Part shown: positions 1 to 64,000 of the stretch, piece after piece | How the letters are laid out: every line of letters begins with the position of its first letter | How positions within the stretch are numbered: the first letter of the stretch is position 1 | Source: a virus | IMG/VR virus record: IMGVR_UViG_3300015265_000001 | Coordinates: 162,986 to 226,985 of that record | Length of the DNA stretch: 64,000 nt | Direction: 5' to 3' (one strand) | The notes under the pieces: model-generated | The model's input: only the letters and a program-made list of their open reading frames with translations | Databases searched by the model: none | What the model was told of the DNA's origin: nothing | Program-made: the position numbers and the translations under genes

Positions 1-703
1 GCTTGGTCTTGATGTTGATACCTTCCGTTGCAAACAGTTGGAGCAACAGAGGCATGAACACCGTCATGGTCTTCTTGTCAATCTTGAAGACCGCACCATC
101 GGCATTGGAATAAGTGAAGGTGTGATTCAACTCATCCCAGACGATATACCCCTGTTCGCTACCCCCGAAGGTCATCACCCCATCCATCGCATTGATCTGG
201 ATGTCAAAGGCTACCTTCTCACCATTGGCTTGGGACGTCCGCAAAGCCATCAACCCTTCGTGGGTTGAGATCTTCATCTGGTAGGTGTTGTTGATGTCGT
301 TAGGGGTGTTCTCGCTAACCTCTGGCGATGCACTCCAATTGTAGAACACCGTCTCCAGTCGCATGGTCTCGGTGTTAACACCGTCCAGCGTCCAGTACAG
401 CTTGTTCTGACCGGGTACCTGGTAGATAGCTACCTTACTGCCTTCCCGTACGTCAGGAGAGCTGGTACGGTTGCTGTCGGTCATGTTCTTCCAAGTGGCG
501 GGAAGAACGTTACTGTGCATCAGGTTACTCTTAACCTGCTCCCCTTGAGCGTTGAGGCTCGTTCTTTCTTTCTGCTGAGGGTTAGCGCTGATACGACCAT
601 CAGCGTTGGGAAACAGACTTGGGAGGTAAACGAAGATCTGATCGGTATTGGTATCTTTGGTCGCTGCGACCACACCAATACCAATGCAGTGCATTATGTT
701 CAT
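1..703 (-). CDS. Probable virion/baseplate protein, 3' part outside window
   Basis: Read on the minus strand from an ATG at 703 the frame stays open to base 1, giving at least 234 residues; the C-terminus lies outside the window. An AGGACG ribosome site stands 6-7 bases before the start. The N-terminus alternates beta strands with 'IGIGVVAATKDTNTDQIFVYLPSLFPNADGR', split here as IGIGVVAAT then DQIFVYLPSLFPNADGR. That layout, and the later GVMTFGGSEQ/TYSNADGAVFKID beta-rich stretch, recall OB-fold and beta-helical baseplate spike proteins. The family assignment is inference from pattern only. It is divergent from the SbcC-like gene, with only 53 bases between them. Confidence 0.5.
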   Translation of the reverse strand, partial: MNIMHCIGIGVVAATKDTNTDQIFVYLPSLFPNADGRISANPQQKERTSLNAQGEQVKSNLMHSNVLPATWKNMTDSNRTSSPDVREGSKVAIYQVPGQNKLYWTLDGVNTETMRLETVFYNWSASPEVSENTPNDINNTYQMKISTHEGLMALRTSQANGEKVAFDIQINAMDGVMTFGGSEQGYIVWDELNHTFTYSNADGAVFKIDKKTMTVFMPLLLQLFATEGINIKTK

Positions 704-756
704 ACTTGACGTCCTATTCTGTAGACCCTTCAAATTTTCTTAAAAAAGAATTCGTT

Positions 757-3222
757 ATGCTACTTAAATTAATTCTAGAGAACTATGTTCCGCTCTTGAG
801 TAGCAATATTCATAAAGTGGAACTTGACACCGAACATATGATCAACCTCTTTATCTCCCTGAACGGGGTGGGTAAAAGTTCGATCCTTAAGGAAATGAAT
901 CCGCTGCCACCTGAGAACGGCAATTACGAGAACGGACGCAAGTTTGTTCAGTGGAAGGTAGGTAGCAAGGTCTACACGATGGATTCGTACACCGGCATCG
1001 GGAACGGCCACAGTTTCAAGATAGATGACGGGGAAGAACTTAACAAGAACGGTACTTACAGCTCGCAGAAAGAACTGTGTGAAAACCACTTCGGTTTAGA
1101 CAACGGCCTGGTCAAGGTGATTAGCGGTATCCGTATTGCGGATCGTCTATCTGCCATGTCGGCAAGTCGCCGTAAAGATATCCTGATGCAGATCTATCCG
1201 AACAACACGGATTATGCACTGGGTGTTTATAACCGACTGAAGTCTGCACGTAACGAACTGAAGGCGGCGATCAAGAATCAGATCGGGCGTTACACCGAGG
1301 AGAACCGTAAGCTCTCCTACATCAACGAGTGCGGTGTAGAAGAACTCGAACGCCGTGTTAAGGGTGTGGAAGAAGAACTGAAGCAGTCCTTGTTGCTGCG
1401 CGGTAGTTTGGAGTCTGTTAAGCTTAATCCAGAGACCGCTCGTAAGAAACTGGAACTCGACCAACTGACCGATCAGTTGCTTGCGAATAAGCTGAGTGGT
1501 GTATGGCAGAGCAAGCGAGAGTACATCGACGCGATCGACACGTCTCGTCGTATTCTGGAAGGCTATCGGGATAAAGCCAACGTGCTGCAAGGTGTGATCA
1601 GCGAACACGCTGGTATGCTGGAAGGATTGGAAGAGTTCCTCAAAGATCCGGATGCGTTTAAAGCACAGACCAAGCACGTTAAGGGTGATATCGCTGAGAC
1701 CTTGATCAAGCTGGAAGTGATCGAGCAGAGTCTCAAGCAATACCCGGTCTTTAACGACCCTGAGAACCCGCTGGACGGGTTAGCGCAGATCATCCCTGCA
1801 CTGATGCCTTTCCTGGATCGCGTGACACCTGCGAGCACTCAGGAGCTTACAGGTAACCAGTACAAGGATTATCAGAAACGCATGGAAGTAGTCGGGACTG
1901 AGTTAAAGAGCTTTACCAACGACCTCGCCAACATGAAGCACCAGTTGGAGCATTATGAACAGGCGGAAACCGTTGAGTGTCCAGACTGCACGCATGAGTT
2001 CAAGTTGGGGATGACACCTCAGAAACTGGCGAACCTGAAATCCAACATTGAGTACTCGATCAAGAAGATTGAGAAGTTGGAAAAGGAACGGGACGAACTC
2101 AAAGAGAAATTGGATAACGACGCGGAATGGTTTATTTCGATGAACCAGTTGTTTACCTTTATCCGTGAGAACAACCACGTCAGGATTCTACCAGAACTGA
2201 TCAAACAGTTTGAAGTAGGCCGTCATGCCAGTCCTCGGTTGCAGAACGCTCTGGAGCTTGTTAGCCGCAAAGCTGAACTCCTAGGCTACCGCAACACCCT
2301 GGCGGAAGAAGAAAAGCTTCTGGACGCACGGATAGCCCTCCTGGACCGTAATAAGGTATTGGACGTTGCCATTTACGTCAGTACCACAGAAAAAGAGCTC
2401 GTGGATGTTAACAACAAAATCCTCTTCTACCGAGCCAAGATTGATGCCCTCAGTAATACCTTGCGGGGCATTCAAACCTATGGGGAGGATTTAAGGCGGT
2501 TAGAGCAATTGCGGTTCGAGATCCTGCAAGGTTTAGAGTGCGAGGGTAAGGTAAATCTGCGTGCAGCTGTGGATCAGCGCATCAGTGAACTGACCACGGA
2601 CAAAGAACACTACATGACCTCGATCATCAAGAGCAAGTCCCTGACAGCGGTGGTTCAATCCATTTCAGCTGACATCGACCGCTTGAAACGCCGGTTAACC
2701 ATTGTCGAAGTGCTCATGGATGGTCTCTGCCCTAACAAGGGTTTGATCGGTAAGTTGATGAGTGATTTCATCAGTGCCATCTGTGGCAACATGAATGCCG
2801 TGGTTAACAAGATCTGGAATACCCCGCTGTATATCAAACCGTGCAGCAAAGAGAACGGTGATCTGACATATCGCTTTCCTGTGGTCAAGGGTGAGAAAAA
2901 CCCTACACCGGACGTGGCAGATTGCAGCGGCGGCGAACAGGACATTTTGGATTGGGCATTTCGCTTTGTGTTACTGGGGTACCTCGGGTTTCCACTCCCC
3001 TTAATCATGGATGAAGTGGGTCCGTTTCTGGACGAAATCAAACGCGGCAGGTTCTTTAACTTTGTGGAGGAATACACACAGAGTAACGACGCCCGCCAAC
3101 TGTTCTTGGTGTCCCATTACTTCAATCAACTCGGGGTCTTCCGTGACCCTAACATCATCGCCTTGCGGTACGAAGGTCTTACCCTCCCGGGTGAGGTCAA
3201 CCAGCACTCAATAGTAATTTAA
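757..3222 (+). CDS. sbcC: SbcC/Rad50-like SMC-family ATPase
   Basis: 821 residues. This looks like the phage counterpart of SbcC/Rad50 (T4 gp46 type), the ATPase half of a nuclease complex that processes DNA ends. The Walker A motif NGVGKSS is at residues 36-42 (K40), with Ser34 where the first Gly usually stands. Long coiled-coil-like arms surround a CPDC zinc hook (C408, C411). The ABC signature SGGEQ (724-728), Walker B ending D752-E753 and an H-loop His787 follow. No SbcD/Mre11 nuclease gene is seen in the window. The start at 757 is chosen because the ATPase fold begins there; an upstream in-frame extension to 619 would cross the divergent promoter region. Confidence 0.88.
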   Translation: MLLKLILENYVPLLSSNIHKVELDTEHMINLFISLNGVGKSSILKEMNPLPPENGNYENGRKFVQWKVGSKVYTMDSYTGIGNGHSFKIDDGEELNKNGTYSSQKELCENHFGLDNGLVKVISGIRIADRLSAMSASRRKDILMQIYPNNTDYALGVYNRLKSARNELKAAIKNQIGRYTEENRKLSYINECGVEELERRVKGVEEELKQSLLLRGSLESVKLNPETARKKLELDQLTDQLLANKLSGVWQSKREYIDAIDTSRRILEGYRDKANVLQGVISEHAGMLEGLEEFLKDPDAFKAQTKHVKGDIAETLIKLEVIEQSLKQYPVFNDPENPLDGLAQIIPALMPFLDRVTPASTQELTGNQYKDYQKRMEVVGTELKSFTNDLANMKHQLEHYEQAETVECPDCTHEFKLGMTPQKLANLKSNIEYSIKKIEKLEKERDELKEKLDNDAEWFISMNQLFTFIRENNHVRILPELIKQFEVGRHASPRLQNALELVSRKAELLGYRNTLAEEEKLLDARIALLDRNKVLDVAIYVSTTEKELVDVNNKILFYRAKIDALSNTLRGIQTYGEDLRRLEQLRFEILQGLECEGKVNLRAAVDQRISELTTDKEHYMTSIIKSKSLTAVVQSISADIDRLKRRLTIVEVLMDGLCPNKGLIGKLMSDFISAICGNMNAVVNKIWNTPLYIKPCSKENGDLTYRFPVVKGEKNPTPDVADCSGGEQDILDWAFRFVLLGYLGFPLPLIMDEVGPFLDEIKRGRFFNFVEEYTQSNDARQLFLVSHYFNQLGVFRDPNIIALRYEGLTLPGEVNQHSIVI

Positions 3223-3225
3223 ACC

Positions 3226-3233
3226 TATATTAC
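3226..3233 (+). promoter_or_regulatory. Early promoter motif TATATTAC
   Basis: Exact TATATTAC preceded by CC and followed by TAAGTGG. It matches the phiKZ early promoter core and sits just after the SbcC-like stop codon. The next gene starts 109 bases on, the longest leader of the ten sites. Confidence 0.75.
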
Positions 3234-3242
3234 TAAGTGGTA

Positions 3243-3265
3243 GAGATAACGCTTGTTGTTATCTC
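3243..3265 (+). terminator. Hairpin in the leader just after an early promoter
   Basis: GAGATAAC (3243-3250) pairs with GTTATCTC (3258-3265) around a 7-base loop, followed by TTTTA. It could end transcription from the SbcC-like gene, but it lies 10 bases downstream of the promoter core and so would also fall in the new transcript, where it may act as an attenuator or stabilising 5' hairpin. Confidence 0.55.
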
Positions 3266-3334
3266 TTTTAGGTGTATTCGTACTGCAAGCCTCTGTTTAT
3301 GACAGCTTACATACTTCTGGAAGAGATAACGATC

Positions 3335-3616
3335 ATGCAAAGCGCACAGATCCCAATCATGCAAAACCTCGACGGGTCTTACTCGCCTAACAACCTCGGT
3401 CTTGGGGTTGCGGTGGTGACCTACAACTACGACATCAGCGGCAAAACCGCTATCATCAACTTCGATGGCATGAACCAGGCTGTTCTGACCTTCGACGCTA
3501 CTGGCACTACTGTGGTGTCCTACCACATGCTGAACCTGATGGCCTCCGCTCAGGACATGGCCACCGTTGAAAACATCGCCCGTTACCTGGCGAATGCACA
3601 AGCTACCCTGCATTGA
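3335..3616 (+). CDS. Unknown 93-residue protein, first gene of an early unit
   Basis: The start at 3335 is chosen over an upstream in-frame start because GGAAGAG stands 10-16 bases before it. The product is 93 residues, has no cysteine and is rich in alternating hydrophobic residues, as in VAVVTYNYDISG and QAVLTFDATGTTVVSYH, which suggests a small beta sandwich followed by a helical C-terminus. No family is recognised. It is the first gene after the early promoter at 3226. Confidence 0.6.
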   Translation: MQSAQIPIMQNLDGSYSPNNLGLGVAVVTYNYDISGKTAIINFDGMNQAVLTFDATGTTVVSYHMLNLMASAQDMATVENIARYLANAQATLH

Positions 3617-3623
3617 GAGCAAT

Positions 3624-4094
3624 ATGAATGTACTAAGGTTCTTTAGCAAAGATCCTGATCAGTTCACCGAACCTTTTGAACCAGTGATGGCGCACTTCGC
3701 GTTGGCTGGACAAAAGGTTCAGGTCGAGCTGGGTCTTGTTAAGGATAATAACAGGCTGTATTTCTTGATCGGGAAACGGTTCTCCAGCGACGGACCGCTG
3801 ATAATTCTAGATCGGAGGCCCGTATCCTCCGTATCTCAACAGACGTTTATGGCGCGTCCTAAACGCTGGAGCGAAAATGCTCTATATGGGCGTGAGTTTC
3901 TCCGCCATGCTTTTGAAGACTTTGTTTTGAAATCGCCATTCTCTGGCTTTATAAGAAAGAACGTGAATCCACTGGATATCACGCAGTTGTTTGCCAATCT
4001 GCGGAACTTAAGTTCCAACTTAATTAACTTCCAATCGGGTATAGGTCATGAAAAAGGACGACGTGATTGTGCAGTACAGAGCGTTGGTTCGTGA
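3624..4094 (+). CDS. Unknown 156-residue basic protein
   Basis: Starts at the ATG at 3624, seven bases after the previous stop, with only a weak GAGAG site. It is rich in Phe, Arg and Lys. Its last 47 bases overlap the next gene in another frame, which is long for this genome, so the C-terminal end may be a read-through tail rather than a conserved domain. No family is recognised. Confidence 0.5.
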   Translation: MNVLRFFSKDPDQFTEPFEPVMAHFALAGQKVQVELGLVKDNNRLYFLIGKRFSSDGPLIILDRRPVSSVSQQTFMARPKRWSENALYGREFLRHAFEDFVLKSPFSGFIRKNVNPLDITQLFANLRNLSSNLINFQSGIGHEKGRRDCAVQSVGS

Positions 4095-4488
4095 GCTGGG
4101 AGAGAACGCACACAACGTAGTACTGAGCGCTGGAGCCGCTGCTGTAATGATGGGCATCCGCGATGAAACCAACGACCTCGACGTTGACGTGCTGCCAGGT
4201 GTATTCAAATGGGCAGCAACCACCAAAACCGTCATCGAAGAAGAAGGTTTCAATGCGCGGGTTGTTTACGCTGAGCATATCGATCTGCACGTATTGGATG
4301 AAGACCGTGGGAAAGTCTGCATCGAAGGCGTATGGACGTACAGTCCCCGTGAGTTGATTAATCAACGACGTGAACTGATTAAAACACCAGGTCGTGATGT
4401 CGGTAAGTTGGTACGCGATCAAGTCGAAGTGTCGTTGCTTGAAGGCATCGCACGTATGGGCAATAAATTCACCGCTAAAGCTGTTTAG
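4048..4488 (+). CDS. Nucleotidyltransferase-fold protein, acidic residues intact
   Basis: 146 residues. The segment LSAGAAAVMMGIRDETNDLD then VDV (residues 27-47) follows the layout of the Pol-beta-type nucleotidyltransferase fold: a glycine-turn, a short helix, then the acidic strand. D43, D45 and D47 are in place for metal binding, but the usual GGS turn is changed to SAGA. Substrate is unknown; relatives include MNT antitoxins, AbiEii-type toxins and tRNA-modifying enzymes. A paralogue follows directly (4498). The start at 4048 has an AGG only three bases upstream, so translation may be coupled to the preceding gene. Confidence 0.6.
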   Translation: MKKDDVIVQYRALVRELGENAHNVVLSAGAAAVMMGIRDETNDLDVDVLPGVFKWAATTKTVIEEEGFNARVVYAEHIDLHVLDEDRGKVCIEGVWTYSPRELINQRRELIKTPGRDVGKLVRDQVEVSLLEGIARMGNKFTAKAV

Positions 4489-4497
4489 GAAAGCATC

Positions 4498-4965
4498 ATG
4501 TTTAAACTTGAAGTAGACGTATGGCAGGCTGCCAATGACCGCATCGTGCAACAACTGGCCGTCCTGACCGACCAATACAAAATCCCCCTCGACAGCATCT
4601 GCGTTGGCGGTAGTGCGGCAATGGTTCTGATGAAGATCCGTAATGAAGCGCGTGCTATTAACGTGTGGGTCGATTCGCCGTACTTTGATCGTCTGGCCGA
4701 AGATCAAAAAGTACTGATACACCCGCTGCGCGATGTGGTGGTACAAATCCCGGACACTCCCATCTACGTCCGTCTCCGCAATCGCTACTTCGAAAGTCGT
4801 ACCCTGGAAAACGGCGTAGAAGTATTCGGTGAACTGGCGCTGCTGCTACAGAAGCGCACCAGTTACATCGATCCAGCTCGGCCACCGAAACAGAAGTTGA
4901 AAGACTTCCGCGATATCCAGATCCTGAACGACATCATGGCTACGCGTAACAAGGTTGCATCCTGA
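4498..4965 (+). CDS. Nucleotidyltransferase-fold paralogue, acidic residues lost
   Basis: 155 residues. CVGGSAAMVLMKIRNEARAI then NVWVD (residues 35-59) aligns with residues 27-47 of the preceding protein. Here the GGS turn (37-39) is canonical, but the acidic strand reads AINVWV where the neighbour has NDLDVD, so it should not bind catalytic metal in the standard way. It is probably a non-catalytic partner or regulatory copy. A gap of nine bases separates the two genes, and a strong hairpin follows. Confidence 0.55.
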   Translation: MFKLEVDVWQAANDRIVQQLAVLTDQYKIPLDSICVGGSAAMVLMKIRNEARAINVWVDSPYFDRLAEDQKVLIHPLRDVVVQIPDTPIYVRLRNRYFESRTLENGVEVFGELALLLQKRTSYIDPARPPKQKLKDFRDIQILNDIMATRNKVAS

Positions 4966-4967
4966 CT

Positions 4968-5004
4968 GATTAGGCATTGGTGGGTAACTCCCCAGTGCCT
5001 AATC
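4968..5004 (+). terminator. Hairpin after the nucleotidyltransferase pair
   Basis: GATTAGGCATTGG (4968-4980) pairs with CCAGTGCCTAATC (4992-5004) with one mismatch, followed by CTTTAT and a T-rich stretch. Confidence 0.7.
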
Positions 5005-5038
5005 CTTTATAGCGCGTTTTGGTTTTTAGGTAACAGCA

Positions 5039-5329
5039 ATGACCGCTATTATTCCAACACTATTGGGTATCTTCTGTTTTTTGTTTTTGCTTGAAATGAT
5101 GACCGGTCCGTGGAAATGGGTGGATCGGTTACTGGGTTGGGATGACCACCCAAATGAGAAAGAGATCACTCAGATCCGGCTCAGCATATTGCTGGAGCAA
5201 GAGGATCTCAGCGTTAAGAACGACAGAGTCATCTGTAATGAATGCCAGCGGGAGAGTTGCGGCTTCTGCAACAATGGTCGCGTTATTCACCAGGCTCAAG
5301 AACTGCTGGACAAGAGGAATGAACTATGA
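5039..5329 (+). CDS. Small membrane-anchored protein with four-Cys zinc motif
   Basis: 96 residues. A hydrophobic N-terminal segment (residues 3-22) looks like a membrane anchor. C66, C69, C74 and C77 form a C-x2-C-x4-C-x2-C cluster likely to bind zinc. An AGG site lies about eight bases upstream. The stop overlaps the ligase start (ATGA), so the two are probably translationally coupled, but no functional link is known. Confidence 0.6.
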   Translation: MTAIIPTLLGIFCFLFLLEMMTGPWKWVDRLLGWDDHPNEKEITQIRLSILLEQEDLSVKNDRVICNECQRESCGFCNNGRVIHQAQELLDKRNEL

Positions 5330-7260
5330 ATGCCTATGAGGAGATGAAAGCGCTCCATGACGAGATTGCTCGTCTCAACACTGAGTTCCATATGCAGAAC
5401 AAGGAACCCATCCCAAACGCTGAGTTCGACAAGAAGGTATTGCGGTTCGAAGAACTGACAGAGCTCTATCCGGACATTGCTCGTCACTTGGTGGGGGACG
5501 AAGCCCCAGTTACCATGGCCAACCCCATTACGGCCCTAGAGCTGGTCGAGTTCAAAGAGCCAATGCTCAGTCTGAAAAAGGCATTGAGCATTGAGGCCCT
5601 GGATAAATGGCGCGACAAACTCCCGCCCGGCACAATCGTTATCTACGAACTGAAGCTGGATGGTTTAGCGTTGGATCTGCTGTATGAGAACCGTAAGCTG
5701 TTTCGGATGTGTACACGTCGAGATGGGTTGTTCGGTGAGGATGTCACTCACTCGGCCAACCTGTTTAGCAATGTGCCTCTGACGCTTCCTATGCACTTCC
5801 CTGAGACGTTTTCTATTCGGGGTGAAGCGGTATTGCCATTTGCTGACTTCCTCGCCTATAACGAGGCTGTAGAGAAGCCGATGGTCACTCCGCGTAATGC
5901 GGCAAGTGGATGGGTGCGCACCAGTCGCGGTAACCAGAATCCTGAAACCATTGGTAAGTTGAAGTTCTTTGCTTATGGTTCCAGCGAGCGGTTTGATTGT
6001 GAGCTCTACATGGACTTACGCACTGTTTGGCGTGAGGCTGGTTTCGATGTGGCTCCTGTGTTGTCCCTGGAAGATCTGAAGAGCGGTGAACGCGATCTAT
6101 ATCTGCCAACAGACGGGGTGGTTGGTAAGGTCAACAGCTTTGCCGAACAAGACCGCTTGGGGGAGACCAACAAGTACCCTAACTGGGGTATCGCTTACAA
6201 GTATCCGGATGAAGAAGTCGAAGCGGCTTACGACACCACTATCTGGAAGACAGGTAAGACAGGGCGCGTTAACCCAACGATCATCTATCATCCGGTTAAG
6301 GTAGGTGGAGTGACCTGTAGTCGAGCAAGCATTGATAACTATCACCAGTTCATGGCCTTAGGACTGCGTGAGGACTCGACCCTGGCCGTTCGTCGCAATA
6401 ACGATGTTATCCCCCGGGTGCATCGTGTCGTTGATCCTGGAGCAGGAGAGCGTGTTAAAGCACCGGATACCTGTCCGAGTTGTGGAACCACTCTGCGACT
6501 CAAGACCAGTGATGCTAGCGCATTCCTTTACTGTGATAACGTAGCGGAATGTCCGAGTCAGTTGCTGAACCGTTGCCTGTCGTTTGTCAGCCGGGGTTGT
6601 CTCGATATTGACGGCCTAGGTCCAGTCTTGTTGTCTGAGCTGATCGAGCGAGAAGACATCGAGTATCCAGCGGATATCCTGTTCTTGGAGCCGACGTATA
6701 TCCATGCGTCTATCTGGGACAACATTCGCAAGGTCGACCACATACCCATGCACAAGGCTATCTTCGCGATGGGTTTGCCGGGTATTGAAGTCATCCGCGC
6801 CAAGAAACTTGCTACGGCCATGAACCAGGCCGGTGTTCGTCCTTTCCCGGAAGAAATCATCCACTGGCTGAGCAATAAGGATAACCTGAAAAAGATCAAA
6901 GGGTTTGGTAACAAGCTCGCTGATCCAATTGCCAGAGCTATGGAGACGGACGCTATTTTGAATAACGCAAACCGGTTATTCAAAAGGGTTTATCCGTTTT
7001 ACAAGGAGGAAGCAACCGAACAAAAGATTTGTATCACCGGCGAAGTGGGCCTTGCTCGTGAAGGCTTGAAGGACTCCCTGGAACTGGTGGGTATCGAGTT
7101 GGTGGATAACCTCACCAAAGACTGCCAGTTGCTCCTAGTGGGGGAGAAACCAGGAGAGAAGAAACAGTTAAAAGCAACCGCGCTGGGTATCCCTATGGTA
7201 ACTATTGCCAGGGTTTCCAGTATTGAAGATTTGGTCGACCAGATCAATAACCGCAAATAA
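5326..7260 (+). CDS. ligA: NAD-dependent DNA ligase
   Basis: 644 residues. Seals nicks using NAD+. The adenylation motif ELKLDGLA places the catalytic lysine at K110, and TRRDGLFGEDVTHSANL and RNAASGW are the usual downstream adenylation motifs. The zinc finger is C383, C386, C403, C409. Helix-hairpin-helix repeats follow, and a BRCT domain occupies about 565-644, starting KICITGEVG. The length is close to bacterial LigA (about 670). It probably acts in phage replication or repair together with RNase HI at 8748. NAD-dependent ligases are less common in phages than ATP-dependent ones but are known in phiKZ-related giants. Confidence 0.95.
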   Translation: MNAYEEMKALHDEIARLNTEFHMQNKEPIPNAEFDKKVLRFEELTELYPDIARHLVGDEAPVTMANPITALELVEFKEPMLSLKKALSIEALDKWRDKLPPGTIVIYELKLDGLALDLLYENRKLFRMCTRRDGLFGEDVTHSANLFSNVPLTLPMHFPETFSIRGEAVLPFADFLAYNEAVEKPMVTPRNAASGWVRTSRGNQNPETIGKLKFFAYGSSERFDCELYMDLRTVWREAGFDVAPVLSLEDLKSGERDLYLPTDGVVGKVNSFAEQDRLGETNKYPNWGIAYKYPDEEVEAAYDTTIWKTGKTGRVNPTIIYHPVKVGGVTCSRASIDNYHQFMALGLREDSTLAVRRNNDVIPRVHRVVDPGAGERVKAPDTCPSCGTTLRLKTSDASAFLYCDNVAECPSQLLNRCLSFVSRGCLDIDGLGPVLLSELIEREDIEYPADILFLEPTYIHASIWDNIRKVDHIPMHKAIFAMGLPGIEVIRAKKLATAMNQAGVRPFPEEIIHWLSNKDNLKKIKGFGNKLADPIARAMETDAILNNANRLFKRVYPFYKEEATEQKICITGEVGLAREGLKDSLELVGIELVDNLTKDCQLLLVGEKPGEKKQLKATALGIPMVTIARVSSIEDLVDQINNRK

Positions 7261-7272
7261 GGGACGCAACTC

Positions 7273-8694
7273 ATGACCACCGCAACCGAAAAGAAAGCAA
7301 ATGCACCTGATCTCAAAGCAGTACCAGCACCCAAGCAAATGGACAAAACGCCTAAGCCGGCTGAAAAAGCTGCCGACAAAGGTAAAGCGGTTCCTGGCGA
7401 TCAGCCTAAATCTGTGAAGATCGTTAACTCCAGCGTGTCCGGCAAACCCCTCAAGCAGGTGATGACCGTCGAACAGGCTGTCGACAAGATCAAGTCCGAA
7501 CTGCCGGCCGTTGCCAATGAATGGAACCTCGATAAGTTCGGCGGCTCGTTCACGCCCAAGTATCACACCAAAGAAGAGCTGGCCGCTCTGAAGACTCCGT
7601 GGGTAATGGTCAAGGGCGTTCTGATTGAACCGTCCCAGACCGATATCCCCGAATCCTACCGCATCCAGACGAATAGCGGACAGACCTTCTGGCTCCACAC
7701 CACACCGACGCTGACGACCCCCGCCACACCGCGTACGTTCTCGCACTTCCTCGTCGAAATTGACGGGTTTGTTGTGCAGTTCCTGCTCGATGACAAATCG
7801 TCGGTTGATATCCAGAGCTTCGATATTGGCCGCGCTGGCTTTGGTGCTAATGTTCGTCCGTCTCAGGGGTCTAACCAGGTGGTGCTGATCAACTCCGACA
7901 GTACCCACGACACCTTCCTCGGCGACGTAATGCTCGAGAATCAGTCGACACGTGGCTGTGTATTCAGCCAGTCTACGGTCAGCTCTCGTCCTCGTTATAC
8001 CGACCATAAGGCACCGTGGCTGGATCGCGACAGCGGGCACCGTCAGAAGCTGAAGTGGTCGCATATCAGCCGGTCTACCGTCTACAATTCGGTGCTGGTT
8101 GACTCGCTGTATCTGCGTGACTGCGCCATCGATAACAGCAACATCAAGACCACCGAAACATTCCGCGCCGATACCTGCACCATCAAGGATTCGACCATCA
8201 AGGGCAATGTGGCGGATCTGAAGTTCGCTAATCTGGAACGGACCTACATTCCGTCGACGGGTTCGGTACTGATCGTTAATACGCGCATGACCGACGAATC
8301 GCTGGGCGAGCGTCCGGTGTACATTCCAAACAAGTTCAGTACGCTGAAGGTCGATCTGCCGTTCGACCATCTCTTCATGCGTCGTGAAAGTGTGAAGAAG
8401 GTCGTTCTCGGCACCGGCTACCACAAACCAGTCGAACTGGATGTGGATGCAACGCTGGAAGAAACCGATGCCGCCGTACGCGCAGTGTTGCGTGGCTCTT
8501 CGTATCACAACCCGCTCGATCCGGACATGAAGGACCCAGTGGTGTCCAACTTGATCCATTATGTAGTGCAGTCGCTGCGTTCGCGTCTGCGTGTGGTCAA
8601 AATGCTCGACAGCACCGTGCGTACCGCTCGTGTGGTCACCGGCGAGATTCATCGCGAGGATTACGATGATGACTTTAGACCTCGTCCTTTCTAA
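7273..8694 (+). CDS. Unknown 473-residue protein, Lys/Ala/Pro-rich N-terminus and beta-helix-like core
   Basis: An AAGGGACG ribosome site precedes the start. The first 60 residues are a Lys/Ala/Pro-rich, probably unstructured tail. Residues about 240-330 repeat short units such as SRSTVYNSVLVDSLYLRDC, NSNIKTTETF and CTIKDSTIKG, the rhythm of a right-handed beta-helix or pentapeptide-like solenoid. Codon choice is noticeably richer in third-position C and G than the flanking genes, as in the chaperonin and 11735, which may mark high expression. No family is recognised. A strong terminator follows. Confidence 0.5.
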   Translation: MTTATEKKANAPDLKAVPAPKQMDKTPKPAEKAADKGKAVPGDQPKSVKIVNSSVSGKPLKQVMTVEQAVDKIKSELPAVANEWNLDKFGGSFTPKYHTKEELAALKTPWVMVKGVLIEPSQTDIPESYRIQTNSGQTFWLHTTPTLTTPATPRTFSHFLVEIDGFVVQFLLDDKSSVDIQSFDIGRAGFGANVRPSQGSNQVVLINSDSTHDTFLGDVMLENQSTRGCVFSQSTVSSRPRYTDHKAPWLDRDSGHRQKLKWSHISRSTVYNSVLVDSLYLRDCAIDNSNIKTTETFRADTCTIKDSTIKGNVADLKFANLERTYIPSTGSVLIVNTRMTDESLGERPVYIPNKFSTLKVDLPFDHLFMRRESVKKVVLGTGYHKPVELDVDATLEETDAAVRAVLRGSSYHNPLDPDMKDPVVSNLIHYVVQSLRSRLRVVKMLDSTVRTARVVTGEIHREDYDDDFRPRPF

Positions 8695-8708
8695 CCCTTA
8701 GCTAGTAG

Positions 8709-8733
8709 CCTGCCCTATTAACAGTAGGGCAGG
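8709..8733 (+). terminator. Hairpin terminator
   Basis: CCTGCCCTA (8709-8717) pairs with TAGGGCAGG (8725-8733) around a 7-base loop, followed by TTTAAG. Confidence 0.7.
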
Positions 8734-8747
8734 TTTAAGAGATTACC

Positions 8748-9230
8748 ATGAGTAAAAAACAACCCCCTATTACCTACAAGGTGCATACGGATGGCAGTGC
8801 GCTGGGTAACCCAGGTCCTGGAGGTTATGGGATTGTAGCGAGATGCGGAGACGAGGTTGTCACACTCTCGAAGGGTTACTACCGCACAACTAACAACCGT
8901 ATGGAGTTGCTAGCGGTTATTGTTGCATTGGAGGAGTTCGCCAAGCCAGGTACAGTCTTTGAAGTTACGACCGATTCGATGTACGTGATCAATTCGGCTA
9001 CTAAGTGGCTGAGTGGTTGGGCGCGTAGCAATTGGATCGCCTGGAAGACCCAACAGCCTATTAAGAACAAAGACCTCTGGCAACGCATTCAGCCTTTGCT
9101 GAAAGCTAACAAGGTTAAGTTCTTCTGGGTACGTGGGCACACTGGTGTACCAGATAACGAACTGGCGGATAAACTGGCTGTAGCTGCCGCTAATAATCCA
9201 ACTGAAACTGATGAAGGTTTCATGGGGTGA
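8748..9230 (+). CDS. rnhA: Ribonuclease HI
   Basis: 160 residues, the normal size. Cleaves RNA in RNA-DNA hybrids, for example when removing primers. All catalytic residues are present: D15 in TDGSALGNPGPGG, E53 in NRMEL, D76 in TTDSMYV and D141 in NELADKLA, with H131 in RGHTG. GAGATT lies upstream at a suitable distance. It stands downstream of the ligase and a terminator, consistent with a replication and repair block. Confidence 0.95.
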   Translation: MSKKQPPITYKVHTDGSALGNPGPGGYGIVARCGDEVVTLSKGYYRTTNNRMELLAVIVALEEFAKPGTVFEVTTDSMYVINSATKWLSGWARSNWIAWKTQQPIKNKDLWQRIQPLLKANKVKFFWVRGHTGVPDNELADKLAVAAANNPTETDEGFMG

Positions 9231-9234
9231 TCAA

Positions 9235-9465
9235 ATGAGCGAACAGTGCTACATTTGTAAATTCGTAATGGAAGATAACGCGGGGACGGAGTTTATCCCC
9301 TACCAACTTCCAGAGCTGAGTGATTACCCTGTTATGGTTTGTGCTGTTTGCGAGCGATCTAAAGAGCACCAGGACAACGTGGAAATGACTGACCTCAACC
9401 ACAGAGCCGAAGCCAGTCACCAGGAATACATGGCGTCGCTTCACGAAGAAGAAAACAACGATTAA
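9235..9465 (+). CDS. Small zinc-ribbon protein, paralogue of 33261
   Basis: 76 residues. Start chosen at 9235 because GGGGTGA stands 5-10 bases upstream. Two Cys pairs, CYIC (C5, C8) and CAVC (C36, C39), should form one zinc ribbon. Between them lies GTEFIPYQLPEL, which matches GISYIPYFCEEL in the protein at 33261. The C-terminus is acidic (HEEENND). Function unknown; a nucleic-acid or protein-binding role is inference. Confidence 0.6.
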   Translation: MSEQCYICKFVMEDNAGTEFIPYQLPELSDYPVMVCAVCERSKEHQDNVEMTDLNHRAEASHQEYMASLHEEENND

Positions 9466-9487
9466 CTATCATTGGGGGCTAGGGGTA

Positions 9488-10423
9488 ATGGGAACTGATA
9501 TGGAATTTAAGCCGGTCTTGTGTATCTACCACAAAGACTGCCTGGATGGCATCGGAGCGGCTTGGGTCGTTTGGCGTCACTTCAAGAACATGGGCATTGA
9601 GATCGAACTCGTTGCCGCGAACTACAAAGACAAGATGCCCGACGTAGATGGCAAGGTGGTTTACGTAGTGGATTTCAGTTATCCTCGCCCTCTCATGGAA
9701 GACATGCTGCGTCGTGCCCATGATGTGGTGGTACTGGATCACCACACGTCGGCGAAGAAAAACCTCGAAGGACTCTTTGTGGTAGACGAGAGCCATTCGG
9801 GGGCAATGCTGGCCTGGAAGTATTTCAACCATACTCCTCCGCCACAAGGTTTGTTGTACGTTGAAGATCGTGACCTGTGGAAGTTCAAATACCCAGAGAC
9901 CAATAACTGGGTAACCGCGGCGTTCTCGTATCCTTTCAACGTCGAGCAGTTCGATGCGTTGATGAATACTGATCCATTGGACCTTATTCATGAAGGCAAA
10001 ATACTGTTGCGTAAACATCAGCAGGATTGTTCGCGAGTAGCCCTGAACACCCGCACGATGAAATGCATGGGCTATGAAGTACCTGTGGTCAACGCTAACA
10101 TCTTCTTTGCGTCTGACCTGGGTCACCTCCTTTCTGCAAACGCCCCGTTCGCGCTGATCTACATGGATCTGCCTGGCGGGCGTAAGTATTCCATTCGTTG
10201 TCAGAAAGACACTGACTTCGATGTATCGCTTATCGCCGAGTACTTTGGTGGTGGCGGTCATAAAGACGCGTCCGGTTTCACGATCGCTTATGACGACAAG
10301 CGCTTTGCTCGCAGCCATGAGGTGCTTGATTACACCGTCTGGGAGAAGATCAAGGGAACCTGCGGCTACATGATGTACAGCCTCAAAACTGAACTCAAAG
10401 CAATTGCTGGGATCTTCAAATGA
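9488..10423 (+). CDS. DHH-family phosphoesterase (DHH/DHHA1)
   Basis: 311 residues. Contains the DHH active-site set: H15, D17 and D20 in YHKDCLDG, D62 in VVDFSYP, D84-H85-H86 in LDHHTS, and D127/D129 in VEDRD. The C-terminal DHHA1 signature GGGGHKDASG starts at G254. Family members hydrolyse short oligonucleotides, pAp or cyclic dinucleotides, or act as exonucleases (RecJ). At this size the nanoRNase/cyclic-dinucleotide branch fits better than RecJ. A GGGGTA site precedes 9488; an in-frame ATG at 9500 is the alternative start. Stop and next start overlap (ATGA). Confidence 0.85.
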   Translation: MGTDMEFKPVLCIYHKDCLDGIGAAWVVWRHFKNMGIEIELVAANYKDKMPDVDGKVVYVVDFSYPRPLMEDMLRRAHDVVVLDHHTSAKKNLEGLFVVDESHSGAMLAWKYFNHTPPPQGLLYVEDRDLWKFKYPETNNWVTAAFSYPFNVEQFDALMNTDPLDLIHEGKILLRKHQQDCSRVALNTRTMKCMGYEVPVVNANIFFASDLGHLLSANAPFALIYMDLPGGRKYSIRCQKDTDFDVSLIAEYFGGGGHKDASGFTIAYDDKRFARSHEVLDYTVWEKIKGTCGYMMYSLKTELKAIAGIFK

Positions 10424-10713
10424 AAAACAAGGCAGTTAAGTTCTTTCGTTATGCCGGTGTCTGGCGTTATAAGGAAATCGGTAAGGATGTAGCAGACGCA
10501 GTTGATACCCGGATGTTGGAAACCGTTCTGGGTGTTATGGGCGGGCCTTTGGTGTATGTCTGCCGCGATACCGGTAAACCAGAGTTTACCAAACTGCGCA
10601 TTGAAGTACGTAACGGCTTTATCATCCGGGCTTCTGTAGCCGAAGACGATAACGTTCCTTTTGCAGAAGGTAAAGAGGTGGAAGAATTCTTCATCCGCCC
10701 ATTGATGAATTAA
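10420..10713 (+). CDS. Unknown 97-residue protein
   Basis: Coupled to the DHH gene by an ATGA overlap. No motif recognised; the sequence is a mixed alpha/beta pattern with VCRDTGKPEFTKLRIEV in the middle. Its position between two phosphoesterase genes suggests the same expression unit and nothing more specific. Confidence 0.55.
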   Translation: MKNKAVKFFRYAGVWRYKEIGKDVADAVDTRMLETVLGVMGGPLVYVCRDTGKPEFTKLRIEVRNGFIIRASVAEDDNVPFAEGKEVEEFFIRPLMN

Positions 10714-10724
10714 GGAAACCAGGT

Positions 10725-10892
10725 ATGGAAAGCGAATATGTGTTTGCTATCTCGGACGAAGGTACCCTGTGTCCAGTCCCAGGCAATGAGGCGCTTTACG
10801 AAGCAGTTAAAGACGCCTGCCATCGTTTGAGGCCACGCGTCGGTTCCGGTAAGACCATGGTACGCGTGGAAGTTAAACGTATCAAGGACTAA
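10725..10892 (+). CDS. Unknown 55-residue protein
   Basis: A short frame with AAGGAAACCAGGT upstream, fitting the 11-base gap from the previous stop and the 5-base gap to the next gene. It starts MESEYVFAISDEGTLCPVPG and ends with a basic strand VRVEVKRIKD. The reading frame is supported by tight packing and by its ribosome site; no family is recognised. Confidence 0.6.
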   Translation: MESEYVFAISDEGTLCPVPGNEALYEAVKDACHRLRPRVGSGKTMVRVEVKRIKD

Positions 10893-10897
10893 CCACA

Positions 10898-11347
10898 ATG
10901 GAACTCGATTACAGTTATGTGAGCGTGCAGCTTAAACCAGAGCTACAGGCGGACATCATCAACGCTATGGTGTTGGCGGGTGTTTCTCCGGAAGCTAAGC
11001 ACGAGCTGCACTGCACGATGGTTTACGATAAGCGTGACATCGACAAACCGCTGTGCAACCTGATGCCTCCATCTAAGGAATTCAAGGCGAACGTTATCTC
11101 CTTGGAAACCCTGGGTGATGGCATGGTGTTTCATCTTACCAGCACTGATATGCTGGAAGAGTTCCGCCGGTTGAAAGATGAGGGTTACGTGCATTCGTAC
11201 GGAACACCTTTGTTCCACATGTCGTTGAAGTATGATTTCGATAAACACGACATCCTCGCCATCAACCATGCGTTCGCTGATTGGGGTGGCCGTACGTTGA
11301 TCTTCCACAACGAACAGTTCGGCATCAAGAAACCCAAGAAGAAGTAA
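10898..11347 (+). CDS. 2H phosphoesterase, possible anti-CBASS (Acb1-like) protein
   Basis: 149 residues. Two H-x-T/S motifs, H38-C-T40 in ELHCTMVYD and H107-M-S109 in FHMSLKYD, are the hallmark of 2H phosphoesterases (2',5' RNA ligase-like fold). Family members act on 2',5'-linked or cyclic nucleotides. T4 gp57B (Acb1), of nearly the same length, degrades the cyclic oligonucleotides of CBASS immunity, so this is a reasonable candidate for the same role, but RNA repair or nucleotide turnover remain possible. Last gene before a strong terminator and next to a DHH phosphoesterase. Confidence 0.7.
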   Translation: MELDYSYVSVQLKPELQADIINAMVLAGVSPEAKHELHCTMVYDKRDIDKPLCNLMPPSKEFKANVISLETLGDGMVFHLTSTDMLEEFRRLKDEGYVHSYGTPLFHMSLKYDFDKHDILAINHAFADWGGRTLIFHNEQFGIKKPKKK

Positions 11348-11354
11348 CCCGGTA

Positions 11355-11388
11355 CTACTCCTACTCCCTTTACGGGGAGTAGGAGTAG
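11355..11388 (+). terminator. Strong hairpin terminator
   Basis: CTACTCCTACTCCC (11355-11368) pairs perfectly over 14 bp with GGGAGTAGGAGTAG (11375-11388), followed by a T-rich tail including TTTATTTTTTG. Confidence 0.9.
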
Positions 11389-11433
11389 GCTACCTTTATT
11401 TTTTGCATTTTAACTTACAGCTTATTTCAAGGC

Positions 11434-11442
11434 TACATTATT
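11434..11442 (+). promoter_or_regulatory. Early promoter motif, TACATTATT class
   Basis: CTACATTATT preceded by AAGG, followed by CGTGTGTA. AACTTACAG lies about 22 bases upstream, as at the 28318 site. The next start codon is 49 bases downstream. Confidence 0.7.
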
Positions 11443-11482
11443 CGTGTGTATAAACAACATACTTCTCTTTGGGAGAAACATA

Positions 11483-11623
11483 ATGAAAGCTGCCTTCGTG
11501 CTTGTAGGTCTGATTTGCGTTGTAGTGTCCTGCGGCCTGATCGCAGTACATCATGAACCTTCCGATGCTGGCAATAGCTCCGAGTACATTACCCGGGGCA
11601 TTTTGAACGCTACTAAACACTAA
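11483..11623 (+). CDS. Small exported or lipoprotein-like peptide, 46 residues
   Basis: GGGAGAAACATA precedes the ATG at 11483, 49 bases after an early promoter core. The N-terminus MKAAFVLVGLICVVVSCGL is a signal-like hydrophobic stretch, and VVS-C17 fits a lipobox, so a small envelope lipoprotein is possible; a simple membrane anchor is the alternative. The rest is a short hydrophilic tail. A monocistronic early unit for such a short peptide suggests a host-envelope role, which is inference. Confidence 0.65.
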   Translation: MKAAFVLVGLICVVVSCGLIAVHHEPSDAGNSSEYITRGILNATKH

Positions 11624-11656
11624 CGGGTAAATTTAAGATACAGTCGATTTCATGTC

Positions 11657-11664
11657 TATATTAC
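11657..11664 (+). promoter_or_regulatory. Early promoter motif TATATTAC
   Basis: TCTATATTAC followed by CTGTGTG. The upstream sequence TAAATTTAAGAT also stands before the 39597 copy, suggesting a longer conserved promoter in this class. The next start is at 11735. Confidence 0.78.
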
Positions 11665-11734
11665 CTGTGTGATTATTCAATAAAGATTATTCGCAATGAC
11701 GAATGATCTAACCTCACTTGAAAGGAGTACCGCT

Positions 11735-12871
11735 ATGAACACTAAGAACGTACAAGTTGAAAACACCGCATCCATGCTGGTAGCGGTAGTCTCCAACCTT
11801 CGTACTGAAAGTGCACCGGAGGCCACTCAAATGGCCTATGTGAAATCGGTGATGCTGGACCAATCCCAGGTTCCTACCCGGGATCGTCAAGTGGTGCTGC
11901 AACTGGTGAACAACCAGCTCGGCACCAAATGGACTTTCAACCAGATCAAGAAAGCTGGTGAGTTTGTCCCAGGTGATACCGGCCCGGTCAAAGTTCAAGA
12001 ACTGAACGGCGTCTCCCAGGTCAACGTCGGCGGCCAGCCAAATGAAGCTTCCTTCGTGGAGCCCAAGCTGACTGCCGATCACGCTCACCAACAATCGACT
12101 TCCCAGTCGACCACCACTGCTCCTGACCACAACGGTCAAACCACCTCCAACGCAAACGAACAGGATGACAACACCATGAACGCACAAGCCAACATGAACA
12201 ACGACACCGCCCAATCCGTACAGGGTTTCGAAGTCGCCATGATCGCCGTCGGCCGCACCACCCCAGAACAGCGCGCTGCTGCCTGGATCGCTTACCTGGC
12301 TACCTCCCCTGAGCTGACCGCCAAGTGGGACGCCTTCCTGCTGGCCGCTGACAAAGCCACGTCGTTCGACGAAAACTTCATCACCTTCAGCGACAACCTG
12401 GGCGAAGAAGAAGGCAGCCAAGCTGTTCACGGCTTCATGCGCTGGTGTGCAGCCAACCAGCCGAAAGACGATGCTCACTACGCCGACAAGTCGCGTTTCA
12501 GCCTGATGGGTGATCGTGACGAAGGCGTTCGCACCAGCTGGATTGCAGCCGGTAGCGCAGTGATCGGCGGCGGCATGGAAATGTTCGCTCGCGGTGGTCT
12601 GACCGCTGGTTCGGCAATCGGTACTCTGGCAGGTTCCGTCGGCGCGTTCTTCGCCGGTGAACAAGTCGACGAGCACGTCGAAAGCCAATTCGGTCGTTAC
12701 GTGGTCGGCGGCATGATCGGTCTGGCCCTGGGTGGCGCAGGTTCGGCCCTGGGTCGCAGCCTGCTGCCTGGCAACAGCCTGATCAACATGGGTACCGCTG
12801 AAGTGGTTCCTGCTGCGATCGAAGTTCTGCCTGCCCCACAACAAGGCCAGGTCGGCTTCTTCGGCCTGTAA
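11735..12871 (+). CDS. Unknown 378-residue protein with Gly-rich membrane hairpins
   Basis: The start at 11735 has AAAGGAG ten bases upstream; the in-frame ATG at 11696 has none. Layout: a helical N-terminal part (1-90), a Gln/Asn/Thr-rich linker (about 100-160), a second globular part, then a glycine-zipper hydrophobic region (about 268-345) with SAVIGGGMEMF, AIGTLAGSVGAFFAG and MIGLALGGAGSALG. This resembles membrane-inserting glycine-zipper proteins. Single gene between an early promoter and a terminator, with codon use biased towards C-ending codons, as in strongly expressed genes here. Role unknown. Confidence 0.6.
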   Translation: MNTKNVQVENTASMLVAVVSNLRTESAPEATQMAYVKSVMLDQSQVPTRDRQVVLQLVNNQLGTKWTFNQIKKAGEFVPGDTGPVKVQELNGVSQVNVGGQPNEASFVEPKLTADHAHQQSTSQSTTTAPDHNGQTTSNANEQDDNTMNAQANMNNDTAQSVQGFEVAMIAVGRTTPEQRAAAWIAYLATSPELTAKWDAFLLAADKATSFDENFITFSDNLGEEEGSQAVHGFMRWCAANQPKDDAHYADKSRFSLMGDRDEGVRTSWIAAGSAVIGGGMEMFARGGLTAGSAIGTLAGSVGAFFAGEQVDEHVESQFGRYVVGGMIGLALGGAGSALGRSLLPGNSLINMGTAEVVPAAIEVLPAPQQGQVGFFGL

Positions 12872-12888
12872 CCTGCCGTAGCTGTAAG

Positions 12889-12906
12889 GGGGATCTCCGG
12901 ATCCCC
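12889..12906 (+). terminator. Hairpin terminator
   Basis: GGGGATC (12889-12895), loop TCCG, GATCCCC (12900-12906), then TTATTTCTTATTT. The same stem recurs at 37768 and 54194. Confidence 0.85.
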
Positions 12907-12971
12907 TTATTTCTTATTTGCACAAACCCCTTTTGTATAACAACCTAATTAACCTATTTTGAGGGAACAAA

Positions 12972-13289
12972 ATGAACAACGAATTTAAAGTCCGCGATAA
13001 AGTTATTGTGGCAAACGAAGAAAACCCCAACGCCAACCGCATGGTTGAGCTGGTGGCCTATGTACAACCCGGCAATACCGTGTTCCACTACGACAGCTAC
13101 TTCACTGCTGGTAATGAAGGTGGCTGGATCGTAACTGCTGAAGACCTGGTTCACAAGACCAACTTCCGCGGTGAGATCATCAGCGACTTCGCTCTGGTGA
13201 AGCCATCTGAGATCCGTGAACTGGCTGCCGAGGATCTCGCCTTCCTCCCAAAGCTTAAAGTGAACAACCGCTACATGAACGCAGCCTAA
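12972..13289 (+). CDS. Unknown 105-residue protein, GWIV family
   Basis: GAGGGAACAAA precedes the start. The motif GGWIVTAEDLV (about residues 51-61) matches DGWIVSGDDLW in the protein at 13829. Both open with a KVRDKVIV / KEGDLCLIV strand followed by NxNRM / NNMGR, so they look like one small beta-barrel family. Such short proteins are common in giant phage early regions; function unknown. Confidence 0.6.
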   Translation: MNNEFKVRDKVIVANEENPNANRMVELVAYVQPGNTVFHYDSYFTAGNEGGWIVTAEDLVHKTNFRGEIISDFALVKPSEIRELAAEDLAFLPKLKVNNRYMNAA

Positions 13290-13346
13290 CATTGTTTTAC
13301 TGCTGCGCTCATCTTATCCCTTACCCGCAATAAAAGGATTTTACCC

Positions 13347-13496
13347 GTGGTCGGAAAACGTCGTCATGCCAACCCCCTCCCTGCTAGCATGTACTCCAGC
13401 AATGGCAGTGCAGACTATCAACGTTACATCAAGGGTGTTGCGCCGCAATCCAAAGGCAACTTACTAAAGGCGATCCTTAATTGGATCTGGGGATAG
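13347..13496 (+). CDS. Unknown 49-residue basic peptide, GTG start
   Basis: An AAAAGGA site lies eight to nine bases before a GTG at 13347. The peptide begins VGKRRHANPLPASMYSSNG and ends in a Trp-rich helix, ILNWIWG. It is followed at once by a perfect palindrome. Support is the ribosome site, the frame and the lack of any other use of this gap; no family is recognised. Confidence 0.5.
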   Translation: MVGKRRHANPLPASMYSSNGSADYQRYIKGVAPQSKGNLLKAILNWIWG

Positions 13497-13500
13497 CGGT

Positions 13501-13532
13501 TACTACTTCCTTGGCATGCCAAGGAAGTAGTA
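13501..13532 (+). terminator. Perfect 32-bp palindrome, terminator
   Basis: TACTACTTCCTTGGCA is followed directly by its exact reverse complement. CGG and CCG extend the stem with one bulge. It lies between a stop codon and the next promoter, and a T-rich stretch follows, so a terminator is the simplest reading. Confidence 0.7.
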
Positions 13533-13563
13533 CCGTTCACACTTCCTTTTAATTTTTGAAACC

Positions 13564-13572
13564 TACATTATT
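13564..13572 (+). promoter_or_regulatory. Early promoter motif next to a start codon
   Basis: CCTACATTATT followed by AGGATGTAAC and then ATG at 13583. The start codon is only 19 bases from the first base of the motif, so the transcript must have a very short leader or none. Confidence 0.7.
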
Positions 13573-13582
13573 AGGATGTAAC

Positions 13583-13819
13583 ATGGGCCAGGTATTGCCG
13601 TTTATTAGTAAGAAAGAGCAGGAACGTATTAAACGTGAATTGTTCCTACTTGACTACCTACAACGGTATGTCAAGGATCACGAGATTGTAAGCATGGCGC
13701 GTATGTTGGGTGGTACCTACACGTTCAACTATACACGCACGGCAGTAATGGTAACGTTCGGTAAAGAAGAAAAGCAATTGGTACTCGACGAAGTAACTCG
13801 TCGCAATCTGACTATCTAG
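13583..13819 (+). CDS. Unknown 78-residue protein, MGQVLP family
   Basis: Begins MGQVLPFISKKEQERIKREL. The same opening, MGQVLP, is seen in the protein at 63693, which supports this start over an upstream in-frame one inside the promoter. The rest is helical and charged. If transcription begins near the conserved GT after the promoter core, the AGGA ribosome site is cut off and the mRNA is nearly leaderless. Function unknown. Confidence 0.6.
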   Translation: MGQVLPFISKKEQERIKRELFLLDYLQRYVKDHEIVSMARMLGGTYTFNYTRTAVMVTFGKEEKQLVLDEVTRRNLTI

Positions 13820-13828
13820 GAAATAAAC

Positions 13829-14155
13829 ATGGATAAACAGAACCTGAAAGAAGGGGATCTTTGTCTGATTGTAAGTTGTGATCCCAATATTGAAATCAAC
13901 AATATGGGGCGGTGTGTAACGCTTGAGAAGTTTGTTCCTGCTGGGTCACCACATCTGTCATACAACGGCAGCCACTACCGCACTATCGCTGAAGATGGGT
14001 GGATAGTAAGCGGTGACGATCTTTGGTGTTGGACGCTACAGAAAGGTTACTTCAAAAGCACAGAAACTGGTGTTTATGCTCGCCGTCTGAGAAAGATTGG
14101 CGACCAAGATGGACTTGACGTCAAATCAACTGAGAAGGAAAAAGAAAATGCGTGA
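13829..14155 (+). CDS. Unknown 108-residue protein, GWIV family
   Basis: AGGAAATAAAC precedes the start. Contains DGWIVSGDDLWCW, matching GGWIVTAEDLV in the protein at 12972, and ends in a highly charged tail STEKEKENA. It overlaps the next gene by eight bases. Probably arose by duplication with 12972; function unknown. Confidence 0.6.
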   Translation: MDKQNLKEGDLCLIVSCDPNIEINNMGRCVTLEKFVPAGSPHLSYNGSHYRTIAEDGWIVSGDDLWCWTLQKGYFKSTETGVYARRLRKIGDQDGLDVKSTEKEKENA

Positions 14156-14837
14156 ATACAACGGCCGTAAAGATTTCGCAATGCTCTCTGATTATGACCT
14201 GTCTCAGCAATTGAACCAGCTGATCGACTGGGCCAATCTGTCGGAGAACGCCAAACAGATGCTGGCAACGGTGAGCAGACGTATGGAGTTTGCCGACCAC
14301 AATGCTCCGCTGGTTCCACAAGCTGATCGCGACCAGAACCTGGTCCTCTGTTTCGAACCGCTCGAAAATCGCTCCTTCATGGATGCTTTGCAACACCACC
14401 TGCGCGATGCCTTCTGCCGAGACCGCACCGAGACCCCACGGGGAGATTTTGCTAACAAAGTTCTGTCCCTGATGGATCAGCTCGCCGTTAACGACTTCCA
14501 TCACAGTTCGCCGTACTACCATAAATACAATCTCCTTATCAAGAACGTGTTCGTGGAGTACAAACCGGATTACAGCGACTGCCGTATTATTTGTTTGGGC
14601 AAAATCGAACACGGCACTATGTCGGCCATGATGATCCGCCGTGGCGATTGCTATCCGTTCTACATCCGCTTTACCGACGGTGTTCGCGACGTTACCCCAG
14701 GCGATTTCCTGTTCTGGAACTACAACGAAGTTTATCGTGATATCACCATCGATACCGTACATCAAACGGTTGCCACCGAAATCCACATGTACAGTGCCGG
14801 CAAAACCTTGCGGTATCTGCATGGTAGCCAGGGGTAA
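14148..14837 (+). CDS. Unknown 229-residue protein
   Basis: The start at 14148 (MREYNGRKDFAML) has GAAGGAAAAAG upstream; a longer in-frame start at 14097 would lie deep in the previous gene. The N-terminal third is helical; the C-terminal half is beta-rich and aromatic (SAMMIRRGDCYPFYIRFTDG). Several His residues occur in NDFHHSSPYYHK but form no known metal motif. No family is recognised. Confidence 0.55.
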   Translation: MREYNGRKDFAMLSDYDLSQQLNQLIDWANLSENAKQMLATVSRRMEFADHNAPLVPQADRDQNLVLCFEPLENRSFMDALQHHLRDAFCRDRTETPRGDFANKVLSLMDQLAVNDFHHSSPYYHKYNLLIKNVFVEYKPDYSDCRIICLGKIEHGTMSAMMIRRGDCYPFYIRFTDGVRDVTPGDFLFWNYNEVYRDITIDTVHQTVATEIHMYSAGKTLRYLHGSQG

Positions 14838-14842
14838 GTAAA

Positions 14843-15196
14843 ATGACCGTTGAGCGATCGAGTCTGTTACGTGTCAGGTATCTGATTATCAATGCGATAG
14901 TGGGTTCTGACAAGAAAGTCAACATGCGGCGTCTTGGTCGGTTTGTGTTGCTGGGTTCGAGACCACCTCGGTCAAAAACCACTCCGGCTCGGGAAGCCCT
15001 GCTGAAGAACATTATCGATTCTGGTGCTGAAGCCAAAATAAATGAGTGGCTGGCGTTGGGGTACCGAATCGATTTCGTAATAGGGCATATGAAAGGTTAT
15101 GCCTTCCGTAAATCATCTCTCCTGGTTCCAGCCATTACTGAACCCTTTGAAGGTGACGGTTGGTTCCTTTATCCATTCTTAGAGACAGGTAAGTAA
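14843..15196 (+). CDS. Unknown 117-residue basic protein
   Basis: Five bases after the previous stop, with GGGGTAAGTAAA upstream. Basic N-terminal half (NMRRLGRFVLLGSRPPRSK) and an aromatic C-terminus. Nothing recognised. It shares spacing and strand with its neighbours and is likely co-transcribed. Confidence 0.5.
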   Translation: MTVERSSLLRVRYLIINAIVGSDKKVNMRRLGRFVLLGSRPPRSKTTPAREALLKNIIDSGAEAKINEWLALGYRIDFVIGHMKGYAFRKSSLLVPAITEPFEGDGWFLYPFLETGK

Positions 15197-15197
15197 C

Positions 15198-16040
15198 ATG
15201 CTGAAAATCAATCTGCGTGATCATTGCAATCGACAGGATGCGCGTTTCGATATTGTCGCCATCTGTCATACAGCGTTAACCCACGGTCTCTCTCCAGCGA
15301 AAGTGGAAGAGATCAAAGGCAAGCTGATCTGGGACCTGAGTACTCCGGCACGCGATGGCGACGGTGAATCATCGGCGTTGTTTATTGCCAATCGCCTGAA
15401 ACGGTCCTGGAACGTTGATCTGATCTTGGATTACAACGCTGGCGTCGACGGCAAGCTGAGTGATAGCCATCACGGGTATTCCAGCAGCTGGGTCAACAGC
15501 GTGTACACCATCGCGTTCCGGCATCCCATTCATGTTGAATCTGCTGAACTCGCAGGAATGCGTAATCGGCTGGCCGCCTACGAGAAAGTGTTCGGCTGTG
15601 CCGGGATGTCGATCGAGGAGATTCTGAGTCTGGCCAGTGACAAACAGCCGGTTGTCGATGACGGTGCCGGTAATCGTCGTGGCCAAGCGCAGTTCGATGA
15701 GCCTGATGAGCCATCGCTGTTTGTAGAAGGTGATGAAGAACGACTCAACCCGTACTGGGTGCTGTACACCACCAACTACCATCGCGGCCTGCTCACCAAG
15801 GAACAAGTCGAGAACGTCGGCAACAACATGCTGACCCAACTCCAACAGTGTTCCGCAGAACGTCTGGCGGAAATCGGCCCTCGCGGTATCCCCAAAGTTC
15901 TCACCAAATACGGTCATGTGTCTATGGCCTGGGTGGTCTACTTCAAGAACACCCAGAAACCTGACCTCAACTTCGCTCAGATTACTCGTCTGGGTCTAAC
16001 TGTCGCTGAACAAGTAAAGGAGTACACCCCTCGTGGCTAA
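15198..16040 (+). CDS. Unknown 280-residue protein
   Basis: ACAGGTAAGTAAC precedes the ATG. Two globular parts seem to be joined by an acidic linker around residues 150-180 (FDEPDEPSLFVEGDEER). The last eight bases overlap the next gene. No motif of known function found. Confidence 0.5.
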   Translation: MLKINLRDHCNRQDARFDIVAICHTALTHGLSPAKVEEIKGKLIWDLSTPARDGDGESSALFIANRLKRSWNVDLILDYNAGVDGKLSDSHHGYSSSWVNSVYTIAFRHPIHVESAELAGMRNRLAAYEKVFGCAGMSIEEILSLASDKQPVVDDGAGNRRGQAQFDEPDEPSLFVEGDEERLNPYWVLYTTNYHRGLLTKEQVENVGNNMLTQLQQCSAERLAEIGPRGIPKVLTKYGHVSMAWVVYFKNTQKPDLNFAQITRLGLTVAEQVKEYTPRG

Positions 16041-17934
16041 TCTTAAAGTAATCGACCTCGTTCCTTACTTCACCGATCCCAAAAAGTGGATTGCTGAAAG
16101 CCGCAGGTTCTGGGAAGATCATCAGGTTTCCGTTGTAGAGGCTCTGGAAGAACTGATGGGTAAAAATCAGTTCCATCTTCAATCCTCACTCACCCTGATC
16201 GGTAACGAAATCGTTAACGCTCACGTTTATGACCGAGAACAGTGCTTTTTGATCCTCGGTCGGGGCAAAGATTTCAACAACTTCAGTTTCGACAACACTG
16301 GTGTTCGTGAGGCCTGTGTTTGTTATCTGAAGGGCAATCCTAAATTCGACCAGTTGTTCCATGTTGCCTACATCCCCAAACAAATCGAACAGGATAAGCA
16401 AGCAATGCTGACTTTTAATCTGAACCGCTTTATCGAGGTCGACGGTAACAACCGAATTGTGTTCAACGTGGAAAAGCTCCACGAGAACTTTCTGAAGCAG
16501 TTCGGTGGCGAACATGGGCGTGTCATTCGGTCTTTTATTAACGACATTACCTCTAATCCAGAAATCAAGCTCATGGTTGAGGCGTTTGACCCACATAACC
16601 GTGCGACTGTAGACCTGGTCTGGAAAGAGCCGGTTGCTGGCGAAAACTGGACTATGGTCAAATGGAATGAGTACAAGTGGAATAAGTTGTACTCCTATTC
16701 CATTCAACGCGTGGATTTCCGTGTTGGTGTGAACCCTATCGCCACCATCAAAGAGTATGTCAATATTTCTTTGGTCCCATTCATGAACGCCCATGGGGGT
16801 TTCGACATTCCGAAGATTGACGCATGCGTCAAAAACAATCCGGCTTACGAGAATTTTAGTGATCGCGAAAAGGATGTCTTCGACGAGTTCAAGGTTGAAT
16901 ACAGCGCGGGGGCTAACAACCGCGACGTTGCAGGCATCTTCGGTAACCCTCGACCACCGATGGCGTTTTACCTGGTATTGGGGGATCTGGACCAGGATAC
17001 TCTCGGTGCGTATCAATACTGCTTGGCAGGCAAAGGGTTCCACCTCATCGCCATTGCTGTTAACAAACAAGCTGATCGGCCAGCTGACTCTTTCGGTGCA
17101 TATGCGGGCGGCCAATTCGGTTACTACGGTGGCGCTCAGCTTAACCAGCAGAGCCTGCATCCTCAAGATCAGTGGCTACATGTCAATAGCGACATGCTGA
17201 TCGAGTTGTTGAACCACTATGCGCTGACGCAAGTAGTGCCGTTCCCTGAAAATGCTCCTCGCCACCAACTGCCGCAAGGTATGGATCTGCTCAAGTTGGT
17301 CCAGCTGCGTCTGGGCGCTGATCGCATGCATCGCGGTATTCCGGGTATGCCTGGGTTCAACCACATGTACGACCACATCCACAGCCGTGTTCACAACTAT
17401 GGTCCGGATATATTCAACCAGCCGTATGCCTTCCGCAACCCACAAGGGGGTATGTTCAGCCAGGACACGTATTTCCAACCGGCGGTAACGAGCGGGCGCT
17501 ATGCTCGTCATTCTCGTACCGGCGCTTGGACGTGGTATCCGAACGTGCCGTTTAACGCTGTCTATACCGTCGACAAATCGAGTATCAGCCCTCGTGACAG
17601 AACTCGTGAACTTATCGGTCAGATAGCCAACACCTTGGATAAACACCGTCCTGGCAGCGGTCGTGCTATCGACGTCATGATGGAAGAGATCGCCTTTGCG
17701 TTGGCTAACCACGAAGAGCCCAAAGTGCTTGAGTTGTTAGGTCAAGACAAGGTGATTCTATTTGTTGGCGGGCCTCTGGACGTCGATCAGACTTACTTGG
17801 CGTCAGCTTATGGCTCGTTTAGCAACTGGATTCTGCTCCCTTCGGAAATCGATCCTGAGCACCCAAAGGCGGGTATTGCGGGTATTGCTCGTGCCACACA
17901 CATGCCACAGAAGTTGCCAGTTGACTTCTACTAA
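16033..17934 (+). CDS. Unknown large protein, 633 residues, GTG start
   Basis: Starts at a GTG at 16033 with AAAGGAG about ten bases upstream, overlapping the previous stop by eight bases. The N-terminal 300 residues are rich in Asn and Asp. A Gly/Gln/Tyr-rich segment (GAYAGGQFGYYGGAQLNQQS) lies near residue 355, followed by a His/Met-rich segment (MHRGIPGMPGFNHMYDHIHS). No enzyme motif stands out. It closes a transcription unit, as a terminator follows. Confidence 0.5.
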   Translation: MANLKVIDLVPYFTDPKKWIAESRRFWEDHQVSVVEALEELMGKNQFHLQSSLTLIGNEIVNAHVYDREQCFLILGRGKDFNNFSFDNTGVREACVCYLKGNPKFDQLFHVAYIPKQIEQDKQAMLTFNLNRFIEVDGNNRIVFNVEKLHENFLKQFGGEHGRVIRSFINDITSNPEIKLMVEAFDPHNRATVDLVWKEPVAGENWTMVKWNEYKWNKLYSYSIQRVDFRVGVNPIATIKEYVNISLVPFMNAHGGFDIPKIDACVKNNPAYENFSDREKDVFDEFKVEYSAGANNRDVAGIFGNPRPPMAFYLVLGDLDQDTLGAYQYCLAGKGFHLIAIAVNKQADRPADSFGAYAGGQFGYYGGAQLNQQSLHPQDQWLHVNSDMLIELLNHYALTQVVPFPENAPRHQLPQGMDLLKLVQLRLGADRMHRGIPGMPGFNHMYDHIHSRVHNYGPDIFNQPYAFRNPQGGMFSQDTYFQPAVTSGRYARHSRTGAWTWYPNVPFNAVYTVDKSSISPRDRTRELIGQIANTLDKHRPGSGRAIDVMMEEIAFALANHEEPKVLELLGQDKVILFVGGPLDVDQTYLASAYGSFSNWILLPSEIDPEHPKAGIAGIARATHMPQKLPVDFY

Positions 17935-17943
17935 GTAGCAACC

Positions 17944-17969
17944 GGGCTGTAGGGTAATTCCTGCGGCCC
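17944..17969 (+). terminator. Hairpin terminator
   Basis: GGGCTGTAGG (17944-17953) pairs with CCTGCGGCCC (17960-17969) with two G-T pairs, followed by CTTTCTTTTT. Confidence 0.78.
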
Positions 17970-18001
17970 CTTTCTTTTTATTCAGTCAAGGAATAACAAT
18001 C

Positions 18002-18496
18002 ATGGATCCAATTGAAATCGAAGCAGCTTTGTCTCCTATCGAGCAAGAAAACCAGGTACTGGAGTATTTCAAAAATAACTTCACTACCAATCCTAAGAAG
18101 CTGTGCAAAATGGCGGTTCGTATTTGGAACGATCAGCCGCCGTTCATCCAGAAGGGTTTGTTGCAGAACATCCTCGACGCTGTTGATCCGGTCAACATGC
18201 TGCGGGATTTCTTCAAAATGATGGACGAGTGGAAACAAGTCGTTCCCGCTCTGATTGCTGATGGTGCGCACGGCATGATCGTCGACAAGAAGAACACCAT
18301 CTTCGGCGTCGAGATCAAAGCCAATGAAAAATGGCTGCGTGCTAATGATCTTTGGAACCCCGACCAGGAAGCTGATATCCAGGACGAGGTTATGAAACAA
18401 TGGATGGCCGATCAGGGGTTGAAACACTTCCATGGCAAGATTGTCCTATTTGACAACTTTGGCTTTAGCGGGATGTGCCGCGAAATTTGTCTCTGA
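18002..18496 (+). CDS. Unknown, FTTNPKKL three-copy family, copy 1
   Basis: 164 residues, with AAGGAATAACAATC upstream. Shares with 18510 and 22381 a common plan: xVLxYFxxNFTTNPKKL near the start, an IQK helix, LIADGAHGMI, NEKWLRA and a C-terminal FGFSG. Nothing resembling a known enzyme is seen. The family plan suggests one compact domain of about 160 residues. Followed by copy 2 after 13 bases. Confidence 0.6.
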   Translation: MDPIEIEAALSPIEQENQVLEYFKNNFTTNPKKLCKMAVRIWNDQPPFIQKGLLQNILDAVDPVNMLRDFFKMMDEWKQVVPALIADGAHGMIVDKKNTIFGVEIKANEKWLRANDLWNPDQEADIQDEVMKQWMADQGLKHFHGKIVLFDNFGFSGMCREICL

Positions 18497-18509
18497 GATG
18501 GAGGACAGA

Positions 18510-19127
18510 ATGGATTACGTATTTGATGAAACACTGTCTCCTTTTAACCAGGAGCTGCATGTACTGGATTGGTTCCAGCGTAACTTTACGACCAATCCCA
18601 AGAAACTGAAGAAGATGAATGAACGTATTCGTCCTCAGTTGCCAACCTGGATCCAGAAGAGCCTGTGTGACACCCTGGCGCGTTCTGCTGACCCGGTTAA
18701 GTTCATGCGTCACGCTTTCCGTGATCTCGCCGCCTACCCGGCTATCATGGCTCGTCTGATCGCCGAGGGTAACCACGGCATGATCATGATGGGTCCTGAA
18801 GTGTTCGGTTTCAGTCTCGATACCAACGAGAAGTGGCTGAATGCGGATAAGACCGGTAAGTGGACCCAAGACGATGAAAGCGACATCATCGACAAGGCTC
18901 TGCAATACTGGATGATCAAAGAACGTCGTCGCAAGGTAACCTGCCGTATTACGTTGTTTGCTGACTTCGGGTTCTCCGGTATTCCTTACGAGACCACTCA
19001 CAAACTCAGCGACCGGCTGTGGAATGAGTTGTTGCCACACTGGAAGAAAGAGGACGAGGCACGTGACAATCTCGAACTCCAGTATTTGTTGAACCCTGAA
19101 TTGCGGGAGCAACAGAATAATGGATGA
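18510..19127 (+). CDS. Unknown, FTTNPKKL three-copy family, copy 2
   Basis: 205 residues. The start at 18510 is chosen because GGAGG lies six bases upstream; ATG 18498 is in frame but lacks a site. Residues match copy 1 through FTTNPKKLKKM, LIAEGNHGMIMMG, NEKWLNAD and DFGFSGIP. A helical, charged extension of about 40 residues follows that the other copies lack. Overlaps the next gene by eight bases. Confidence 0.6.
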   Translation: MDYVFDETLSPFNQELHVLDWFQRNFTTNPKKLKKMNERIRPQLPTWIQKSLCDTLARSADPVKFMRHAFRDLAAYPAIMARLIAEGNHGMIMMGPEVFGFSLDTNEKWLNADKTGKWTQDDESDIIDKALQYWMIKERRRKVTCRITLFADFGFSGIPYETTHKLSDRLWNELLPHWKKEDEARDNLELQYLLNPELREQQNNG

Positions 19128-19476
19128 TAAACCTCAGTTTAGTTACGAGGTTGCGGAGATTGTTGGTAAGCGCCTGGAGAAGATGCTTGAGGGGTTGAAT
19201 AGAGAACATGCGATGGCTGCTATTGAAGAGTTCATCGACGACTACACGCACAGTTTCTTCGGCATTAGTGTCATTGATACGTTGCGTAAGGTCAAGTTCG
19301 CCGATCAGGGTCGTTCTCAGTGCATCCAGCCGTTGGCTAAAGGTCGTGCTGTGTTGGTGTCGGCTTATGGCTTTAATGTCAAAACTGATACCAAGTGCAA
19401 GTGTGGGCGGGCTTTCATTGTTTTGGATGAAAGAACCCGCGAAGACCGGGATAAAGAAATGGAAAGTATGGGGTAG
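19120..19476 (+). CDS. Unknown 118-residue protein with CKCG knuckle
   Basis: Overlaps the previous gene by eight bases. Helical first half (EIVGKRLEKMLEGLNREH); a TKCKCGRAF segment near the end could be half a zinc site, perhaps completed by the Cys in QCIQ or by another subunit. Function unknown. Confidence 0.5.
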   Translation: MDDKPQFSYEVAEIVGKRLEKMLEGLNREHAMAAIEEFIDDYTHSFFGISVIDTLRKVKFADQGRSQCIQPLAKGRAVLVSAYGFNVKTDTKCKCGRAFIVLDERTREDRDKEMESMG

Positions 19477-19481
19477 TCATT

Positions 19482-19964
19482 ATGTCCGAAGATGAAAAGA
19501 AACGTCGCATCCTTCATATTGACAGCATTAGCATTACTCGTAGCGGCGGTGATAACGGGTCTACACCGCCTGAGAAGCGTGGGCCGGGTGATCTGGAGTG
19601 TGGTCCGCCAGATAAAGCCGAAACGCCAAACACGTTAGCAGACTTGTTCAAAGCAATGGATTACAGTCATAGCAAACCAGGTCAAGTGTTCGACGATATA
19701 CGCGCAATGAATCTTCATCTGCCACCGGCCCATCGTCATGTCTTCCCTGGCGCAGTACTGGATTACTCCAAACTGTCTGCGGAGATGCTTGGCAGGACGT
19801 GGCAGGATATCGAGATGGAGCGAATCAAAGGACTCATCAGGGATAATCCTGATATGGCCAACGATGAGCTCTATATGCTCGTTATGGGGCTGTCAAGTGG
19901 TCCCGCGCTCTATCAGACGACTAAGTGTCCAAAATGCAACCAGGGCGATTCTGAGAAGGATTAA
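19482..19964 (+). CDS. Unknown 160-residue protein with C-terminal CPKC
   Basis: GGGGTAGTCATT precedes the ATG. The N-terminal 50 residues are polar and Gly/Pro-rich. A helical core follows, and the end carries CPKCNQGDSEKD, a lone C-x2-C pair. No family recognised. Six bases from the previous gene. Confidence 0.5.
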   Translation: MSEDEKKRRILHIDSISITRSGGDNGSTPPEKRGPGDLECGPPDKAETPNTLADLFKAMDYSHSKPGQVFDDIRAMNLHLPPAHRHVFPGAVLDYSKLSAEMLGRTWQDIEMERIKGLIRDNPDMANDELYMLVMGLSSGPALYQTTKCPKCNQGDSEKD

Positions 19965-19985
19965 ACACAACTACCGAGGTGTCCA

Positions 19986-20336
19986 ATGAACAAAGCATTA
20001 CTAGACCGTATGGCAAGTAGTATCACCCTCACGCTTGATTCGGGCAAAGAGTATGTCGTTAAGCCCGTACCGGTTGCGTCAGCGGAGGAGTTTGCCACTC
20101 TGGGGATTACCGATCCTGATGATCCTAAACATGGCGTGCTGGCTCTGGTGGAGGTTAATCTGTCTACCCCCACCATCGAAATGCTGATGAACAATTTCGA
20201 GCCGTCCGATGTGAAGTACGACATCAAAAGCAATCGGTTTGTTCATTGGAAGAACCCCCTGGCCGATCGTCCTTTGCGGGAAGAACTCTGGGGTAAACTC
20301 GCTGACCATTTGACCAAGGATTCGAGCAATGAATAA
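19986..20336 (+). CDS. Unknown 116-residue protein
   Basis: CCGAGGTGTCC gives a plausible ribosome site. Alternating strand/helix pattern (SITLTLDSGKEYVVKPVPV). Overlaps the next gene by eight bases. No motif recognised. Confidence 0.5.
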   Translation: MNKALLDRMASSITLTLDSGKEYVVKPVPVASAEEFATLGITDPDDPKHGVLALVEVNLSTPTIEMLMNNFEPSDVKYDIKSNRFVHWKNPLADRPLREELWGKLADHLTKDSSNE

Positions 20337-21081
20337 AGATACCCCTTTCTATATTCCGGATGAAGACGAACCCAGCGTGTTCAGTTCTGTGGTCCGTGCT
20401 GATAACGAGTACCCTGGGAGCGGCGGCTTTAACCACCACCTGTGGAGCTGGCCGGATTGGCGTAAGGAAAAACGTTGGAACCGTCATTTCGAACACTGGC
20501 GCGCTAAGAATCCGGATGCCAACCCTCTGCACTGTCCTCCGTGCTTTGGTTCTGACACTACATCAAGTGAAGGTCTGAAGCTTATTGTTCGACTGCGCGG
20601 TGAAATTCAGGATCCGGATTATCCAGTCTTTGATCCAGCACCCACAATGTTCATTGGCGATACTCGCCAGATCAGCCTGCGCTGGGTGTTGCAGACAGCC
20701 AAGACTACTGGTATCAGTCCAGATGAAGCAGTCCTGATTGCAGAGAAGGAACGCGACTTGGGTGGTCTCACACTGCATGATCAGGGGCAGTGGTGTCATT
20801 ACTGGTGGAAGAAGATCATGGATCTGCCGGGTATCGCTTACCCGATCTGGCGTTACAGGGCAGATAAGGATTATGTAGCTGTACCTTATCTGCTGATGCC
20901 GGGTCCTCTGAGCGAATCGATCGTTATCGTGCAGGGCCATCAAACTAACCCGAAAATCACTTACAAGCTGGTTACCATCCGACAGCGGGGCGGTGAGGTC
21001 GTCGGTGAGTTTACCGGATATGAGGGGTTCGATCGGGAGCAGCTGGATACCTTGCTCGACACTTTCTGGGCGGGCTTTTAA
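20329..21081 (+). CDS. Unknown 250-residue Trp-rich protein
   Basis: Aromatic-rich N-terminus (HHLWSWPDWRKEKRWNRHF) with an HCPPC pair soon after. The middle holds an acidic helix (SPDEAVLIAEKERD). No catalytic motif identified. Overlaps the preceding gene and is 12 bases before the next. Confidence 0.5.
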   Translation: MNKDTPFYIPDEDEPSVFSSVVRADNEYPGSGGFNHHLWSWPDWRKEKRWNRHFEHWRAKNPDANPLHCPPCFGSDTTSSEGLKLIVRLRGEIQDPDYPVFDPAPTMFIGDTRQISLRWVLQTAKTTGISPDEAVLIAEKERDLGGLTLHDQGQWCHYWWKKIMDLPGIAYPIWRYRADKDYVAVPYLLMPGPLSESIVIVQGHQTNPKITYKLVTIRQRGGEVVGEFTGYEGFDREQLDTLLDTFWAGF

Positions 21082-21093
21082 TTAGGAGCTGTT

Positions 21094-21279
21094 ATGAAGA
21101 TCGATATGGAAAAACGCTTTGGTCCTGGCGGCTCTGATGAGCAAGTCACGGACATGGTGAAGCGGGTGGCTGAAGAAGTTCGTTTTGGTCACACCGGTCC
21201 TACCTTGGATATTCTCGAAATCACAAAGAAAGGAAAACGTTTTCATGAAAAAGAAAAGAACGTTCGGGGTAAGTCCTAA
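21094..21279 (+). CDS. Unknown 61-residue charged protein
   Basis: TTAGGAGCTGTT is a good ribosome site, which supports this short gene. Helical and basic towards the end (KKGKRFHEKEKNVRGKS). Its last 35 bases overlap the next gene in a different frame. Confidence 0.5.
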   Translation: MKIDMEKRFGPGGSDEQVTDMVKRVAEEVRFGHTGPTLDILEITKKGKRFHEKEKNVRGKS

Positions 21280-22375
21280 AGGCGCGCTCGTTCTTCGTGA
21301 ACGCGAGGAACAACGTCGCGCTAATCTCCCACGGGTAGAAGCTATGCGCGATGGGGCGTTGAAACGTGTTGAAGAGAATCCATTGCTCAAACTGATGGCG
21401 GAGTTTCCAATGCTGCCGGTTATTGACCTGGATAAAGTAATTGATCCGTCGGTTAAAGATGCACTGGATATCTCGTTGCTGACAGTACGTGGCGGCGGCC
21501 TCGGTAAAATGCCTTGGGACAAGCATATCACGGGTCGGCATTACAACACTCAGCCGGCTGCTGACGAAGATTTCTTGAAGAAGGTGACTGATCATCTGAT
21601 CCGACCCTTAAAGGTCTTCGACCCTGCCTGGGAAGGTAAGGCGATCAATATGCCCAACAACCAGGAGGATATCCATTTCACCTTTGACCCACTCACTTCC
21701 TTCAATGATAAGCTGCAAATCGAGCTTGTCGAGAACGATAACCAGCCAATCAGCAATTGGTTGAACTCCTGGTATCCAGGTGGTGTGTTGGTCGACCCAG
21801 CTGAACGTGCCCTGTCGCCAAACTCTGCTGGGCTTGCGTATCGCATGAAAATGGCGAATGCCCGGGGTGAAGTTGGTCATGATGACAACAACTATCGGGA
21901 CTTCTTTGATACGATCACTTCGTGGTACACCCGTGACGCAACGCCTGTTGAATACCGGCTCTATACCTCCGAAGTGAAGATCTGCGCCGACATGGAAAAG
22001 CTGATGAAGTATTTCAGCGAATTCAAAGAACGGCATGGGGTGCGTCTTAGTGGTCTTGATATCACCCTCGGTTTTGAAGAGGATAACCGCTACAAGCTGA
22101 TGGTTACGGAAGTCTTCTACCAAGAGAAGAAAATGCTGTTGTTAGAAGTCGTTACCACCGTTCCCAACATGCGGCAGATGGGTTATGTACGGCTCTTCAA
22201 GGACCCTGGTACCGTCAGGGCTCGTCACGATGGCGAACGCGATATCTCGTATACGTTCAATACGTTCTTCAGCGACTTTAACGTGTTCGGTCGTGATCAA
22301 CTGTCGCAGTTCCTGGACATTGTTGTGTACTGCCTCGACAAAGGCGTTCGTGAAGACATTTCGTATTACGGGTAG
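21245..22375 (+). CDS. Unknown 376-residue protein
   Basis: The start at 21245 (MKKKRTFGVSPKGALVL) has AAAGGA about ten to twelve bases upstream; a start at 21185 would overlap the previous gene by 95 bases. Basic N-terminus, then a mixed alpha/beta body with no recognised motif. One of the longer proteins of this run. Confidence 0.5.
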   Translation: MKKKRTFGVSPKGALVLREREEQRRANLPRVEAMRDGALKRVEENPLLKLMAEFPMLPVIDLDKVIDPSVKDALDISLLTVRGGGLGKMPWDKHITGRHYNTQPAADEDFLKKVTDHLIRPLKVFDPAWEGKAINMPNNQEDIHFTFDPLTSFNDKLQIELVENDNQPISNWLNSWYPGGVLVDPAERALSPNSAGLAYRMKMANARGEVGHDDNNYRDFFDTITSWYTRDATPVEYRLYTSEVKICADMEKLMKYFSEFKERHGVRLSGLDITLGFEEDNRYKLMVTEVFYQEKKMLLLEVVTTVPNMRQMGYVRLFKDPGTVRARHDGERDISYTFNTFFSDFNVFGRDQLSQFLDIVVYCLDKGVREDISYYG

Positions 22376-22380
22376 GTTAT

Positions 22381-22890
22381 ATGCAACAGATACCTGAGGG
22401 GGCGTACGAAGACCCCTTTGCTGACGAAGCGGTTATTCTTCAGTACTACAAGGACAACTGGCCAAAGAACCTCAAGAAATTGAAGTCGATGGCAGTGCAG
22501 TTGTCCAAAGAACCAGGTCAGAAACGTTACCTGGTTGAAGGTATCCTGAACTCCATCCAACGCTCTTCTCGACCGGATGCATACTTGCGGGAATGCTTTA
22601 AGCAGCACGACGATTATTCCGTTTTGATTCCTGAGTTTATCGCTGAGGGTCATCACGGTATTCTGTTTGTTAATCGCGTGCTGTATCCCGTTACAGTAGT
22701 GGCCAACAAGAAGTGGTTGCGTAAAAGCGACAAGTGGGACTTCCAGCAGGAACTCGAGATCATGGAGTCCCTGGCTAAGGAATGGATGAAGGAAAACGGC
22801 AAAGTACGTTTGGACGGTAAGATGCTGTTGTTCCCCGTGTTCGGGTTCAGTGGTCTCTACCGTAAACTAGTGATGGAATTGAAGGGGTAA
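22381..22890 (+). CDS. Unknown, FTTNPKKL three-copy family, copy 3
   Basis: 169 residues. Same plan as 18002 and 18510: VILQYYKDNWPKNLKKLKSM, FIAEGHHGILFV, NKKWLRKSDKW and VFGFSGLYRK. More diverged than the other two, with the NFTTNPKKL core now NWPKNLKKL. It is separated from them by five unrelated genes, so the duplication is old or the block was rearranged. Confidence 0.6.
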   Translation: MQQIPEGAYEDPFADEAVILQYYKDNWPKNLKKLKSMAVQLSKEPGQKRYLVEGILNSIQRSSRPDAYLRECFKQHDDYSVLIPEFIAEGHHGILFVNRVLYPVTVVANKKWLRKSDKWDFQQELEIMESLAKEWMKENGKVRLDGKMLLFPVFGFSGLYRKLVMELKG

Positions 22891-22895
22891 TAATT

Positions 22896-23840
22896 ATGAG
22901 TCTGGCTAATGTAACTACCGCTACTCAACTGGAAGAGGAAGCGTCTCGTCTGGCGCGTTTCAAACATCACGAAATGATGGAAACCCTGTTCGACCAGGAT
23001 CTTCCAAAGATGGTGGAAGAAGAATGGCTGAAGGTACTCGGCGGTAAGCGAGTCCCTGCGGCATTGATCAGCGACATCAGAACGCTGGTCGAGCGTTTCA
23101 ACTACATGGCTGTTCGTCTGAAAGCCTACGAAAATCGCTACAGCCTCCAAGTGTTCGAGAACCCCAAGCTCCTGGAAGTACTCGAGCGCACGCCCCGTAG
23201 TGACGAGCCACCGCTCGATGAAAACCACATGGGCTGGATCCATGATCGCGATCCGCTGACCTGGCGAGAACTGATTCATCCGGACGTCCCCACTGAGGGT
23301 ATCGCCAACGTCATCGAAAGCTTTGTCACTCACTCGGCAGAAAAGCTGGGCCTAGACGAACGCGATATCCTTAACCTGCGTGCCGGCGCTGAACGACTGA
23401 GCTTCATGCTGCCGCGTCTGAAGCAGTTCGAGGGTACCCTGGGGCTGGGTGATTTCTCCACCCGTGATATCGAAACTTTCGTCAAGGATAACAAAGATCG
23501 CTTCGATGATCTCAAAGCACAGGTGCAATGCTATCGCGTCGGTGATGGTCCTGAACCAGATGCTTTCGAGGTGCGTAACTTCGGTACCCGTTCCATCCGC
23601 ATTCTCAGCAAGGCGTGGCTGGAGTGGTATTCGCGGTCTACCCCGAATCAAACCGTCGATTCCTGCATCAATGCATGTGGTCGTCGCGTGGTGGAGAAAC
23701 TCTTCCCTAGCGCTGAAAGTCGTGTTGGGTTGACCTGGTCCATCGGTACTGAAGATCAGTGGCGCAACTACCGTGGTGAGGAGGAACCTCTCTTCCCTAT
23801 GGAAATCCGCATTACCCGTGTAACCAAAACAGTTCTTTAA
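22896..23840 (+). CDS. Unknown 314-residue protein
   Basis: AAGGGGTAATAATT lies upstream. Mostly helical; residues 1-90 and 130-200 contain similar helical stretches (DIRTLVERFNYMAVRLKAYENRYSL and, further on, LRAGAERLSFMLPRLKQFEGTLGL), an internal repeat. The C-terminal third contains ILSKAWLEWYSR, related to short Trp/Tyr motifs in 26341, 28367 and 32602. Function unknown. Confidence 0.5.
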   Translation: MSLANVTTATQLEEEASRLARFKHHEMMETLFDQDLPKMVEEEWLKVLGGKRVPAALISDIRTLVERFNYMAVRLKAYENRYSLQVFENPKLLEVLERTPRSDEPPLDENHMGWIHDRDPLTWRELIHPDVPTEGIANVIESFVTHSAEKLGLDERDILNLRAGAERLSFMLPRLKQFEGTLGLGDFSTRDIETFVKDNKDRFDDLKAQVQCYRVGDGPEPDAFEVRNFGTRSIRILSKAWLEWYSRSTPNQTVDSCINACGRRVVEKLFPSAESRVGLTWSIGTEDQWRNYRGEEEPLFPMEIRITRVTKTVL

Positions 23841-23851
23841 GGAGCCGGCTC

Positions 23852-24331
23852 ATGCACTTGATGTCTGAAGACGCGTTCCGGCGTCTCAAGGAACGTTGGG
23901 ATAAATGCGTTGAGCGTATCAACGATCCCAAAATGGTCGACGTGGAGATTACCCTCTCCATGTTGTTACTCAACAAACTTGACGAACTGGTCACGATCTT
24001 CTCCTGCCAGGGTCACCCCACTCCTCAAAAGCCACGAGCTGTTGGCTCCATGATGTTTGGGGTGCGAGATCCTAAAGCAGTCTACCGTTTTTACGAACTG
24101 CTTAAAGAAACCCTCGAGACCGAAAAACAGGCGGTTAGTCTGGTACTGCAATATAAGAAAGATATTACATTGCGAGGTACCCCTAACCAACCCTGGTACC
24201 CGGTCTGGATTGTACGCTGGCAGATTCTTCATGAGACCGCCGCGGAGACGTGGCTTAAAGTCAACAACGCAGCGGTTCAAGTAGCCGCAGAATTCAAAGG
24301 GGAAGGTCATGTCAGCAATCAAGCAGGATAA
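23852..24331 (+). CDS. Unknown 159-residue protein
   Basis: AAGGAGCCGGCTC is a strong site. Two helices are followed by VTIFSCQGHPTP and GVRDPKAVYRFYELLKET, a conserved-looking core. No known family assigned. The C-terminus overlaps the next gene by 23 bases. Confidence 0.5.
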   Translation: MHLMSEDAFRRLKERWDKCVERINDPKMVDVEITLSMLLLNKLDELVTIFSCQGHPTPQKPRAVGSMMFGVRDPKAVYRFYELLKETLETEKQAVSLVLQYKKDITLRGTPNQPWYPVWIVRWQILHETAAETWLKVNNAAVQVAAEFKGEGHVSNQAG

Positions 24332-24470
24332 CACGATTCCAATGCCAACCGATCCGATGTGGTGCCTGGCTCGTAAACCGCCGGGTATCCGCAAGCAGAT
24401 CCGTCCTCGTCAACCTGTACCTCTGGCCGACCCTGCTAAGGCTCAGGAAGACAAAGGTCTTTACCTCTAG
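24309..24470 (+). CDS. Unknown 53-residue Pro-rich basic peptide
   Basis: GGGGAAGGTC precedes the ATG. Pro/Arg-rich (CLARKPPGIRKQIRPRQP), so likely extended and perhaps a binding peptide. The frame fits the gap before the next ribosome site exactly. No family recognised. Confidence 0.5.
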   Translation: MSAIKQDNTIPMPTDPMWCLARKPPGIRKQIRPRQPVPLADPAKAQEDKGLYL

Positions 24471-24479
24471 GAGATAGTC

Positions 24480-24692
24480 ATGAACAAAGAAGTAGAAGAA
24501 GTGCTACAGACCGTTGTCGAGGAGAAAGCTAAGCAAGTGCTCGTCCTTGGCGTTGGTATCGCGGCTGGTGCTATCAGGGCGATGGTTAGCGACGTTAAGC
24601 TTCGTGCTATGGCTATCGAGGCTAAAGCCACTACCGTCCGCCGGCCCTCCTCTTACGCAAGAAAGGCCAAGAAAGGTCGTAAAAGTACTTAG
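24480..24692 (+). CDS. Unknown 70-residue protein with basic tail
   Basis: AGGAGATAGTC precedes the start. An amphipathic helix with a Gly/Ala-rich turn (LVLGVGIAAGAIRAMV) is followed by RRPSSYARKAKKGRKST. The same plan, with a tail ending in K/R-G-R-K/S, occurs in the next gene, so the two may form a pair. Confidence 0.5.
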   Translation: MNKEVEEVLQTVVEEKAKQVLVLGVGIAAGAIRAMVSDVKLRAMAIEAKATTVRRPSSYARKAKKGRKST

Positions 24693-24702
24693 GGGAATAA
24701 TA

Positions 24703-24921
24703 ATGAGTAAAGAAATCAGCGAAATCGTTGCATCGATCGGGTCTCAGCAACACGAAGACATGAGCAAGAACATCCTCTTGGTTGGTACTCATCAGGGTGC
24801 CAGTATGGTGATGGCTAACCTGGTTAAAGGTATCAAGGGAACCTTTACCGAAGCAGTTACCAAATTTTCTGCTCGCCCACAACGCTCATATCCACAAAAG
24901 AAAAAGAAGGGCCGTAGTTAA
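24703..24921 (+). CDS. Unknown 72-residue protein with basic tail
   Basis: The start at 24703 follows AGGGGAATAATA. Begins MSKEISEIVASIGSQQHED, continues with a hydrophobic helix (NILLVGTHQGASMVMANLV) and ends SYPQKKKKGRS, echoing the tail of 24480. The stop overlaps the next start by one base (TAATG). Confidence 0.5.
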   Translation: MSKEISEIVASIGSQQHEDMSKNILLVGTHQGASMVMANLVKGIKGTFTEAVTKFSARPQRSYPQKKKKGRS

Positions 24922-25148
24922 TGAAAATTTACGTTATTGGTTTTATCGCTTTTGTCTACGTGTTCTGGTATCACAGACTGTACGTTCCTGCGCATCTCGA
25001 ATACATGAGAAAGAATGTTTATCGCCACATGAAAAACAACATCGAACGTGATGAAGCAAGGCTCGCTTTTATCTTTGCGTTTGGTATCGTGATGATTGCC
25101 TGGATCTATTTGGCCGGGTTGGCGATCTACTACTTCTTTTTCACCTGA
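24921..25148 (+). CDS. Small membrane protein, two transmembrane segments
   Basis: 75 residues with hydrophobic segments at about 4-17 and 47-74, joined by a basic loop (RKNVYRHMKNNIERDEAR). Likely in the inner membrane. Coupled to the previous gene. Function unknown. Confidence 0.55.
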   Translation: MKIYVIGFIAFVYVFWYHRLYVPAHLEYMRKNVYRHMKNNIERDEARLAFIFAFGIVMIAWIYLAGLAIYYFFFT

Positions 25149-25211
25149 GGGGGTTGACGACTTCGAGCATTATGTTGTCTATGACAGTAACAAACATCTC
25201 TAGGAGGACAT

Positions 25212-25475
25212 ATGTCCGCTGAACAAGCAACGCTGGAAAAAGAACGCAAGAAGAAGGTTGCAGAGTGGTTGGAAACCCGCGGGTCTATGGATCTGATTGC
25301 ACTCGCCCAAGCCCTCTTTACGGTCGTTTCGGATACCAAAGGAGGGATTGAAGAAATCGTTCATCTTTACTTCGACAAGGATGGCAAAAGCTGTCAGTTT
25401 ACTGTCCACGTATCCGATCACTATCAAGTCTTGATGGAATTGGGCATGCGTGTTAATAGCGAAGACCCTGATTAA
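25212..25475 (+). CDS. Unknown 87-residue protein
   Basis: TAGGAGGACAT is a near-ideal ribosome site. Charged N-terminal helix (EQATLEKERKKKVAEWLE), then a beta-rich C-terminus. Nothing recognised. The 63 bases before it hold no clear promoter or terminator. Confidence 0.5.
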   Translation: MSAEQATLEKERKKKVAEWLETRGSMDLIALAQALFTVVSDTKGGIEEIVHLYFDKDGKSCQFTVHVSDHYQVLMELGMRVNSEDPD

Positions 25476-25495
25476 GTTGTAGCTTGTTTCACGTC

Positions 25496-25504
25496 TACAT
25501 TATC
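25496..25504 (+). promoter_or_regulatory. Early promoter motif, TACATTATC variant
   Basis: GTCTACATTATC followed by CACGTAGC. The next start codon is at 25553 with AAAAAGGATG ahead of it. Confidence 0.7.
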
Positions 25505-25552
25505 CACGTAGCAACATAATGCAATACTTTATTTCTTAAAAAGGATGTTTCC

Positions 25553-26323
25553 ATGTCTTCTAATCAACTGTTCGTAACCAAGCAAGAAGCTCGTCGTGTC
25601 AATGCGGTCAAGTCGTACAAACCGCGTGAGTTGAACCAACAGGAGAAGATCCTCCTGGCCGGGGTAGAGCTGTCGAAGAAATCGAAGTACGACATCGAAG
25701 AGCTCAAAGACCTCTGCAAGTTGCTGATCGATACCACCGGCGGCGAGCGCCTGGCAGACAAGCTCAAGGTGGCTGTAAACGATCCTGAGGCGATGCAGGG
25801 ACTGATCGAGGTCTACCCCCACGTTGAGTTCCAGGACGTCATCAACGCCGGCTACGAGGGTCTGAAGACCTTCGAACGACTGCACTACGCCGGTATCCCA
25901 ATGGAATCGCTCCAGAGCAAAGCATCGACTCTTGTCGAGTTCTTCGCGCTCCTGGAACAACTGCCGAAGGGTATCGACACCTACATCTACACCCCGTGGA
26001 CCAACATCCACGCTCTGCGTGCTGAATGGGAAGGTGACAAGAAACAAACCCGTTACCTGGGCTACACCTTGTCGCCGGCATTGCAGAAGGCTATCACTTC
26101 CACGGTACAAGGCCGTTGGAAAGAAAGTCAGTTGGGCGCAATCATCGCCGACGGTCTCCTCAACCACGAAGGGCTGTGGAAGCGTGCACGGATTACTGAG
26201 CCGCAAACTGATTTCGTGCTCTCGTATCACGACAACCAGAAGTTCTCCACCAGCGGCGTGTACGCTCGTGTTCTGAAAGCCACCAACAAGAAAACGAACA
26301 GCACGTATCACTTCTGCGTGTAA
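25553..26323 (+). CDS. Unknown 256-residue protein, first in an early unit
   Basis: Helical N-terminal half (QQEKILLAGVELSKKSKYDI) and a mixed C-terminal part. Strong codon bias towards C-ending codons, as in other first genes after promoters. No family recognised. Direct position behind an early promoter suggests high expression soon after infection. Confidence 0.55.
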   Translation: MSSNQLFVTKQEARRVNAVKSYKPRELNQQEKILLAGVELSKKSKYDIEELKDLCKLLIDTTGGERLADKLKVAVNDPEAMQGLIEVYPHVEFQDVINAGYEGLKTFERLHYAGIPMESLQSKASTLVEFFALLEQLPKGIDTYIYTPWTNIHALRAEWEGDKKQTRYLGYTLSPALQKAITSTVQGRWKESQLGAIIADGLLNHEGLWKRARITEPQTDFVLSYHDNQKFSTSGVYARVLKATNKKTNSTYHFCV

Positions 26324-26340
26324 GTAACGAGGGTTCTCCC

Positions 26341-26619
26341 ATGTTCAGTCCAGGTAGGCTCGAACACATGGAGTGGCGCAATAAAGTGCTGCTCCGTGGA
26401 GAACCCGTCATTTCAGTCAAGGGTAAACTCAACCCTGACTGGGTTGACTGGTATCGTGCTAAACACAGGGTATCGGGTAACATCGCAAAGTCTGTAGGTA
26501 AACGACTGATCTTGGAGGCCAAGGAACCTAAACAGGAACCTTCAGTACCAGAGCCTCCAAAAACATTTAAAAAGATCAATCCCCACCACCAGCTTATGCT
26601 TTATTTCCAAACGGAGTAG
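26341..26619 (+). CDS. Unknown 92-residue protein with NPDWVDWY motif
   Basis: CGAGGGTTCTCCC precedes the ATG. VKGKLNPDWVDWYRAK resembles VTVNPDWCDWYEEV in the protein at 28367. The C-terminus is Pro/Lys-rich. Function unknown. Confidence 0.5.
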   Translation: MFSPGRLEHMEWRNKVLLRGEPVISVKGKLNPDWVDWYRAKHRVSGNIAKSVGKRLILEAKEPKQEPSVPEPPKTFKKINPHHQLMLYFQTE

Positions 26620-26623
26620 GACT

Positions 26624-27193
26624 ATGAACAATAAACAACAACGCCAAGCAGACCGCATGGCCGTGTTCGATAAGCTGTTTAACCCAGAAACCAAGATCAT
26701 CGCGACGCCGAATGCTGAGAACATCGGGCTGGCTCGTTATGTGTATGCAGCGGAAGGCATTCTGCGTGATGCTTACGAGCAAGTAAAGCGCAACGTTACC
26801 TTCTTGCAAAACGGGCTGGTCACTCCTAACGACCATTTCGAAGGTGCTCTGGCTGCATTCGACAAGAAGGCCAAGGCTCTGAAAATCAGAAAGACTCCGG
26901 TATCGGCGTGGGAGGATACCGGTGAGTTGCGTCCAGTCTTCGGCGGGTTGATTAACAGCTATTCGCAAGGCTCTTTCGGTGGGTCATTCTCGACTGGCTC
27001 AGGCGGCAACCCTACACCTGATGTAAACCCTGTGTTGGCTCTCGCTGAAAAGGAGTTACCACCACCAAGTGGTCGTAATTGCTGTAGTTGGGGCGACCGG
27101 GTTGGTAATGTTACGGAAGAGGTGACGCCTCGAAAAGGCGACTTCATCATGATCGGTTCCCGGCTCTGCGTCATCAAGAAAGTAAAGAAGTAG
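26624..27193 (+). CDS. Unknown 189-residue protein
   Basis: GGAGTAGGACT precedes the start. A helical N-terminal domain (1-95) is followed by a Gly/Ser-rich linker (SYSQGSFGGSFSTGSGG) and a small basic beta domain with a CC pair (RNCCSWGDRVG). No motif recognised. Confidence 0.5.
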   Translation: MNNKQQRQADRMAVFDKLFNPETKIIATPNAENIGLARYVYAAEGILRDAYEQVKRNVTFLQNGLVTPNDHFEGALAAFDKKAKALKIRKTPVSAWEDTGELRPVFGGLINSYSQGSFGGSFSTGSGGNPTPDVNPVLALAEKELPPPSGRNCCSWGDRVGNVTEEVTPRKGDFIMIGSRLCVIKKVKK

Positions 27194-27220
27194 CCCAAAA
27201 ATAATCAGGAGATACACTGC

Positions 27221-27706
27221 ATGAAAGCAATCAAGAAAATCGGGTTTGTTTTGATTTCCCTCATCGCTCTGGCATTTGTTGTCGCTCCGCTGTTCGCCGT
27301 TGCCAACACCAACGTCAACAGTCCAACGTACAACGTGAACGACAAGGAAAAGAAGTTCGTCTGCGAAGCGTTCACCCGCAACACCGTTCAGGCTGACGGC
27401 AAGCTGACGGATAACGACGCCATCTACGCCAAGACCACCGTCCTGGAGAATCAAGAAGGCTTCGTTATCAAATCCGGTCAGGCTTTCAAAGACACGCTGA
27501 AGCTCAGTAACGGGCTGATCGGTTACGGCGGTAACATGGGGTCCGACAACCATACTGTCCTTATGAAACGCTCCGAAGTGCCGGGTGCTTTGTATTTCAT
27601 GGTTTACACCTTCATCACCGACAAAGATCCGAAGGAACGCGTCGACGTTACGGACTCTCCGATCAAAGATCTGGTAGTCCTGGGCCAGTGCAAACGTAAG
27701 CAGTAA
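27221..27706 (+). CDS. Exported protein with signal peptide
   Basis: 161 residues. Basic start KAIKKIG, hydrophobic core to residue 22, and an AVA-N cleavage site after residue 28 make a clear Sec signal peptide, so the mature protein of about 133 residues should reach the periplasm. Two Cys in the mature part could form a disulphide. AGGAGATACACTGC precedes the start. A strong terminator follows. Role unknown; exported phage proteins often alter the envelope or superinfection, which is inference here. Confidence 0.65.
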   Translation: MKAIKKIGFVLISLIALAFVVAPLFAVANTNVNSPTYNVNDKEKKFVCEAFTRNTVQADGKLTDNDAIYAKTTVLENQEGFVIKSGQAFKDTLKLSNGLIGYGGNMGSDNHTVLMKRSEVPGALYFMVYTFITDKDPKERVDVTDSPIKDLVVLGQCKRKQ

Positions 27707-27717
27707 TCTCTGCCTAA

Positions 27718-27753
27718 ATAACCCACAGATGCCTTAGGGTGTCTGTGGGTTAT
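27718..27753 (+). terminator. Strong hairpin terminator
   Basis: ATAACCCACAGA (27718-27729) pairs with TCTGTGGGTTAT (27742-27753), followed by ACCTTTCTTTTTCT. Confidence 0.88.
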
Positions 27754-27800
27754 ACCTTTCTTTTTCTATTTCGGTAAATTTTTATTACTACTGCGGGCTC

Positions 27801-27810
27801 AATTTAATAT
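27801..27810 (+). promoter_or_regulatory. AATTTAATAT motif, possible second promoter class
   Basis: AATTTAATAT followed by ACCG stands between a terminator and the GNAT gene, where no CTAYATTAY element exists. An identical 10-mer followed by CACC stands before the gene at 38835 in the same setting. Two copies only, so this is tentative. Confidence 0.35.
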
Positions 27811-27829
27811 ACCGCTTGGGGGATTAATA

Positions 27830-28297
27830 ATGATTAACGTGGGATATCTCGTTATCCGCGAATACCCAATGGCGCAGATACCAACCATTGCCATGCAAGA
27901 CCTTTTATCGTTATTTGAAGGACTGATTTGTTTTGAAGCAACCGTAGCAGATGTAGACGTTCCCGATAATCCTCACGACATGGCGATAGTCGTGGAGGAG
28001 GTATTGGTTATGGTTGAAACAGCCGTTATCTGTTACATGGATAACAGGCCTGTAGGCTTGATGATGATCGACAAGGGATCACCTTACGCCATAGCCGCGT
28101 TGTTCGTTGTAGAGGATGCGCGCAGTAAGGGAGTGGGCGAACTCTTGATAGGCTGGTTGCAAAGTCGATATCCGTTACAGGAATTAACGGTAGATTGCTA
28201 TAAGGGTAACACCAGAGCTTTAAGCTTTTACCGTCGTTTGGGTTTCGAATTCACTGAAAGTCCGTTGATTATGAAAGGTGCTCGTAAGGTTCGTTAA
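27830..28297 (+). CDS. GNAT-family N-acetyltransferase
   Basis: 155 residues. The acetyl-CoA-binding motif A region reads ALFVVEDARSKGVGELLIGW (R/Q-x-x-G-x-G/A type), followed by VDCYKGNTRALSFYRRLGFE, the usual motif B. It transfers an acetyl group from acetyl-CoA to an unknown amine; phage GNATs may modify host proteins, small molecules or DNA bases. GGGGGATTAATA precedes the ATG. It forms a single-gene unit between a terminator and the next early promoter. Confidence 0.85.
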   Translation: MINVGYLVIREYPMAQIPTIAMQDLLSLFEGLICFEATVADVDVPDNPHDMAIVVEEVLVMVETAVICYMDNRPVGLMMIDKGSPYAIAALFVVEDARSKGVGELLIGWLQSRYPLQELTVDCYKGNTRALSFYRRLGFEFTESPLIMKGARKVR

Positions 28298-28317
28298 CTT
28301 ACAGTGTTTTTCAGATC

Positions 28318-28326
28318 TACATTATT
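28318..28326 (+). promoter_or_regulatory. Early promoter motif, TACATTATT class
   Basis: ATCTACATTATT followed by CGTATGAAT, with AACTTACAG about 21 bases upstream as at 11434. The next start is 49 bases downstream. Confidence 0.7.
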
Positions 28327-28366
28327 CGTATGAATTACAACCACTGTTCTTAATGGGAGAACGACA

Positions 28367-30037
28367 ATGTCTTTGAAATTGCATAATGTACCCGCTATGC
28401 CACAACTCGCAATGCTGGGCGACAACGGCGGCGTCGTAACGGTCAACCCTGATTGGTGCGACTGGTACGAGGAAGTGTTTAACGAACCTGCTGGCACCGG
28501 CTACATCAAAGGCCGCGAGATCATGCAACAGGTGGACGCCGTGTATTCAGAGTTCGTGGGCGTGCGTTCGGAAGCGGTGAAGTCGGCGATCCACACCATG
28601 ATGCAGCGTGATCCGAATACCACCGGTTCGCGTTTCAACACCATTGCGGAAGCTCGTGCGGTAATCGATCGTGGTCAGCACCGCGAAAATGAATTGGAAA
28701 TCGACGTCGAGGGCCTGGAGGCCATCCTGTTCATCCGTCGCGCTGAAAAGCTGATTGAACTGGCCAAGGAAAAATACGGCTCGTTCATCGAGGGCGCCGG
28801 GGTTACTGGCGGGTGGGAAAACGTCGACGTCAACCAGCTCATGCAGGTTCTGACTCCTGGTCAGGAAGTGACTGACATCGACTCGACCATCTTCGCAGCT
28901 CCTAATACGACGTCGTATGCTACTGCCGTCATGATGGAGAACATGAAACCCATCCATCAGAAGTTGGCTGAACCGTACAAGCCCTCGCCAATGGCTGAAA
29001 CGTTCAACTCTGTGGTTGAAGCCAAAGCTGTTCTGGAACGGTCCGGTATTCTCCGCCAGAACTTCGTTCGCCAACCCGGTGTGCGCAGCTTCATGATGGA
29101 CGGCTATTTCGAGCCTCAGGACCTGGAAGCGTTGCTGTACCTGTACCGCAACAACGACCCAATGGTATTCCCTGAAAAGGACGCCAACGGTTTGCCGAAA
29201 GACAAGGTGCGGTCTATCTGGAACTCGCTGAGCGGGAAGCCTGTTCCTGAAGGTTATGTCGTTACCCCACCACAGCTGGAAGAAGGTGATACGCTTCATC
29301 GCACCCACATCACCAGCGACGATTCCGTGCTGCACATCGCCTACGATCGGAATGGTGATCAGGCGTTTTACAAATGCACACGCAACGGGAACCTGCTGGT
29401 TGTTGGAAGGGAGCCCGAAGGAACGCGCGGTAAAGTACCTTCAATGTTTGCCGACCTTCCGAAAAGTGCGTACGAAGGTTACGCAGATCGTGCGGTAGGC
29501 ATTACCGAACAACGCATGTCGGTATCTATTGCCGGCGAGTTCGAAAACGGCGTAACCGGGTTGGCGGATCTTCTTCCGGGCAATACCTCCAGTGAGAAAG
29601 CGATTTTGCCTACGGGTAATGAAGTTCTCAACCGCATGATCACTGAAGGTGGCGGTCTGCGTCGCGGCGAGTGGCCGGGTGTGGTTTCTGCGACAACCCC
29701 TGCTGAGAAGAGTCTGGTGAAACCTGACGATTCTCCGGAGCGTCTGGACGTTACCGGTCGACCCCTGCCGAAGTTTATCATCACCGATTCGATCGGCGGT
29801 AATGCGGTAGAGAAAGACCTCACCGTCCTGCGTGAAATGGATTCCGATGATTTGTCGGAATCCCTGGACTGGATCATCAAGGGCTACCCGCTGTCTGAAC
29901 GCGATGATCAACGCTTCATCGGCTTTACCCTGAACGATTTCGTAAAGGTAGCCGCCGAACGTATCAAGCAACTGCAATCCGACAACCTCAGCCTGCAAGG
30001 CGACGTGTCCGGCCTGCAACACCAGATCGACAACTAA
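28367..30037 (+). CDS. Unknown 556-residue protein, first in an early unit
   Basis: GGGAGAACGACA precedes the start. The N-terminus contains VTVNPDWCDWYEEVF. A largely helical region to about 250 is followed by a beta-rich stretch (HIAYDRNGDQAFYKCTRNGNLLVVG near 325-350) and a C-terminal heptad-like coiled coil (ERIKQLQSDNLSLQGDVSGL). Codon use is biased as in other highly expressed genes here. The coiled coil suggests oligomers. No enzyme motif was found. Confidence 0.55.
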   Translation: MSLKLHNVPAMPQLAMLGDNGGVVTVNPDWCDWYEEVFNEPAGTGYIKGREIMQQVDAVYSEFVGVRSEAVKSAIHTMMQRDPNTTGSRFNTIAEARAVIDRGQHRENELEIDVEGLEAILFIRRAEKLIELAKEKYGSFIEGAGVTGGWENVDVNQLMQVLTPGQEVTDIDSTIFAAPNTTSYATAVMMENMKPIHQKLAEPYKPSPMAETFNSVVEAKAVLERSGILRQNFVRQPGVRSFMMDGYFEPQDLEALLYLYRNNDPMVFPEKDANGLPKDKVRSIWNSLSGKPVPEGYVVTPPQLEEGDTLHRTHITSDDSVLHIAYDRNGDQAFYKCTRNGNLLVVGREPEGTRGKVPSMFADLPKSAYEGYADRAVGITEQRMSVSIAGEFENGVTGLADLLPGNTSSEKAILPTGNEVLNRMITEGGGLRRGEWPGVVSATTPAEKSLVKPDDSPERLDVTGRPLPKFIITDSIGGNAVEKDLTVLREMDSDDLSESLDWIIKGYPLSERDDQRFIGFTLNDFVKVAAERIKQLQSDNLSLQGDVSGLQHQIDN

Positions 30038-30053
30038 CACCCGTTGTAAAACT

Positions 30054-30074
30054 GGGCGGGGATTTTCTCCGCCC
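30054..30074 (+). terminator. Hairpin terminator
   Basis: GGGCGG (30054-30059) pairs with CCGCCC (30069-30074), followed by TTTCTTA. Confidence 0.72.
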
Positions 30075-30138
30075 TTTCTTAGCGCTACACCCACTTAACA
30101 GGAACCACTCGGGTTTCTGAAACTAATGGAGTTTTATC

Positions 30139-30705
30139 ATGGCTAGTCTTTTCCGCAACCGTAAACTGCTTGACGCTTTCGCTAACCGTAACGTGGTAGG
30201 TGAAAGCACTGGTATCCATACCAAAGATGGCGAGATTATCTTTCGTGTGAGCATTGATTTTGGTTCCCAGGGTAAACTGTCTCGCTACATGACAGTTAAA
30301 GCGCTGGGCAATGATCTGATCGGCGTAAGCAAGGCGATCAGTGAGTACGAAAGCTCTATCCTGGAAATCATCGATATCCTGGAAGAGATGCAGCGCTGGG
30401 TACTGGACCTGGACTTTGTTAACGGTTCGACTCAACCAATCCAACACCACGGTCACCCAATCTTTAACCGGGTACTGTGTGAAGAAAATCCGCTGATGGT
30501 TCATGCTGCATGGATGAACAAAAGCGTTAGCTGCATGATCTTCGGCAAAGGTCTGTATGACCTGGAGATTCGTCTGCCGCTGGGTGGGGAACATTCTTTC
30601 CGTTTGTTCCAGCTCAAGATCGTTTCGATGATCGACGTTCTGCGCGAACACCTGCGTGATGTAGAAAAAGCACCCGTAGCTCAACTGTTGAAAGGAAAGC
30701 ACTAA
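30139..30705 (+). CDS. Unknown 188-residue protein
   Basis: TGGAGTTTTATC precedes the ATG. Begins MASLFRNRKLLDAFANRNVV; a long acidic helix (SSILEIIDILEEMQRWV) lies mid-protein. No family recognised. The stop overlaps the next start (TAATG), coupling it to an exported protein. Confidence 0.5.
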   Translation: MASLFRNRKLLDAFANRNVVGESTGIHTKDGEIIFRVSIDFGSQGKLSRYMTVKALGNDLIGVSKAISEYESSILEIIDILEEMQRWVLDLDFVNGSTQPIQHHGHPIFNRVLCEENPLMVHAAWMNKSVSCMIFGKGLYDLEIRLPLGGEHSFRLFQLKIVSMIDVLREHLRDVEKAPVAQLLKGKH

Positions 30706-31160
30706 TGCGTAAGGGATTACTGATTTTGATGTTGTTGGCCGGCGTTGTACAGGCTGACGAAACTCTGATGTGTGGTCAATACGGCTACACAGACAAGAGT
30801 GAGAACTTCCACCGAATGAATCTTCTTCCCCTGATCAGTATCTTCGAGGTCAGCAAGGATGAAGTTAAGTTCGGTAACGAAGTGTTCAAGAAGTCCGATC
30901 CAAAACTGGTGGACATGGATGGGTTGGCGACTACGTACGTCCAACCCGACAGTAATAAGCTGCTCTACGTGTACAAGAATGAGCAGGGCAAACAGGAAAT
31001 TGGTATCAGCCTGATAAAGGAAGATACTGACGACTTGTTTGCTGATAAGTCCGTGTTCACCGACTGTGAGACAAAGGCAACTGTACGCGAAGAGGTAGTG
31101 GCTTCTAAAGCCTCTCTTCGTCGTAAGGTTGACCCGTCTCAACCGCTGTTTACTTTTTGA
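30705..31160 (+). CDS. Exported protein with signal peptide
   Basis: 151 residues. RKGLLILMLLAGVVQA followed by D18 is a compact Sec signal peptide with VQA-D cleavage. The mature part has two Cys (in LMCGQYG and FTDCETK) that could pair in the periplasm. Beta-rich and hydrophilic. A second exported protein after 27221, not obviously related to it. Function unknown. Confidence 0.65.
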   Translation: MRKGLLILMLLAGVVQADETLMCGQYGYTDKSENFHRMNLLPLISIFEVSKDEVKFGNEVFKKSDPKLVDMDGLATTYVQPDSNKLLYVYKNEQGKQEIGISLIKEDTDDLFADKSVFTDCETKATVREEVVASKASLRRKVDPSQPLFTF

Positions 31161-31169
31161 GGTGTCGTA

Positions 31170-31559
31170 ATGGGACTTTATTATCAAGGTGACTTGGATG
31201 CTGATCTGGCATCCTTGGAAGGTCTGCAACATGTTCCAGCCATCAAAGCTTTGCTCGAGTGGTGGGCGTGCGGTCGTATCCAACAGATCGCCACTGATCG
31301 GTCTGATTGGCACATGACTCACGAGTTCGACAAGAACAACGCCCATTTGGTCCACAGTCTCGCTGACAGCATCGGTATCGATGAGTTCTGCCGAGTAGTC
31401 CAAATCTTGTGGGCTGAGAAAGCACGTGCTGATGGTTACCCGACGATCGGTGCGCTTAACCAGGCCTTCAACAAACCCGGCCAGGCGGAGAAAGAACTGG
31501 CAGAGATCAGAGCGCGTCGGGAAGCAACGCCTGATGGCAATCCACAAACCTTACACTGA
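31170..31559 (+). CDS. Unknown 129-residue protein
   Basis: TGAGGTGTCGTA precedes the start. Helical, with LLEWWACGRIQQIA and a charged C-terminus (EKELAEIRARREA). No motif recognised. Confidence 0.5.
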   Translation: MGLYYQGDLDADLASLEGLQHVPAIKALLEWWACGRIQQIATDRSDWHMTHEFDKNNAHLVHSLADSIGIDEFCRVVQILWAEKARADGYPTIGALNQAFNKPGQAEKELAEIRARREATPDGNPQTLH

Positions 31560-31570
31560 GGGCGGCGGTA

Positions 31571-31792
31571 ATGGCTAACGGTACTTTCCTCGTCAGTATG
31601 CTGGTTTGTGGAGAACCGAGTTTGGTTCGGTTTACGTTCCAGCATGACGACCCAGTCGTTGTGGTTGAACCGTTTAAACCTGATGCGGGGGATTTCAGAC
31701 CGCGTCCGGTAACCGTTCACCAAACGGGTGATGACGAACTGAACAAACTGCTTACCGCCAATATCCCAGGAGATTATATCCAACATGACTAA
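31571..31792 (+). CDS. Unknown 73-residue protein, PVVVVE family
   Basis: GGGCGGCGGTA precedes the ATG. Two strands and DDPVVVVEPF match the N-terminus of the next protein (GSPVVVVEF), suggesting duplication of a small N-terminal domain. Overlaps the next gene by eight bases. Confidence 0.5.
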   Translation: MANGTFLVSMLVCGEPSLVRFTFQHDDPVVVVEPFKPDAGDFRPRPVTVHQTGDDELNKLLTANIPGDYIQHD

Positions 31793-32591
31793 CCCACTTT
31801 TAAAGCTGGTCACGATCAATGGCCGCGTTGATCTGCTGAAGTTCACGGAAACTCCTGGGTCTCCTGTTGTGGTAGTGGAGTTCACTACCGCGATGGAACT
31901 GATCATGGATCCTCGTGGTGGCATGCCTGGTCTTAGCCATCGGGAAGTACACGTCTGCTATCCTTGGAGTGGTTACGCCAAACCTGTGGAGGAAAGTGTT
32001 CTCGAGCCTTCTTTGGATCAGACTATCCAAGGTGAGATTATCGCCATCGGCGAGGAAGCCTGGAAAAAGTTTCAGGCTGACGGCTACCCGTTTCAACGGC
32101 CTGTTGACTGGGACACAATGGTTAAAGCCAGCGTGTCAAAATTCCTTGCATACGGCGAAACTGCCAAACGTATTGCCGAAGCGGCATCGGGGGTTACTGT
32201 GAGTAAAGAACAATTGTATTCGACCAAGCATCTGGAAGGCACTTCTCAACTCGAGCGTTCTGGCGAACTGGGGAAGTTCCTGAGCTACATCACTGATTCG
32301 GAAAACGTCTGGGACAAAGAGAAATACGTCGCCAGCCGTCGTGTCAGCGGCACTGTCTTCGGGCAAGAAGCGGACTTCCGTTACATGTATGTCCTGGGCA
32401 ATGCGTTCCTGGAAGGTCACATCGGCGACAGCAAGGTGCGTATCTACTACCTGAAGTTGCAGGGCTTCCAGATCTACCTGGGTCCTCTCGGCGAGCCGCT
32501 CGATCAGCACGGTCAGCGACCACTCACGTACCACCCTGATGACAAAGCTGGCGTTCTGGCTTACTTCGACGAACTGTCCGTCAAGCGCTGA
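31785..32591 (+). CDS. Unknown 268-residue protein, PVVVVE family
   Basis: The N-terminal 35 residues parallel those of 31571 (VDLLKFTETPGSPVVVVEF against LVRFTFQHDDPVVVVEPF). A helical middle and a beta-rich C-terminal half (SKVRIYYLKLQGFQIYLGPL) follow. No known motif. It ends ten bases before the next gene. Confidence 0.5.
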   Translation: MTNPLLKLVTINGRVDLLKFTETPGSPVVVVEFTTAMELIMDPRGGMPGLSHREVHVCYPWSGYAKPVEESVLEPSLDQTIQGEIIAIGEEAWKKFQADGYPFQRPVDWDTMVKASVSKFLAYGETAKRIAEAASGVTVSKEQLYSTKHLEGTSQLERSGELGKFLSYITDSENVWDKEKYVASRRVSGTVFGQEADFRYMYVLGNAFLEGHIGDSKVRIYYLKLQGFQIYLGPLGEPLDQHGQRPLTYHPDDKAGVLAYFDELSVKR

Positions 32592-32601
32592 GGGGTGGGG
32601 C

Positions 32602-33258
32602 ATGATCAGTCGTAATAAGGATTGGATTGTTAAGTGCAGTTACTGGCGTAATGTTAGTCGTGTGCTGCAACGTAAGGGCGGTAAGTACGAACACCAAATC
32701 GAAATATCGCTGTCGCCCACCAATCGTGATGATGAATCCTGGCTGCTCCTTGGCCAGGCTCGCATTCGCAAGCACATGACTACCGCCGATGTCAAAGATG
32801 AGTTCTCTCATCACTTCCCGGATTACCTGGAAGATGAACTGACTCGGCGGTTGGGTAAGAGCATCGCTAATGTTCTGCTGCACGTCAATCTTCTTAGTGA
32901 GATTGATCCGATCAAGTTACAAGAAGTATCCCGTCAGTGGGTGTGGGGTGGTGGGATTCCTTTTGTTTTGATTGCAAGGGAGCCTCACAAGTATCCGGCG
33001 TTGATCCAGTTCTGGATTGATCACCCAGGTGCGGTTAATCAACAACTGTTGTTTCTTCCCCTAATACGGGAGCACGAGGAGTTGTTGAAAAGACCAGTGC
33101 TGGACAAGGTTCCTCGTGCATGGGTAGAGCATTACAGCCGGATGATGACTCAAATGCAGCCGGGTGGATCTGTGGCTGCTGAGGTCCAACAATTTCTGGA
33201 AGACAATCCGGTTGAACCTATTGGCTTTCCACAGGTGCTACATCTTAACAAGGAATAA
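32602..33258 (+). CDS. Unknown 218-residue protein
   Basis: The start at 32602 has GAGGGGTGGGGC directly upstream. A beta-rich basic N-terminus is followed by helices. VPRAWVEHYSRMM resembles SKAWLEWYSRST in the protein at 22896. Function unknown. Confidence 0.5.
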   Translation: MISRNKDWIVKCSYWRNVSRVLQRKGGKYEHQIEISLSPTNRDDESWLLLGQARIRKHMTTADVKDEFSHHFPDYLEDELTRRLGKSIANVLLHVNLLSEIDPIKLQEVSRQWVWGGGIPFVLIAREPHKYPALIQFWIDHPGAVNQQLLFLPLIREHEELLKRPVLDKVPRAWVEHYSRMMTQMQPGGSVAAEVQQFLEDNPVEPIGFPQVLHLNKE

Positions 33259-33260
33259 AC

Positions 33261-33845
33261 ATGAACTGGTACGTGCACGGTCGTAGTGACCGCTGTGTTG
33301 GATTTATCCAGGATGGTTCCGTCTGTGAAGGCGGTAACTGTGAACACCTGGAAGATGGGGATCAAGCACATGGCTTTTCGGGTGAAGCCGATAGCTTTGG
33401 CTCTGAGCATTACCTGATGTGCAAGATCTGCTACGAGCAGTTCCTGGAAAACCGTAAAACGGAACCCGTGGACTGTGAGGACTGTTGTATGGAAACACCC
33501 AGGAATGAGGGGATCAGCTATATCCCTTATTTCTGCGAAGAACTGCCGCGAGAACGCAATCGTATTTTCGTGTGCAACATTTGTAAAGAACTCCCCGCTC
33601 ATAAAGCGAGACTAGAGCGGGATGAACGCGACATGGAAGCCGATAAATTGGAGGCTGAAATGAACGACAACAAAGCACACATGTCGCGTGAAGACGACGG
33701 TGTAGACGAACTGCTCGATGACGATGACATCGACGTTTATGACGACCCGATCTTCGAACCTATTGAACCAGACGAAGGCACCGACATTATCGATGACGAT
33801 GACGACGATGATGACGTCATCTTTCCGGACGAGGAGCAGCATTAA
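33261..33845 (+). CDS. Zinc-finger protein with very acidic tail, paralogue of 9235
   Basis: 194 residues. Cys pairs C54/C57, C72/C75(C76) and C105/C108 suggest one or two zinc sites. The segment from C72 to about 120, with SYIPYFCEELPRERNRIFVC, matches the whole of the 9235 protein. Residues 145-194 are almost wholly acidic, including two runs of Asp. Such tails occur in DNA-mimic and histone-binding-type proteins, so interference with a nucleic-acid-binding host protein is possible; this is inference. The stop overlaps the next start. Confidence 0.6.
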   Translation: MNWYVHGRSDRCVGFIQDGSVCEGGNCEHLEDGDQAHGFSGEADSFGSEHYLMCKICYEQFLENRKTEPVDCEDCCMETPRNEGISYIPYFCEELPRERNRIFVCNICKELPAHKARLERDERDMEADKLEAEMNDNKAHMSREDDGVDELLDDDDIDVYDDPIFEPIEPDEGTDIIDDDDDDDDVIFPDEEQH

Positions 33846-34045
33846 TGCTCCGCGACATCATTCTCTTGCTGGCATTTGCTTTAGCGGCGCTCGGCACTTA
33901 TATCCCCTGGAGTAAAATCGAGGGTTTGAGTGCCGGTCCTCGCAAGGCTGTATGCGCGGTTTATATCCTGAGCTGGCTGGTGCTTATTGCATTCGGCCTC
34001 TCAGGAATCAACTATCTCTACGAACTCAAGGAAGCGTTGCGATGA
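33845..34045 (+). CDS. Small membrane protein, two transmembrane segments
   Basis: 66 residues; hydrophobic helices at about 4-21 and 36-57. Joined to the previous gene by TAATG and to the next by ATGA, so all three are likely translated together. Function unknown. Confidence 0.55.
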   Translation: MLRDIILLLAFALAALGTYIPWSKIEGLSAGPRKAVCAVYILSWLVLIAFGLSGINYLYELKEALR

Positions 34046-34659
34046 GCACCAAACCATTTGAAGCTGTTCCCGGTCTGCCACCTGTTACTGAATTCATGAC
34101 TGACCGTGCGCAAGGTAATCCAGCCGACCTCAAGATGAAAGAAGGTGATTATATCTTCCATGAACCTGTTGAGGTCACCCAGAATCGTTTCCGTCGTCAT
34201 GGGGAAGCGCGCGACAAACGTATCAAAGAGAAGTACCAGAAGCTGGTTGATCGTGGCCTGTACGAGAATTGCGACATGCGTTCTTTCTCTTTGGGGGTGG
34301 CTACGGCGATCGTGCACTTCAAAGACAAAGCCATCTACGTCATGACGTATCCGATCATCTCTGCTACTCCGGCTGCCTTCATCAAGACGTGTGCTTGTGG
34401 GGCGGTCATGTACAAAGAGATGGGTCATGACGATTACCAGCCGTCGGCTGACATCGAACGGGTTCTGGATGGCATCGCTCAGGTTCTCGACTTCGATGGC
34501 GACAAACCTACAGCCGGCATCGAGTTGTCTGGGCGTAACCCCGAACTCCACTACGACAGCCCCAACACAGATTTCGACGGCGATCCTGCCGTACCTAATC
34601 CACATGCCAAACCCAGTGAGTCAGGTCCAGCCGATTTCGGTGCGGACTTCCCCGGCTAA
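34042..34659 (+). CDS. Unknown 205-residue protein with CACG motif
   Basis: The start at 34042 overlaps the previous stop (ATGA). A helical basic region (NRFRRHGEARDKRIKEKYQK) is followed by beta strands and TCACGAVMYKEMGHDD, a possible metal-binding turn. The last 50 residues are low-complexity, Asp/Pro/Gly-rich. No family recognised. Confidence 0.5.
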   Translation: MSTKPFEAVPGLPPVTEFMTDRAQGNPADLKMKEGDYIFHEPVEVTQNRFRRHGEARDKRIKEKYQKLVDRGLYENCDMRSFSLGVATAIVHFKDKAIYVMTYPIISATPAAFIKTCACGAVMYKEMGHDDYQPSADIERVLDGIAQVLDFDGDKPTAGIELSGRNPELHYDSPNTDFDGDPAVPNPHAKPSESGPADFGADFPG

Positions 34660-34694
34660 CAATCCACCTTACCTTAACAAAGGAAGCCAAGTAA

Positions 34695-34973
34695 ATGGCA
34701 ACGGTAAAGATCCAACAAAAGCTCGGCCTGGACGTGTTCAAGAAACTGAACGCCCAACTGAAAGAAACCGGGCTGCACGTGGTTCGTAGCGACGGTGAAG
34801 ACAAGCCTGACCGCAAGATCACCCAGGACAACGTGATCTGCAAAGTCAAGCAGGTGTTCAACCTGGGCAAGAAAATGGAAGCCGTCCTGGACGTCGACCA
34901 ATGCTTCAAGAATTACGAGATGCGCTTCCAGCAGTTCGAGAACGTCTTCTACCTCGTCCGTAAGGGCGGTTAG
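34695..34973 (+). CDS. Unknown 92-residue protein
   Basis: AAAGGAAGCCAAGTAA precedes the ATG. Basic, alpha/beta; the opening VKIQQKLGLDVFKKLNAQL is amphipathic. No motif recognised. Confidence 0.5.
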   Translation: MATVKIQQKLGLDVFKKLNAQLKETGLHVVRSDGEDKPDRKITQDNVICKVKQVFNLGKKMEAVLDVDQCFKNYEMRFQQFENVFYLVRKGG

Positions 34974-34975
34974 TC

Positions 34976-35266
34976 ATGGGCACGGTGTCGTTGTCCTTCT
35001 ACGCGCCAAAGCACCTGCCATTGACGAAATCCATCGAAGCCTTTACTGGTTTTTCCAAACAGTACTTCCTGAAGGCGAATAGCAGTTGGTGGGACCGCCT
35101 GTGGCGTAAACATGTTATCGGCGAACTTACCAAGGTTGAAGTAGAATACCCTTGGCTGCGGGTAACCATTGATCTGACTCATCCCAAACGTTTCGATACT
35201 GACAGCGAGTTCGAGATGAGGATCGAGAAAGGTCTCGCGGTTATTTACCAGCACAGGCGTTCGTAA
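34976..35266 (+). CDS. Unknown 96-residue protein
   Basis: Starts two bases after the previous stop. Beta-rich with an aromatic centre (SSWWDRLWRKH). No family recognised. Followed by a strong terminator. Confidence 0.5.
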   Translation: MGTVSLSFYAPKHLPLTKSIEAFTGFSKQYFLKANSSWWDRLWRKHVIGELTKVEVEYPWLRVTIDLTHPKRFDTDSEFEMRIEKGLAVIYQHRRS

Positions 35267-35276
35267 AGAGCAACAT

Positions 35277-35315
35277 CCTCCCTAGTAAGTCGGGCCAACA
35301 GGCTTACTAGGGAGG
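35277..35315 (+). terminator. Strong hairpin terminator
   Basis: CCTCCCTAGTAAG (35277-35289) pairs with CTTACTAGGGAGG (35303-35315), followed by TTTTATTTTTTG. Confidence 0.92.
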
Positions 35316-35348
35316 TTTTATTTTTTGTTTAGATAGGGAGTTTATTAA

Positions 35349-35990
35349 GTGGAAAACCATAAAGATGGGACCGTTGCGTTTGATCGCATCACGGTGTTGG
35401 GGAAAGACTTCTTATCGGGGAGTTATAAAGACGACTTAGCCGTTTATCACTACGGTTTCGACGTCGTACCGCGGATGAAACCTACCACAGGCAAAAAGAA
35501 GAAGGCTGAGCCTGAGTATGATTACATCTGGGAGGGTTTCTTCAATTTCGGCATGAACACCAGTCGTATCCGCTTACATCCCGTCTTAAACGACCATGGG
35601 CTGTTTGAGATGGAAAAGAAATTGGCCTTGGTCAAGGAGAAGTTCGACTTCTTCGTAAAGGAGCTCAAAGCTCGTCGTAAGACCCCGGCCAAGAAAACGA
35701 TCAACGATAAAGTCTGGTTGAATAAAGCAGACACTCCGTTTACCGGCTATATCAGCTCCACGATCTACGAAGATGGGTCTGGACAACTGGCTATCGCCGA
35801 CTGCCACAAAACCATCCACTGGTATCCAGAGGGTTGGTTGGATGACAAAGGTAAACAACACTTCGAAGCCAACTACACCAACGCGCTGAAGTCAATTGAA
35901 GATTTTGCTAAAGCGGCGGGTAAAGGGGTTAAAGCAATCCAAGAATTGCGGAAGTTCTTTGCTCGTGAGTTGGAAAGCCCACAAAGCTAA
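35349..35990 (+). CDS. Unknown 213-residue Lys-rich protein, GTG start
   Basis: A GTG start at 35349 with AGGGAG eleven bases upstream. Lys-rich loops (TTGKKKKAEPEYDY and KARRKTPAKKTIND) suggest nucleic-acid contact. A helical C-terminus ends the protein. No family recognised. No promoter is visible in the 33 bases after the terminator, so read-through may be needed. Confidence 0.5.
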   Translation: MENHKDGTVAFDRITVLGKDFLSGSYKDDLAVYHYGFDVVPRMKPTTGKKKKAEPEYDYIWEGFFNFGMNTSRIRLHPVLNDHGLFEMEKKLALVKEKFDFFVKELKARRKTPAKKTINDKVWLNKADTPFTGYISSTIYEDGSGQLAIADCHKTIHWYPEGWLDDKGKQHFEANYTNALKSIEDFAKAAGKGVKAIQELRKFFARELESPQS

Positions 35991-36004
35991 AAGACTTTCA
36001 AACC

Positions 36005-36013
36005 TACATTATT
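36005..36013 (+). promoter_or_regulatory. Early promoter motif before the chaperonin
   Basis: ACCTACATTATT followed by AAACCGTAAG. The chaperonin start is 59 bases downstream, so the chaperonin is likely made early. Confidence 0.72.
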
Positions 36014-36063
36014 AAACCGTAAGCACCATCAGTATATCCAAACCCAGCTATGGAGATTCACCC

Positions 36064-37752
36064 ATGTACATGCAGCTTTCTAACAACAGCAGCCGTTACG
36101 GTGATTTGCAACGTCGCGATACTCAAGATGTTGTTGAGGATGTGATGACGGATGTCCGTGACGCCGTTGTAGCGACCATGGGTCCAAACGGTAAGCTGTC
36201 CGCCATTACAGTCGGCACCAGTGTTAAAGTGACCAAAGACGGCGTAACAGTCGCCAAGTCGCTGAAGTTTGCCAACCCGTTCGAAGAAGCTGTTAACCGC
36301 ATCATTCTGGAACCGGCAATCAAGACCGATGACGAATGCGGTGACGGCACCACCACCACCATCCTGCTGACCGCAGAACTGTATCGCCTGTACGCTCAGT
36401 TCCCTCGTTATCGTGAACGCAAGTTCATCGACAAACTGGGTAACAAAATCATTGACCAACTTATCCGTTTGTCGGTGAAAGTCGACAACGACAGTGAGGA
36501 CCTGTTTAACCTGGCTCTAACGTCCTCTAACGGCGATGAGAAGCTCGCGGCGGTCATTACTAGTATCTATCTCGATGCTGGCGGCCGATACCCTGAGATC
36601 GAGCTCAAGGAAGGCCTGGGCGGTGATGACCAGATTGTTCGTAGCAACGGTCTGCCAGTAGCGCTGTCATACAGCAACCCATCCTTCTCGAAGAACGGCA
36701 ACGGCTCGACGTCCGACTTCACTGGATTCCGCGCGATTGTGATCGACGACAACGTCCGCAACATGGAGTCCCACGTCCTCGGTCCAATCCTGGCTAAACT
36801 GATCGAAGTTAATCCACAGCCGGTCCTGTTGATTGCTCGTTCTTTCGACAACCCAATCAACAGCATCATCCTGCAAGTCAACAACCAACTGAAGCGCCAG
36901 GCGTTCATCTGCGCACAAACCAACTTCGGTGGCTCGGTCGGTACTCTGCTGATGCAGGATATCTCCGTGCTGTTGAATGCACCGATGGTGAAAGTGTTCT
37001 CCGACGTCGTTAACGTCGAAACCACGATTTGCCTGGAAACTCTTCATATCGGTTCCGTTCGTTCGATCTTCGAACCTCAGATCGAGGCCACTCGTTTCCG
37101 TATCGACGAGCAAGTAGCATCGATCGAGAAGGAGCTGAACAGTTACGAGCGTGGTGAACGTTTCAGTGTTCGTGCACGTTTCAACGAGAAGCGTATCCGT
37201 GACCTTAAGGGCGAGCTGGTTACCGTGTTCGTCGGTGGCGAAACTCAGTCCGAGATCAAGGAACGCATCGACCGTTTCGAAGACGTATCGAAAGCTGTCA
37301 AGTCGGCGTTGGAGAACGGTATCCTGCCGGGCGTCGGTACTGCGTTGATTACTGCGGGTGTATTTGCACTCAACGATCTGTCCGATGAAGAAGAGGAAGA
37401 TCCAGAGTTCAAGAAGATCATTGAAGTGATGGAAGAAGTGATCTTCTCCCAGTACATGCTGCTGCAAGGCGAACTGATACTGCCGAACGACTCGCGTAAC
37501 CAACAGGCAAAAGAGCGCGCTATCCGCAGTGGGATCACCGGTCGGGTACTTGATATGGATGAACCTCGTCCATTCATCGTAACCAACCTGCGCGATAACA
37601 GTACTGGTACTCCGACTGAGTTGGGTATCTTCGATACGGCCTATGCATCGATCACTGCTCTGCGGGGTGGTATGCAAACGGCCAAGATCCTGGCGAGCCT
37701 CGATAGCGTTCTGATCGGGGACAAGCTGTCGGCGGTTAAAATCCAATCGTAA
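36064..37752 (+). CDS. groEL: GroEL-like group I chaperonin
   Basis: 562 residues, close to bacterial GroEL (about 548). Folds proteins in an ATP-driven ring. ATP-site motifs are kept: VATMGPNGK, VTKDGVTVAKS (D59, equivalent to GroEL D52), GDGTTTTI (D94, GroEL D87) and RFEDVSKAVKSALENGILPG (D407, GroEL D398). The apical-domain region is strongly diverged, and the GGM-repeat tail is missing; the protein ends AVKIQS. No GroES-type gene is seen in the window. Phage EL and OBP encode chaperonins reported to act without a co-chaperonin, and this gene looks like their relative. TGGAGATTCACCC precedes the ATG; a UUCG terminator follows. Confidence 0.93.
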   Translation: MYMQLSNNSSRYGDLQRRDTQDVVEDVMTDVRDAVVATMGPNGKLSAITVGTSVKVTKDGVTVAKSLKFANPFEEAVNRIILEPAIKTDDECGDGTTTTILLTAELYRLYAQFPRYRERKFIDKLGNKIIDQLIRLSVKVDNDSEDLFNLALTSSNGDEKLAAVITSIYLDAGGRYPEIELKEGLGGDDQIVRSNGLPVALSYSNPSFSKNGNGSTSDFTGFRAIVIDDNVRNMESHVLGPILAKLIEVNPQPVLLIARSFDNPINSIILQVNNQLKRQAFICAQTNFGGSVGTLLMQDISVLLNAPMVKVFSDVVNVETTICLETLHIGSVRSIFEPQIEATRFRIDEQVASIEKELNSYERGERFSVRARFNEKRIRDLKGELVTVFVGGETQSEIKERIDRFEDVSKAVKSALENGILPGVGTALITAGVFALNDLSDEEEEDPEFKKIIEVMEEVIFSQYMLLQGELILPNDSRNQQAKERAIRSGITGRVLDMDEPRPFIVTNLRDNSTGTPTELGIFDTAYASITALRGGMQTAKILASLDSVLIGDKLSAVKIQS

Positions 37753-37767
37753 CAGGCAAGTGAGTTT

Positions 37768-37785
37768 GGGGATCTTCGGATCCCC
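37768..37785 (+). terminator. UUCG tetraloop terminator
   Basis: GGGGATC, loop TTCG, GATCCCC, then TTCTTTTTTGC. This is a classic strong intrinsic terminator closing the chaperonin unit. Confidence 0.93.
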
Positions 37786-37809
37786 TTCTTTTTTGCTTAA
37801 GGGAGCAAC

Positions 37810-38016
37810 ATGACAGCACAATTCAGAAGTCTTCTATTTGGTCCAGGCGCGGTTTGTTTCTTAGGCTGGATTATTCTGGGCATTATGCAGCAGAGTCCAT
37901 TTCTGATTATCAGCTCAATACTCGTATCTTTCTTTGTATTGGTTGTGGGCATGGAGTCGTATAAAGCATGCGCGGCGGCTCTCATCGTATCTATAACTTT
38001 GAGTCTGTTCATGTGA
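37810..38016 (+). CDS. Small membrane protein, two to three transmembrane segments
   Basis: 68 residues, hydrophobic nearly throughout (segments about 11-25, 30-46 and 52-67). AAGGGAGCAAC precedes the start. Size and topology would suit a holin or a membrane modulator, but nothing specific supports that. It follows a terminator without a clear promoter. Confidence 0.5.
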   Translation: MTAQFRSLLFGPGAVCFLGWIILGIMQQSPFLIISSILVSFFVLVVGMESYKACAAALIVSITLSLFM

Positions 38017-38035
38017 TATAAGCCAGGAGGATACT

Positions 38036-38095
38036 ATGCCGAGTGTTATTACGCTCGGTTTTGTTCCTTTTCTGGAGAAAGTTTATGGCCGCTAA
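38036..38095 (+). CDS. Possible 19-residue leader peptide overlapping a terminator
   Basis: AGGAGGATACT and ATG at 38036 open a frame of 19 codons that runs through the hairpin at 38039-38058 and ends 11 bases inside the next gene. A consensus ribosome site so close to a terminator hairpin fits a translated attenuator leader. Chance occurrence is possible. Confidence 0.35.
   Translation: MPSVITLGFVPFLEKVYGR
38039..38058 (+). terminator. Terminator or attenuator hairpin
   Basis: CCGAGTG (38039-38045) pairs with CGCTCGG (38052-38058) with one G-T pair, followed by TTTTGTTCCTTTT. It stands 27 bases before the next start codon, inside a possible leader peptide. Confidence 0.65.
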
Positions 38096-38681
38096 GACGC
38101 ACATGGCGTTGTTCGTTGAACGTTTTGTCAAGTTCAACAAGCAGCGCTACGCCGACGACGCAGATTATCTTGCGTTGTTCATCGGATTGAAAGAAACCGA
38201 TCTCCAACTCGGCACTCCTGTCGATGCTGGCGACGGCACCTTCAACATGACCATCGCTTCTGCTGGTCGCAACTTCCGCTGTGATCCACTGCAATCGTGG
38301 ACCCCGGCTGACGCTTCGAAGACTTTGGGGCTTTACACCCTGAAGAACGTTACACCGCTGGCCGACATCAACGAACTGGAAGCGCAAACCGAAGCCGGTC
38401 TGTATTCCTACGTTGATGGCGCCAACACCCTCGTTGGTGTGGTGATTGCTTCCGACATCGCCGATGGTGGTGAAGAAGCTGCAATCGCAGCAATCATCAA
38501 CGCAGGCCTGAAGTACGCTATTCCGTCGATCGACTACACGGATGGCCAAACCTTCGTGGTGCTGGTCGGTTCTACCTTCAAGGGCAACCTGGAATGGGTG
38601 AAAGGCGCAGTACCGGTCAAAGTGATCCCGCCGACTGACTACGGTCTCCTGACTGTTGATCAAGACGCACCTGAAGTTTAA
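38085..38681 (+). CDS. Paralogue of the tail-operon protein at 58029
   Basis: 198 residues; TGGAGAAAGTTT precedes the ATG at 38085. The opening MALFVERFVKFNKQRYADDA matches QLFLDRFIAYNQDRYKDEPT of the minus-strand protein at 58029, and both follow with a similar alpha/beta body of about 195 residues. Because 58029 heads the tail-fibre operon, this copy may also be virion-related, or may be a free decoy or regulator. C-rich codon bias suggests strong expression. Confidence 0.55.
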   Translation: MAAKTHMALFVERFVKFNKQRYADDADYLALFIGLKETDLQLGTPVDAGDGTFNMTIASAGRNFRCDPLQSWTPADASKTLGLYTLKNVTPLADINELEAQTEAGLYSYVDGANTLVGVVIASDIADGGEEAAIAAIINAGLKYAIPSIDYTDGQTFVVLVGSTFKGNLEWVKGAVPVKVIPPTDYGLLTVDQDAPEV

Positions 38682-38705
38682 CCCACTGGGTTGAGCTGCT
38701 CTAGT

Positions 38706-38742
38706 AAAGCCTACCGTTGGGGTTATTCCCGCGGTAGGCTTT
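38706..38742 (+). terminator. Strong hairpin terminator
   Basis: AAAGCCTACCG (38706-38716) pairs with CGGTAGGCTTT (38732-38742); the tail is TATGGCTGC, so the U tract is weak. Confidence 0.75.
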
Positions 38743-38763
38743 ATGGCTGCTTGATGCCAGTAA

Positions 38764-38773
38764 TAATTTAATA
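38764..38773 (+). promoter_or_regulatory. AATTTAATAT motif, possible second promoter class
   Basis: AATTTAATAT followed by CACC, as at 27801, in a 153-base gap between a terminator and the gene at 38835 that has no CTAYATTAY element. Confidence 0.35.
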
Positions 38774-38834
38774 TCACCCTCACGACTATTATCTACACCC
38801 GATAAAAGGTCATTTGTATCAAGGAGTTTTATCC

Positions 38835-39407
38835 ATGACCGCACAACTACAAGCAGCGATCGCAGCACCTATTCCGATGGACGATGAAGAGTACGCACTG
38901 GTATGCCGCGCACTGGATCCGTCCTTTGTGGACCATTTCCATAGCCTGGGGGTTATGAAAACCGTATTGCGTGAAATCGTGTACGGTGTTGATCATCTGA
39001 CAGAAATGGTAGATATGCCAGACTGTCCGGTTGACTGCACATTGATGACAGTCGACCTCGAGCATTACAAACTGGAGTCGTTCTTCCTGTTCGATCAGTT
39101 GTTCCGCGCTACGAACAACAAGACCTGGAAGATCAACCTGCCTGCTCCAGCGGTAAAGAAACATCTGGCAGAGTTCTTCAATCGTCGTTACATCGAAACG
39201 TTCCATTTCATTCTGGAAAGAATGGGGATCGACGAGCTGGAGTTGAAGGTGGATAACGTCCGGTATTCGATCGAGTTCAATGAGATCATTCCGGAAAGTA
39301 AACTGTTTATCTTCCACTTCACCAACCTGGATACACGCCAGATGATCAATCTGCCGTTTGCTCGTCGTCGTACCGGTCATTCGTTAAAGGTCAAACGAAA
39401 TGATTGA
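38835..39407 (+). CDS. Unknown 190-residue protein, paralogue of 39667
   Basis: AAGGAGTTTTATCC precedes the ATG at 38835. DPSFVDHFHSLGVMK and VLREIVYGVDHLTEMVD match FVDTFLKFIPDVRK and LQEFVYAIDCLTEISN in 39667, and both end with a strand followed by NLPFARRR / YLPFLRTR. They form a two-copy family in adjacent units. Function unknown. Overlaps the next small gene by eight bases. Confidence 0.55.
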   Translation: MTAQLQAAIAAPIPMDDEEYALVCRALDPSFVDHFHSLGVMKTVLREIVYGVDHLTEMVDMPDCPVDCTLMTVDLEHYKLESFFLFDQLFRATNNKTWKINLPAPAVKKHLAEFFNRRYIETFHFILERMGIDELELKVDNVRYSIEFNEIIPESKLFIFHFTNLDTRQMINLPFARRRTGHSLKVKRND

Positions 39408-39570
39408 TCCAAAAGACCTACTCAAAAAGAATGACGACTGGGTAGCCCGTATGGTGGAGGATCCCATCCGCAAGCAGCAACTCAAACGTCGTCGCAAGAC
39501 CTACAGACTGATCTGGGTATTGAGCTTTATTGCCGTTGTAATCGGCGCAGCGATCGGTCTGTACATGTAA
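39400..39570 (+). CDS. Small tail-anchored membrane protein, 56 residues
   Basis: Overlaps the previous gene by eight bases. A basic middle (RKQQLKRRRKTYRL) is followed by one hydrophobic helix to the end (IWVLSFIAVVIGAAIGLYM), giving a C-terminally anchored membrane protein with the N-terminus inside by the positive-inside rule. Function unknown. Confidence 0.6.
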   Translation: MIDPKDLLKKNDDWVARMVEDPIRKQQLKRRRKTYRLIWVLSFIAVVIGAAIGLYM

Positions 39571-39596
39571 ATTTAAGATGAGGAGCCCTTCAGATC

Positions 39597-39604
39597 TATA
39601 TTAC
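39597..39604 (+). promoter_or_regulatory. Early promoter motif TATATTAC
   Basis: TCTATATTAC followed by CTATGTG; GTAAATTTAAGAT lies upstream, as at 11657. The next start is 70 bases downstream. Confidence 0.78.
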
Positions 39605-39666
39605 CTATGTGTATCAAAGACGATCATTAATTGTGGTCCTCCACGTTAAGTAAATAGGGAAACATC

Positions 39667-40230
39667 ATGAGTGAAGCATTAAGAAAGATGGAGGTTATCG
39701 ATGGACTGACAACTAATTACGCTCAGGTGCTGGAAAGCAAACGCCTGGGTTATTTCAAGTATATCTTGAACGTAGAGTTTGTTGATACCTTCCTGAAGTT
39801 CATCCCCGACGTCAGGAAGTTGCAAGAGTTCGTCTACGCGATCGATTGCTTGACGGAAATTAGCAATAGCAGTTCATTTCCTTCCGGTCGACTGTTAAAC
39901 AACATCGATATCAACGAGAAAGCCGCAGGTAAGTTTGCAGAGCTCCGTTGGTTGACCCGCGACCAATCCTTTCTGGGCTGCCAAGTAGGTGCTGAGACTA
40001 CAGAGCTTATCAACGAGTTTTTCAGTTACGAATACCCTCGGTTGTTCGGAGAGCTGTTTGATAAATCGCGGCTTCCTTTCGCAACCTTCGCCTTGGATGG
40101 CGTGTGGTATCACCTGACCTTCAACCGCAGCTTCAACAAACTGAGAACGCACTCTGCGATCAAGTTGACCAGTGCGGACAGAAGTAAAGAAGTTTACCTG
40201 CCGTTCCTTAGAACTCGTGCTGGAGTCTAA
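39667..40230 (+). CDS. Unknown 187-residue protein, paralogue of 38835
   Basis: AGGGAAACATC precedes the start. Shares the FVDxF and FVYAIDxLTE segments and the C-terminal strand pattern with 38835. Unlike that gene it has its own early promoter, so the two copies may be expressed at different times. Function unknown. Followed by a long terminator. Confidence 0.55.
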   Translation: MSEALRKMEVIDGLTTNYAQVLESKRLGYFKYILNVEFVDTFLKFIPDVRKLQEFVYAIDCLTEISNSSSFPSGRLLNNIDINEKAAGKFAELRWLTRDQSFLGCQVGAETTELINEFFSYEYPRLFGELFDKSRLPFATFALDGVWYHLTFNRSFNKLRTHSAIKLTSADRSKEVYLPFLRTRAGV

Positions 40231-40238
40231 GTGATTCG

Positions 40239-40276
40239 CTATAAACCCCCAGGCAGTCGAGCCTGGGGGTTTATAG
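40239..40276 (+). terminator. Very strong hairpin terminator
   Basis: CTATAAACCCCCAGGC (40239-40254) pairs perfectly over 16 bp with GCCTGGGGGTTTATAG (40261-40276), followed by TTTCTTTTTTATTT. Confidence 0.95.
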
Positions 40277-40333
40277 TTTCTTTTTTATTTGTACCGCTGT
40301 AACTTTGTAAAGACCATTAACAAGGAGTTCCAA

Positions 40334-41809
40334 ATGAATACACCAATCAATAAAGAGGCCACTTTCATCCCCGGGCCTGTTGGTAAAACCTTCTCCGAAG
40401 AAGAGATGCTGCTGATCAACCCGCATGCCAGTAAGCTTGCTGGTAACCTCATGGACGGTTATGTTTTTACCTGGAACAAGGAACGTGAGCTGTACGAGAA
40501 CGTCGGCGCTATTGCGGACTTGCTTGGGCGTAATACCCCACCTGAGCCGACGAAGGTCATGAGCTTCAACATGAAGGGAAGCTTCCCACATGACCACGCG
40601 CTACCAGAAGAAGGTATCGAGCCTGGCGATTGTTGCTTGCGCGGAAAACACTTCTGGGCGGTCACCGAGGAAGGCGTCTGGAAGGACTACGGTAATGTGG
40701 AAGCCCTTCCCGATAGGACTGCTAATCTCGTGTCGTTCAATTCCGGACCTCGTGATTGGGAGCGCGGTGAGATCAACTATGTAGGTGAGTATCCAGGTGC
40801 TTATGACAAACTGCCTGAGTTCTTGCCCTTCGTAAGTAACATCGGCGACGTAATGACCTGGCGTGGTCAGGACTGGGTGCGTAACACAACCAATAGCTGG
40901 ATACCCTACAGCCGGACGCCTGAAGAACAGTGCGTGGGTGTAAAGGAAGCGGTAGAGTCTCCTGAGCCCAGCGTGTCGGATAAACTCCGAAAGGAACATT
41001 ATCTCGAGGATGTCAGAGCTGGTTACGGTGGTACTTTCGAACAATGGCGCAGGCAGAACGGTGATCTCAACGCTGTATTGTGTATGGCTTCCGGTACGCC
41101 ACGTTCGGTTGATCAGTTGGAAGAGCAACGCATCCGTATGCACCAGCGCGATCTCCTGGCTGACAGCAAAGAACATCCTTCTCTGGATGATGTTGCTGTA
41201 TTGCTGGAAGGGGCTTTGACCAACTTCGGCAATGAGGAAAGTAATGCGGCTTTCAAAGCGCTCGATGCCTTGAAGAGGGTGAAAACTGATCTGCGTCGTA
41301 AGCGTCGTAATGCCTGGTTCCGTCGCATTCTGTTCTTGTTGATCCTGGGTGTTATCGGTTACGGTCTGTACAAGTGGATACCTACCCAAGTGGTATCTGG
41401 GCGTTACACCGTACCAAAGACCTGCTCTGCTCCTTTCGGCAACGGTACGATCACCGGCATGCGTTATTACGACTATGGCTACAAGTCATTGTTCGGTATC
41501 CACATGACGCTGGAAAGTACTGTGCGGGAAAGTACCATAGTCAGTGCAAATGGCCAGGAGTTTTCGATCTTTGGTTTGTCTCCTCGGAATGAAGATGCTT
41601 CGCCGGAAGAAATGGCGATAGCTGACAAGGTACTGAAAGTCGCCGAGGTGGAAGTGGAAACTGCTCCTAAGCCGCCTAAAGGTAAATGGTGGCGCATGAA
41701 CATCTGGACCAGTGACAAGGGTACTCAGCCGATGAAGCCTGCCGAGCTTTATTTGTTCGCGTCTGAGAAGAATACAACGATGGTCGCTTATAAGGACTTC
41801 TGCAAATGA
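40334..41809 (+). CDS. Single-pass membrane protein, 491 residues
   Basis: CAAGGAGTTCCAA precedes the ATG at 40334. The N-terminal part (1-200) carries repeated short units ending in Trp and Tyr (MDGYVFTWNKERELYENVGA, KHFWAVTEEGVWKDYG, VMTWRGQDWVRNTTNSWIPY), similar in rhythm to the WNAVEWVSSGS units of the tail fibre at 54230. A helical stretch and a basic cluster (RRKRRNAWFRR) lead into one membrane helix (about 331-348), with a C-terminal domain of about 140 residues. By the positive-inside rule the large N-terminal part is cytoplasmic. Function unknown. Confidence 0.55.
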   Translation: MNTPINKEATFIPGPVGKTFSEEEMLLINPHASKLAGNLMDGYVFTWNKERELYENVGAIADLLGRNTPPEPTKVMSFNMKGSFPHDHALPEEGIEPGDCCLRGKHFWAVTEEGVWKDYGNVEALPDRTANLVSFNSGPRDWERGEINYVGEYPGAYDKLPEFLPFVSNIGDVMTWRGQDWVRNTTNSWIPYSRTPEEQCVGVKEAVESPEPSVSDKLRKEHYLEDVRAGYGGTFEQWRRQNGDLNAVLCMASGTPRSVDQLEEQRIRMHQRDLLADSKEHPSLDDVAVLLEGALTNFGNEESNAAFKALDALKRVKTDLRRKRRNAWFRRILFLLILGVIGYGLYKWIPTQVVSGRYTVPKTCSAPFGNGTITGMRYYDYGYKSLFGIHMTLESTVRESTIVSANGQEFSIFGLSPRNEDASPEEMAIADKVLKVAEVEVETAPKPPKGKWWRMNIWTSDKGTQPMKPAELYLFASEKNTTMVAYKDFCK

Positions 41810-42612
41810 GACTAAAGGGCGCCTTTGGCAACATCTTTAAGCTCGAGATTGGTGAGGATGACAGAACGGTAGAACGCATCTTGCAGTACACCGGTCGCGT
41901 TTCTTACGAAGAGCCTAATCTCGAAGAGTCACGTGAGTGGATACAACGGCTTTACCATATTTGCGAGGAGAATATCGTGGGAAAAGTAGTGAACGTTGGA
42001 ACGGTCGGTCATATTGACCACGGTCGTCGTGGGTACAAATCCAATCCAGAGGACTACGCGTCGGCCGTGCCTCACGTCAAGTCTTACTACAACCCTTACA
42101 AGCCAGAATGTATTTACTGGTGGGAGGGTTTGATCTACGTGGGTGGTCGCATCATTCACAATCTTCGTATCCACGAAGTTAACAACCGCGCCGCCGGTGG
42201 TACTGAAGAAGGCTTGATTGTAGCGAAGCCCGATATCGACTGCGATTCGATTACTGACCTATCCGCGCTGGAGACAAACCAGTTCAAGGACAGGATCGTT
42301 GCCAAGCTGAATAAAGGAGCTGGCAAGACCATGCCTCCTGAAATTTCCAAGGCTATCGAAGCCTTCCTGTCTCCTCAACCGATGAAAGTGCAACCTGCTT
42401 TCATCGAACGGGAGTTCGAACGGGATCGTCGTACTGTGATCCCTACGCGTAAAGCAATCGCCTGGGCCATCCAGTTGATGGTGTGGAACGATGATGCAAT
42501 GAAGAAGTTGGCGGGGGTAGGACGGAATGATGTTTACGTTCGCTACGTAGCCCCGCCGTTCCCTGGTTCTAAACATGACAAACTTACTGACGAAGGAAAA
42601 TGGGATGCCTGA
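41806..42612 (+). CDS. Unknown 268-residue protein with EF-Tu-like VNVGTVGHIDHG motif
   Basis: Overlaps the previous stop (ATGA). Residues 62-73 read VNVGTVGHIDHG, nearly identical to the start of EF-Tu, but the P-loop Lys-Thr is replaced by R74-R75 and no other GTPase motif is seen, so it is probably not a GTPase. A second in-frame start, GTG at 41977, has GAGGAG six bases upstream and would give a 211-residue form starting directly before this motif. The C-terminal region is basic. Function unknown. Confidence 0.5.
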   Translation: MRLKGAFGNIFKLEIGEDDRTVERILQYTGRVSYEEPNLEESREWIQRLYHICEENIVGKVVNVGTVGHIDHGRRGYKSNPEDYASAVPHVKSYYNPYKPECIYWWEGLIYVGGRIIHNLRIHEVNNRAAGGTEEGLIVAKPDIDCDSITDLSALETNQFKDRIVAKLNKGAGKTMPPEISKAIEAFLSPQPMKVQPAFIEREFERDRRTVIPTRKAIAWAIQLMVWNDDAMKKLAGVGRNDVYVRYVAPPFPGSKHDKLTDEGKWDA

Positions 42613-42787
42613 GAATAATTTCAAGGAAGAAATCGAACAGATCGTTCAGGAAATTAAAATGAACGGTCCTGATGTTTATACCACCCTGAAAACCGTTCCG
42701 GGTATTGGTACTGTTGTCATCAAATCGAAAACCGTTCCCAGCGGCCTGATCATCGAACCCTGGGTTAACCCAAATGGAGATAAGTAA
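42605..42787 (+). CDS. Unknown 60-residue protein
   Basis: GAAGGAAAATGGG precedes the ATG at 42605, which overlaps the previous stop by eight bases. N-terminal acidic helix (FKEEIEQIVQEIKMNG) and a C-terminal beta hairpin. The stop overlaps the next start (TAATG). No family recognised. Confidence 0.55.
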   Translation: MPENNFKEEIEQIVQEIKMNGPDVYTTLKTVPGIGTVVIKSKTVPSGLIIEPWVNPNGDK

Positions 42788-43434
42788 TGGGGCAGAGTAA
42801 CAAGAGCGGTCAGCGTAATCCGAACAATCCGCCTAACCCTAACAAAGGACGCAGTATGGTTCCGGTTAATCATGCGCTGAAGTACACCGAAGAAGATCTG
42901 GCCAGAACCATGGAGTTCGCTAAGCGTAATGCGCGGGGCAACTTGCTGAAAGAACTCGGCCTTACCGAGCTTAACTCCGGTATTGGTAGCACTCCGTCTT
43001 CTAACTGGTTTGCTAAAGGTGAGCAGGATGACTTCCCTGAGTTGGTTAATCAGGATCGTGCAAGCCTGTGCCTCGGCAAGCTTACTGATGACGAGATCGC
43101 CAACCTGGTGTTTATGCAGGGTGACATCAGTAAAGAAGAAGACATGCGGTTGATGCTGGCCCATATGGAAGTCGGGAAAGAGTACTACTCGAAGATCGCT
43201 GCGGTCATGGGTGGTAAAGAGCGCATCCGCTGGCTGTCCCGTCATCTGGAACTGTCTCTGCAACGTCAGCGGTCCCAGCGTACCACTATCTGGAACTATA
43301 TCCTGGATACGTACGCTGAGTGCGGTGGCGAGGCGTCGATCCTTGAGGCCTGTGAGAAGTTGGGACTGCCGAAGGAATACGCAATGGCGCGTTTGCATCC
43401 AGAGCGTGAAGTTGTTAAGGAGGGAACATCGTGA
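42787..43434 (+). CDS. Unknown 215-residue helical protein
   Basis: Starts with an Asn/Pro/Gly-rich tail (SGQRNPNNPPNPNKGRS), then several helices (EEDLARTMEFAKRNARGN). Three coupled overlaps surround it, so it belongs to one operon with 42605 and 43431. No motif recognised. Confidence 0.5.
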   Translation: MGQSNKSGQRNPNNPPNPNKGRSMVPVNHALKYTEEDLARTMEFAKRNARGNLLKELGLTELNSGIGSTPSSNWFAKGEQDDFPELVNQDRASLCLGKLTDDEIANLVFMQGDISKEEDMRLMLAHMEVGKEYYSKIAAVMGGKERIRWLSRHLELSLQRQRSQRTTIWNYILDTYAECGGEASILEACEKLGLPKEYAMARLHPEREVVKEGTS

Positions 43435-43799
43435 TTGTTTCCGAACAGATCTTGGCGCTAACGTTTTCTATCCTCCGGGCACTTCCTAATTATCGGAAGT
43501 ATCGCGTCGATAGCTACGGGGTTACGATTGATTGGAGTGACGACCGTAAAACGGCCGATGTGTTTTACACCCAACATGACATCGTGATCCATGCAGTTAA
43601 AGCTGGTGTGGTAGAGGATAAAAAGCAAGACCGTGCTAAGGTCTCTTTGACACTTCTCCAGACGATGCCACCGCAAAATGCCGAGCACGAAGAACAGGTG
43701 AAAAACCTGTGGCGGTTACTGGAAGTTATTTCCATGACCAATTATCAAAATGACAGGGAATCTGAAGACACGCTAACTGCAATTAGCCGTTACTGGTAA
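43431..43799 (+). CDS. Unknown 122-residue protein, GTG start
   Basis: GTG at 43431 overlaps the previous stop and has AAGGAGGGAACATC upstream, a near-consensus site. N-terminal hydrophobic helix, then strands (YGVTIDWSDDRKTADVFYT) and a charged helix. Function unknown. Confidence 0.55.
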   Translation: MIVSEQILALTFSILRALPNYRKYRVDSYGVTIDWSDDRKTADVFYTQHDIVIHAVKAGVVEDKKQDRAKVSLTLLQTMPPQNAEHEEQVKNLWRLLEVISMTNYQNDRESEDTLTAISRYW

Positions 43800-43825
43800 C
43801 CTGTGTAACTATAAGGAAATAAATA

Positions 43826-44116
43826 ATGGCTCGTAATACAAACAACGAACTTTTGGTGTTACCCGGTTTCTTTTACTACCCGCGCTGTAATGACGGGTTA
43901 GAAAAGCTTACCGACTATGAGCGCTACACGCTTCTGCTCAACCAGGGTAATTACATCGTTGCCGCGAGCATGGAAGATCCTGTTCAGTTCGGCGATCTGA
44001 ACTGCGCCTGCGACAACGGTCGCATCCCAACCCATCGCCGTGCAGGCGCGGTGATTCCTGAATACGGTCATGTTCCTATTGATCTACGCGAGGTCATCGA
44101 CCTTAAAGGGGAGTAA
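43826..44116 (+). CDS. Unknown 96-residue protein
   Basis: AAGGAAATAAATA precedes the ATG. Two Cys in LNCACDNGRIPTHRRAG plus one in YPRCNDG might bind a metal. No family recognised. Confidence 0.5.
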   Translation: MARNTNNELLVLPGFFYYPRCNDGLEKLTDYERYTLLLNQGNYIVAASMEDPVQFGDLNCACDNGRIPTHRRAGAVIPEYGHVPIDLREVIDLKGE

Positions 44117-44118
44117 CG

Positions 44119-44394
44119 GTGGACAAAATACCGGCACTGCTCGTTTACATTGATGGCGAACTTACCAGGGCTTATAAAGACGGTAAGAATGAGCGCTACT
44201 TCAAAACAATCACGGATAACGATCGTGCAAAGGAACATATCGGGATGGAGCTTGCTCGTCTCGACATGGGCCGTAGGCTTCTTAATGGGGCGGTCAAGTT
44301 GGGCAAACTCACTGAGGAAGATATCAAGGAGTTGTCTGAGTTGACTTTCCGTAAAGATGAAAGCGACATGTTTATGTCAAGACTAAAGGAATAA
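44119..44394 (+). CDS. Unknown 91-residue protein, GTG start
   Basis: GTG at 44119 with AAAGGGGAG upstream, two bases after the previous stop. A short beta hairpin (LLVYIDGELTRAYKDG) is followed by three charged helices. Function unknown. Confidence 0.5.
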   Translation: MDKIPALLVYIDGELTRAYKDGKNERYFKTITDNDRAKEHIGMELARLDMGRRLLNGAVKLGKLTEEDIKELSELTFRKDESDMFMSRLKE

Positions 44395-44398
44395 GAAA

Positions 44399-45121
44399 AT
44401 GGAACAGAAAACTGATTACCTGCGTTTGCTGTACGCTATCTGCAAAGGCAAGATCGAAATAAACGCCAACGATCACCGCGACGTTTACGATACGGTGGAA
44501 GAACGGCTGAAGCACATGGCTAAATTCAAGCCCTTTGCCGTTGCAGCAATTACTCCCGAAGTTCGGGCAGAGATGATTGCCACCAACACCTTGATTCAGG
44601 TTGAAATCGTCCCTAATAACCCAGAGGCGGGCGAAGATGAACTCTGTTTCATCGGCGCTTCCCTTGACAAGGTGCTGGAATCGGCATACATCGTAGCAAC
44701 CGAGGTGGGTGTTAAGGGTTGTGTGGCCTGGGCTGTTGACGGTGTTAATTGGACTGCTATCCTGAATGAGCTCATCGCTACCGCGAAGTGTTCGGTTACG
44801 CTGGAGATCAACCCGTTCAAGGCCAAACACTGGGACATAGAGAAACAGTGCGACGTCTATGACATGAACGCCAAGGAGTATTTGCGCGATCTTCTCGTCA
44901 TGAACCCAGATCGCTTCGAAGCAGATGAAGACGGCGATGCCGAAATAACACCTGGGCTTGGTCAGCAGATGGTTGATCGCAACGAGGTCTTCGAGTTGTC
45001 TTTCTACCCGAACACCCCCATCGGCTTCTATACCTTCATGCACATTGACCTTCCTGGCATGTTGCAGGGTGCGTTGACGTTGTGCAAAAAGGAAGTTCTC
45101 GCCATGGAGGCTATCCAGTAA
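44399..45121 (+). CDS. Unknown 240-residue protein
   Basis: AAGGAATAAGAAA precedes the ATG. Helical start (DYLRLLYAICKGKI), then an alpha/beta body with an acidic loop (EADEDGDAEI). No motif recognised. TAATG couples it to the next gene. Confidence 0.5.
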   Translation: MEQKTDYLRLLYAICKGKIEINANDHRDVYDTVEERLKHMAKFKPFAVAAITPEVRAEMIATNTLIQVEIVPNNPEAGEDELCFIGASLDKVLESAYIVATEVGVKGCVAWAVDGVNWTAILNELIATAKCSVTLEINPFKAKHWDIEKQCDVYDMNAKEYLRDLLVMNPDRFEADEDGDAEITPGLGQQMVDRNEVFELSFYPNTPIGFYTFMHIDLPGMLQGALTLCKKEVLAMEAIQ

Positions 45122-45702
45122 TGAAAGAGAACAAAGACAGGCACCAGGTCGTTATGGCTCGTGAGATGTATGACGAGCTGTACAGTATGGCCGCAACCCA
45201 TGCACGTAACTCAGAGCAGGACTCTCCTATAAAGGGCAGTCCTAATAGTGTTATCTCGCGTCTGGCTAAAATCCGACGTCATGTGCAGAAGTACAACAAA
45301 CCTCTCCACGAGGAACGTCAAGTTCAGGTTGCAAAGAACGCGGCCGAATACCGCCGACTGCGTGAGCTTGTCATCGATCTGGTTGTCAACCACGTGGGTC
45401 AGATTGTTTGGGTTAAATCTCAAGCACCCGCGCCACGAGGTTTGGATGTGCGGCCTACGTTCTATATTGCTCACGAGGTTGTTGGGCGTTCTGAACTGGG
45501 TAAGCTTGCCGTTAAGGTTGCGCCGGTGGTGGGTGGTCCTTTATCTGATAAGCATGTTTCGTCGCTTACCAAAGAACTTCCAGAGCGATATACCTACCAA
45601 ACTGAAGGCATGGGTGCTTATATCGCCTTTGACCCAAATGTTGTTCAGGTAAGGGACCCGTATGGCATAACTGTGAGAACCGCAGAAGTAAAGAAGGAGT
45701 AA
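45121..45702 (+). CDS. Unknown 193-residue basic protein
   Basis: Start at 45121 overlapping the previous stop by one base. A helical basic N-terminal half (ISRLAKIRRHVQKYNKPLHE) and a beta-rich C-terminus. Function unknown. Confidence 0.5.
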   Translation: MKENKDRHQVVMAREMYDELYSMAATHARNSEQDSPIKGSPNSVISRLAKIRRHVQKYNKPLHEERQVQVAKNAAEYRRLRELVIDLVVNHVGQIVWVKSQAPAPRGLDVRPTFYIAHEVVGRSELGKLAVKVAPVVGGPLSDKHVSSLTKELPERYTYQTEGMGAYIAFDPNVVQVRDPYGITVRTAEVKKE

Positions 45703-45705
45703 AGG

Positions 45706-46293
45706 ATGATTTCTAAAGGGTTGTGTTACACCAACGACTTCCCCCTGCGAAATGCAGGAGAAGCTCAGTTCAAAGTTTCACGTGAAAATGGAGAGATCAT
45801 TACTCGCTCAGTACACTGGAGTCAACGGCAACACACGATCTTGATTCGCCACGGTCTCCGTGAACCGATCCAGTTCTACGGCGTTACACAAAGTGCTCAC
45901 GGTAACCTGATTGCCATGAGTGACGGGCATTACACTCGTTACTACTGGACTACCATGACAGGTCGTCGTGATACGTATGTGCTTCAAGGTTCTTCGGCTA
46001 CCTTCGAGGAAGCTTGGGAACATTTGTTTGAGGCGTTAGTGCTAGATGGGCGTATGCCGTCCATAGGGCTCTATAACCGCATCAGCTTCCTTTTCATCTG
46101 GTACTTCAACCAGATAGAAGAGCAACCCGTTGTACGTGCCACAGAAGGCTTCTGGCGCGGTGTAAAGAAACAAGTATTGTTTGAATGGTTACCTGAAATT
46201 GGCAAACGAGCCGTTAAGGTCACCATCGCTGGTTCCCAACCTGTCGCAGTACCCCTGGCGGATCACCCGCTTGTTGGCTTGCTGCGCAAATAA
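45706..46293 (+). CDS. Unknown 195-residue protein, paralogue of 46310
   Basis: AAGGAGTAAAGG precedes the ATG. SATFEEAWEHLFEALVLDGR and the segment after it match HSVEEAIETLFKKLVMDDRE in 46310, with the same order of a beta-rich first half, a helix, then a strand ending VPLADHP / VPLYTHP. A tandem duplication. Function unknown. Confidence 0.55.
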   Translation: MISKGLCYTNDFPLRNAGEAQFKVSRENGEIITRSVHWSQRQHTILIRHGLREPIQFYGVTQSAHGNLIAMSDGHYTRYYWTTMTGRRDTYVLQGSSATFEEAWEHLFEALVLDGRMPSIGLYNRISFLFIWYFNQIEEQPVVRATEGFWRGVKKQVLFEWLPEIGKRAVKVTIAGSQPVAVPLADHPLVGLLRK

Positions 46294-46309
46294 GCAAAGA
46301 GGCTTCAAA

Positions 46310-46762
46310 ATGTCTAACGCTCAAATCAAGTACCACATGACCGCCCTTTTCCGTCTCGACAATGGTCAACAACTGTACATGTCCTCTCATGGGCATCAGA
46401 CCTCTTACATTGTGTCGGGCACGCCCAGCCGTGGCGGTACTGCTTACCTGATTGAACAACCATCCCATTCGGTAGAAGAAGCTATCGAAACGCTGTTCAA
46501 GAAACTCGTGATGGATGATCGTGAAGTGTCGATCAACTATTACAACCTGGTCAGTGAATTCTTCATCAAGTATTTTGATCAGGGGGCTACTGAATACAAA
46601 GCTACCCTGAGTGGCCGGTGGCACAACCTGTTTCTCCACGTAGAGCTGGAGCGTACCGAGGGTCTCAGCGGTTCTTTGATGTTCTTCCGTGTTCACGACA
46701 AAGAAATGTTGGTTCCGTTGTACACGCACCCAATGGTTCACATCCTTGCATCTAAGGTGTAA
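46310..46762 (+). CDS. Unknown 150-residue protein, paralogue of 45706
   Basis: Start chosen at 46310, just after the previous stop, with GAGGCTTCAAA upstream; a longer frame would overlap by 113 bases. Shorter than 45706 at the N-terminus but aligned through the central helix and the VPLYTHPMV end. Confidence 0.55.
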   Translation: MSNAQIKYHMTALFRLDNGQQLYMSSHGHQTSYIVSGTPSRGGTAYLIEQPSHSVEEAIETLFKKLVMDDREVSINYYNLVSEFFIKYFDQGATEYKATLSGRWHNLFLHVELERTEGLSGSLMFFRVHDKEMLVPLYTHPMVHILASKV

Positions 46763-46817
46763 CCACAATCTTACGCTTGAAACAAAAACGCCAGCAGCTA
46801 TGTAGAGGGGACAAAGC

Positions 46818-47018
46818 ATGCCAGTAGTAGAAATGACGGTAGAGGAACGCCTCAATGAAATCACTCGCGAGTGCTCTAAGCAGGGGATAGGGCTTACACT
46901 GGAGTATGATCCGGTGGAGGAGAAGTGGTACGGGTCCTTCGACGACAGCAGACATGACATTGAGGGTGACACCCTCGAAGAAGTCGTCGAAGGGCTCGAA
47001 GCAGAGTTGAACCTCTAA
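46818..47018 (+). CDS. Unknown 66-residue acidic protein
   Basis: GAGGGGACAAAGC precedes the ATG. YDPVEEKWYGSFDD, followed by GDTLEEVVEGLEAEL, has the strand-strand-helix order seen in HicB-type small domains, but the match is only in outline. A strong terminator follows. Confidence 0.5.
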   Translation: MPVVEMTVEERLNEITRECSKQGIGLTLEYDPVEEKWYGSFDDSRHDIEGDTLEEVVEGLEAELNL

Positions 47019-47020
47019 AC

Positions 47021-47064
47021 GGCTATAACTACTCTCACCCCACAAAGGGTGAGAGTAGTTAGCC
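47021..47064 (+). terminator. Very strong hairpin terminator
   Basis: AACTACTCTCACCC (47027-47040) pairs with GGGTGAGAGTAGTT (47047-47060), extended by GGCT/AGCC, then TATTCTTTATTTTTTG. Confidence 0.92.
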
Positions 47065-47117
47065 TATTCTTTATTTTTTGTTTTGGATCGTATGACAACC
47101 AACGCGAGATTTTAGTT

Positions 47118-47816
47118 ATGAACGAAGCTTTATTATCTACAGTGAAGAAAATAGCCAGTGGAGGAGGCCCGGGCCCCACTACACTTACTACGGGCGATGA
47201 CACCAATGGGCTGTTTGGTTCTGTTCCAGCCGGATCCTTCTTTACTGGCGGCGAGTTAGCAACTGCCGTAGGTGCGGGCTCAATGGGGACTTTGATCAAC
47301 GACACCACCGACTGGTTTAAACTAAGCAAAGATGGTCGGGTCATCTACATCCCACAGAAGGCCATCCGTATTGGGCTAACGTGGAACATGATTGATGGTC
47401 TAGGCATCAGAACCCGGGAGCAAAACAAGATCGTCACAAAAGACGGACATAATTATCTGGTTCGATTGATGACGGGGACGGGAGCTGCTTGGGCAGGACA
47501 GTTGGGTGATGACCCTGGGGGGTGTTCCGATAGTGAATACAACCGGTTTATCTATCGTCTCTGTGCTTTGAATCCTGCCAGCGAGACACCGCCAGTCTTG
47601 GGTTCTTACACATTAGCAGAGTTAGGACTGACCATAGCCAGTAACGGCTGTTGTGTGATTTGCCAAGAAGGTCTTAGCAGCACATACATACAGCGTAACG
47701 GCGGTGGCGAGACGAATAACAATGGAACCAGCTGGACCTCTATCCAGAATGGTGTGAACAGCAATCTCGGTGATCAGTATCGCGGTTGGCGTCCTGTGTT
47801 GGAACTTATTGATTAA
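47118..47816 (+). CDS. GWRP-module tail protein on the opposite strand
   Basis: 232 residues. Carries the same module as five minus-strand tail proteins: PGPTTLTTGD, LFGSVPAGSFF, a WFKLSKDGRVIYIPQKAIR strand pair, YLVRLMTG, and the C-terminal YRGWRPVLELID. It has no N-terminal adhesion or FN3-like domain. It is convergent with the tail operon across a shared terminator. A probable virion tip or adhesion protein. The start at 47118 has only a weak GAGAT site, so expression may be low or conditional. Confidence 0.65.
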   Translation: MNEALLSTVKKIASGGGPGPTTLTTGDDTNGLFGSVPAGSFFTGGELATAVGAGSMGTLINDTTDWFKLSKDGRVIYIPQKAIRIGLTWNMIDGLGIRTREQNKIVTKDGHNYLVRLMTGTGAAWAGQLGDDPGGCSDSEYNRFIYRLCALNPASETPPVLGSYTLAELGLTIASNGCCVICQEGLSSTYIQRNGGGETNNNGTSWTSIQNGVNSNLGDQYRGWRPVLELID

Positions 47817-47825
47817 TGTCGACTA

Positions 47826-47861
47826 TACCCCCTCCTGGCCTTTGCGGACCAGGAGGGGGTA
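47826..47861. terminator. Bidirectional terminator between convergent genes
   Basis: TACCCCCTCCTGG (47826-47838) pairs perfectly with CCAGGAGGGGGTA (47849-47861). It lies between stop codons of converging genes; neither side has a long T run. Confidence 0.8.
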
Positions 47862-47870
47862 ACGGATACC

Positions 47871-48329
47871 CTATGCGGCCAAGGCCACAGGCTTAGGTTG
47901 AGTTGGATTCTTAACCAGTCGGTACAGATTTACACCCAACATGATTGTTTTCTTTTTCCATGGAGTAACGCTGCTAACGTCCATGGATTCTTTCAGAATG
48001 GCGTCGATCTCTTTGCGTGTTACAGCAACTTGAGTTTCGACACCGTTCACTAATTCGGTGATGCAGTACGTGGTGCAAAGCTTGTCGTGGAGGGTGGTGT
48101 TCTGAGTGTATTCACCAATAGGAGGAAGTAACCACCACAACAACCGGGGGATTGTCGCTCCGTCGGTTTGGAATCCGGTTTCTACGTCAACCCAACGGGT
48201 AGAGTTTTCAGACCCGATGTAGTAGCGAAAACCCGGTACGGTATCCCACAGGTCTTTACCGTTGAGTACACTCGCAGTTTTGTTGTAACGCAGTTGTTCT
48301 TCAGCGCTGAACCGTGTAAATGTGCTCAT
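47871..48329 (-). CDS. DUF1353-like protein
   Basis: 152 residues. FQTDGATIPRLLWWLLPPIG and TLHDKLC are the signature of the DUF1353 family, common near phage tail and lysis genes with unknown role. AGGAGG stands six bases before the ATG at 48329; a TTG directly before it is in frame but less likely. Last gene of the minus-strand tail operon. Confidence 0.75.
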   Translation of the reverse strand: MSTFTRFSAEEQLRYNKTASVLNGKDLWDTVPGFRYYIGSENSTRWVDVETGFQTDGATIPRLLWWLLPPIGEYTQNTTLHDKLCTTYCITELVNGVETQVAVTRKEIDAILKESMDVSSVTPWKKKTIMLGVNLYRLVKNPTQPKPVALAA

Positions 48330-48350
48330 CAACGTCCTCCTGGAATGGAT

Positions 48351-48375
48351 GCCTCCCCCTCATGGAAGGGGAGGC
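48351..48375 (-). other. Intercistronic hairpin in the tail operon
   Basis: GCCTCCCC (48351-48358) pairs with GGGGAGGC (48368-48375). There is no U tail, so this is more likely an mRNA-stabilising or processing hairpin than a terminator. Confidence 0.5.
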
Positions 48376-48383
48376 GGTGGTGT

Positions 48384-49037
48384 TTACAACGAGAAGTATT
48401 CCGCGGGGGCTACCGGGAGATCTTCAATGGTAGCGGCATTGGCGATGGCGTCTTTGTACGCCCACGACACGTTGTAGCCAGCAACAACCTGTTGGAACGT
48501 TCTGTCAGCCAGAGCAACCATTTCTGGTGCAGTGAGTGATACCGAAACGTTTTCGAACACACGGAACGGGAACGACATCTCCTGGTTGGCTGCAATCATT
48601 TCCTTGGCGATGGTACGCAAGTCGGAAATGTTGCCGCGGTCAGAAGCGCGCACCTGTACGTGGTAGATGGTGTCTTCGCTGAACTGGTAAGGGAACCCCT
48701 TGGCGAACGCAGCAATACGCAACGACTCGGCTTGAGCAGCAAGCGTTGTCTTACGGTCCTGGAGCTGGCCTGCGGCTTCTACTTCGCTGTAGGAACGCAC
48801 TACCCAGGTTTGGTACCAATGGCCGTCACGCAGCTCTGGAGCGCCCTCAGTGACCACATCACCGGCAGGAGCGGGAGTGTCTTCGACAACTTCAAAACCC
48901 AGTTCGAAAAGCAGGTCCGAATCAACGGTTGGTCCGAAGCAAGTGTTCGGTTGATACTTGGGCATGTCAGCCAAGTAAATTGGGTACGCGCCCGAATCAG
49001 AATGAATCAGACGGGTGGTGCGAGTTACTGTGGTCAT
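48384..49037 (-). CDS. DUF4376-like tail-fibre accessory protein
   Basis: 217 residues; AAGGAAACGTTT precedes the ATG at 49037. WYQTWVVRSYSEVEAAGQLQ, RKTTLAAQAESLRIA, then VQVRASDRGNISDLRTIAKE follows the DUF4376 layout, a domain often at the end of tail-fibre or tail-fibre-assembly proteins. Its position at the end of the fibre operon agrees. Role as a chaperone or capping subunit is inference. Confidence 0.65.
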   Translation of the reverse strand: MTTVTRTTRLIHSDSGAYPIYLADMPKYQPNTCFGPTVDSDLLFELGFEVVEDTPAPAGDVVTEGAPELRDGHWYQTWVVRSYSEVEAAGQLQDRKTTLAAQAESLRIAAFAKGFPYQFSEDTIYHVQVRASDRGNISDLRTIAKEMIAANQEMSFPFRVFENVSVSLTAPEMVALADRTFQQVVAGYNVSWAYKDAIANAATIEDLPVAPAEYFSL

Positions 49038-49047
49038 AAACGTTTCC

Positions 49048-49953
49048 TTAAAGGATGAGTTCGAAAAGAGGCCGCCAGCCGTGAAGTGAGTGAGTGGCAC
49101 TAGCGTTCAGGCTGACGTTCAGGAGATCAGGGTTGGCGCCGCTGCCTCGGTTAATGCAAGTGCTGCTTTGCAGGTCGGTAGAGAACGTAATCCAACTGGC
49201 GTTGGCGATATCGTCCAATTGCTTGAGCCCTAGCGTGTCAGGATAGTTACGAGCCTGGAACGCGTAGGAGAGAATCAAGTCATACTCGCCGCCAATCTGG
49301 TCAGCCGCCACAGCGCTGGTGCTTGCCATTACCGCACGAGAAGTAGGGACCCGCATAACAAAGGCGTTATCGCCACGGTTAACGACCTTACCCTGTGCAA
49401 TGGTACCAAACGTGGTCTTGGCATACGGCGCCCAGTCAGTGCTAGGGAAGTTACCGTAGATCACACCAGCTCGATACAGTTGCTCCCAGGTCAGTGTGCT
49501 GAACAGCGCCTGGCTAGCGATATAGATAATTTTTCCTTTATACACGAACTTCAACCAACCCAAGGTGGCGTCGGTGTTCTCTGTCACAGTGGCGGCAAAG
49601 CCACCCGCAAACACTTTGCATTCTTGTGCCGAGAACAGGTCAGACATCGGCATCTTGCCGAAGTAACCAAAGTTCCAGTCACCACGAAGCAGAGTCTGTG
49701 GGCCCGGGCCAGTATAAGGCATGTAGGCCAACGCCTTGTTAGGGGTCAGCGCCACATCGGTTCCCTTACGAGAAGCTACCCGGTAGTAGTACAGTTGATT
49801 ACGTACTACGGTGTTATCCGTGTAGGTCAACGTTCCGGCAGGGACAACCGCCAACGACGCAGGAAGCGACGCATCAGCAATCGGTGAAGCGGAACGGTAG
49901 ATCGTGTAGTCATCCGCCGTGTTAGGGTCGGTCCAATCAAGCTTGATGGGCAT
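49048..49953 (-). CDS. GWRP-module tail protein with FN3-like N-terminus
   Basis: 301 residues. N-terminal 80 residues (DWTDPNTADDYTIYRSASPI, then TYTDNTVVRNQLYYYRVASR) have the strand order of fibronectin type III/Ig-like folds. The C-terminal module runs from GPGPQTLLRGDWNFGYFG through GWLKFVYKGKIIYIASQAL to HGWRPLFELIL at the very end. Ribosome site GGAGGG. Likely a tail-tip or adhesion subunit. Confidence 0.7.
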   Translation of the reverse strand: MPIKLDWTDPNTADDYTIYRSASPIADASLPASLAVVPAGTLTYTDNTVVRNQLYYYRVASRKGTDVALTPNKALAYMPYTGPGPQTLLRGDWNFGYFGKMPMSDLFSAQECKVFAGGFAATVTENTDATLGWLKFVYKGKIIYIASQALFSTLTWEQLYRAGVIYGNFPSTDWAPYAKTTFGTIAQGKVVNRGDNAFVMRVPTSRAVMASTSAVAADQIGGEYDLILSYAFQARNYPDTLGLKQLDDIANASWITFSTDLQSSTCINRGSGANPDLLNVSLNASATHSLHGWRPLFELIL

Positions 49954-49964
49954 TTAACCCTCCG

Positions 49965-50912
49965 TTAAGCCGGGATGTATTCAAGAACAGGTACCCAGGA
50001 AATCCAGGACCCCGATGCGGCACCTGTGATGGCCCGCGCGAAAACGTCTGACCAGTTGCTGTTGCTAACCGACCAGTTGTTTGTAGAGTTGAAGTGTTGG
50101 GTGGCAGTCAACGGATAAGGAACCCCAGTTGCATCACCCCATTTGTTTGGTTGCAGCAATGGAACGTCAGCGGCCAGAATAGACGTGGTCAGGGAGCACA
50201 TCAGTTCACACCATTCACTGCCTTTAAAGGTGGTGCGATCTGGTACGTTCTGGTCTGTCGCCAGGGTGCTGTTTTTAGGGCAGCGCACTAGGAAGCTGTC
50301 ACTGCCTACCGTTACCACTCTTTTCTGGTTAACCGTGGTCGGGATGTTCGGGCTCGCCCCTACCGTGGTCAGGTTGAATGGAGCGGCACCAGGGCCGTCT
50401 ACTCCATACACCAAACCTTGGTTGTAGATCTGAGACCACGTCGCTGTCCCCGTTGCTGTAAAGATGGCGTTGGGGAAGAACAAGATCTTGCCTTTAAAGA
50501 CAAACTTGTACCAACCCGTCATCGTGTTATCAGCGGGAGCACTACCTATCTGGTTCGTGATCGATAAAGCGGATCTGAGACCAGAGATAGTAAACAGCTG
50601 GGCAACGGGGACAAACCCCATATACCCGGCGTTCCAGTCGCCCCGGAGAACGGTATTGTTACCAGGTCCCGTTTTGGAGAAGTTACCGTACAACATGCAT
50701 TGGCTGTATTGCGTCGTTGCGCCTGCTTTAACGGCCTCCAGCATGTAGTAACGAACACTTCGATCCGCAACCGTGGTATCTGTATAAGTCACGTCGGTAG
50801 GGCTCAACACAACCTTTGTAGCGGGTAGAGCAGCCCACGTAAACGGAGTGTCCGACCAATACAGCGTCAGACCATCTACCGTCATCGCAGGCCAATCGAT
50901 TTTAATCGACAT
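49965..50912 (-). CDS. GWRP-module tail protein with FN3-like N-terminus
   Basis: 315 residues. Same plan as 49048: an FN3-like domain (SIKIDWPAMTVDGLTLYWSD), then GPGNNTVLRGDWNAGYMG, WYKFVFKGKILFFPN, FLVRCPKN and a C-terminal ISWVPVLEYIPA, in which GWRP has become SWVP. The most diverged C-terminus of the set. Twelve bases separate it from 49048. Confidence 0.7.
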   Translation of the reverse strand: MSIKIDWPAMTVDGLTLYWSDTPFTWAALPATKVVLSPTDVTYTDTTVADRSVRYYMLEAVKAGATTQYSQCMLYGNFSKTGPGNNTVLRGDWNAGYMGFVPVAQLFTISGLRSALSITNQIGSAPADNTMTGWYKFVFKGKILFFPNAIFTATGTATWSQIYNQGLVYGVDGPGAAPFNLTTVGASPNIPTTVNQKRVVTVGSDSFLVRCPKNSTLATDQNVPDRTTFKGSEWCELMCSLTTSILAADVPLLQPNKWGDATGVPYPLTATQHFNSTNNWSVSNSNWSDVFARAITGAASGSWISWVPVLEYIPA

Positions 50913-50921
50913 AAGGACTCC

Positions 50922-51872
50922 TTAACTATCGATCAGTTCGAGTACTGGCCACCAGCCATAATTAAGGCCGTTGTACGTTGCGATACCACGGTTGGCAATA
51001 CCCGTACGGTTCGCCGTTGTGTTACCCCGCAACAGGTTGTTAGAGGCCGCTACAGCCGACACACGTTCCTGAATAATGGAACCGAGAGTTACGCCTGTCA
51101 GCGCCATGCCCAAGTCAGCAACGGTCGCCTGCTGAACGTTAGCCATGCGCTGAAGGTCTGGACAGTACATCGACAACGGATAGATAATGTCATTCCATTC
51201 GTTTGGCCAGAGTTCAGTTGGTTCCGTAACTGACGGAGTTGCGGGGAAACGTGTCAGGGTGTCATCAAACCCCGTCATGCAGCGAACACGGAACTGATCG
51301 CCACCGATGGTAACCTTGGCACTTTGGTTAACGTTGGCGCCGGCGTTGTACGGACCAGGGCCGTCCACACCGAAGACCAGACCCAGGTCGTAAAGGGTTT
51401 TCCAACTGATGTTACCGCACAAAGGACCGTTAGGAACAAAGAGTACTTTGCCGTTACGAATCCATTTATGCCAGATAGGGCCCTGTTGGTTAACCGAACC
51501 TACGGTCAGACCCACTGCGGCACGCAAGTCGTTGGTGTTAATCAACTCACCCGACGTAACTGTGCCGAAGTAACCGTAACTGAAATCGCCAATCGTAACC
51601 GCTACTGGGCCGGGGCCTTTACGAGGGTTTGCAACGATTGGGATGTTGTTGGAACTTTGCTTATCCCCGTTTGCGGTCAGGGTGGTTTCAAACACGTAGT
51701 AATACGTCGTACCACGAACAGTAGTGGTATCGGTGTACGTGCTCTCGCCTGCGCTCAACGTAGCAATGGGGTTAGCCAGGTTGGAGCGGTCAAGTGGCGA
51801 GGTGCCTCGGTAAATCTTTGTGGTGAACGTACCTGGGGCGTTCAGGTTCGTCCAGTTTAGTACCGTATCCAT
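50922..51872 (-). CDS. GWRP-module tail protein with FN3-like N-terminus
   Basis: 316 residues. FN3-like domain (VLNWTNLNAPGTFTTKIYRG, then TYTDTTTVRGTTYYYVFE) followed by the module: GPGPVAVTIGDFSYGYFG, WHKWIRNGKVLFVP, FRVRCMTG and YGWWPVLELIDS at the end. VFGVDGPGPYN parallels VYGVDGPGAAP of 49965, so these two are probably closest to each other. Confidence 0.7.
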   Translation of the reverse strand: MDTVLNWTNLNAPGTFTTKIYRGTSPLDRSNLANPIATLSAGESTYTDTTTVRGTTYYYVFETTLTANGDKQSSNNIPIVANPRKGPGPVAVTIGDFSYGYFGTVTSGELINTNDLRAAVGLTVGSVNQQGPIWHKWIRNGKVLFVPNGPLCGNISWKTLYDLGLVFGVDGPGPYNAGANVNQSAKVTIGGDQFRVRCMTGFDDTLTRFPATPSVTEPTELWPNEWNDIIYPLSMYCPDLQRMANVQQATVADLGMALTGVTLGSIIQERVSAVAASNNLLRGNTTANRTGIANRGIATYNGLNYGWWPVLELIDS

Positions 51873-51882
51873 ATTTCATTCC

Positions 51883-52893
51883 TTAAGCGACGTAAGACCC
51901 AGAGATGGTGAAGGCCTTGAGCGTGGAGGACTCGTTGGTTCCTTTGATGCCGATAGGTTTTAGGGCCAAGTCGGCAAAGCTGTAGGTGACCTGCGGCAAT
52001 TGGTATTGCCAGAGTTGTTGACGAGGATTGGCTGGGCGTATGGCGCCCAAAGACCATTGCCGTACATCGTTGATGACAGGGGCGAAAGGACCGACCGAGT
52101 TATAACGGAGTGCGTACGGATCTTTAGCCACGGTATCAGGAATAAGTTCCAATACCGGACGCCAGCCATGAATGCTACTTGAGCCAGAAAGTTTATCCGT
52201 CTTAAGTATGGTTCTGGCCATAGCCAAGATTTGACCAGAGGTACCGTCACCACGAACAATGCATTGGTTGACATTAGACGTGATGGTTTCTTGCACAATG
52301 GTGTCTGGACTGGACGATGGGGACAGACCAGTAGCCGCGTAGGTAAAGTTTGCAAACTTGGGTGCACCTACTCCGCCGTTCGAATCGTTAACGGTACGAC
52401 CAAACAGTTGGTTCCATTCCCCAGTGAAGATGTTGCCTCCCGTAGTAGGATCAGCTGGGTAACCTGTCGGTAGACGTGGTTTCAGAACCCACAACTTCTG
52501 ACCTTCATACTTCGGCATCTGGATGTATTGGAACTTTGGAGTTGCCAACGGATACTTACCGTTATCCCGAGTTCCGTATACCAGACCGGCGGCATAAAGA
52601 TCAGCCCAGGAGATGTTGCTACGGAAAGGCATCTTCGCAATGAAAATGACTTTACCGTTCCAAATGAACTTCAGCCACATGTTACCGTTAGCCGCAGCGA
52701 CCGCAGTGGGGTTGTCCGTCCCCAGATACAAGCCAGCCTGCCCAGCAACCTGAGCAGGTGTAAACAGCTGAAGATCGGTTACCTCACCAAAGTAACCTAG
52801 GGTTGCATCACCGGCAATTAGAGTCTTAGGACCAGGCCCAGAATCGCCGATGTAAATTTGTTGGCCCCCCGTGGAGAGCAGCGTTTCAATCAT
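51883..52893 (-). CDS. GWRP-module tail protein with C-terminal extension
   Basis: 336 residues from an ATG at 52893 with AAAGAGGGAAGTATC upstream. It begins MIETLLSTGGQQIYIGDSG and goes straight into the module (GPGPKTLIAGDATLGYFG, MWLKFIWNGKVIFIAKMPFR, SIHGWRPVLELIPD). Unlike its neighbours it then adds about 85 residues after the GWRP strand. It lacks the FN3-like domain. Confidence 0.7.
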   Translation of the reverse strand: MIETLLSTGGQQIYIGDSGPGPKTLIAGDATLGYFGEVTDLQLFTPAQVAGQAGLYLGTDNPTAVAAANGNMWLKFIWNGKVIFIAKMPFRSNISWADLYAAGLVYGTRDNGKYPLATPKFQYIQMPKYEGQKLWVLKPRLPTGYPADPTTGGNIFTGEWNQLFGRTVNDSNGGVGAPKFANFTYAATGLSPSSSPDTIVQETITSNVNQCIVRGDGTSGQILAMARTILKTDKLSGSSSIHGWRPVLELIPDTVAKDPYALRYNSVGPFAPVINDVRQWSLGAIRPANPRQQLWQYQLPQVTYSFADLALKPIGIKGTNESSTLKAFTISGSYVA

Positions 52894-52906
52894 GATACTT
52901 CCCTCT

Positions 52907-54160
52907 TTAAGCAGGTCCGACGAGTTCCAATACCGGACGCCAGCCGTAACCACCGTGAGTGGATCCAGGAGCCTGATACCACAAACCATTGAACCCTGGA
53001 TAACCTCGAGTTAGAGGACCGTTGGTTGAGTACTTTTCTTGGCAGAGCGTCAGCTCGCCGTTGGCAGTACCGCCGTTCCAGTAAACATCAGTGTTGCTGT
53101 AGTTCGCCCATCGATCAGATGCTGGACCGGTGTAGTTCACAGTTACACGTCCAAAGTAGGCGTTATACTCACCACCACCCGAAGACGCCGGATCTGCGTT
53201 ACCACCCGTCATTACGCGGACTTTGTAAATGTTACCGCCGATGTTAAGTGTTTTGGTACCTTTAATAGCACCGATAGCATCGAGGGTTTCCCACAGTACC
53301 GCCGTCCGCATCGGTTTCTTAGCGATGTAGAACGTCTTGCCATTATCAATAAACTTCAACCAGTTCGGGTTAGGGTCAACCAAAACTGTACCCGTGATAC
53401 CCAATGCAGTTGCCAATGCGCTTGCCGTGATCAGATCTGCACCGGCGACCTCACCCTTAAAAGGACTTGGTGGAATGCTGGATTTCTTTACCAGCACTGG
53501 GCGCCAACCGTAATACCCTTGTGGGTTATTGGCCGGCATATTCCAGATACCCATGATTGGGTGGTTGCCGCTGGAGTTCTGCCAGTCGTTACCGCGCAAG
53601 CAGTAACCGTTAGTCAAACTTTCAGCACAAACGGTAAATACACCGTCGCTAAGGTCAGCACCACCAGGAGCACCTAACCCCAACATTGTTCTTGTGTAAT
53701 TACCCCAAATAGGAGCGGATTCGATACCGACACGATCCGTGTTGTCATAAATGGCGTACATGTAACGGTTCCACTCGCCGCCGGCGTTGGAAGGCACTGC
53801 CGCTGCTGCGGTAGAAATAGCACCCGTCATCATTCGGACAATGTACACTTCGCCCCTGACGGTGATTTCTTTTGCCCCGTTGCTTGTTGCAGCCATGATC
53901 TGTTCGTACGTTGCAGCTGCACGAATAGGTTTCTTGGCAATGTACAGCTCGAGACCAGAATCTTCGATGAAATGGAGCCAGCCGCTATCGACGTTCATCG
54001 CAACCCCTGCTGACAATCCCACCAGGGTAGCCAGGGCGTCCCCGTAAACAAAGTCGGCAGACCCTGTTATTCCTTTATACGGTGTTCCAGCTGGAAAGGG
54101 TATGTCCGAATTGTCGTTAGCTCCCTGTTTATATCCTAATCCAAGCATTGCTTCGATCAT
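52907..54160 (-). CDS. Tail protein with two tandem GWRP modules
   Basis: 417 residues. Two modules in a row: one ends YYGWRPVLVKKSS near residue 225, the second GYGWRPVLELVGPA at the end. Each has a lead GDALATLVGLSAG / ASALATALGITG helix, a WLHFIEDSGLELYIAKKPIR / WLKFIDNGKTFYIAKKPMRT strand pair, a VYIVRMMTG / IYKVRVMTG strand and a GGEWNRYMYA / GGEYNAYFGR strand. The internal repeat supports treating the module as an autonomous fold of about 190 residues. Confidence 0.75.
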   Translation of the reverse strand: MIEAMLGLGYKQGANDNSDIPFPAGTPYKGITGSADFVYGDALATLVGLSAGVAMNVDSGWLHFIEDSGLELYIAKKPIRAAATYEQIMAATSNGAKEITVRGEVYIVRMMTGAISTAAAAVPSNAGGEWNRYMYAIYDNTDRVGIESAPIWGNYTRTMLGLGAPGGADLSDGVFTVCAESLTNGYCLRGNDWQNSSGNHPIMGIWNMPANNPQGYYGWRPVLVKKSSIPPSPFKGEVAGADLITASALATALGITGTVLVDPNPNWLKFIDNGKTFYIAKKPMRTAVLWETLDAIGAIKGTKTLNIGGNIYKVRVMTGGNADPASSGGGEYNAYFGRVTVNYTGPASDRWANYSNTDVYWNGGTANGELTLCQEKYSTNGPLTRGYPGFNGLWYQAPGSTHGGYGWRPVLELVGPA

Positions 54161-54193
54161 GGTTTGATCCTTTAAAAGGAAAAGCAGCGCAAG

Positions 54194-54218
54194 GGGATCA
54201 CCCCGAAGGAGATCCCCT
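54194..54218 (-). terminator. Terminator after the long tail fibre gene
   Basis: Read on the minus strand, GGGGATC and GATCCCC (54212-54218 and 54194-54200) form a stem, followed by TTGCGCTGCTTTTCCTTTT. Same stem as at 12889 and 37768. It may reduce expression of the downstream module genes. Confidence 0.75.
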
Positions 54219-54229
54219 GCACTAAGTGG

Positions 54230-57200
54230 TTAAGGAACTACGGCACCCGCTGCGCCCGTCCACTCCACACCATCCCAGGTGAAGGTGATGTAGGTACGGC
54301 TACCAGTCAGAGCTGGTGGCGAACCACCGTTCCAGACCAGCGCTGTCGCACCCGTAGGAGCAAAGGTAATTACCCCCGCTGCACCGTTGATTTTCATCAC
54401 CAGCACTTTGGCTCGGGCAGGGGATTTTGGTCCGTCGCCCAAGGTAATGGTTTTGGCTGTAGCGCCGGTGTTCGTCACAACGATGAACTGATCAACCAAT
54501 GCATCGATCGTAGCCGTTGCCGAAATAGTCCGGATAGCCAGATCGTACTGGTTGAATTCAATCCAGCCGTTGTTCTTGTAGACGTAGGTCTTGTTGTCGT
54601 TACCACCAGCTGGGCCGGAGATACCAGGAGTAACCGGCGTGTAGACAACCCACGTGTGGTCACCTTTACGCAGGTACAGGTTGGTATCAGTCGGTACGTC
54701 AGCAAAGCCAGGTACGAAGGCGTTGATCTGGGCTTGCAGCTTACCGAAGGCTGTGATGACAGTATCAGCGGCTACAACAGCGGTGGCGGTTGCCAGGCTG
54801 AAGCCAGTCAGCGTAGTCGAACGAACCCGTGCTTGCGTGAAGTAGAGGTTAGTGGTGCCCTCTACAACAGCGTCCGAGGTACCTGGAGAAGCTACCAGCC
54901 CTACATACGTCGAACCCGACCAACGGTATTGCGCGTTGGTGTTGAGCGCGATGTAGATTTTGCCAGATTCACCTGTAGCCGGGAAAGCCGCTTGGTTAGC
55001 GAACTCCAACACGTCATCGACATAGCTCGGCAGTTGACCTGCCGGGATGGTGCCGTTAACGAGGGTAGCAACCGAAACGCCCAGCTCTGTAAGAGCAACA
55101 CCGCCCAGGCTAGCCAGTGTAGGAGGGGTATAAACCGCCCAGTCACCGAGCAGCTGCCCATTCAGGCGCAGACGCATGTACGGATTGCCATCAGCCGGTG
55201 GTTCGTTGATTTGAGGTGGGAATACCAGCTCAACCCACTCACCTTCGTTGGTGGTACTGCCGTCAACCAATTGGCGAACGTACAGCTTACCGTCAACCAT
55301 GTTCGGCGCTTCGTCTACCAGCAGAGGTACCCACTCGTTACCGAGGCGGACAACCTTACCAACAGACACCTCTGGCGAGTTGACATCACCCGCAACCAGC
55401 TGACCCCAGTAGACCCAACCGCGATCCGCCGTTTTGTAGTAGACCTTGAAGCTGTCCGATACAGCCCAGTCACCGATGTTACCGGTGAAGCCAGCACCCG
55501 GAGCATCTTGGCCGGCAGGCAGAGTAATCCAGGACGAACCTTTATCACCCTTGTCGCCTTTCTTGCCAATGCCCTGAGGGCCAGGAACACCCTGGATACC
55601 CTGAGGACCACGAACCAGACCGATGTCGATCCACTTACCACCATCGGCAGTCGTCCAGATGGCCAGGTTGTTACCAACCAGATAACCGTCACCCAGGTTG
55701 CCTGTAGGGTGAGCAGTTGCCAGATCACCCAGAGTGTTGTACGCACCGAGGATGTTGATCGACGTACCCGCGTCACCTTTCTCACCGTCTTTACCTTGAG
55801 GACCAGGCAGACCAGTGATATCGAAAGGACCGGCCCACGCACCATCGGTCAGGACATAGAGCATCTTGTCGTTGGCGGTGAAGTAACCATCGCCTTCTTC
55901 AGCAACAGAGGTAGTTGGCAGGTAAGTAGGACCAGCCACCACACCACGCAGCTTGATACCGGTACCCATCGGGCCTTTGTCGCCAGGCGCGCCTACGGCA
56001 CCACCATCAACCCACTCACCACCGATAGACAGCCGAATGCGTTTGTCCAGGTCAACGTAAGCCTTACCTGGGTTAGCCGCAGCATCCGGTGGAGTGGCGT
56101 CTTCTGGTGTCAGTACCTTGATGATGGTAATCGAGGAACCATTTGCACCATCGTTACCGTTCTGCCCGTCTTCACCTTTGAAAGACCCCAGAGGGATCCA
56201 GCCACCACCTACATAAGCGTAGAGGGTATTGGTGTCACGTACCGAGTAAACATCTTGCTCGGCAGGTGTAGCGGTCAGTTCAGTAAAGGTCGAAACCGAA
56301 CCTTTGATGATGATGTTGGTACCGTTAGTGCCGTTGGTGCCTTTAAGGCTGACCAGGAACTCATTCTCGGAACCGCTGTGACCTTGAGCCAGCCACAGTT
56401 GATACGTCGATTGACCGCGGAATGGACCTACGTCTTCCCACACGCCTTCGGTGAGAATGTGCAGGTGGCCATCGTCATTGGTGACGTAGCCGTCTTGCTC
56501 TTCTGGGTTTACGATGTTGCCCAGTTGAGCAGCGTTGGCCACGGTGCCTTTAACAGTCAGGTTCTTACCGCGAGGACCATCCGGACCTGGTACAGTCGAC
56601 TTGAGGGAAACCAGCCACTGTTGCAGAGTACCGGAGAAACCGTCTTCCACAGCCAGTTCGTAGGCGGACAGACCACCAACCGAACCGAGGTCAACGTATT
56701 GGGCTTCATCGGTCACCCAGACGTACAGGTGACTACCGACATACCAGGCTTCAGTTGCAACACCCGGCGTCGGCAGAGCGGCTTCAGATGGCTGAGAACC
56801 CTTGACTTCGAAAGGAGACCGCGCAGGACCTTCGTTGCCCGGAGGACCAGGTTCAGTGGACTTCAGGGTATTCAGGAAGTCTTGCAGCGTGCCAGCGTTG
56901 CCGGCCTGCAACCAGAGTTGGTAGTTATCCTTACCGACCAGGCTTGCCAGCCATTGAGGCTTAGTACCCGAGAAGCCATCTTCGACGGCGATCTCATAAG
57001 CACTTTGACCAGCAGGACCTTCCAGACCCAGCGAAGACCATACTGGTGTTTCTGGATCATTACCCGCACCGCCAGGGATCAGGATCCAGAGATCGCTCTT
57101 CCACAGGTATGCATCACCAACAGCGTTGATGCTTGGATCCGGCAACGCTTGACCCGAAGGCCAGGTACCCAGCAGTGTCAGACCGCGGTCGCCCAACAGG

Positions 57201-57988
57201 CTACCAGAATCGACCCACTCAGTGCTGTTCCAGATAAACAGCGCGCCTTCTACGAAGTAAGCCGTACCGTTGGCCAGACCTTCAGTAGGAATGGCATCCA
57301 GCTCAGCCTGAGAATTCAGACGACCGATAACCTTGATGTTACCGACCTCGCCATCCTTACCTTGCAGGCTGGCAATCCATTCTGCTTCGGTACCGATGGT
57401 AGGGTCCAGGCGTTTGGCCGTTTGGTAAGCGGATTCACCCACCAGCTTGGCCAGCCACTGAGGTTCAGTACCGGTTTCGCCGTTGGCTACCGCAACCTCG
57501 TAGGCGCTCCTGCCGTCGTCACCTTTCAGACCGATAGTGACCCAGCCGTCAGGTTGAGGAATGAGCAGCCAGATGTCGCTCTTCCAGACATACGCGTCAC
57601 CCACTTCGTTCAGGGTGTGATCCGGCAGGGCCTGGTTATCTGGCCAGGTACCCAGCAGGGTGATACCACGAGGACCCAACAGGGAACCCGAGCTTACCCA
57701 TTCAACGGCGTTCCATACTTGCAGCGAGCCTTCAACAAAGTAGGCGTCGCCTTTGCCCAGGCTTTCGGTTGGGAGAGCATCCAATTCAGCCTGGGTGATA
57801 CGACCGATAACGTTCAGACCGTTAACCACCAGAGCCAGGAACTGGTCGTAGAGGTAACGGGTACGGTTAGCCAGGAGAATAGGGGCACGGTTGTCCGGGC
57901 CATCAGGACCGCCACGGACGGGTTCCCCTTGATCGATAAGGGGGATGTCTTGGGGGAATACACTTTCTTCAGTGATGTTTGTAGGCAT
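54230..57988 (-). CDS. Long tail fibre protein with SAY and collagen-like repeats
   Basis: 1252 residues. Residues about 60-180 and 220-350 are a duplicated unit: IGRITQAELDALPTE / IGRLNSQAELDAIPTE, then WNAVEWVSSGSLLG / WNSTEWVDSGSLLG, LLGTWPDNQALP / LLGTWPSGQALP and GDAYVWKSDIW / GDAYLWKSDLW. Short repeats of the type SAYEIAVEDGFSGT-x-QWLASL occur at least four times, the usual tail-fibre linker. Gly-x-y collagen stretches (GPPGNEGPA, GPQGIQGVPGPQGIGKKGDK) alternate with small Trp-rich domains. Collagen stretches suggest a trimer. Ribosome site AAGGGACG. Likely the host-contact fibre of the virion. Confidence 0.85.
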   Translation of the reverse strand: MPTNITEESVFPQDIPLIDQGEPVRGGPDGPDNRAPILLANRTRYLYDQFLALVVNGLNVIGRITQAELDALPTESLGKGDAYFVEGSLQVWNAVEWVSSGSLLGPRGITLLGTWPDNQALPDHTLNEVGDAYVWKSDIWLLIPQPDGWVTIGLKGDDGRSAYEVAVANGETGTEPQWLAKLVGESAYQTAKRLDPTIGTEAEWIASLQGKDGEVGNIKVIGRLNSQAELDAIPTEGLANGTAYFVEGALFIWNSTEWVDSGSLLGDRGLTLLGTWPSGQALPDPSINAVGDAYLWKSDLWILIPGGAGNDPETPVWSSLGLEGPAGQSAYEIAVEDGFSGTKPQWLASLVGKDNYQLWLQAGNAGTLQDFLNTLKSTEPGPPGNEGPARSPFEVKGSQPSEAALPTPGVATEAWYVGSHLYVWVTDEAQYVDLGSVGGLSAYELAVEDGFSGTLQQWLVSLKSTVPGPDGPRGKNLTVKGTVANAAQLGNIVNPEEQDGYVTNDDGHLHILTEGVWEDVGPFRGQSTYQLWLAQGHSGSENEFLVSLKGTNGTNGTNIIIKGSVSTFTELTATPAEQDVYSVRDTNTLYAYVGGGWIPLGSFKGEDGQNGNDGANGSSITIIKVLTPEDATPPDAAANPGKAYVDLDKRIRLSIGGEWVDGGAVGAPGDKGPMGTGIKLRGVVAGPTYLPTTSVAEEGDGYFTANDKMLYVLTDGAWAGPFDITGLPGPQGKDGEKGDAGTSINILGAYNTLGDLATAHPTGNLGDGYLVGNNLAIWTTADGGKWIDIGLVRGPQGIQGVPGPQGIGKKGDKGDKGSSWITLPAGQDAPGAGFTGNIGDWAVSDSFKVYYKTADRGWVYWGQLVAGDVNSPEVSVGKVVRLGNEWVPLLVDEAPNMVDGKLYVRQLVDGSTTNEGEWVELVFPPQINEPPADGNPYMRLRLNGQLLGDWAVYTPPTLASLGGVALTELGVSVATLVNGTIPAGQLPSYVDDVLEFANQAAFPATGESGKIYIALNTNAQYRWSGSTYVGLVASPGTSDAVVEGTTNLYFTQARVRSTTLTGFSLATATAVVAADTVITAFGKLQAQINAFVPGFADVPTDTNLYLRKGDHTWVVYTPVTPGISGPAGGNDNKTYVYKNNGWIEFNQYDLAIRTISATATIDALVDQFIVVTNTGATAKTITLGDGPKSPARAKVLVMKINGAAGVITFAPTGATALVWNGGSPPALTGSRTYITFTWDGVEWTGAAGAVVP

Positions 57989-58028
57989 GACTCGTCCCTT
58001 CAGGAAATGAGTTTAAAGATGTAGGTCC

Positions 58029-58616
58029 TTACTGGTAGGTAAGAGTCCCGTCGTGCAGATACGTGCCGTCGTGGATAGCGTCAGTGATAACACCACCGTT
58101 ACTTTCAACAATCGTCAGAGTACCTACAACGGTATGTGAATCGATGGTAACCAAAGTCACCGGTTGATCAATCGAGATTTCTTCATCAGCCAGCACATAC
58201 TTGCAGCTGTTCTTGATGATTTGCAGCACTGTTGCAGCGTCTTTGGAACCCTTACTCACCAAAACTGCCCCCGACACACTATCACCCTCTCCTGACAGAA
58301 GGTAAATGCCCTGTACCGTTTTTGCCTGAAGATCAGCAAGGGCCAGCGGTGTGGGTTCAATCAGGTTAGCCGGTCCATTGGCAGTGTAGTCAGCCGGCTG
58401 ATACTTCTGGTCGACTCCTGTGAAAAGGGACGGTGAATCAACATCGACCAGGTAAGTGATGATGCCCGCATTGTCCGCTTTACGGAAATTCGAGAAAGTG
58501 ACTTGGCCGAGGGTCAGGGCTGTGAGTGCATTTACGAAGGTCGGTTCATCCTTATAGCGGTCTTGGTTATAAGCGATAAACCTGTCCAAAAACAGTTGTT
58601 CGTTTGGAAAGGCCAT
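58029..58616 (-). CDS. First gene of tail operon, paralogue of 38085
   Basis: 195 residues from an ATG at 58616 with GTGGAAC upstream. QLFLDRFIAYNQDRYKDEPT near the start aligns with the start of the plus-strand protein at 38085. The rest is alpha/beta with no recognised motif. Position upstream of the long fibre suggests a virion or assembly role. A longer in-frame start at 58661 has no better site. Confidence 0.55.
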   Translation of the reverse strand: MAFPNEQLFLDRFIAYNQDRYKDEPTFVNALTALTLGQVTFSNFRKADNAGIITYLVDVDSPSLFTGVDQKYQPADYTANGPANLIEPTPLALADLQAKTVQGIYLLSGEGDSVSGAVLVSKGSKDAATVLQIIKNSCKYVLADEEISIDQPVTLVTIDSHTVVGTLTIVESNGGVITDAIHDGTYLHDGTLTYQ

Positions 58617-58710
58617 ATTTAGTTCCACAGTGGGGTCAGGGGGCTTGGAGCATAAAATCAAAAGTAAAATATAATAGCCAAACCTATTAAGTTATAATAA
58701 AACTCAAACC

Positions 58711-58719
58711 TACATTATT
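58711..58719 (+). promoter_or_regulatory. Early promoter motif, TACATTATT class
   Basis: ACCTACATTATT followed by TACTTGTAAAC, in the 146-base gap between the divergent tail operon and the plus-strand run. The next start is 52 bases downstream. The same gap must hold the minus-strand promoter; its sequence on that strand (TATTATATTTTAC, at about 58660-58672) is a weak candidate only. Confidence 0.7.
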
Positions 58720-58762
58720 TACTTGTAAACCCATTTCTTTTTAAAAATTAGCAGGGGCATTT

Positions 58763-59197
58763 ATGACTACCGAACAAAAGAAAGCTAAAGTCGTTATCCG
58801 TGCTAACGAAGACGGGATCGACGTGAACTATGGCCCATTGGTTGCTGGTAACCTCAATGGTTTGCCGTTCATTGCTGAGGACTGGTACCTCGACATGCTC
58901 AAGTTGCCGTACGTGGTAATGGACACGATTCCGCCTTTCCTGTTCGACTACAGACTGGATGTAGAGCTCAGCGAGACCAGTGGTCGCAAGATCATCATCC
59001 ACGTATTGGATATGGCCGACATTGCGCAGCTGGGTCTTGAGTTCTCCAAGGTAGGCGGTGGTCGCTGGGTAGGTGCGGGTCCTGGCGGTTGCTGGCAGCA
59101 GACCTGGCGCAATGGTGCGGTGGAGAACCCACATCAAACCATTGATAAGTTCTACATTGGTATGACCCAGGAACAGATCGAACGTTCCAAGTTCTGA
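58763..59197 (+). CDS. Unknown 144-residue protein, first in an early unit
   Basis: GCAGGGGCATTT precedes the ATG. Alpha/beta with a Gly/Trp-rich loop (VGGGRWVGAGPGGCWQQTWR) that is unusual but fits no known nucleotide-binding motif. C-biased codons suggest strong expression. Function unknown. Confidence 0.55.
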   Translation: MTTEQKKAKVVIRANEDGIDVNYGPLVAGNLNGLPFIAEDWYLDMLKLPYVVMDTIPPFLFDYRLDVELSETSGRKIIIHVLDMADIAQLGLEFSKVGGGRWVGAGPGGCWQQTWRNGAVENPHQTIDKFYIGMTQEQIERSKF

Positions 59198-59206
59198 GGA
59201 GGCTCT

Positions 59207-59314
59207 ATGGCCAGAAGACGTGTTAACAGGCAAGCACTGATCATTTTCTTGATTCAGGTGTTCGGTCCTTTCATTGCGATTGGAATCGCTGCTTTGATCG
59301 GACCTTTGCACTAG
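59207..59314 (+). CDS. Tiny membrane peptide, 35 residues
   Basis: GAGGAGGCTCT precedes the ATG at 59207. A basic start (ARRRVNRQ) and one hydrophobic helix (ALIIFLIQVFGPFIAIGIAALIG, split as ALIIFLIQVFG and PFIAIGIAALIG). A near-ideal ribosome site makes translation likely. Role unknown. Confidence 0.6.
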   Translation: MARRRVNRQALIIFLIQVFGPFIAIGIAALIGPLH

Positions 59315-59326
59315 CGAGGTAATGCG

Positions 59327-59590
59327 ATGGACGGTAGTCAAGGTGGTAAAGTCTTTTTAGGCATTAGCAAACTTAACGGCGGGCTGTTCATCGCAGATCA
59401 GGATGTTCTGATCAAATTAAAGGTTTGCTTTCGACCTTACAAAAGCAAGTACGAGTACAAAAGCTTTAATGTTCCAACTGTGTACGCGATGACTCGCGGC
59501 TGTGAAAAGCTGTTGGTTGCGCACTTTAATAAACATCGGATTGACGTGCGAGTCATGCTTGAGTATTCCGCGCGCAAGAAACCCATCTAG
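59327..59590 (+). CDS. Unknown 87-residue basic protein
   Basis: GCGAGGTAATGCG precedes the ATG. Basic and aromatic (CFRPYKSKYEYKSF), possibly nucleic-acid binding by charge alone. No family recognised. Confidence 0.5.
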   Translation: MDGSQGGKVFLGISKLNGGLFIADQDVLIKLKVCFRPYKSKYEYKSFNVPTVYAMTRGCEKLLVAHFNKHRIDVRVMLEYSARKKPI

Positions 59591-59599
59591 GAGAAGGTA

Positions 59600-60016
59600 A
59601 TGGGAGAAGTAGTTAGTCTCGGCGAGCACAAAGCTCGTAAGCTGGGGTTCCCTGATCATGTTGCTGTAGGGACCTACATCGATGCAAACGGTCATCAGTG
59701 TGTTCGTTTGAAGCCCAAGGACGAAGTGAATGGCAAGTTCCTCAATGCCGTTCAGTACAAAGCAAAGACCGAATCCAAACCTTTCAATTACCATCCCGGT
59801 GTGATTGAGCAGAAGATCACCGAGATTCAAACTCTACTGCAACAAGGTCTTGACTGCATGGCTTACATGCCTCAGCTCAGAACTGTTGCGGCTCGTGAAC
59901 AAGCTGTACTGGATTCGATGAAGTTTCGCGAACGGGCTGACAAGCTGGCAGCCGAGAATGGTTGGGTCATCCGTAAGGGCGCTGATAACGAGTTCATTAT
60001 CAGTCCTAAGGAGTAG
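59600..60016 (+). CDS. Unknown 138-residue protein, MGxV N-terminus
   Basis: AGGAGAAGGTA precedes the ATG. Opens MGEVVSLGEHKARKLGF, one of four small proteins in the window with an MG-x-V hydrophobic start (13583, 63235, 63693). A C-terminal coiled helix (LAAENGWVIRKGADNEFII) follows. Function unknown. Confidence 0.5.
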   Translation: MGEVVSLGEHKARKLGFPDHVAVGTYIDANGHQCVRLKPKDEVNGKFLNAVQYKAKTESKPFNYHPGVIEQKITEIQTLLQQGLDCMAYMPQLRTVAAREQAVLDSMKFRERADKLAAENGWVIRKGADNEFIISPKE

Positions 60017-60018
60017 CC

Positions 60019-60525
60019 ATGAAACAGAAGCGATTACTGAAGCTTTTGTTTTGGCATCATGGTGATCTCTACTTTCCTGATAGCTACAGGAATGTGGAAG
60101 AAGTTGATACAGCGTTAACAGCTTTCGTTAGCAATCGTGAGTCCACCGAGCGCTGGGATCAGATAAATGATCTCCGTATGCGCGTACAGATTCACGATGC
60201 AATGAAAGCCCGTGGGCGGTGGTGGGAGTATGTAAACGACCCCGTGTTTGATAAACACCAGCCCATGGTGGAATTGAACAGGCAGCTGATCAAAGCAGAA
60301 CTGTTACATCCCGGTACCCTGGAGTGGCCTCCAGTTATAAAGCTCTGTCAACTGGGTGATCACTTTGTGGTTTTCATGGAAGGGCCTGATAAAAGTAACA
60401 CACGGTTCTTCGTACAAAGAAGTCACGCAGATCGTTACTTCGAACACTTGATCTGGGGCCATTCTCGCAAGGGTGAACCCGGCACACCAGAATACGGCTA
60501 CCGCGCAATACCAGTAGCTGCTTAA
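60019..60525 (+). CDS. Unknown 168-residue protein
   Basis: AAGGAGTAGCC, running across the previous stop, is the ribosome site. Helical first half with Trp-rich RGRWWEYVND; strands follow. No motif recognised. Confidence 0.5.
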   Translation: MKQKRLLKLLFWHHGDLYFPDSYRNVEEVDTALTAFVSNRESTERWDQINDLRMRVQIHDAMKARGRWWEYVNDPVFDKHQPMVELNRQLIKAELLHPGTLEWPPVIKLCQLGDHFVVFMEGPDKSNTRFFVQRSHADRYFEHLIWGHSRKGEPGTPEYGYRAIPVAA

Positions 60526-60538
60526 AGGAATAAAGACA

Positions 60539-61591
60539 ATGATGAATAAGCTGAATGCTCACAAAGACATGTTCTTCCTCGTTGAAGAGGCGAACGGTAC
60601 CAGCGACAGCCCTATCCTTAACTACCTGGTTAAGACCACGCTTAAGTGTAAGCATGGGGGAATGGATTTCTTTGCCGTCTTCCAAGACGAAGGCGATTCC
60701 AATGCTCCAAAGGGCTACTTCTTTGAGAAGGGCCGTTTCTTTACTGAGCGGCGTTACGCGAAGGAGTTCATCGACAAAGCTCAGAAAGACTTCAGCGTGT
60801 ATGACAACCTGCTGATCAACGGCTTGTCGCTGGAACAGGCGCAAGAGTGGTTGGATACGTTAACCGCTCTGGAGTACCAACGTCGTGCTGATCCGTATCG
60901 GTACGAGCAAGGCGCCGTTTATCGAGAGTACGCTGGCGTTCAAGTGATCGGCGAACGTCGTTCCCTCAAGTTGTTGGAACTAATGGGGGAAGAGGAAGAG
61001 CTTCCAGAGTACGAGGGTAATCACGACGATTACTTCTGCATCCGGGTAGATCTGACCGAACACCAGGATGAAAGCGTGATGGCACATTTGTACGTGAAGG
61101 AGAAGCACGATCTGGTTCCGGTCATGAACCAGCTGTTTGACACCTTCATCAACATTGAAGTTGTTGTGGACAGTGTCGAGCGACTGGTATCGCTGTTGGC
61201 CGAGCCAGCACATGAGGGGAAACTCTATGCCCCTGGTTCTCTCGATCGATTCGCTCATAATGAGGAGCAGGTTCTTCCTTATGACGATCTGGTCGTTAGC
61301 AGAATTGGCGGCATCGTCACGTACGGTCGAGCGACGGACTTTAACCTTCTGGGGTTGCGTATCTTACCAGGTCAGAAAGTTGAAGAAGCGTTCACTGACT
61401 ACCATTTGGCGGTCAGAACATCCGGGCACAGCGAGATCCTCTTCTGGGCACGTGACGCTGATCTGCTTGCGATGTTGGCACAGGCAATCACCGTTATGGT
61501 GAAGAAGTCTGTGGTGGCGATCATGAAAGGCACCAAAGTTCAAAGTACTTTCTTCGACGGGGTTCAACAACCGAAACCTCGTCACACTTAA
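60539..61591 (+). CDS. Unknown 350-residue protein
   Basis: AAAGGAATAAAGACA precedes 60539; the ATG three bases on is an alternative start. Mixed alpha/beta, acidic, with a helical stretch (LSLEQAQEWLDTLTALEYQRR) near residue 100. No catalytic motif seen. The largest gene of this last run. Confidence 0.5.
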   Translation: MMNKLNAHKDMFFLVEEANGTSDSPILNYLVKTTLKCKHGGMDFFAVFQDEGDSNAPKGYFFEKGRFFTERRYAKEFIDKAQKDFSVYDNLLINGLSLEQAQEWLDTLTALEYQRRADPYRYEQGAVYREYAGVQVIGERRSLKLLELMGEEEELPEYEGNHDDYFCIRVDLTEHQDESVMAHLYVKEKHDLVPVMNQLFDTFINIEVVVDSVERLVSLLAEPAHEGKLYAPGSLDRFAHNEEQVLPYDDLVVSRIGGIVTYGRATDFNLLGLRILPGQKVEEAFTDYHLAVRTSGHSEILFWARDADLLAMLAQAITVMVKKSVVAIMKGTKVQSTFFDGVQQPKPRHT

Positions 61592-61610
61592 ATATAAAGG
61601 AGTATGGCGT

Positions 61611-61904
61611 ATGGCAAGTGAAACAGCGGTGTTGAGTGGGGCGCTTCTTCGTGACGCAATCCATCGTAAAGCCAAGGCCATCTTTGGTAACATGGAACTG
61701 AACTCACGGATCCAGCAAGACCGTGAGTTCCACAAGCAATTCGTTCTTGCTCCAGGTGTAGACTTGTATCCAAAAAAGAAACGTAAGACCGATCCGGATA
61801 AATGTGCGACGGGTCTTATTGGTCATCTGGCCGAGGTTGCAATTCACATCTTGCCGGAAGAAGAAGCACTTGTTTACTTCCAGGTTCGCTGCGATTACGA
61901 CTAA
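61611..61904 (+). CDS. Unknown 97-residue protein with PKKKRK segment
   Basis: AAGGAGTATGGCGT precedes the ATG. Helical N-terminus, then YPKKKRKTDPDKC, a basic patch identical in core to a eukaryotic nuclear localisation signal; in a phage it more likely contacts nucleic acid. Function unknown. Confidence 0.5.
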   Translation: MASETAVLSGALLRDAIHRKAKAIFGNMELNSRIQQDREFHKQFVLAPGVDLYPKKKRKTDPDKCATGLIGHLAEVAIHILPEEEALVYFQVRCDYD

Positions 61905-61922
61905 GGCAATAAGGAGCAATGT

Positions 61923-62123
61923 GTGGAAAATGATGAAGTGGTAGAACCTAAGACACGTATCACGTGGGCAGGTCTGGCGTCCTTCATGATCTTCATGGTC
62001 ATGTGGGTTGCCGGGTGGGTGTTAGCCAAGGGTTTCTGGAGCACCCTCTTCTCGGTCATCTTCTTCCCCTGGGGTTGGTACTTGGTGGTAGAGAAGATCA
62101 TGATCGCCTACGGACTGGCGTGA
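61923..62123 (+). CDS. Small membrane protein, GTG start
   Basis: 66 residues. AAGGAGCAAT precedes GTG 61923; an ATG at 61919 opens another frame that stops after four codons. Two hydrophobic segments (about 15-35 and 40-62), rich in Trp and Phe. Last gene before a terminator. Function unknown. Confidence 0.55.
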   Translation: MENDEVVEPKTRITWAGLASFMIFMVMWVAGWVLAKGFWSTLFSVIFFPWGWYLVVEKIMIAYGLA

Positions 62124-62130
62124 TGTAAAG

Positions 62131-62154
62131 CCTCTGCCCTTTATTGGGCGGAGG
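62131..62154 (+). terminator. Hairpin terminator
   Basis: CCTCTGCCC (62131-62139) pairs with GGGCGGAGG (62146-62154) with one G-T pair, followed by TTTATTTTTTAAG. Confidence 0.88.
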
Positions 62155-62186
62155 TTTATTTTTTAAGATACATTCTTTTTTGGACC

Positions 62187-62194
62187 TATATTAC
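62187..62194 (+). promoter_or_regulatory. Early promoter motif TATATTAC
   Basis: ACCTATATTAC followed by CAATGTG, with TTAAGATA about 24 bases upstream as in the other TATATTAC sites. The next start is 58 bases downstream. Confidence 0.78.
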
Positions 62195-62244
62195 CAATGT
62201 GATTAAGACAATAAGTCTTTCACTAACGTTTAGAGGATTCCTTT

Positions 62245-62613
62245 ATGAGCACTGCAAACAACACTGTTACCCGTCGTCGCGTTGTAGCCACCATGTATCG
62301 TGGCAAATCCAAAGAAGTCATTATGGTTCGTTACTACAACTATTTTGACACTGCAATGCCTCGCATGTTGCAGCTGGCTATCACCCAATGCAACGAAGGC
62401 GACTTCATCGAATTCGCCAGTACCGAGATCGGTCACCAGCTCGGTATCCTCCGCATTCTCAAAGGCGGTCGTTTCGAGATGGAAATGAGTGACCTGGTTA
62501 AGGCCAGTCCATCTCTGCTCAAACTCATGAACGAAGATCACAATTACACCAACAGTTTGGTGACTGCGGCCATGAAGAAAGCCACCGCTAATCAATCGCG
62601 TTCTATTCACTAA
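62245..62613 (+). CDS. Unknown 122-residue basic protein, first in an early unit
   Basis: AGAGGATTCCTTT precedes the ATG. Begins with a basic strand (TRRRVVATMYRGKSKEV) and ends in a helix. No family recognised. Its place behind an exact early promoter suggests it is among the first products. Confidence 0.55.
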   Translation: MSTANNTVTRRRVVATMYRGKSKEVIMVRYYNYFDTAMPRMLQLAITQCNEGDFIEFASTEIGHQLGILRILKGGRFEMEMSDLVKASPSLLKLMNEDHNYTNSLVTAAMKKATANQSRSIH

Positions 62614-62623
62614 GGAGAAGAAC

Positions 62624-63229
62624 ATGCAACTCCATTCCAAAGCACGCGCTGTAGGCCAAATCACTTTCCCAGAGTTCTCGGGCGCCCATGTCTACATGGC
62701 ACGTAATCTGGTCGGCCATCCGCTGGAAGGTGTTCCAGAAGCCTATCACGATATCGTGAACGGTATGCTCAGCCAGGCAGGTATCCCGGAGCATACCGGC
62801 TTCTACATCACCATCGACGAGCAATTCCTCAAGAAGGACACCAAGCTCCGTCGTGGCGGCGTGCATATTGACGGCAACTACCTGTTCAGTTGGGGCAGCA
62901 GTGGCGGCTGGCTCAATGGCACTCCTGGCCGCATGCTGACCGAAGATCAGCACCGCCTGCAATACCAATCCGAACTGGGTGGTGTTGTAATGGCAAGCAG
63001 CTTTGTTGCTTGTGAAGGGTTCCTCGGAACTGTTGACGGCGCAGCTGGTCATGGCGGTGACTGTGAGCACCTGCGTGATCAGTTAGGCAAGATGGAAAGT
63101 TTCTGGCTCCAGGAAAACGTTGTTTACCTGGGTAACTCGACCTTTGTTCATGAAGGTCATGTGGTCAGTCAGGATACCAACCGTCAACTGATCCGCATCA
63201 CACTCGACACCACTTTCCAGTATCGGTGA
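62624..63229 (+). CDS. Possible 2-oxoglutarate/Fe(II)-type or cupin-fold protein
   Basis: 201 residues; AAGGAGAAGAAC precedes the ATG. GGVHIDGNY gives an H81-x-D83 pair, and STFVHEGHVV followed by RQLIRITLDTTF gives H176 or H179 plus R191, the H-x-D...H...R order of 2OG/Fe(II) oxygenases on a double-stranded beta helix. A non-catalytic fold of the same type is possible. Substrate unknown. Confidence 0.45.
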   Translation: MQLHSKARAVGQITFPEFSGAHVYMARNLVGHPLEGVPEAYHDIVNGMLSQAGIPEHTGFYITIDEQFLKKDTKLRRGGVHIDGNYLFSWGSSGGWLNGTPGRMLTEDQHRLQYQSELGGVVMASSFVACEGFLGTVDGAAGHGGDCEHLRDQLGKMESFWLQENVVYLGNSTFVHEGHVVSQDTNRQLIRITLDTTFQYR

Positions 63230-63234
63230 CGGTT

Positions 63235-63444
63235 ATGGGTAAGGTCGTCAACATTGAAGACTATCGAAAAGAAACCCTGGATCAAATCTGGGATCGGATC
63301 GAGAGTATTCGCAACGTTATACATGCAGTAATGCAGGACAGGCGTAGCACGGTTCTTGACTTTGAAAGGGTTCAGTTGTTAAAGCCCCTCAAAGACTACC
63401 TCGTTAACAAAGCCTACGCACGTATACAAAGTTCTGCTCGTTAA
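63235..63444 (+). CDS. Unknown 69-residue helical protein, MGxV N-terminus
   Basis: ATG at 63235 preferred because MGKVVNIEDYRKETL parallels the other MG-x-V starts; a GTG at 63226 overlapping the previous stop is in frame and possible. Helical, charged. Function unknown. Confidence 0.5.
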   Translation: MGKVVNIEDYRKETLDQIWDRIESIRNVIHAVMQDRRSTVLDFERVQLLKPLKDYLVNKAYARIQSSAR

Positions 63445-63466
63445 CCTTAACTATTGGAGATTTACC

Positions 63467-63640
63467 ATGGAATACAAACAAGGTCTTGAAAAAGCAACTG
63501 CGCTGTTGGCCTCTGCTCCTGAGAACATCGTAGACACAATTCCACCTATGCCGCAAGAGTTCGTCGACAAGGTTCATGCAGAAGGTGGTCGTATCACCCA
63601 CCGCGGCATTGTCTACGATCAGCCAAAAGCTACGCAGTAA
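63467..63640 (+). CDS. Unknown 57-residue protein
   Basis: TTGGAGATTTACC precedes the ATG at 63467. A helix (QGLEKATALLASAPENI) then a short strand region ending YDQPKATQ. Fills the gap between neighbours exactly. No family recognised. Confidence 0.55.
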   Translation: MEYKQGLEKATALLASAPENIVDTIPPMPQEFVDKVHAEGGRITHRGIVYDQPKATQ

Positions 63641-63652
63641 GCAACTCAATTA

Positions 63653-63675
63653 TCAGGGGTCGCTCTGACCCCTGA
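63653..63675 (+). other. Hairpin before 63693, no U tail
   Basis: TCAGGGGTC (63653-63661) pairs with GACCCCTGA (63667-63675) around GCTCT. AACTATGGAG follows, so it sits just before the next ribosome site; an mRNA structure or processing site fits better than a terminator. Confidence 0.5.
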
Positions 63676-63692
63676 AACTATGGAGAATAATC

Positions 63693-63959
63693 ATGGGACA
63701 AGTCCTTCCACTTTTCCAGAACAAGCCTGCGGTATACTGCCGTAGCCAAAAGGCCATTGACCTGGACAGGAAACTCAAAATGCTCAAGCACATCGAGCAG
63801 CTTGAGTTCACTAAAAAGTGTTTTGTCGATCTTGTCCCTCAGTTGGAGAATCCGGCGGATTCTTTTACTGCTCGGCAGATGGCGGCAGAAACACAACGCG
63901 ATATCGACAAAGCTGTTGCTGTGTACACTGGCTTCTACGGCCCAATCGATAACTGGTAA
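63693..63959 (+). CDS. Unknown 88-residue protein, MGQVLP family
   Basis: TATGGAGAATAATC precedes the ATG. Opens MGQVLPLFQNKPAVY, matching MGQVLPFISKKEQER of 13583; the rest is helical with KLKMLKHIEQLEFTKKC. The shared N-terminus suggests a short conserved signal or interaction element. Function unknown. Confidence 0.55.
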   Translation: MGQVLPLFQNKPAVYCRSQKAIDLDRKLKMLKHIEQLEFTKKCFVDLVPQLENPADSFTARQMAAETQRDIDKAVAVYTGFYGPIDNW

Positions 63960-63966
63960 TCCGTTA

Positions 63967-64000
63967 TACTCCTCCTAACCCACGTGGGTTAGGAGGAGTA
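63967..64000 (+). terminator. Perfect 34-bp palindrome at window end
   Basis: TACTCCTCCTAACCCAC is followed by its exact reverse complement, ending at the last base of the window. It follows a stop codon by seven bases and resembles the 13501 palindrome. The T tract, if any, lies outside. Confidence 0.75.

Follow-up and report, generated by a model that had tools for sequence, protein, structure and literature searches.

A repeated module in fixed-order gene cassettes of a phiKZ-type giant phage and its possible part in a head-borne adhesive complex

Seven copies of one module of about 190-235 residues are encoded by six open reading frames in the window, the 64,000-nucleotide stretch of viral DNA analysed here (positions 162,986 to 226,985 of IMG/VR record IMGVR_UViG_3300015265_000001, a record of 226,985 bases). 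Judged by sequence comparison, four of these genes, E-D-C-B, form a fixed-order cassette whose positions are not interchangeable. We give an even chance to the reading that such cassettes encode non-equivalent subunits of one head-borne adhesive complex in phiKZ-type giant phages. The repeat is real and highly significant, and its proteins are part of a known head-protein family so far left without explanation; what is new is the fixed cassette, its inheritance as a whole unit, a module shared with tail-fibre tips and shared anchor peptides.

The module and its seven copies

An earlier note on this DNA had described one module in seven copies in six genes, two of them in the gene at 52907, and this description holds: each held-out copy was recovered by a leave-one-out profile built from the other six with 84.7-123.9 bits, compared with a top score of 11.5 bits among 999 shuffled modules, and none of the other open reading frames of the window scored above 4.3 bits against the module profile. 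BLASTP between copies gave E values of 1e-4 to 1e-27 for most pairs, the weakest pair being C/F1 (E 0.09). Copy F (52907..54160, minus strand, 417 aa) contains F1 at about 53492-54124 and F2 at about 52919-53464. E (51883..52893, minus strand), the first cassette position and the proposed anchor, contains the module at about 52141-52839 followed by a C-terminal tail. In D (50922..51872, minus strand, position n1, 316 aa) and C (49965..50912, minus strand, position n2, 315 aa) an FN3-like domain accompanies the module, which lies at about 50931-51617 and 49974-50669, respectively, and B (49048..49953, minus strand, position n3, 301 aa) combines an FN3 domain with the module at about 49054-49710. 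Copy A (47118..47816, plus strand) is a single-module protein of 232 aa, with the module at about 47166-47810, and lies on the opposite strand outside the cassette. A 15-pair hairpin is present just 5' of copy A at 47026-47061, and a GTG at 47049 falls inside it, which favours ATG 47118 as the true start.

The closing motif GWRPVLELI, which had been given as the end of the module, is exact in A and E only, and the remaining copies end in variants of it (GWRPLFELI in B, SWVPVLEYI in C, GWWPVLELI in D, GWRPVLVKK in F1 and GWRPVLELV in F2). The first ATG in the frame of E is at 52989, within F, and the gene had been taken to start there; alignment with relatives instead sets the start at 52893, which is the most likely position, and E therefore does not overlap F. 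The C-terminal tail of E, overlooked earlier, comprises 85 residues (about 51886-52140) and ends AFTISGSYVA; its C-terminal end is conserved among relatives, and the tail has no match among the other proteins of its own genome.

These genes are part of an operon on the minus strand that starts with a phrog_18233 protein (58029..58661, minus strand), a homologue of the N-terminal domain of the E-position proteins of phage RisingSun. A collagen-like repeat fibre protein of 1252 aa (54230..57988, minus strand; phrog_3904 tail fiber, E 1.5e-168) adjoins F directly upstream, in a gene order that is conserved. Copy B is followed by a DUF4376 protein (48384..49100, minus strand; PF14301, E 1.5e-12), and the operon ends with a DUF1353 protein (47871..48332, minus strand; PF07087, E 7.8e-17) whose group, phrog_1158, PHROG annotates as a tail assembly chaperone; both are conserved neighbours. 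A 1122-codon open frame at 54656-58024 (plus strand), antisense to the fibre gene, is probably a by-product of the composition of the fibre repeats. Scanning the region for promoters and terminators gave sites no more numerous than in shuffled sequence.

Cassette order and inheritance

Across loci the gene order is fixed, an E-type gene with module and C-terminal tail coming first and two or three FN3-module genes after it. Cassettes also occur in tandem: E-D-C-B is present twice in loci L024 and L028, triplets are present three times in L030, L031 and L039, and L034 has four. We built a FastTree phylogeny of 184 modules with the N-terminal domains removed, some inner branches of which are weak, and found that the position labels change 15 times, close to the minimum of 9 and far from the mean of 130 obtained after shuffling. 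Copy A has as its nearest neighbours in this tree gp452 of phage 201phi2-1 and the F modules. Furthermore, the trees of the individual positions are congruent at the level of single cassettes (mean Mantel r 0.811 versus 0.291 when reshuffled); this test covered three positions in 11 genomes that have at least two cassettes, members being reshuffled between the cassettes of a genome, and the highest reshuffled value was 0.500, with 0 of 2000 trials reaching 0.811. The few label changes and the Mantel agreement therefore indicate that cassettes are inherited and duplicated whole while their positions keep their identity. An array of interchangeable tips, as the earlier note had proposed, does not fit with these results, as each gene keeps a position-specific lineage and cassettes duplicate as units. 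Such inheritance of the whole cassette would be expected of non-equivalent partners in a single complex; linked duplication could produce the co-inheritance but does not, by itself, account for the retention of every position. Distances between the E, D, C and B genes are poorly correlated among six close relatives, a comparison of 15 pairs only.

None of the six close relatives, a set that includes the window, lacks any part of the cassette. F is absent beside the cassette in L018 and carries an added Kelch propeller in L007, where F is 81% identical, and the slot after the DUF1353 gene is filled by copy A in the window and by other module genes or none in the relatives. Thus the accessory copies vary and the cassette does not, so that a comparison of module content, proposed earlier as a check, finds variation in the former and a constant set in the latter. 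No orthologue of copy A was found in the near relatives compared or by a pattern scan of viral contigs. An extra C-terminal Kelch propeller was observed in F-type or related proteins of L007 (8001-10091), L009 (14217-16406) and L017 (8371-9906), and F of the window has none; from the sequences this difference reads as a gain or loss between close relatives. Hypervariable tips were considered and rejected, since the mean identity of the module among the six close relatives is 74-83%, about equal to that of the FN3 parts; in the same comparison the module is more conserved than the fibre (69%) or the DUF4376 protein (62%).

Fold of the module and its occurrence elsewhere

The AlphaFold2 model of B, made with 57 sequences (mean pLDDT 89.7, pTM 0.82), shows an FN3 domain followed by the module. 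Foldseek of this model against the PDB returned many FN3 domains at probability 1.00 (TMt up to 0.67) and nothing clear for the module part, and the N-terminus of B also gave a profile match to the Fn3-like 3mpc (E 0.0011). With C and D assigned by alignment to B, the earlier claim of FN3-like N-termini in three of the proteins is borne out. In a model of E made with 21 sequences the module is folded and the tail, with pLDDT below 50, is predicted to be disordered. The structure-prediction check suggested before was thus run on two of the seven copies, B and E, and came out as expected in that strands and helices follow the same order in both; because only these two were modelled, the same fold in the other copies rests on homology.

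In the PDB the E model came closest to Treponema denticola variable protein 1 (TvpA, 2y3c), which we take to be a protein of the C-type-lectin fold. This top-ranked match is weak (E 0.022, prob 0.38, TMq 0.24) and suggestive only, pointing to a fold of the module that may be C-type-lectin-like. An adhesive role is plausible for both proteins; unlike the variable proteins of the TvpA type, the window's genome gave no sign of a diversity-generating retroelement, as no reverse transcriptase (PF00078) was found in the record, which may be incomplete. Searching a viral structure library gave 31 matches at E <1e-3, the named ones being phiKZ-type phage proteins, mostly annotated as virion structural proteins. 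Pfam and NCBIfam assigned no family to the module, and its sequence found no relatives in the PDB, where the FN3 part alone gave sequence matches.

In other phages the module is joined to a range of partners. It is fused to Kelch propellers in L007, L009 and PhiPA3, to a laminin-G-like domain in L023 and to both Kelch and F5/8 type C domains in L062, while in L052 an Mtd_N domain stands ahead of it. L056 has a tail-fibre N-terminus followed by the module, encoded after the baseplate wedge genes, and in Halomonas prophages (L077 and L041) the module gene lies in the tail-tip region. These fusions and positions indicate that the module serves elsewhere as a distal tip and thus support an adhesive role: by analogy the role of a binding tip is plausible, and the module probably enables the particle to adhere to surfaces. 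Two scans of genome contigs gave no match in the first and one Halomonas prophage in the second. The module of L077 (6001-7044, a contig of Halomonas halocynthiae DSM 14573) directly follows tail-tip genes, and it sits in a cellular genome, far from any giant phage.

Place in the virion and competing explanations

F is 64% identical to gp078 of Pseudomonas phage Noxifer and is the orthologue of its N-terminal part, and among the proteins of the record is one related to an RNA polymerase beta protein of that phage (29% identity, E 1e-27); we therefore treat the virus as phiKZ-type. All six proteins match phrog_1062 (E 8e-40 to 2e-134), and such profile matches assign them to a known phiKZ-type virion family, phrog_1062 / 3589 / 16120 / 21620. 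Searching with the D protein found 118 phage records, in which phages of Erwinia, Pseudomonas and Salmonella predominate, and the phages among the matches listed are giant phages of >200 kb. In 201phi2-1 the orthologue of F is gp456, with 39% identity in an alignment that covers 99% of F; gp452 and gp456 have the module in common with the window proteins, and their records list them as virion proteins seen by mass spectrometry and note a similarity to phiKZ gp83 and EL gp155. Unlike the window, 201phi2-1 has no E-D-C-B cassette in the stretch examined. RisingSun gp196-204 consist of two cassettes and one single gene, and gp196, gp200 and gp204 were detected by mass spectrometry of crude lysate (PMC6034870). 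The authors of that study read a DNA motif repeated in gp196, 199, 200, 203 and 204 as possible co-regulation (PMC6034870). These five genes (locus L072) all encode FN3-module paralogs, and the motif may be simply shared coding sequence.

The position of the proteins in the particle is best addressed in Salmonella phage SPN3US, where the module profile matches gp145-153 (SPN3US_0145 to 0153, E 8e-32 to 5e-50), which are three E-n1-n2 triplets. Paralog family B of this phage comprises gps 83, 138-154, 161 and 237 (PMC5694885), and it is by the published range gps 138-154 that we place gp145-153 in it. Published proteomics places family B both in virions and in particles without tails from a gene 64/112 mutant; the fibre/baseplate paralogs gp168-170 are absent from the latter (PMC5694885, PMC5105663). 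A second, better defined tailless mutant confirmed the head assignments with three revised, gp41, gp237 and gp259 (PMC10052503). The window proteins are homologous to gp145-153 through the module. Their setting differs, as family B also holds module-less DUF7941 proteins (e.g. gp138-144, 154 and 160), and the window has a four-gene cassette with an E that lacks DUF7941 in place of triplets; a search with gp144 found no DUF7941 protein in the window's own genome at E<=1. The DUF7941 domain is present in many members of family B, though some of those with the module lack it. As the SPN3US counterparts are classed as head proteins, a class that may include the neck, and are found in tailless particles of two mutants, the label of tail proteins given to the six earlier is by analogy probably wrong for this lineage.

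How such proteins might be held on the head is suggested by the termini of the E-position proteins. SPN3US gp145, gp148 and gp151 start with the DUF7941 domain of gp138-144 and gp154. These three proteins and gp160, reported as an abundant head protein with >300 estimated copies, end in a common C-terminal peptide, NGELDGF or close to it (L074/L075), which is a candidate capsid-docking signal. The RisingSun E-position proteins start with the domain that the window's 58029 gene and its neighbours encode as separate proteins; in the window lineage E has no N-terminal domain and the 58029 product is a lone protein at the operon start. The latter and one RisingSun E-position protein have a C-terminal motif in common (HDGTYLHDGTLTYQ / YNGLFTHNGTLHY), which in the 58029 protein is possibly a docking peptide. 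The C-terminus HDGTYLHDGTLTYQ also recurs among relatives of the 58029 protein. Assignment of this protein to DUF7941 was rejected (HHalign prob 3%), and it forms the separate family phrog_18233.

We infer from the above that E is the anchor subunit of a hetero-oligomer displayed outward. The module would be a phage adhesion domain, probably C-type-lectin-like, built into fixed-order cassettes, E-D-C-B here and E with two or three FN3-module partners elsewhere. The flexible C-terminal tail of E would fix the complex to the head, with help in other lineages from an N-terminal domain also present in separate proteins of adjacent genes. The FN3-module subunits D, C and B would join E in fixed proportion, their modules facing outward and weakly holding cell-surface or environmental molecules in the manner of T4 Hoc, while F, A and the Kelch-fused relatives would be accessory carriers of the module, differing from one close relative to the next. 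T4 Hoc is a head-displayed decoration of Ig domains. The likeness to it lies in the proposed head display of binding-type domains; no sequence relation is claimed, the window proteins consist of FN3 domain and module, and outward display is a proposal here. The repeats, the cassette order, the orthology by position, the inheritance of whole cassettes, the FN3 domain of one copy and the fusions to binding domains were established in this work, and the head association by others in a relative.

A different reading, which we consider rather unlikely, is that the six proteins are tail-fibre tips or a baseplate array, each with a different receptor. The window's operon speaks for it and against a head-borne complex, as the collagen-like gene belongs to a tail-fibre PHROG and the DUF1353 protein to that of a tail assembly chaperone, pointing to a fibre and possibly a tail; the module also caps a tail fibre in L056 and, in Halomonas prophages, is encoded in the tail-tip region. 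However, the SPN3US counterparts are assigned to the head, whereas gp168-170 are lost or strongly reduced in the two tailless mutants; the cassette positions do not exchange, and module and FN3 domains show about equal conservation among close relatives. It is unlikely that the proteins have a purely structural role as capsid decorations or parts of the neck, giving the head stability without binding a ligand. Such a role would agree with the fixed cassette order, the high conservation among close relatives and a Hoc-like external density at the SPN3US hexamer centres that has no assigned protein, yet the number of cassettes (1-4) and the accessory copies vary freely between phages, and elsewhere this module forms the end of a tail fibre.

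We regard it as improbable that these proteins lie inside the head, are packaged together with the DNA and enter the host on ejection. The SPN3US authors do flag gp141, gp143 and gp160 of family B 'Head ejection?', but FN3 and lectin-like domains and fusions to Kelch, laminin-G-like and F5/8C domains suggest outward binding, and the module is a tail-fibre tip in other phages. The eight processed head proteins listed for SPN3US also include no member of family B, a point that is not decisive. As to the head-borne adhesive complex, block inheritance of linked genes can arise without physical association, which has to be held against it.

Family B has been presented as a paralog family that may exceed in size any other within one phage genome. 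The cassette logic, the tip module and the anchor peptides together offer a concrete and testable function for this family, for which none had been proposed, and they caution that a gene beside a fibre gene need not be a tail gene. We put forward more tentatively, as a possibility short of likely, that phiKZ-type giant phages carry on the head a second receptor-binding or adhesion apparatus of hetero-oligomeric, lectin-tipped complexes, to which amplification of whole cassettes adds specificities. If this is true, the heads of giant phages, and not their tails alone, may serve in attachment.
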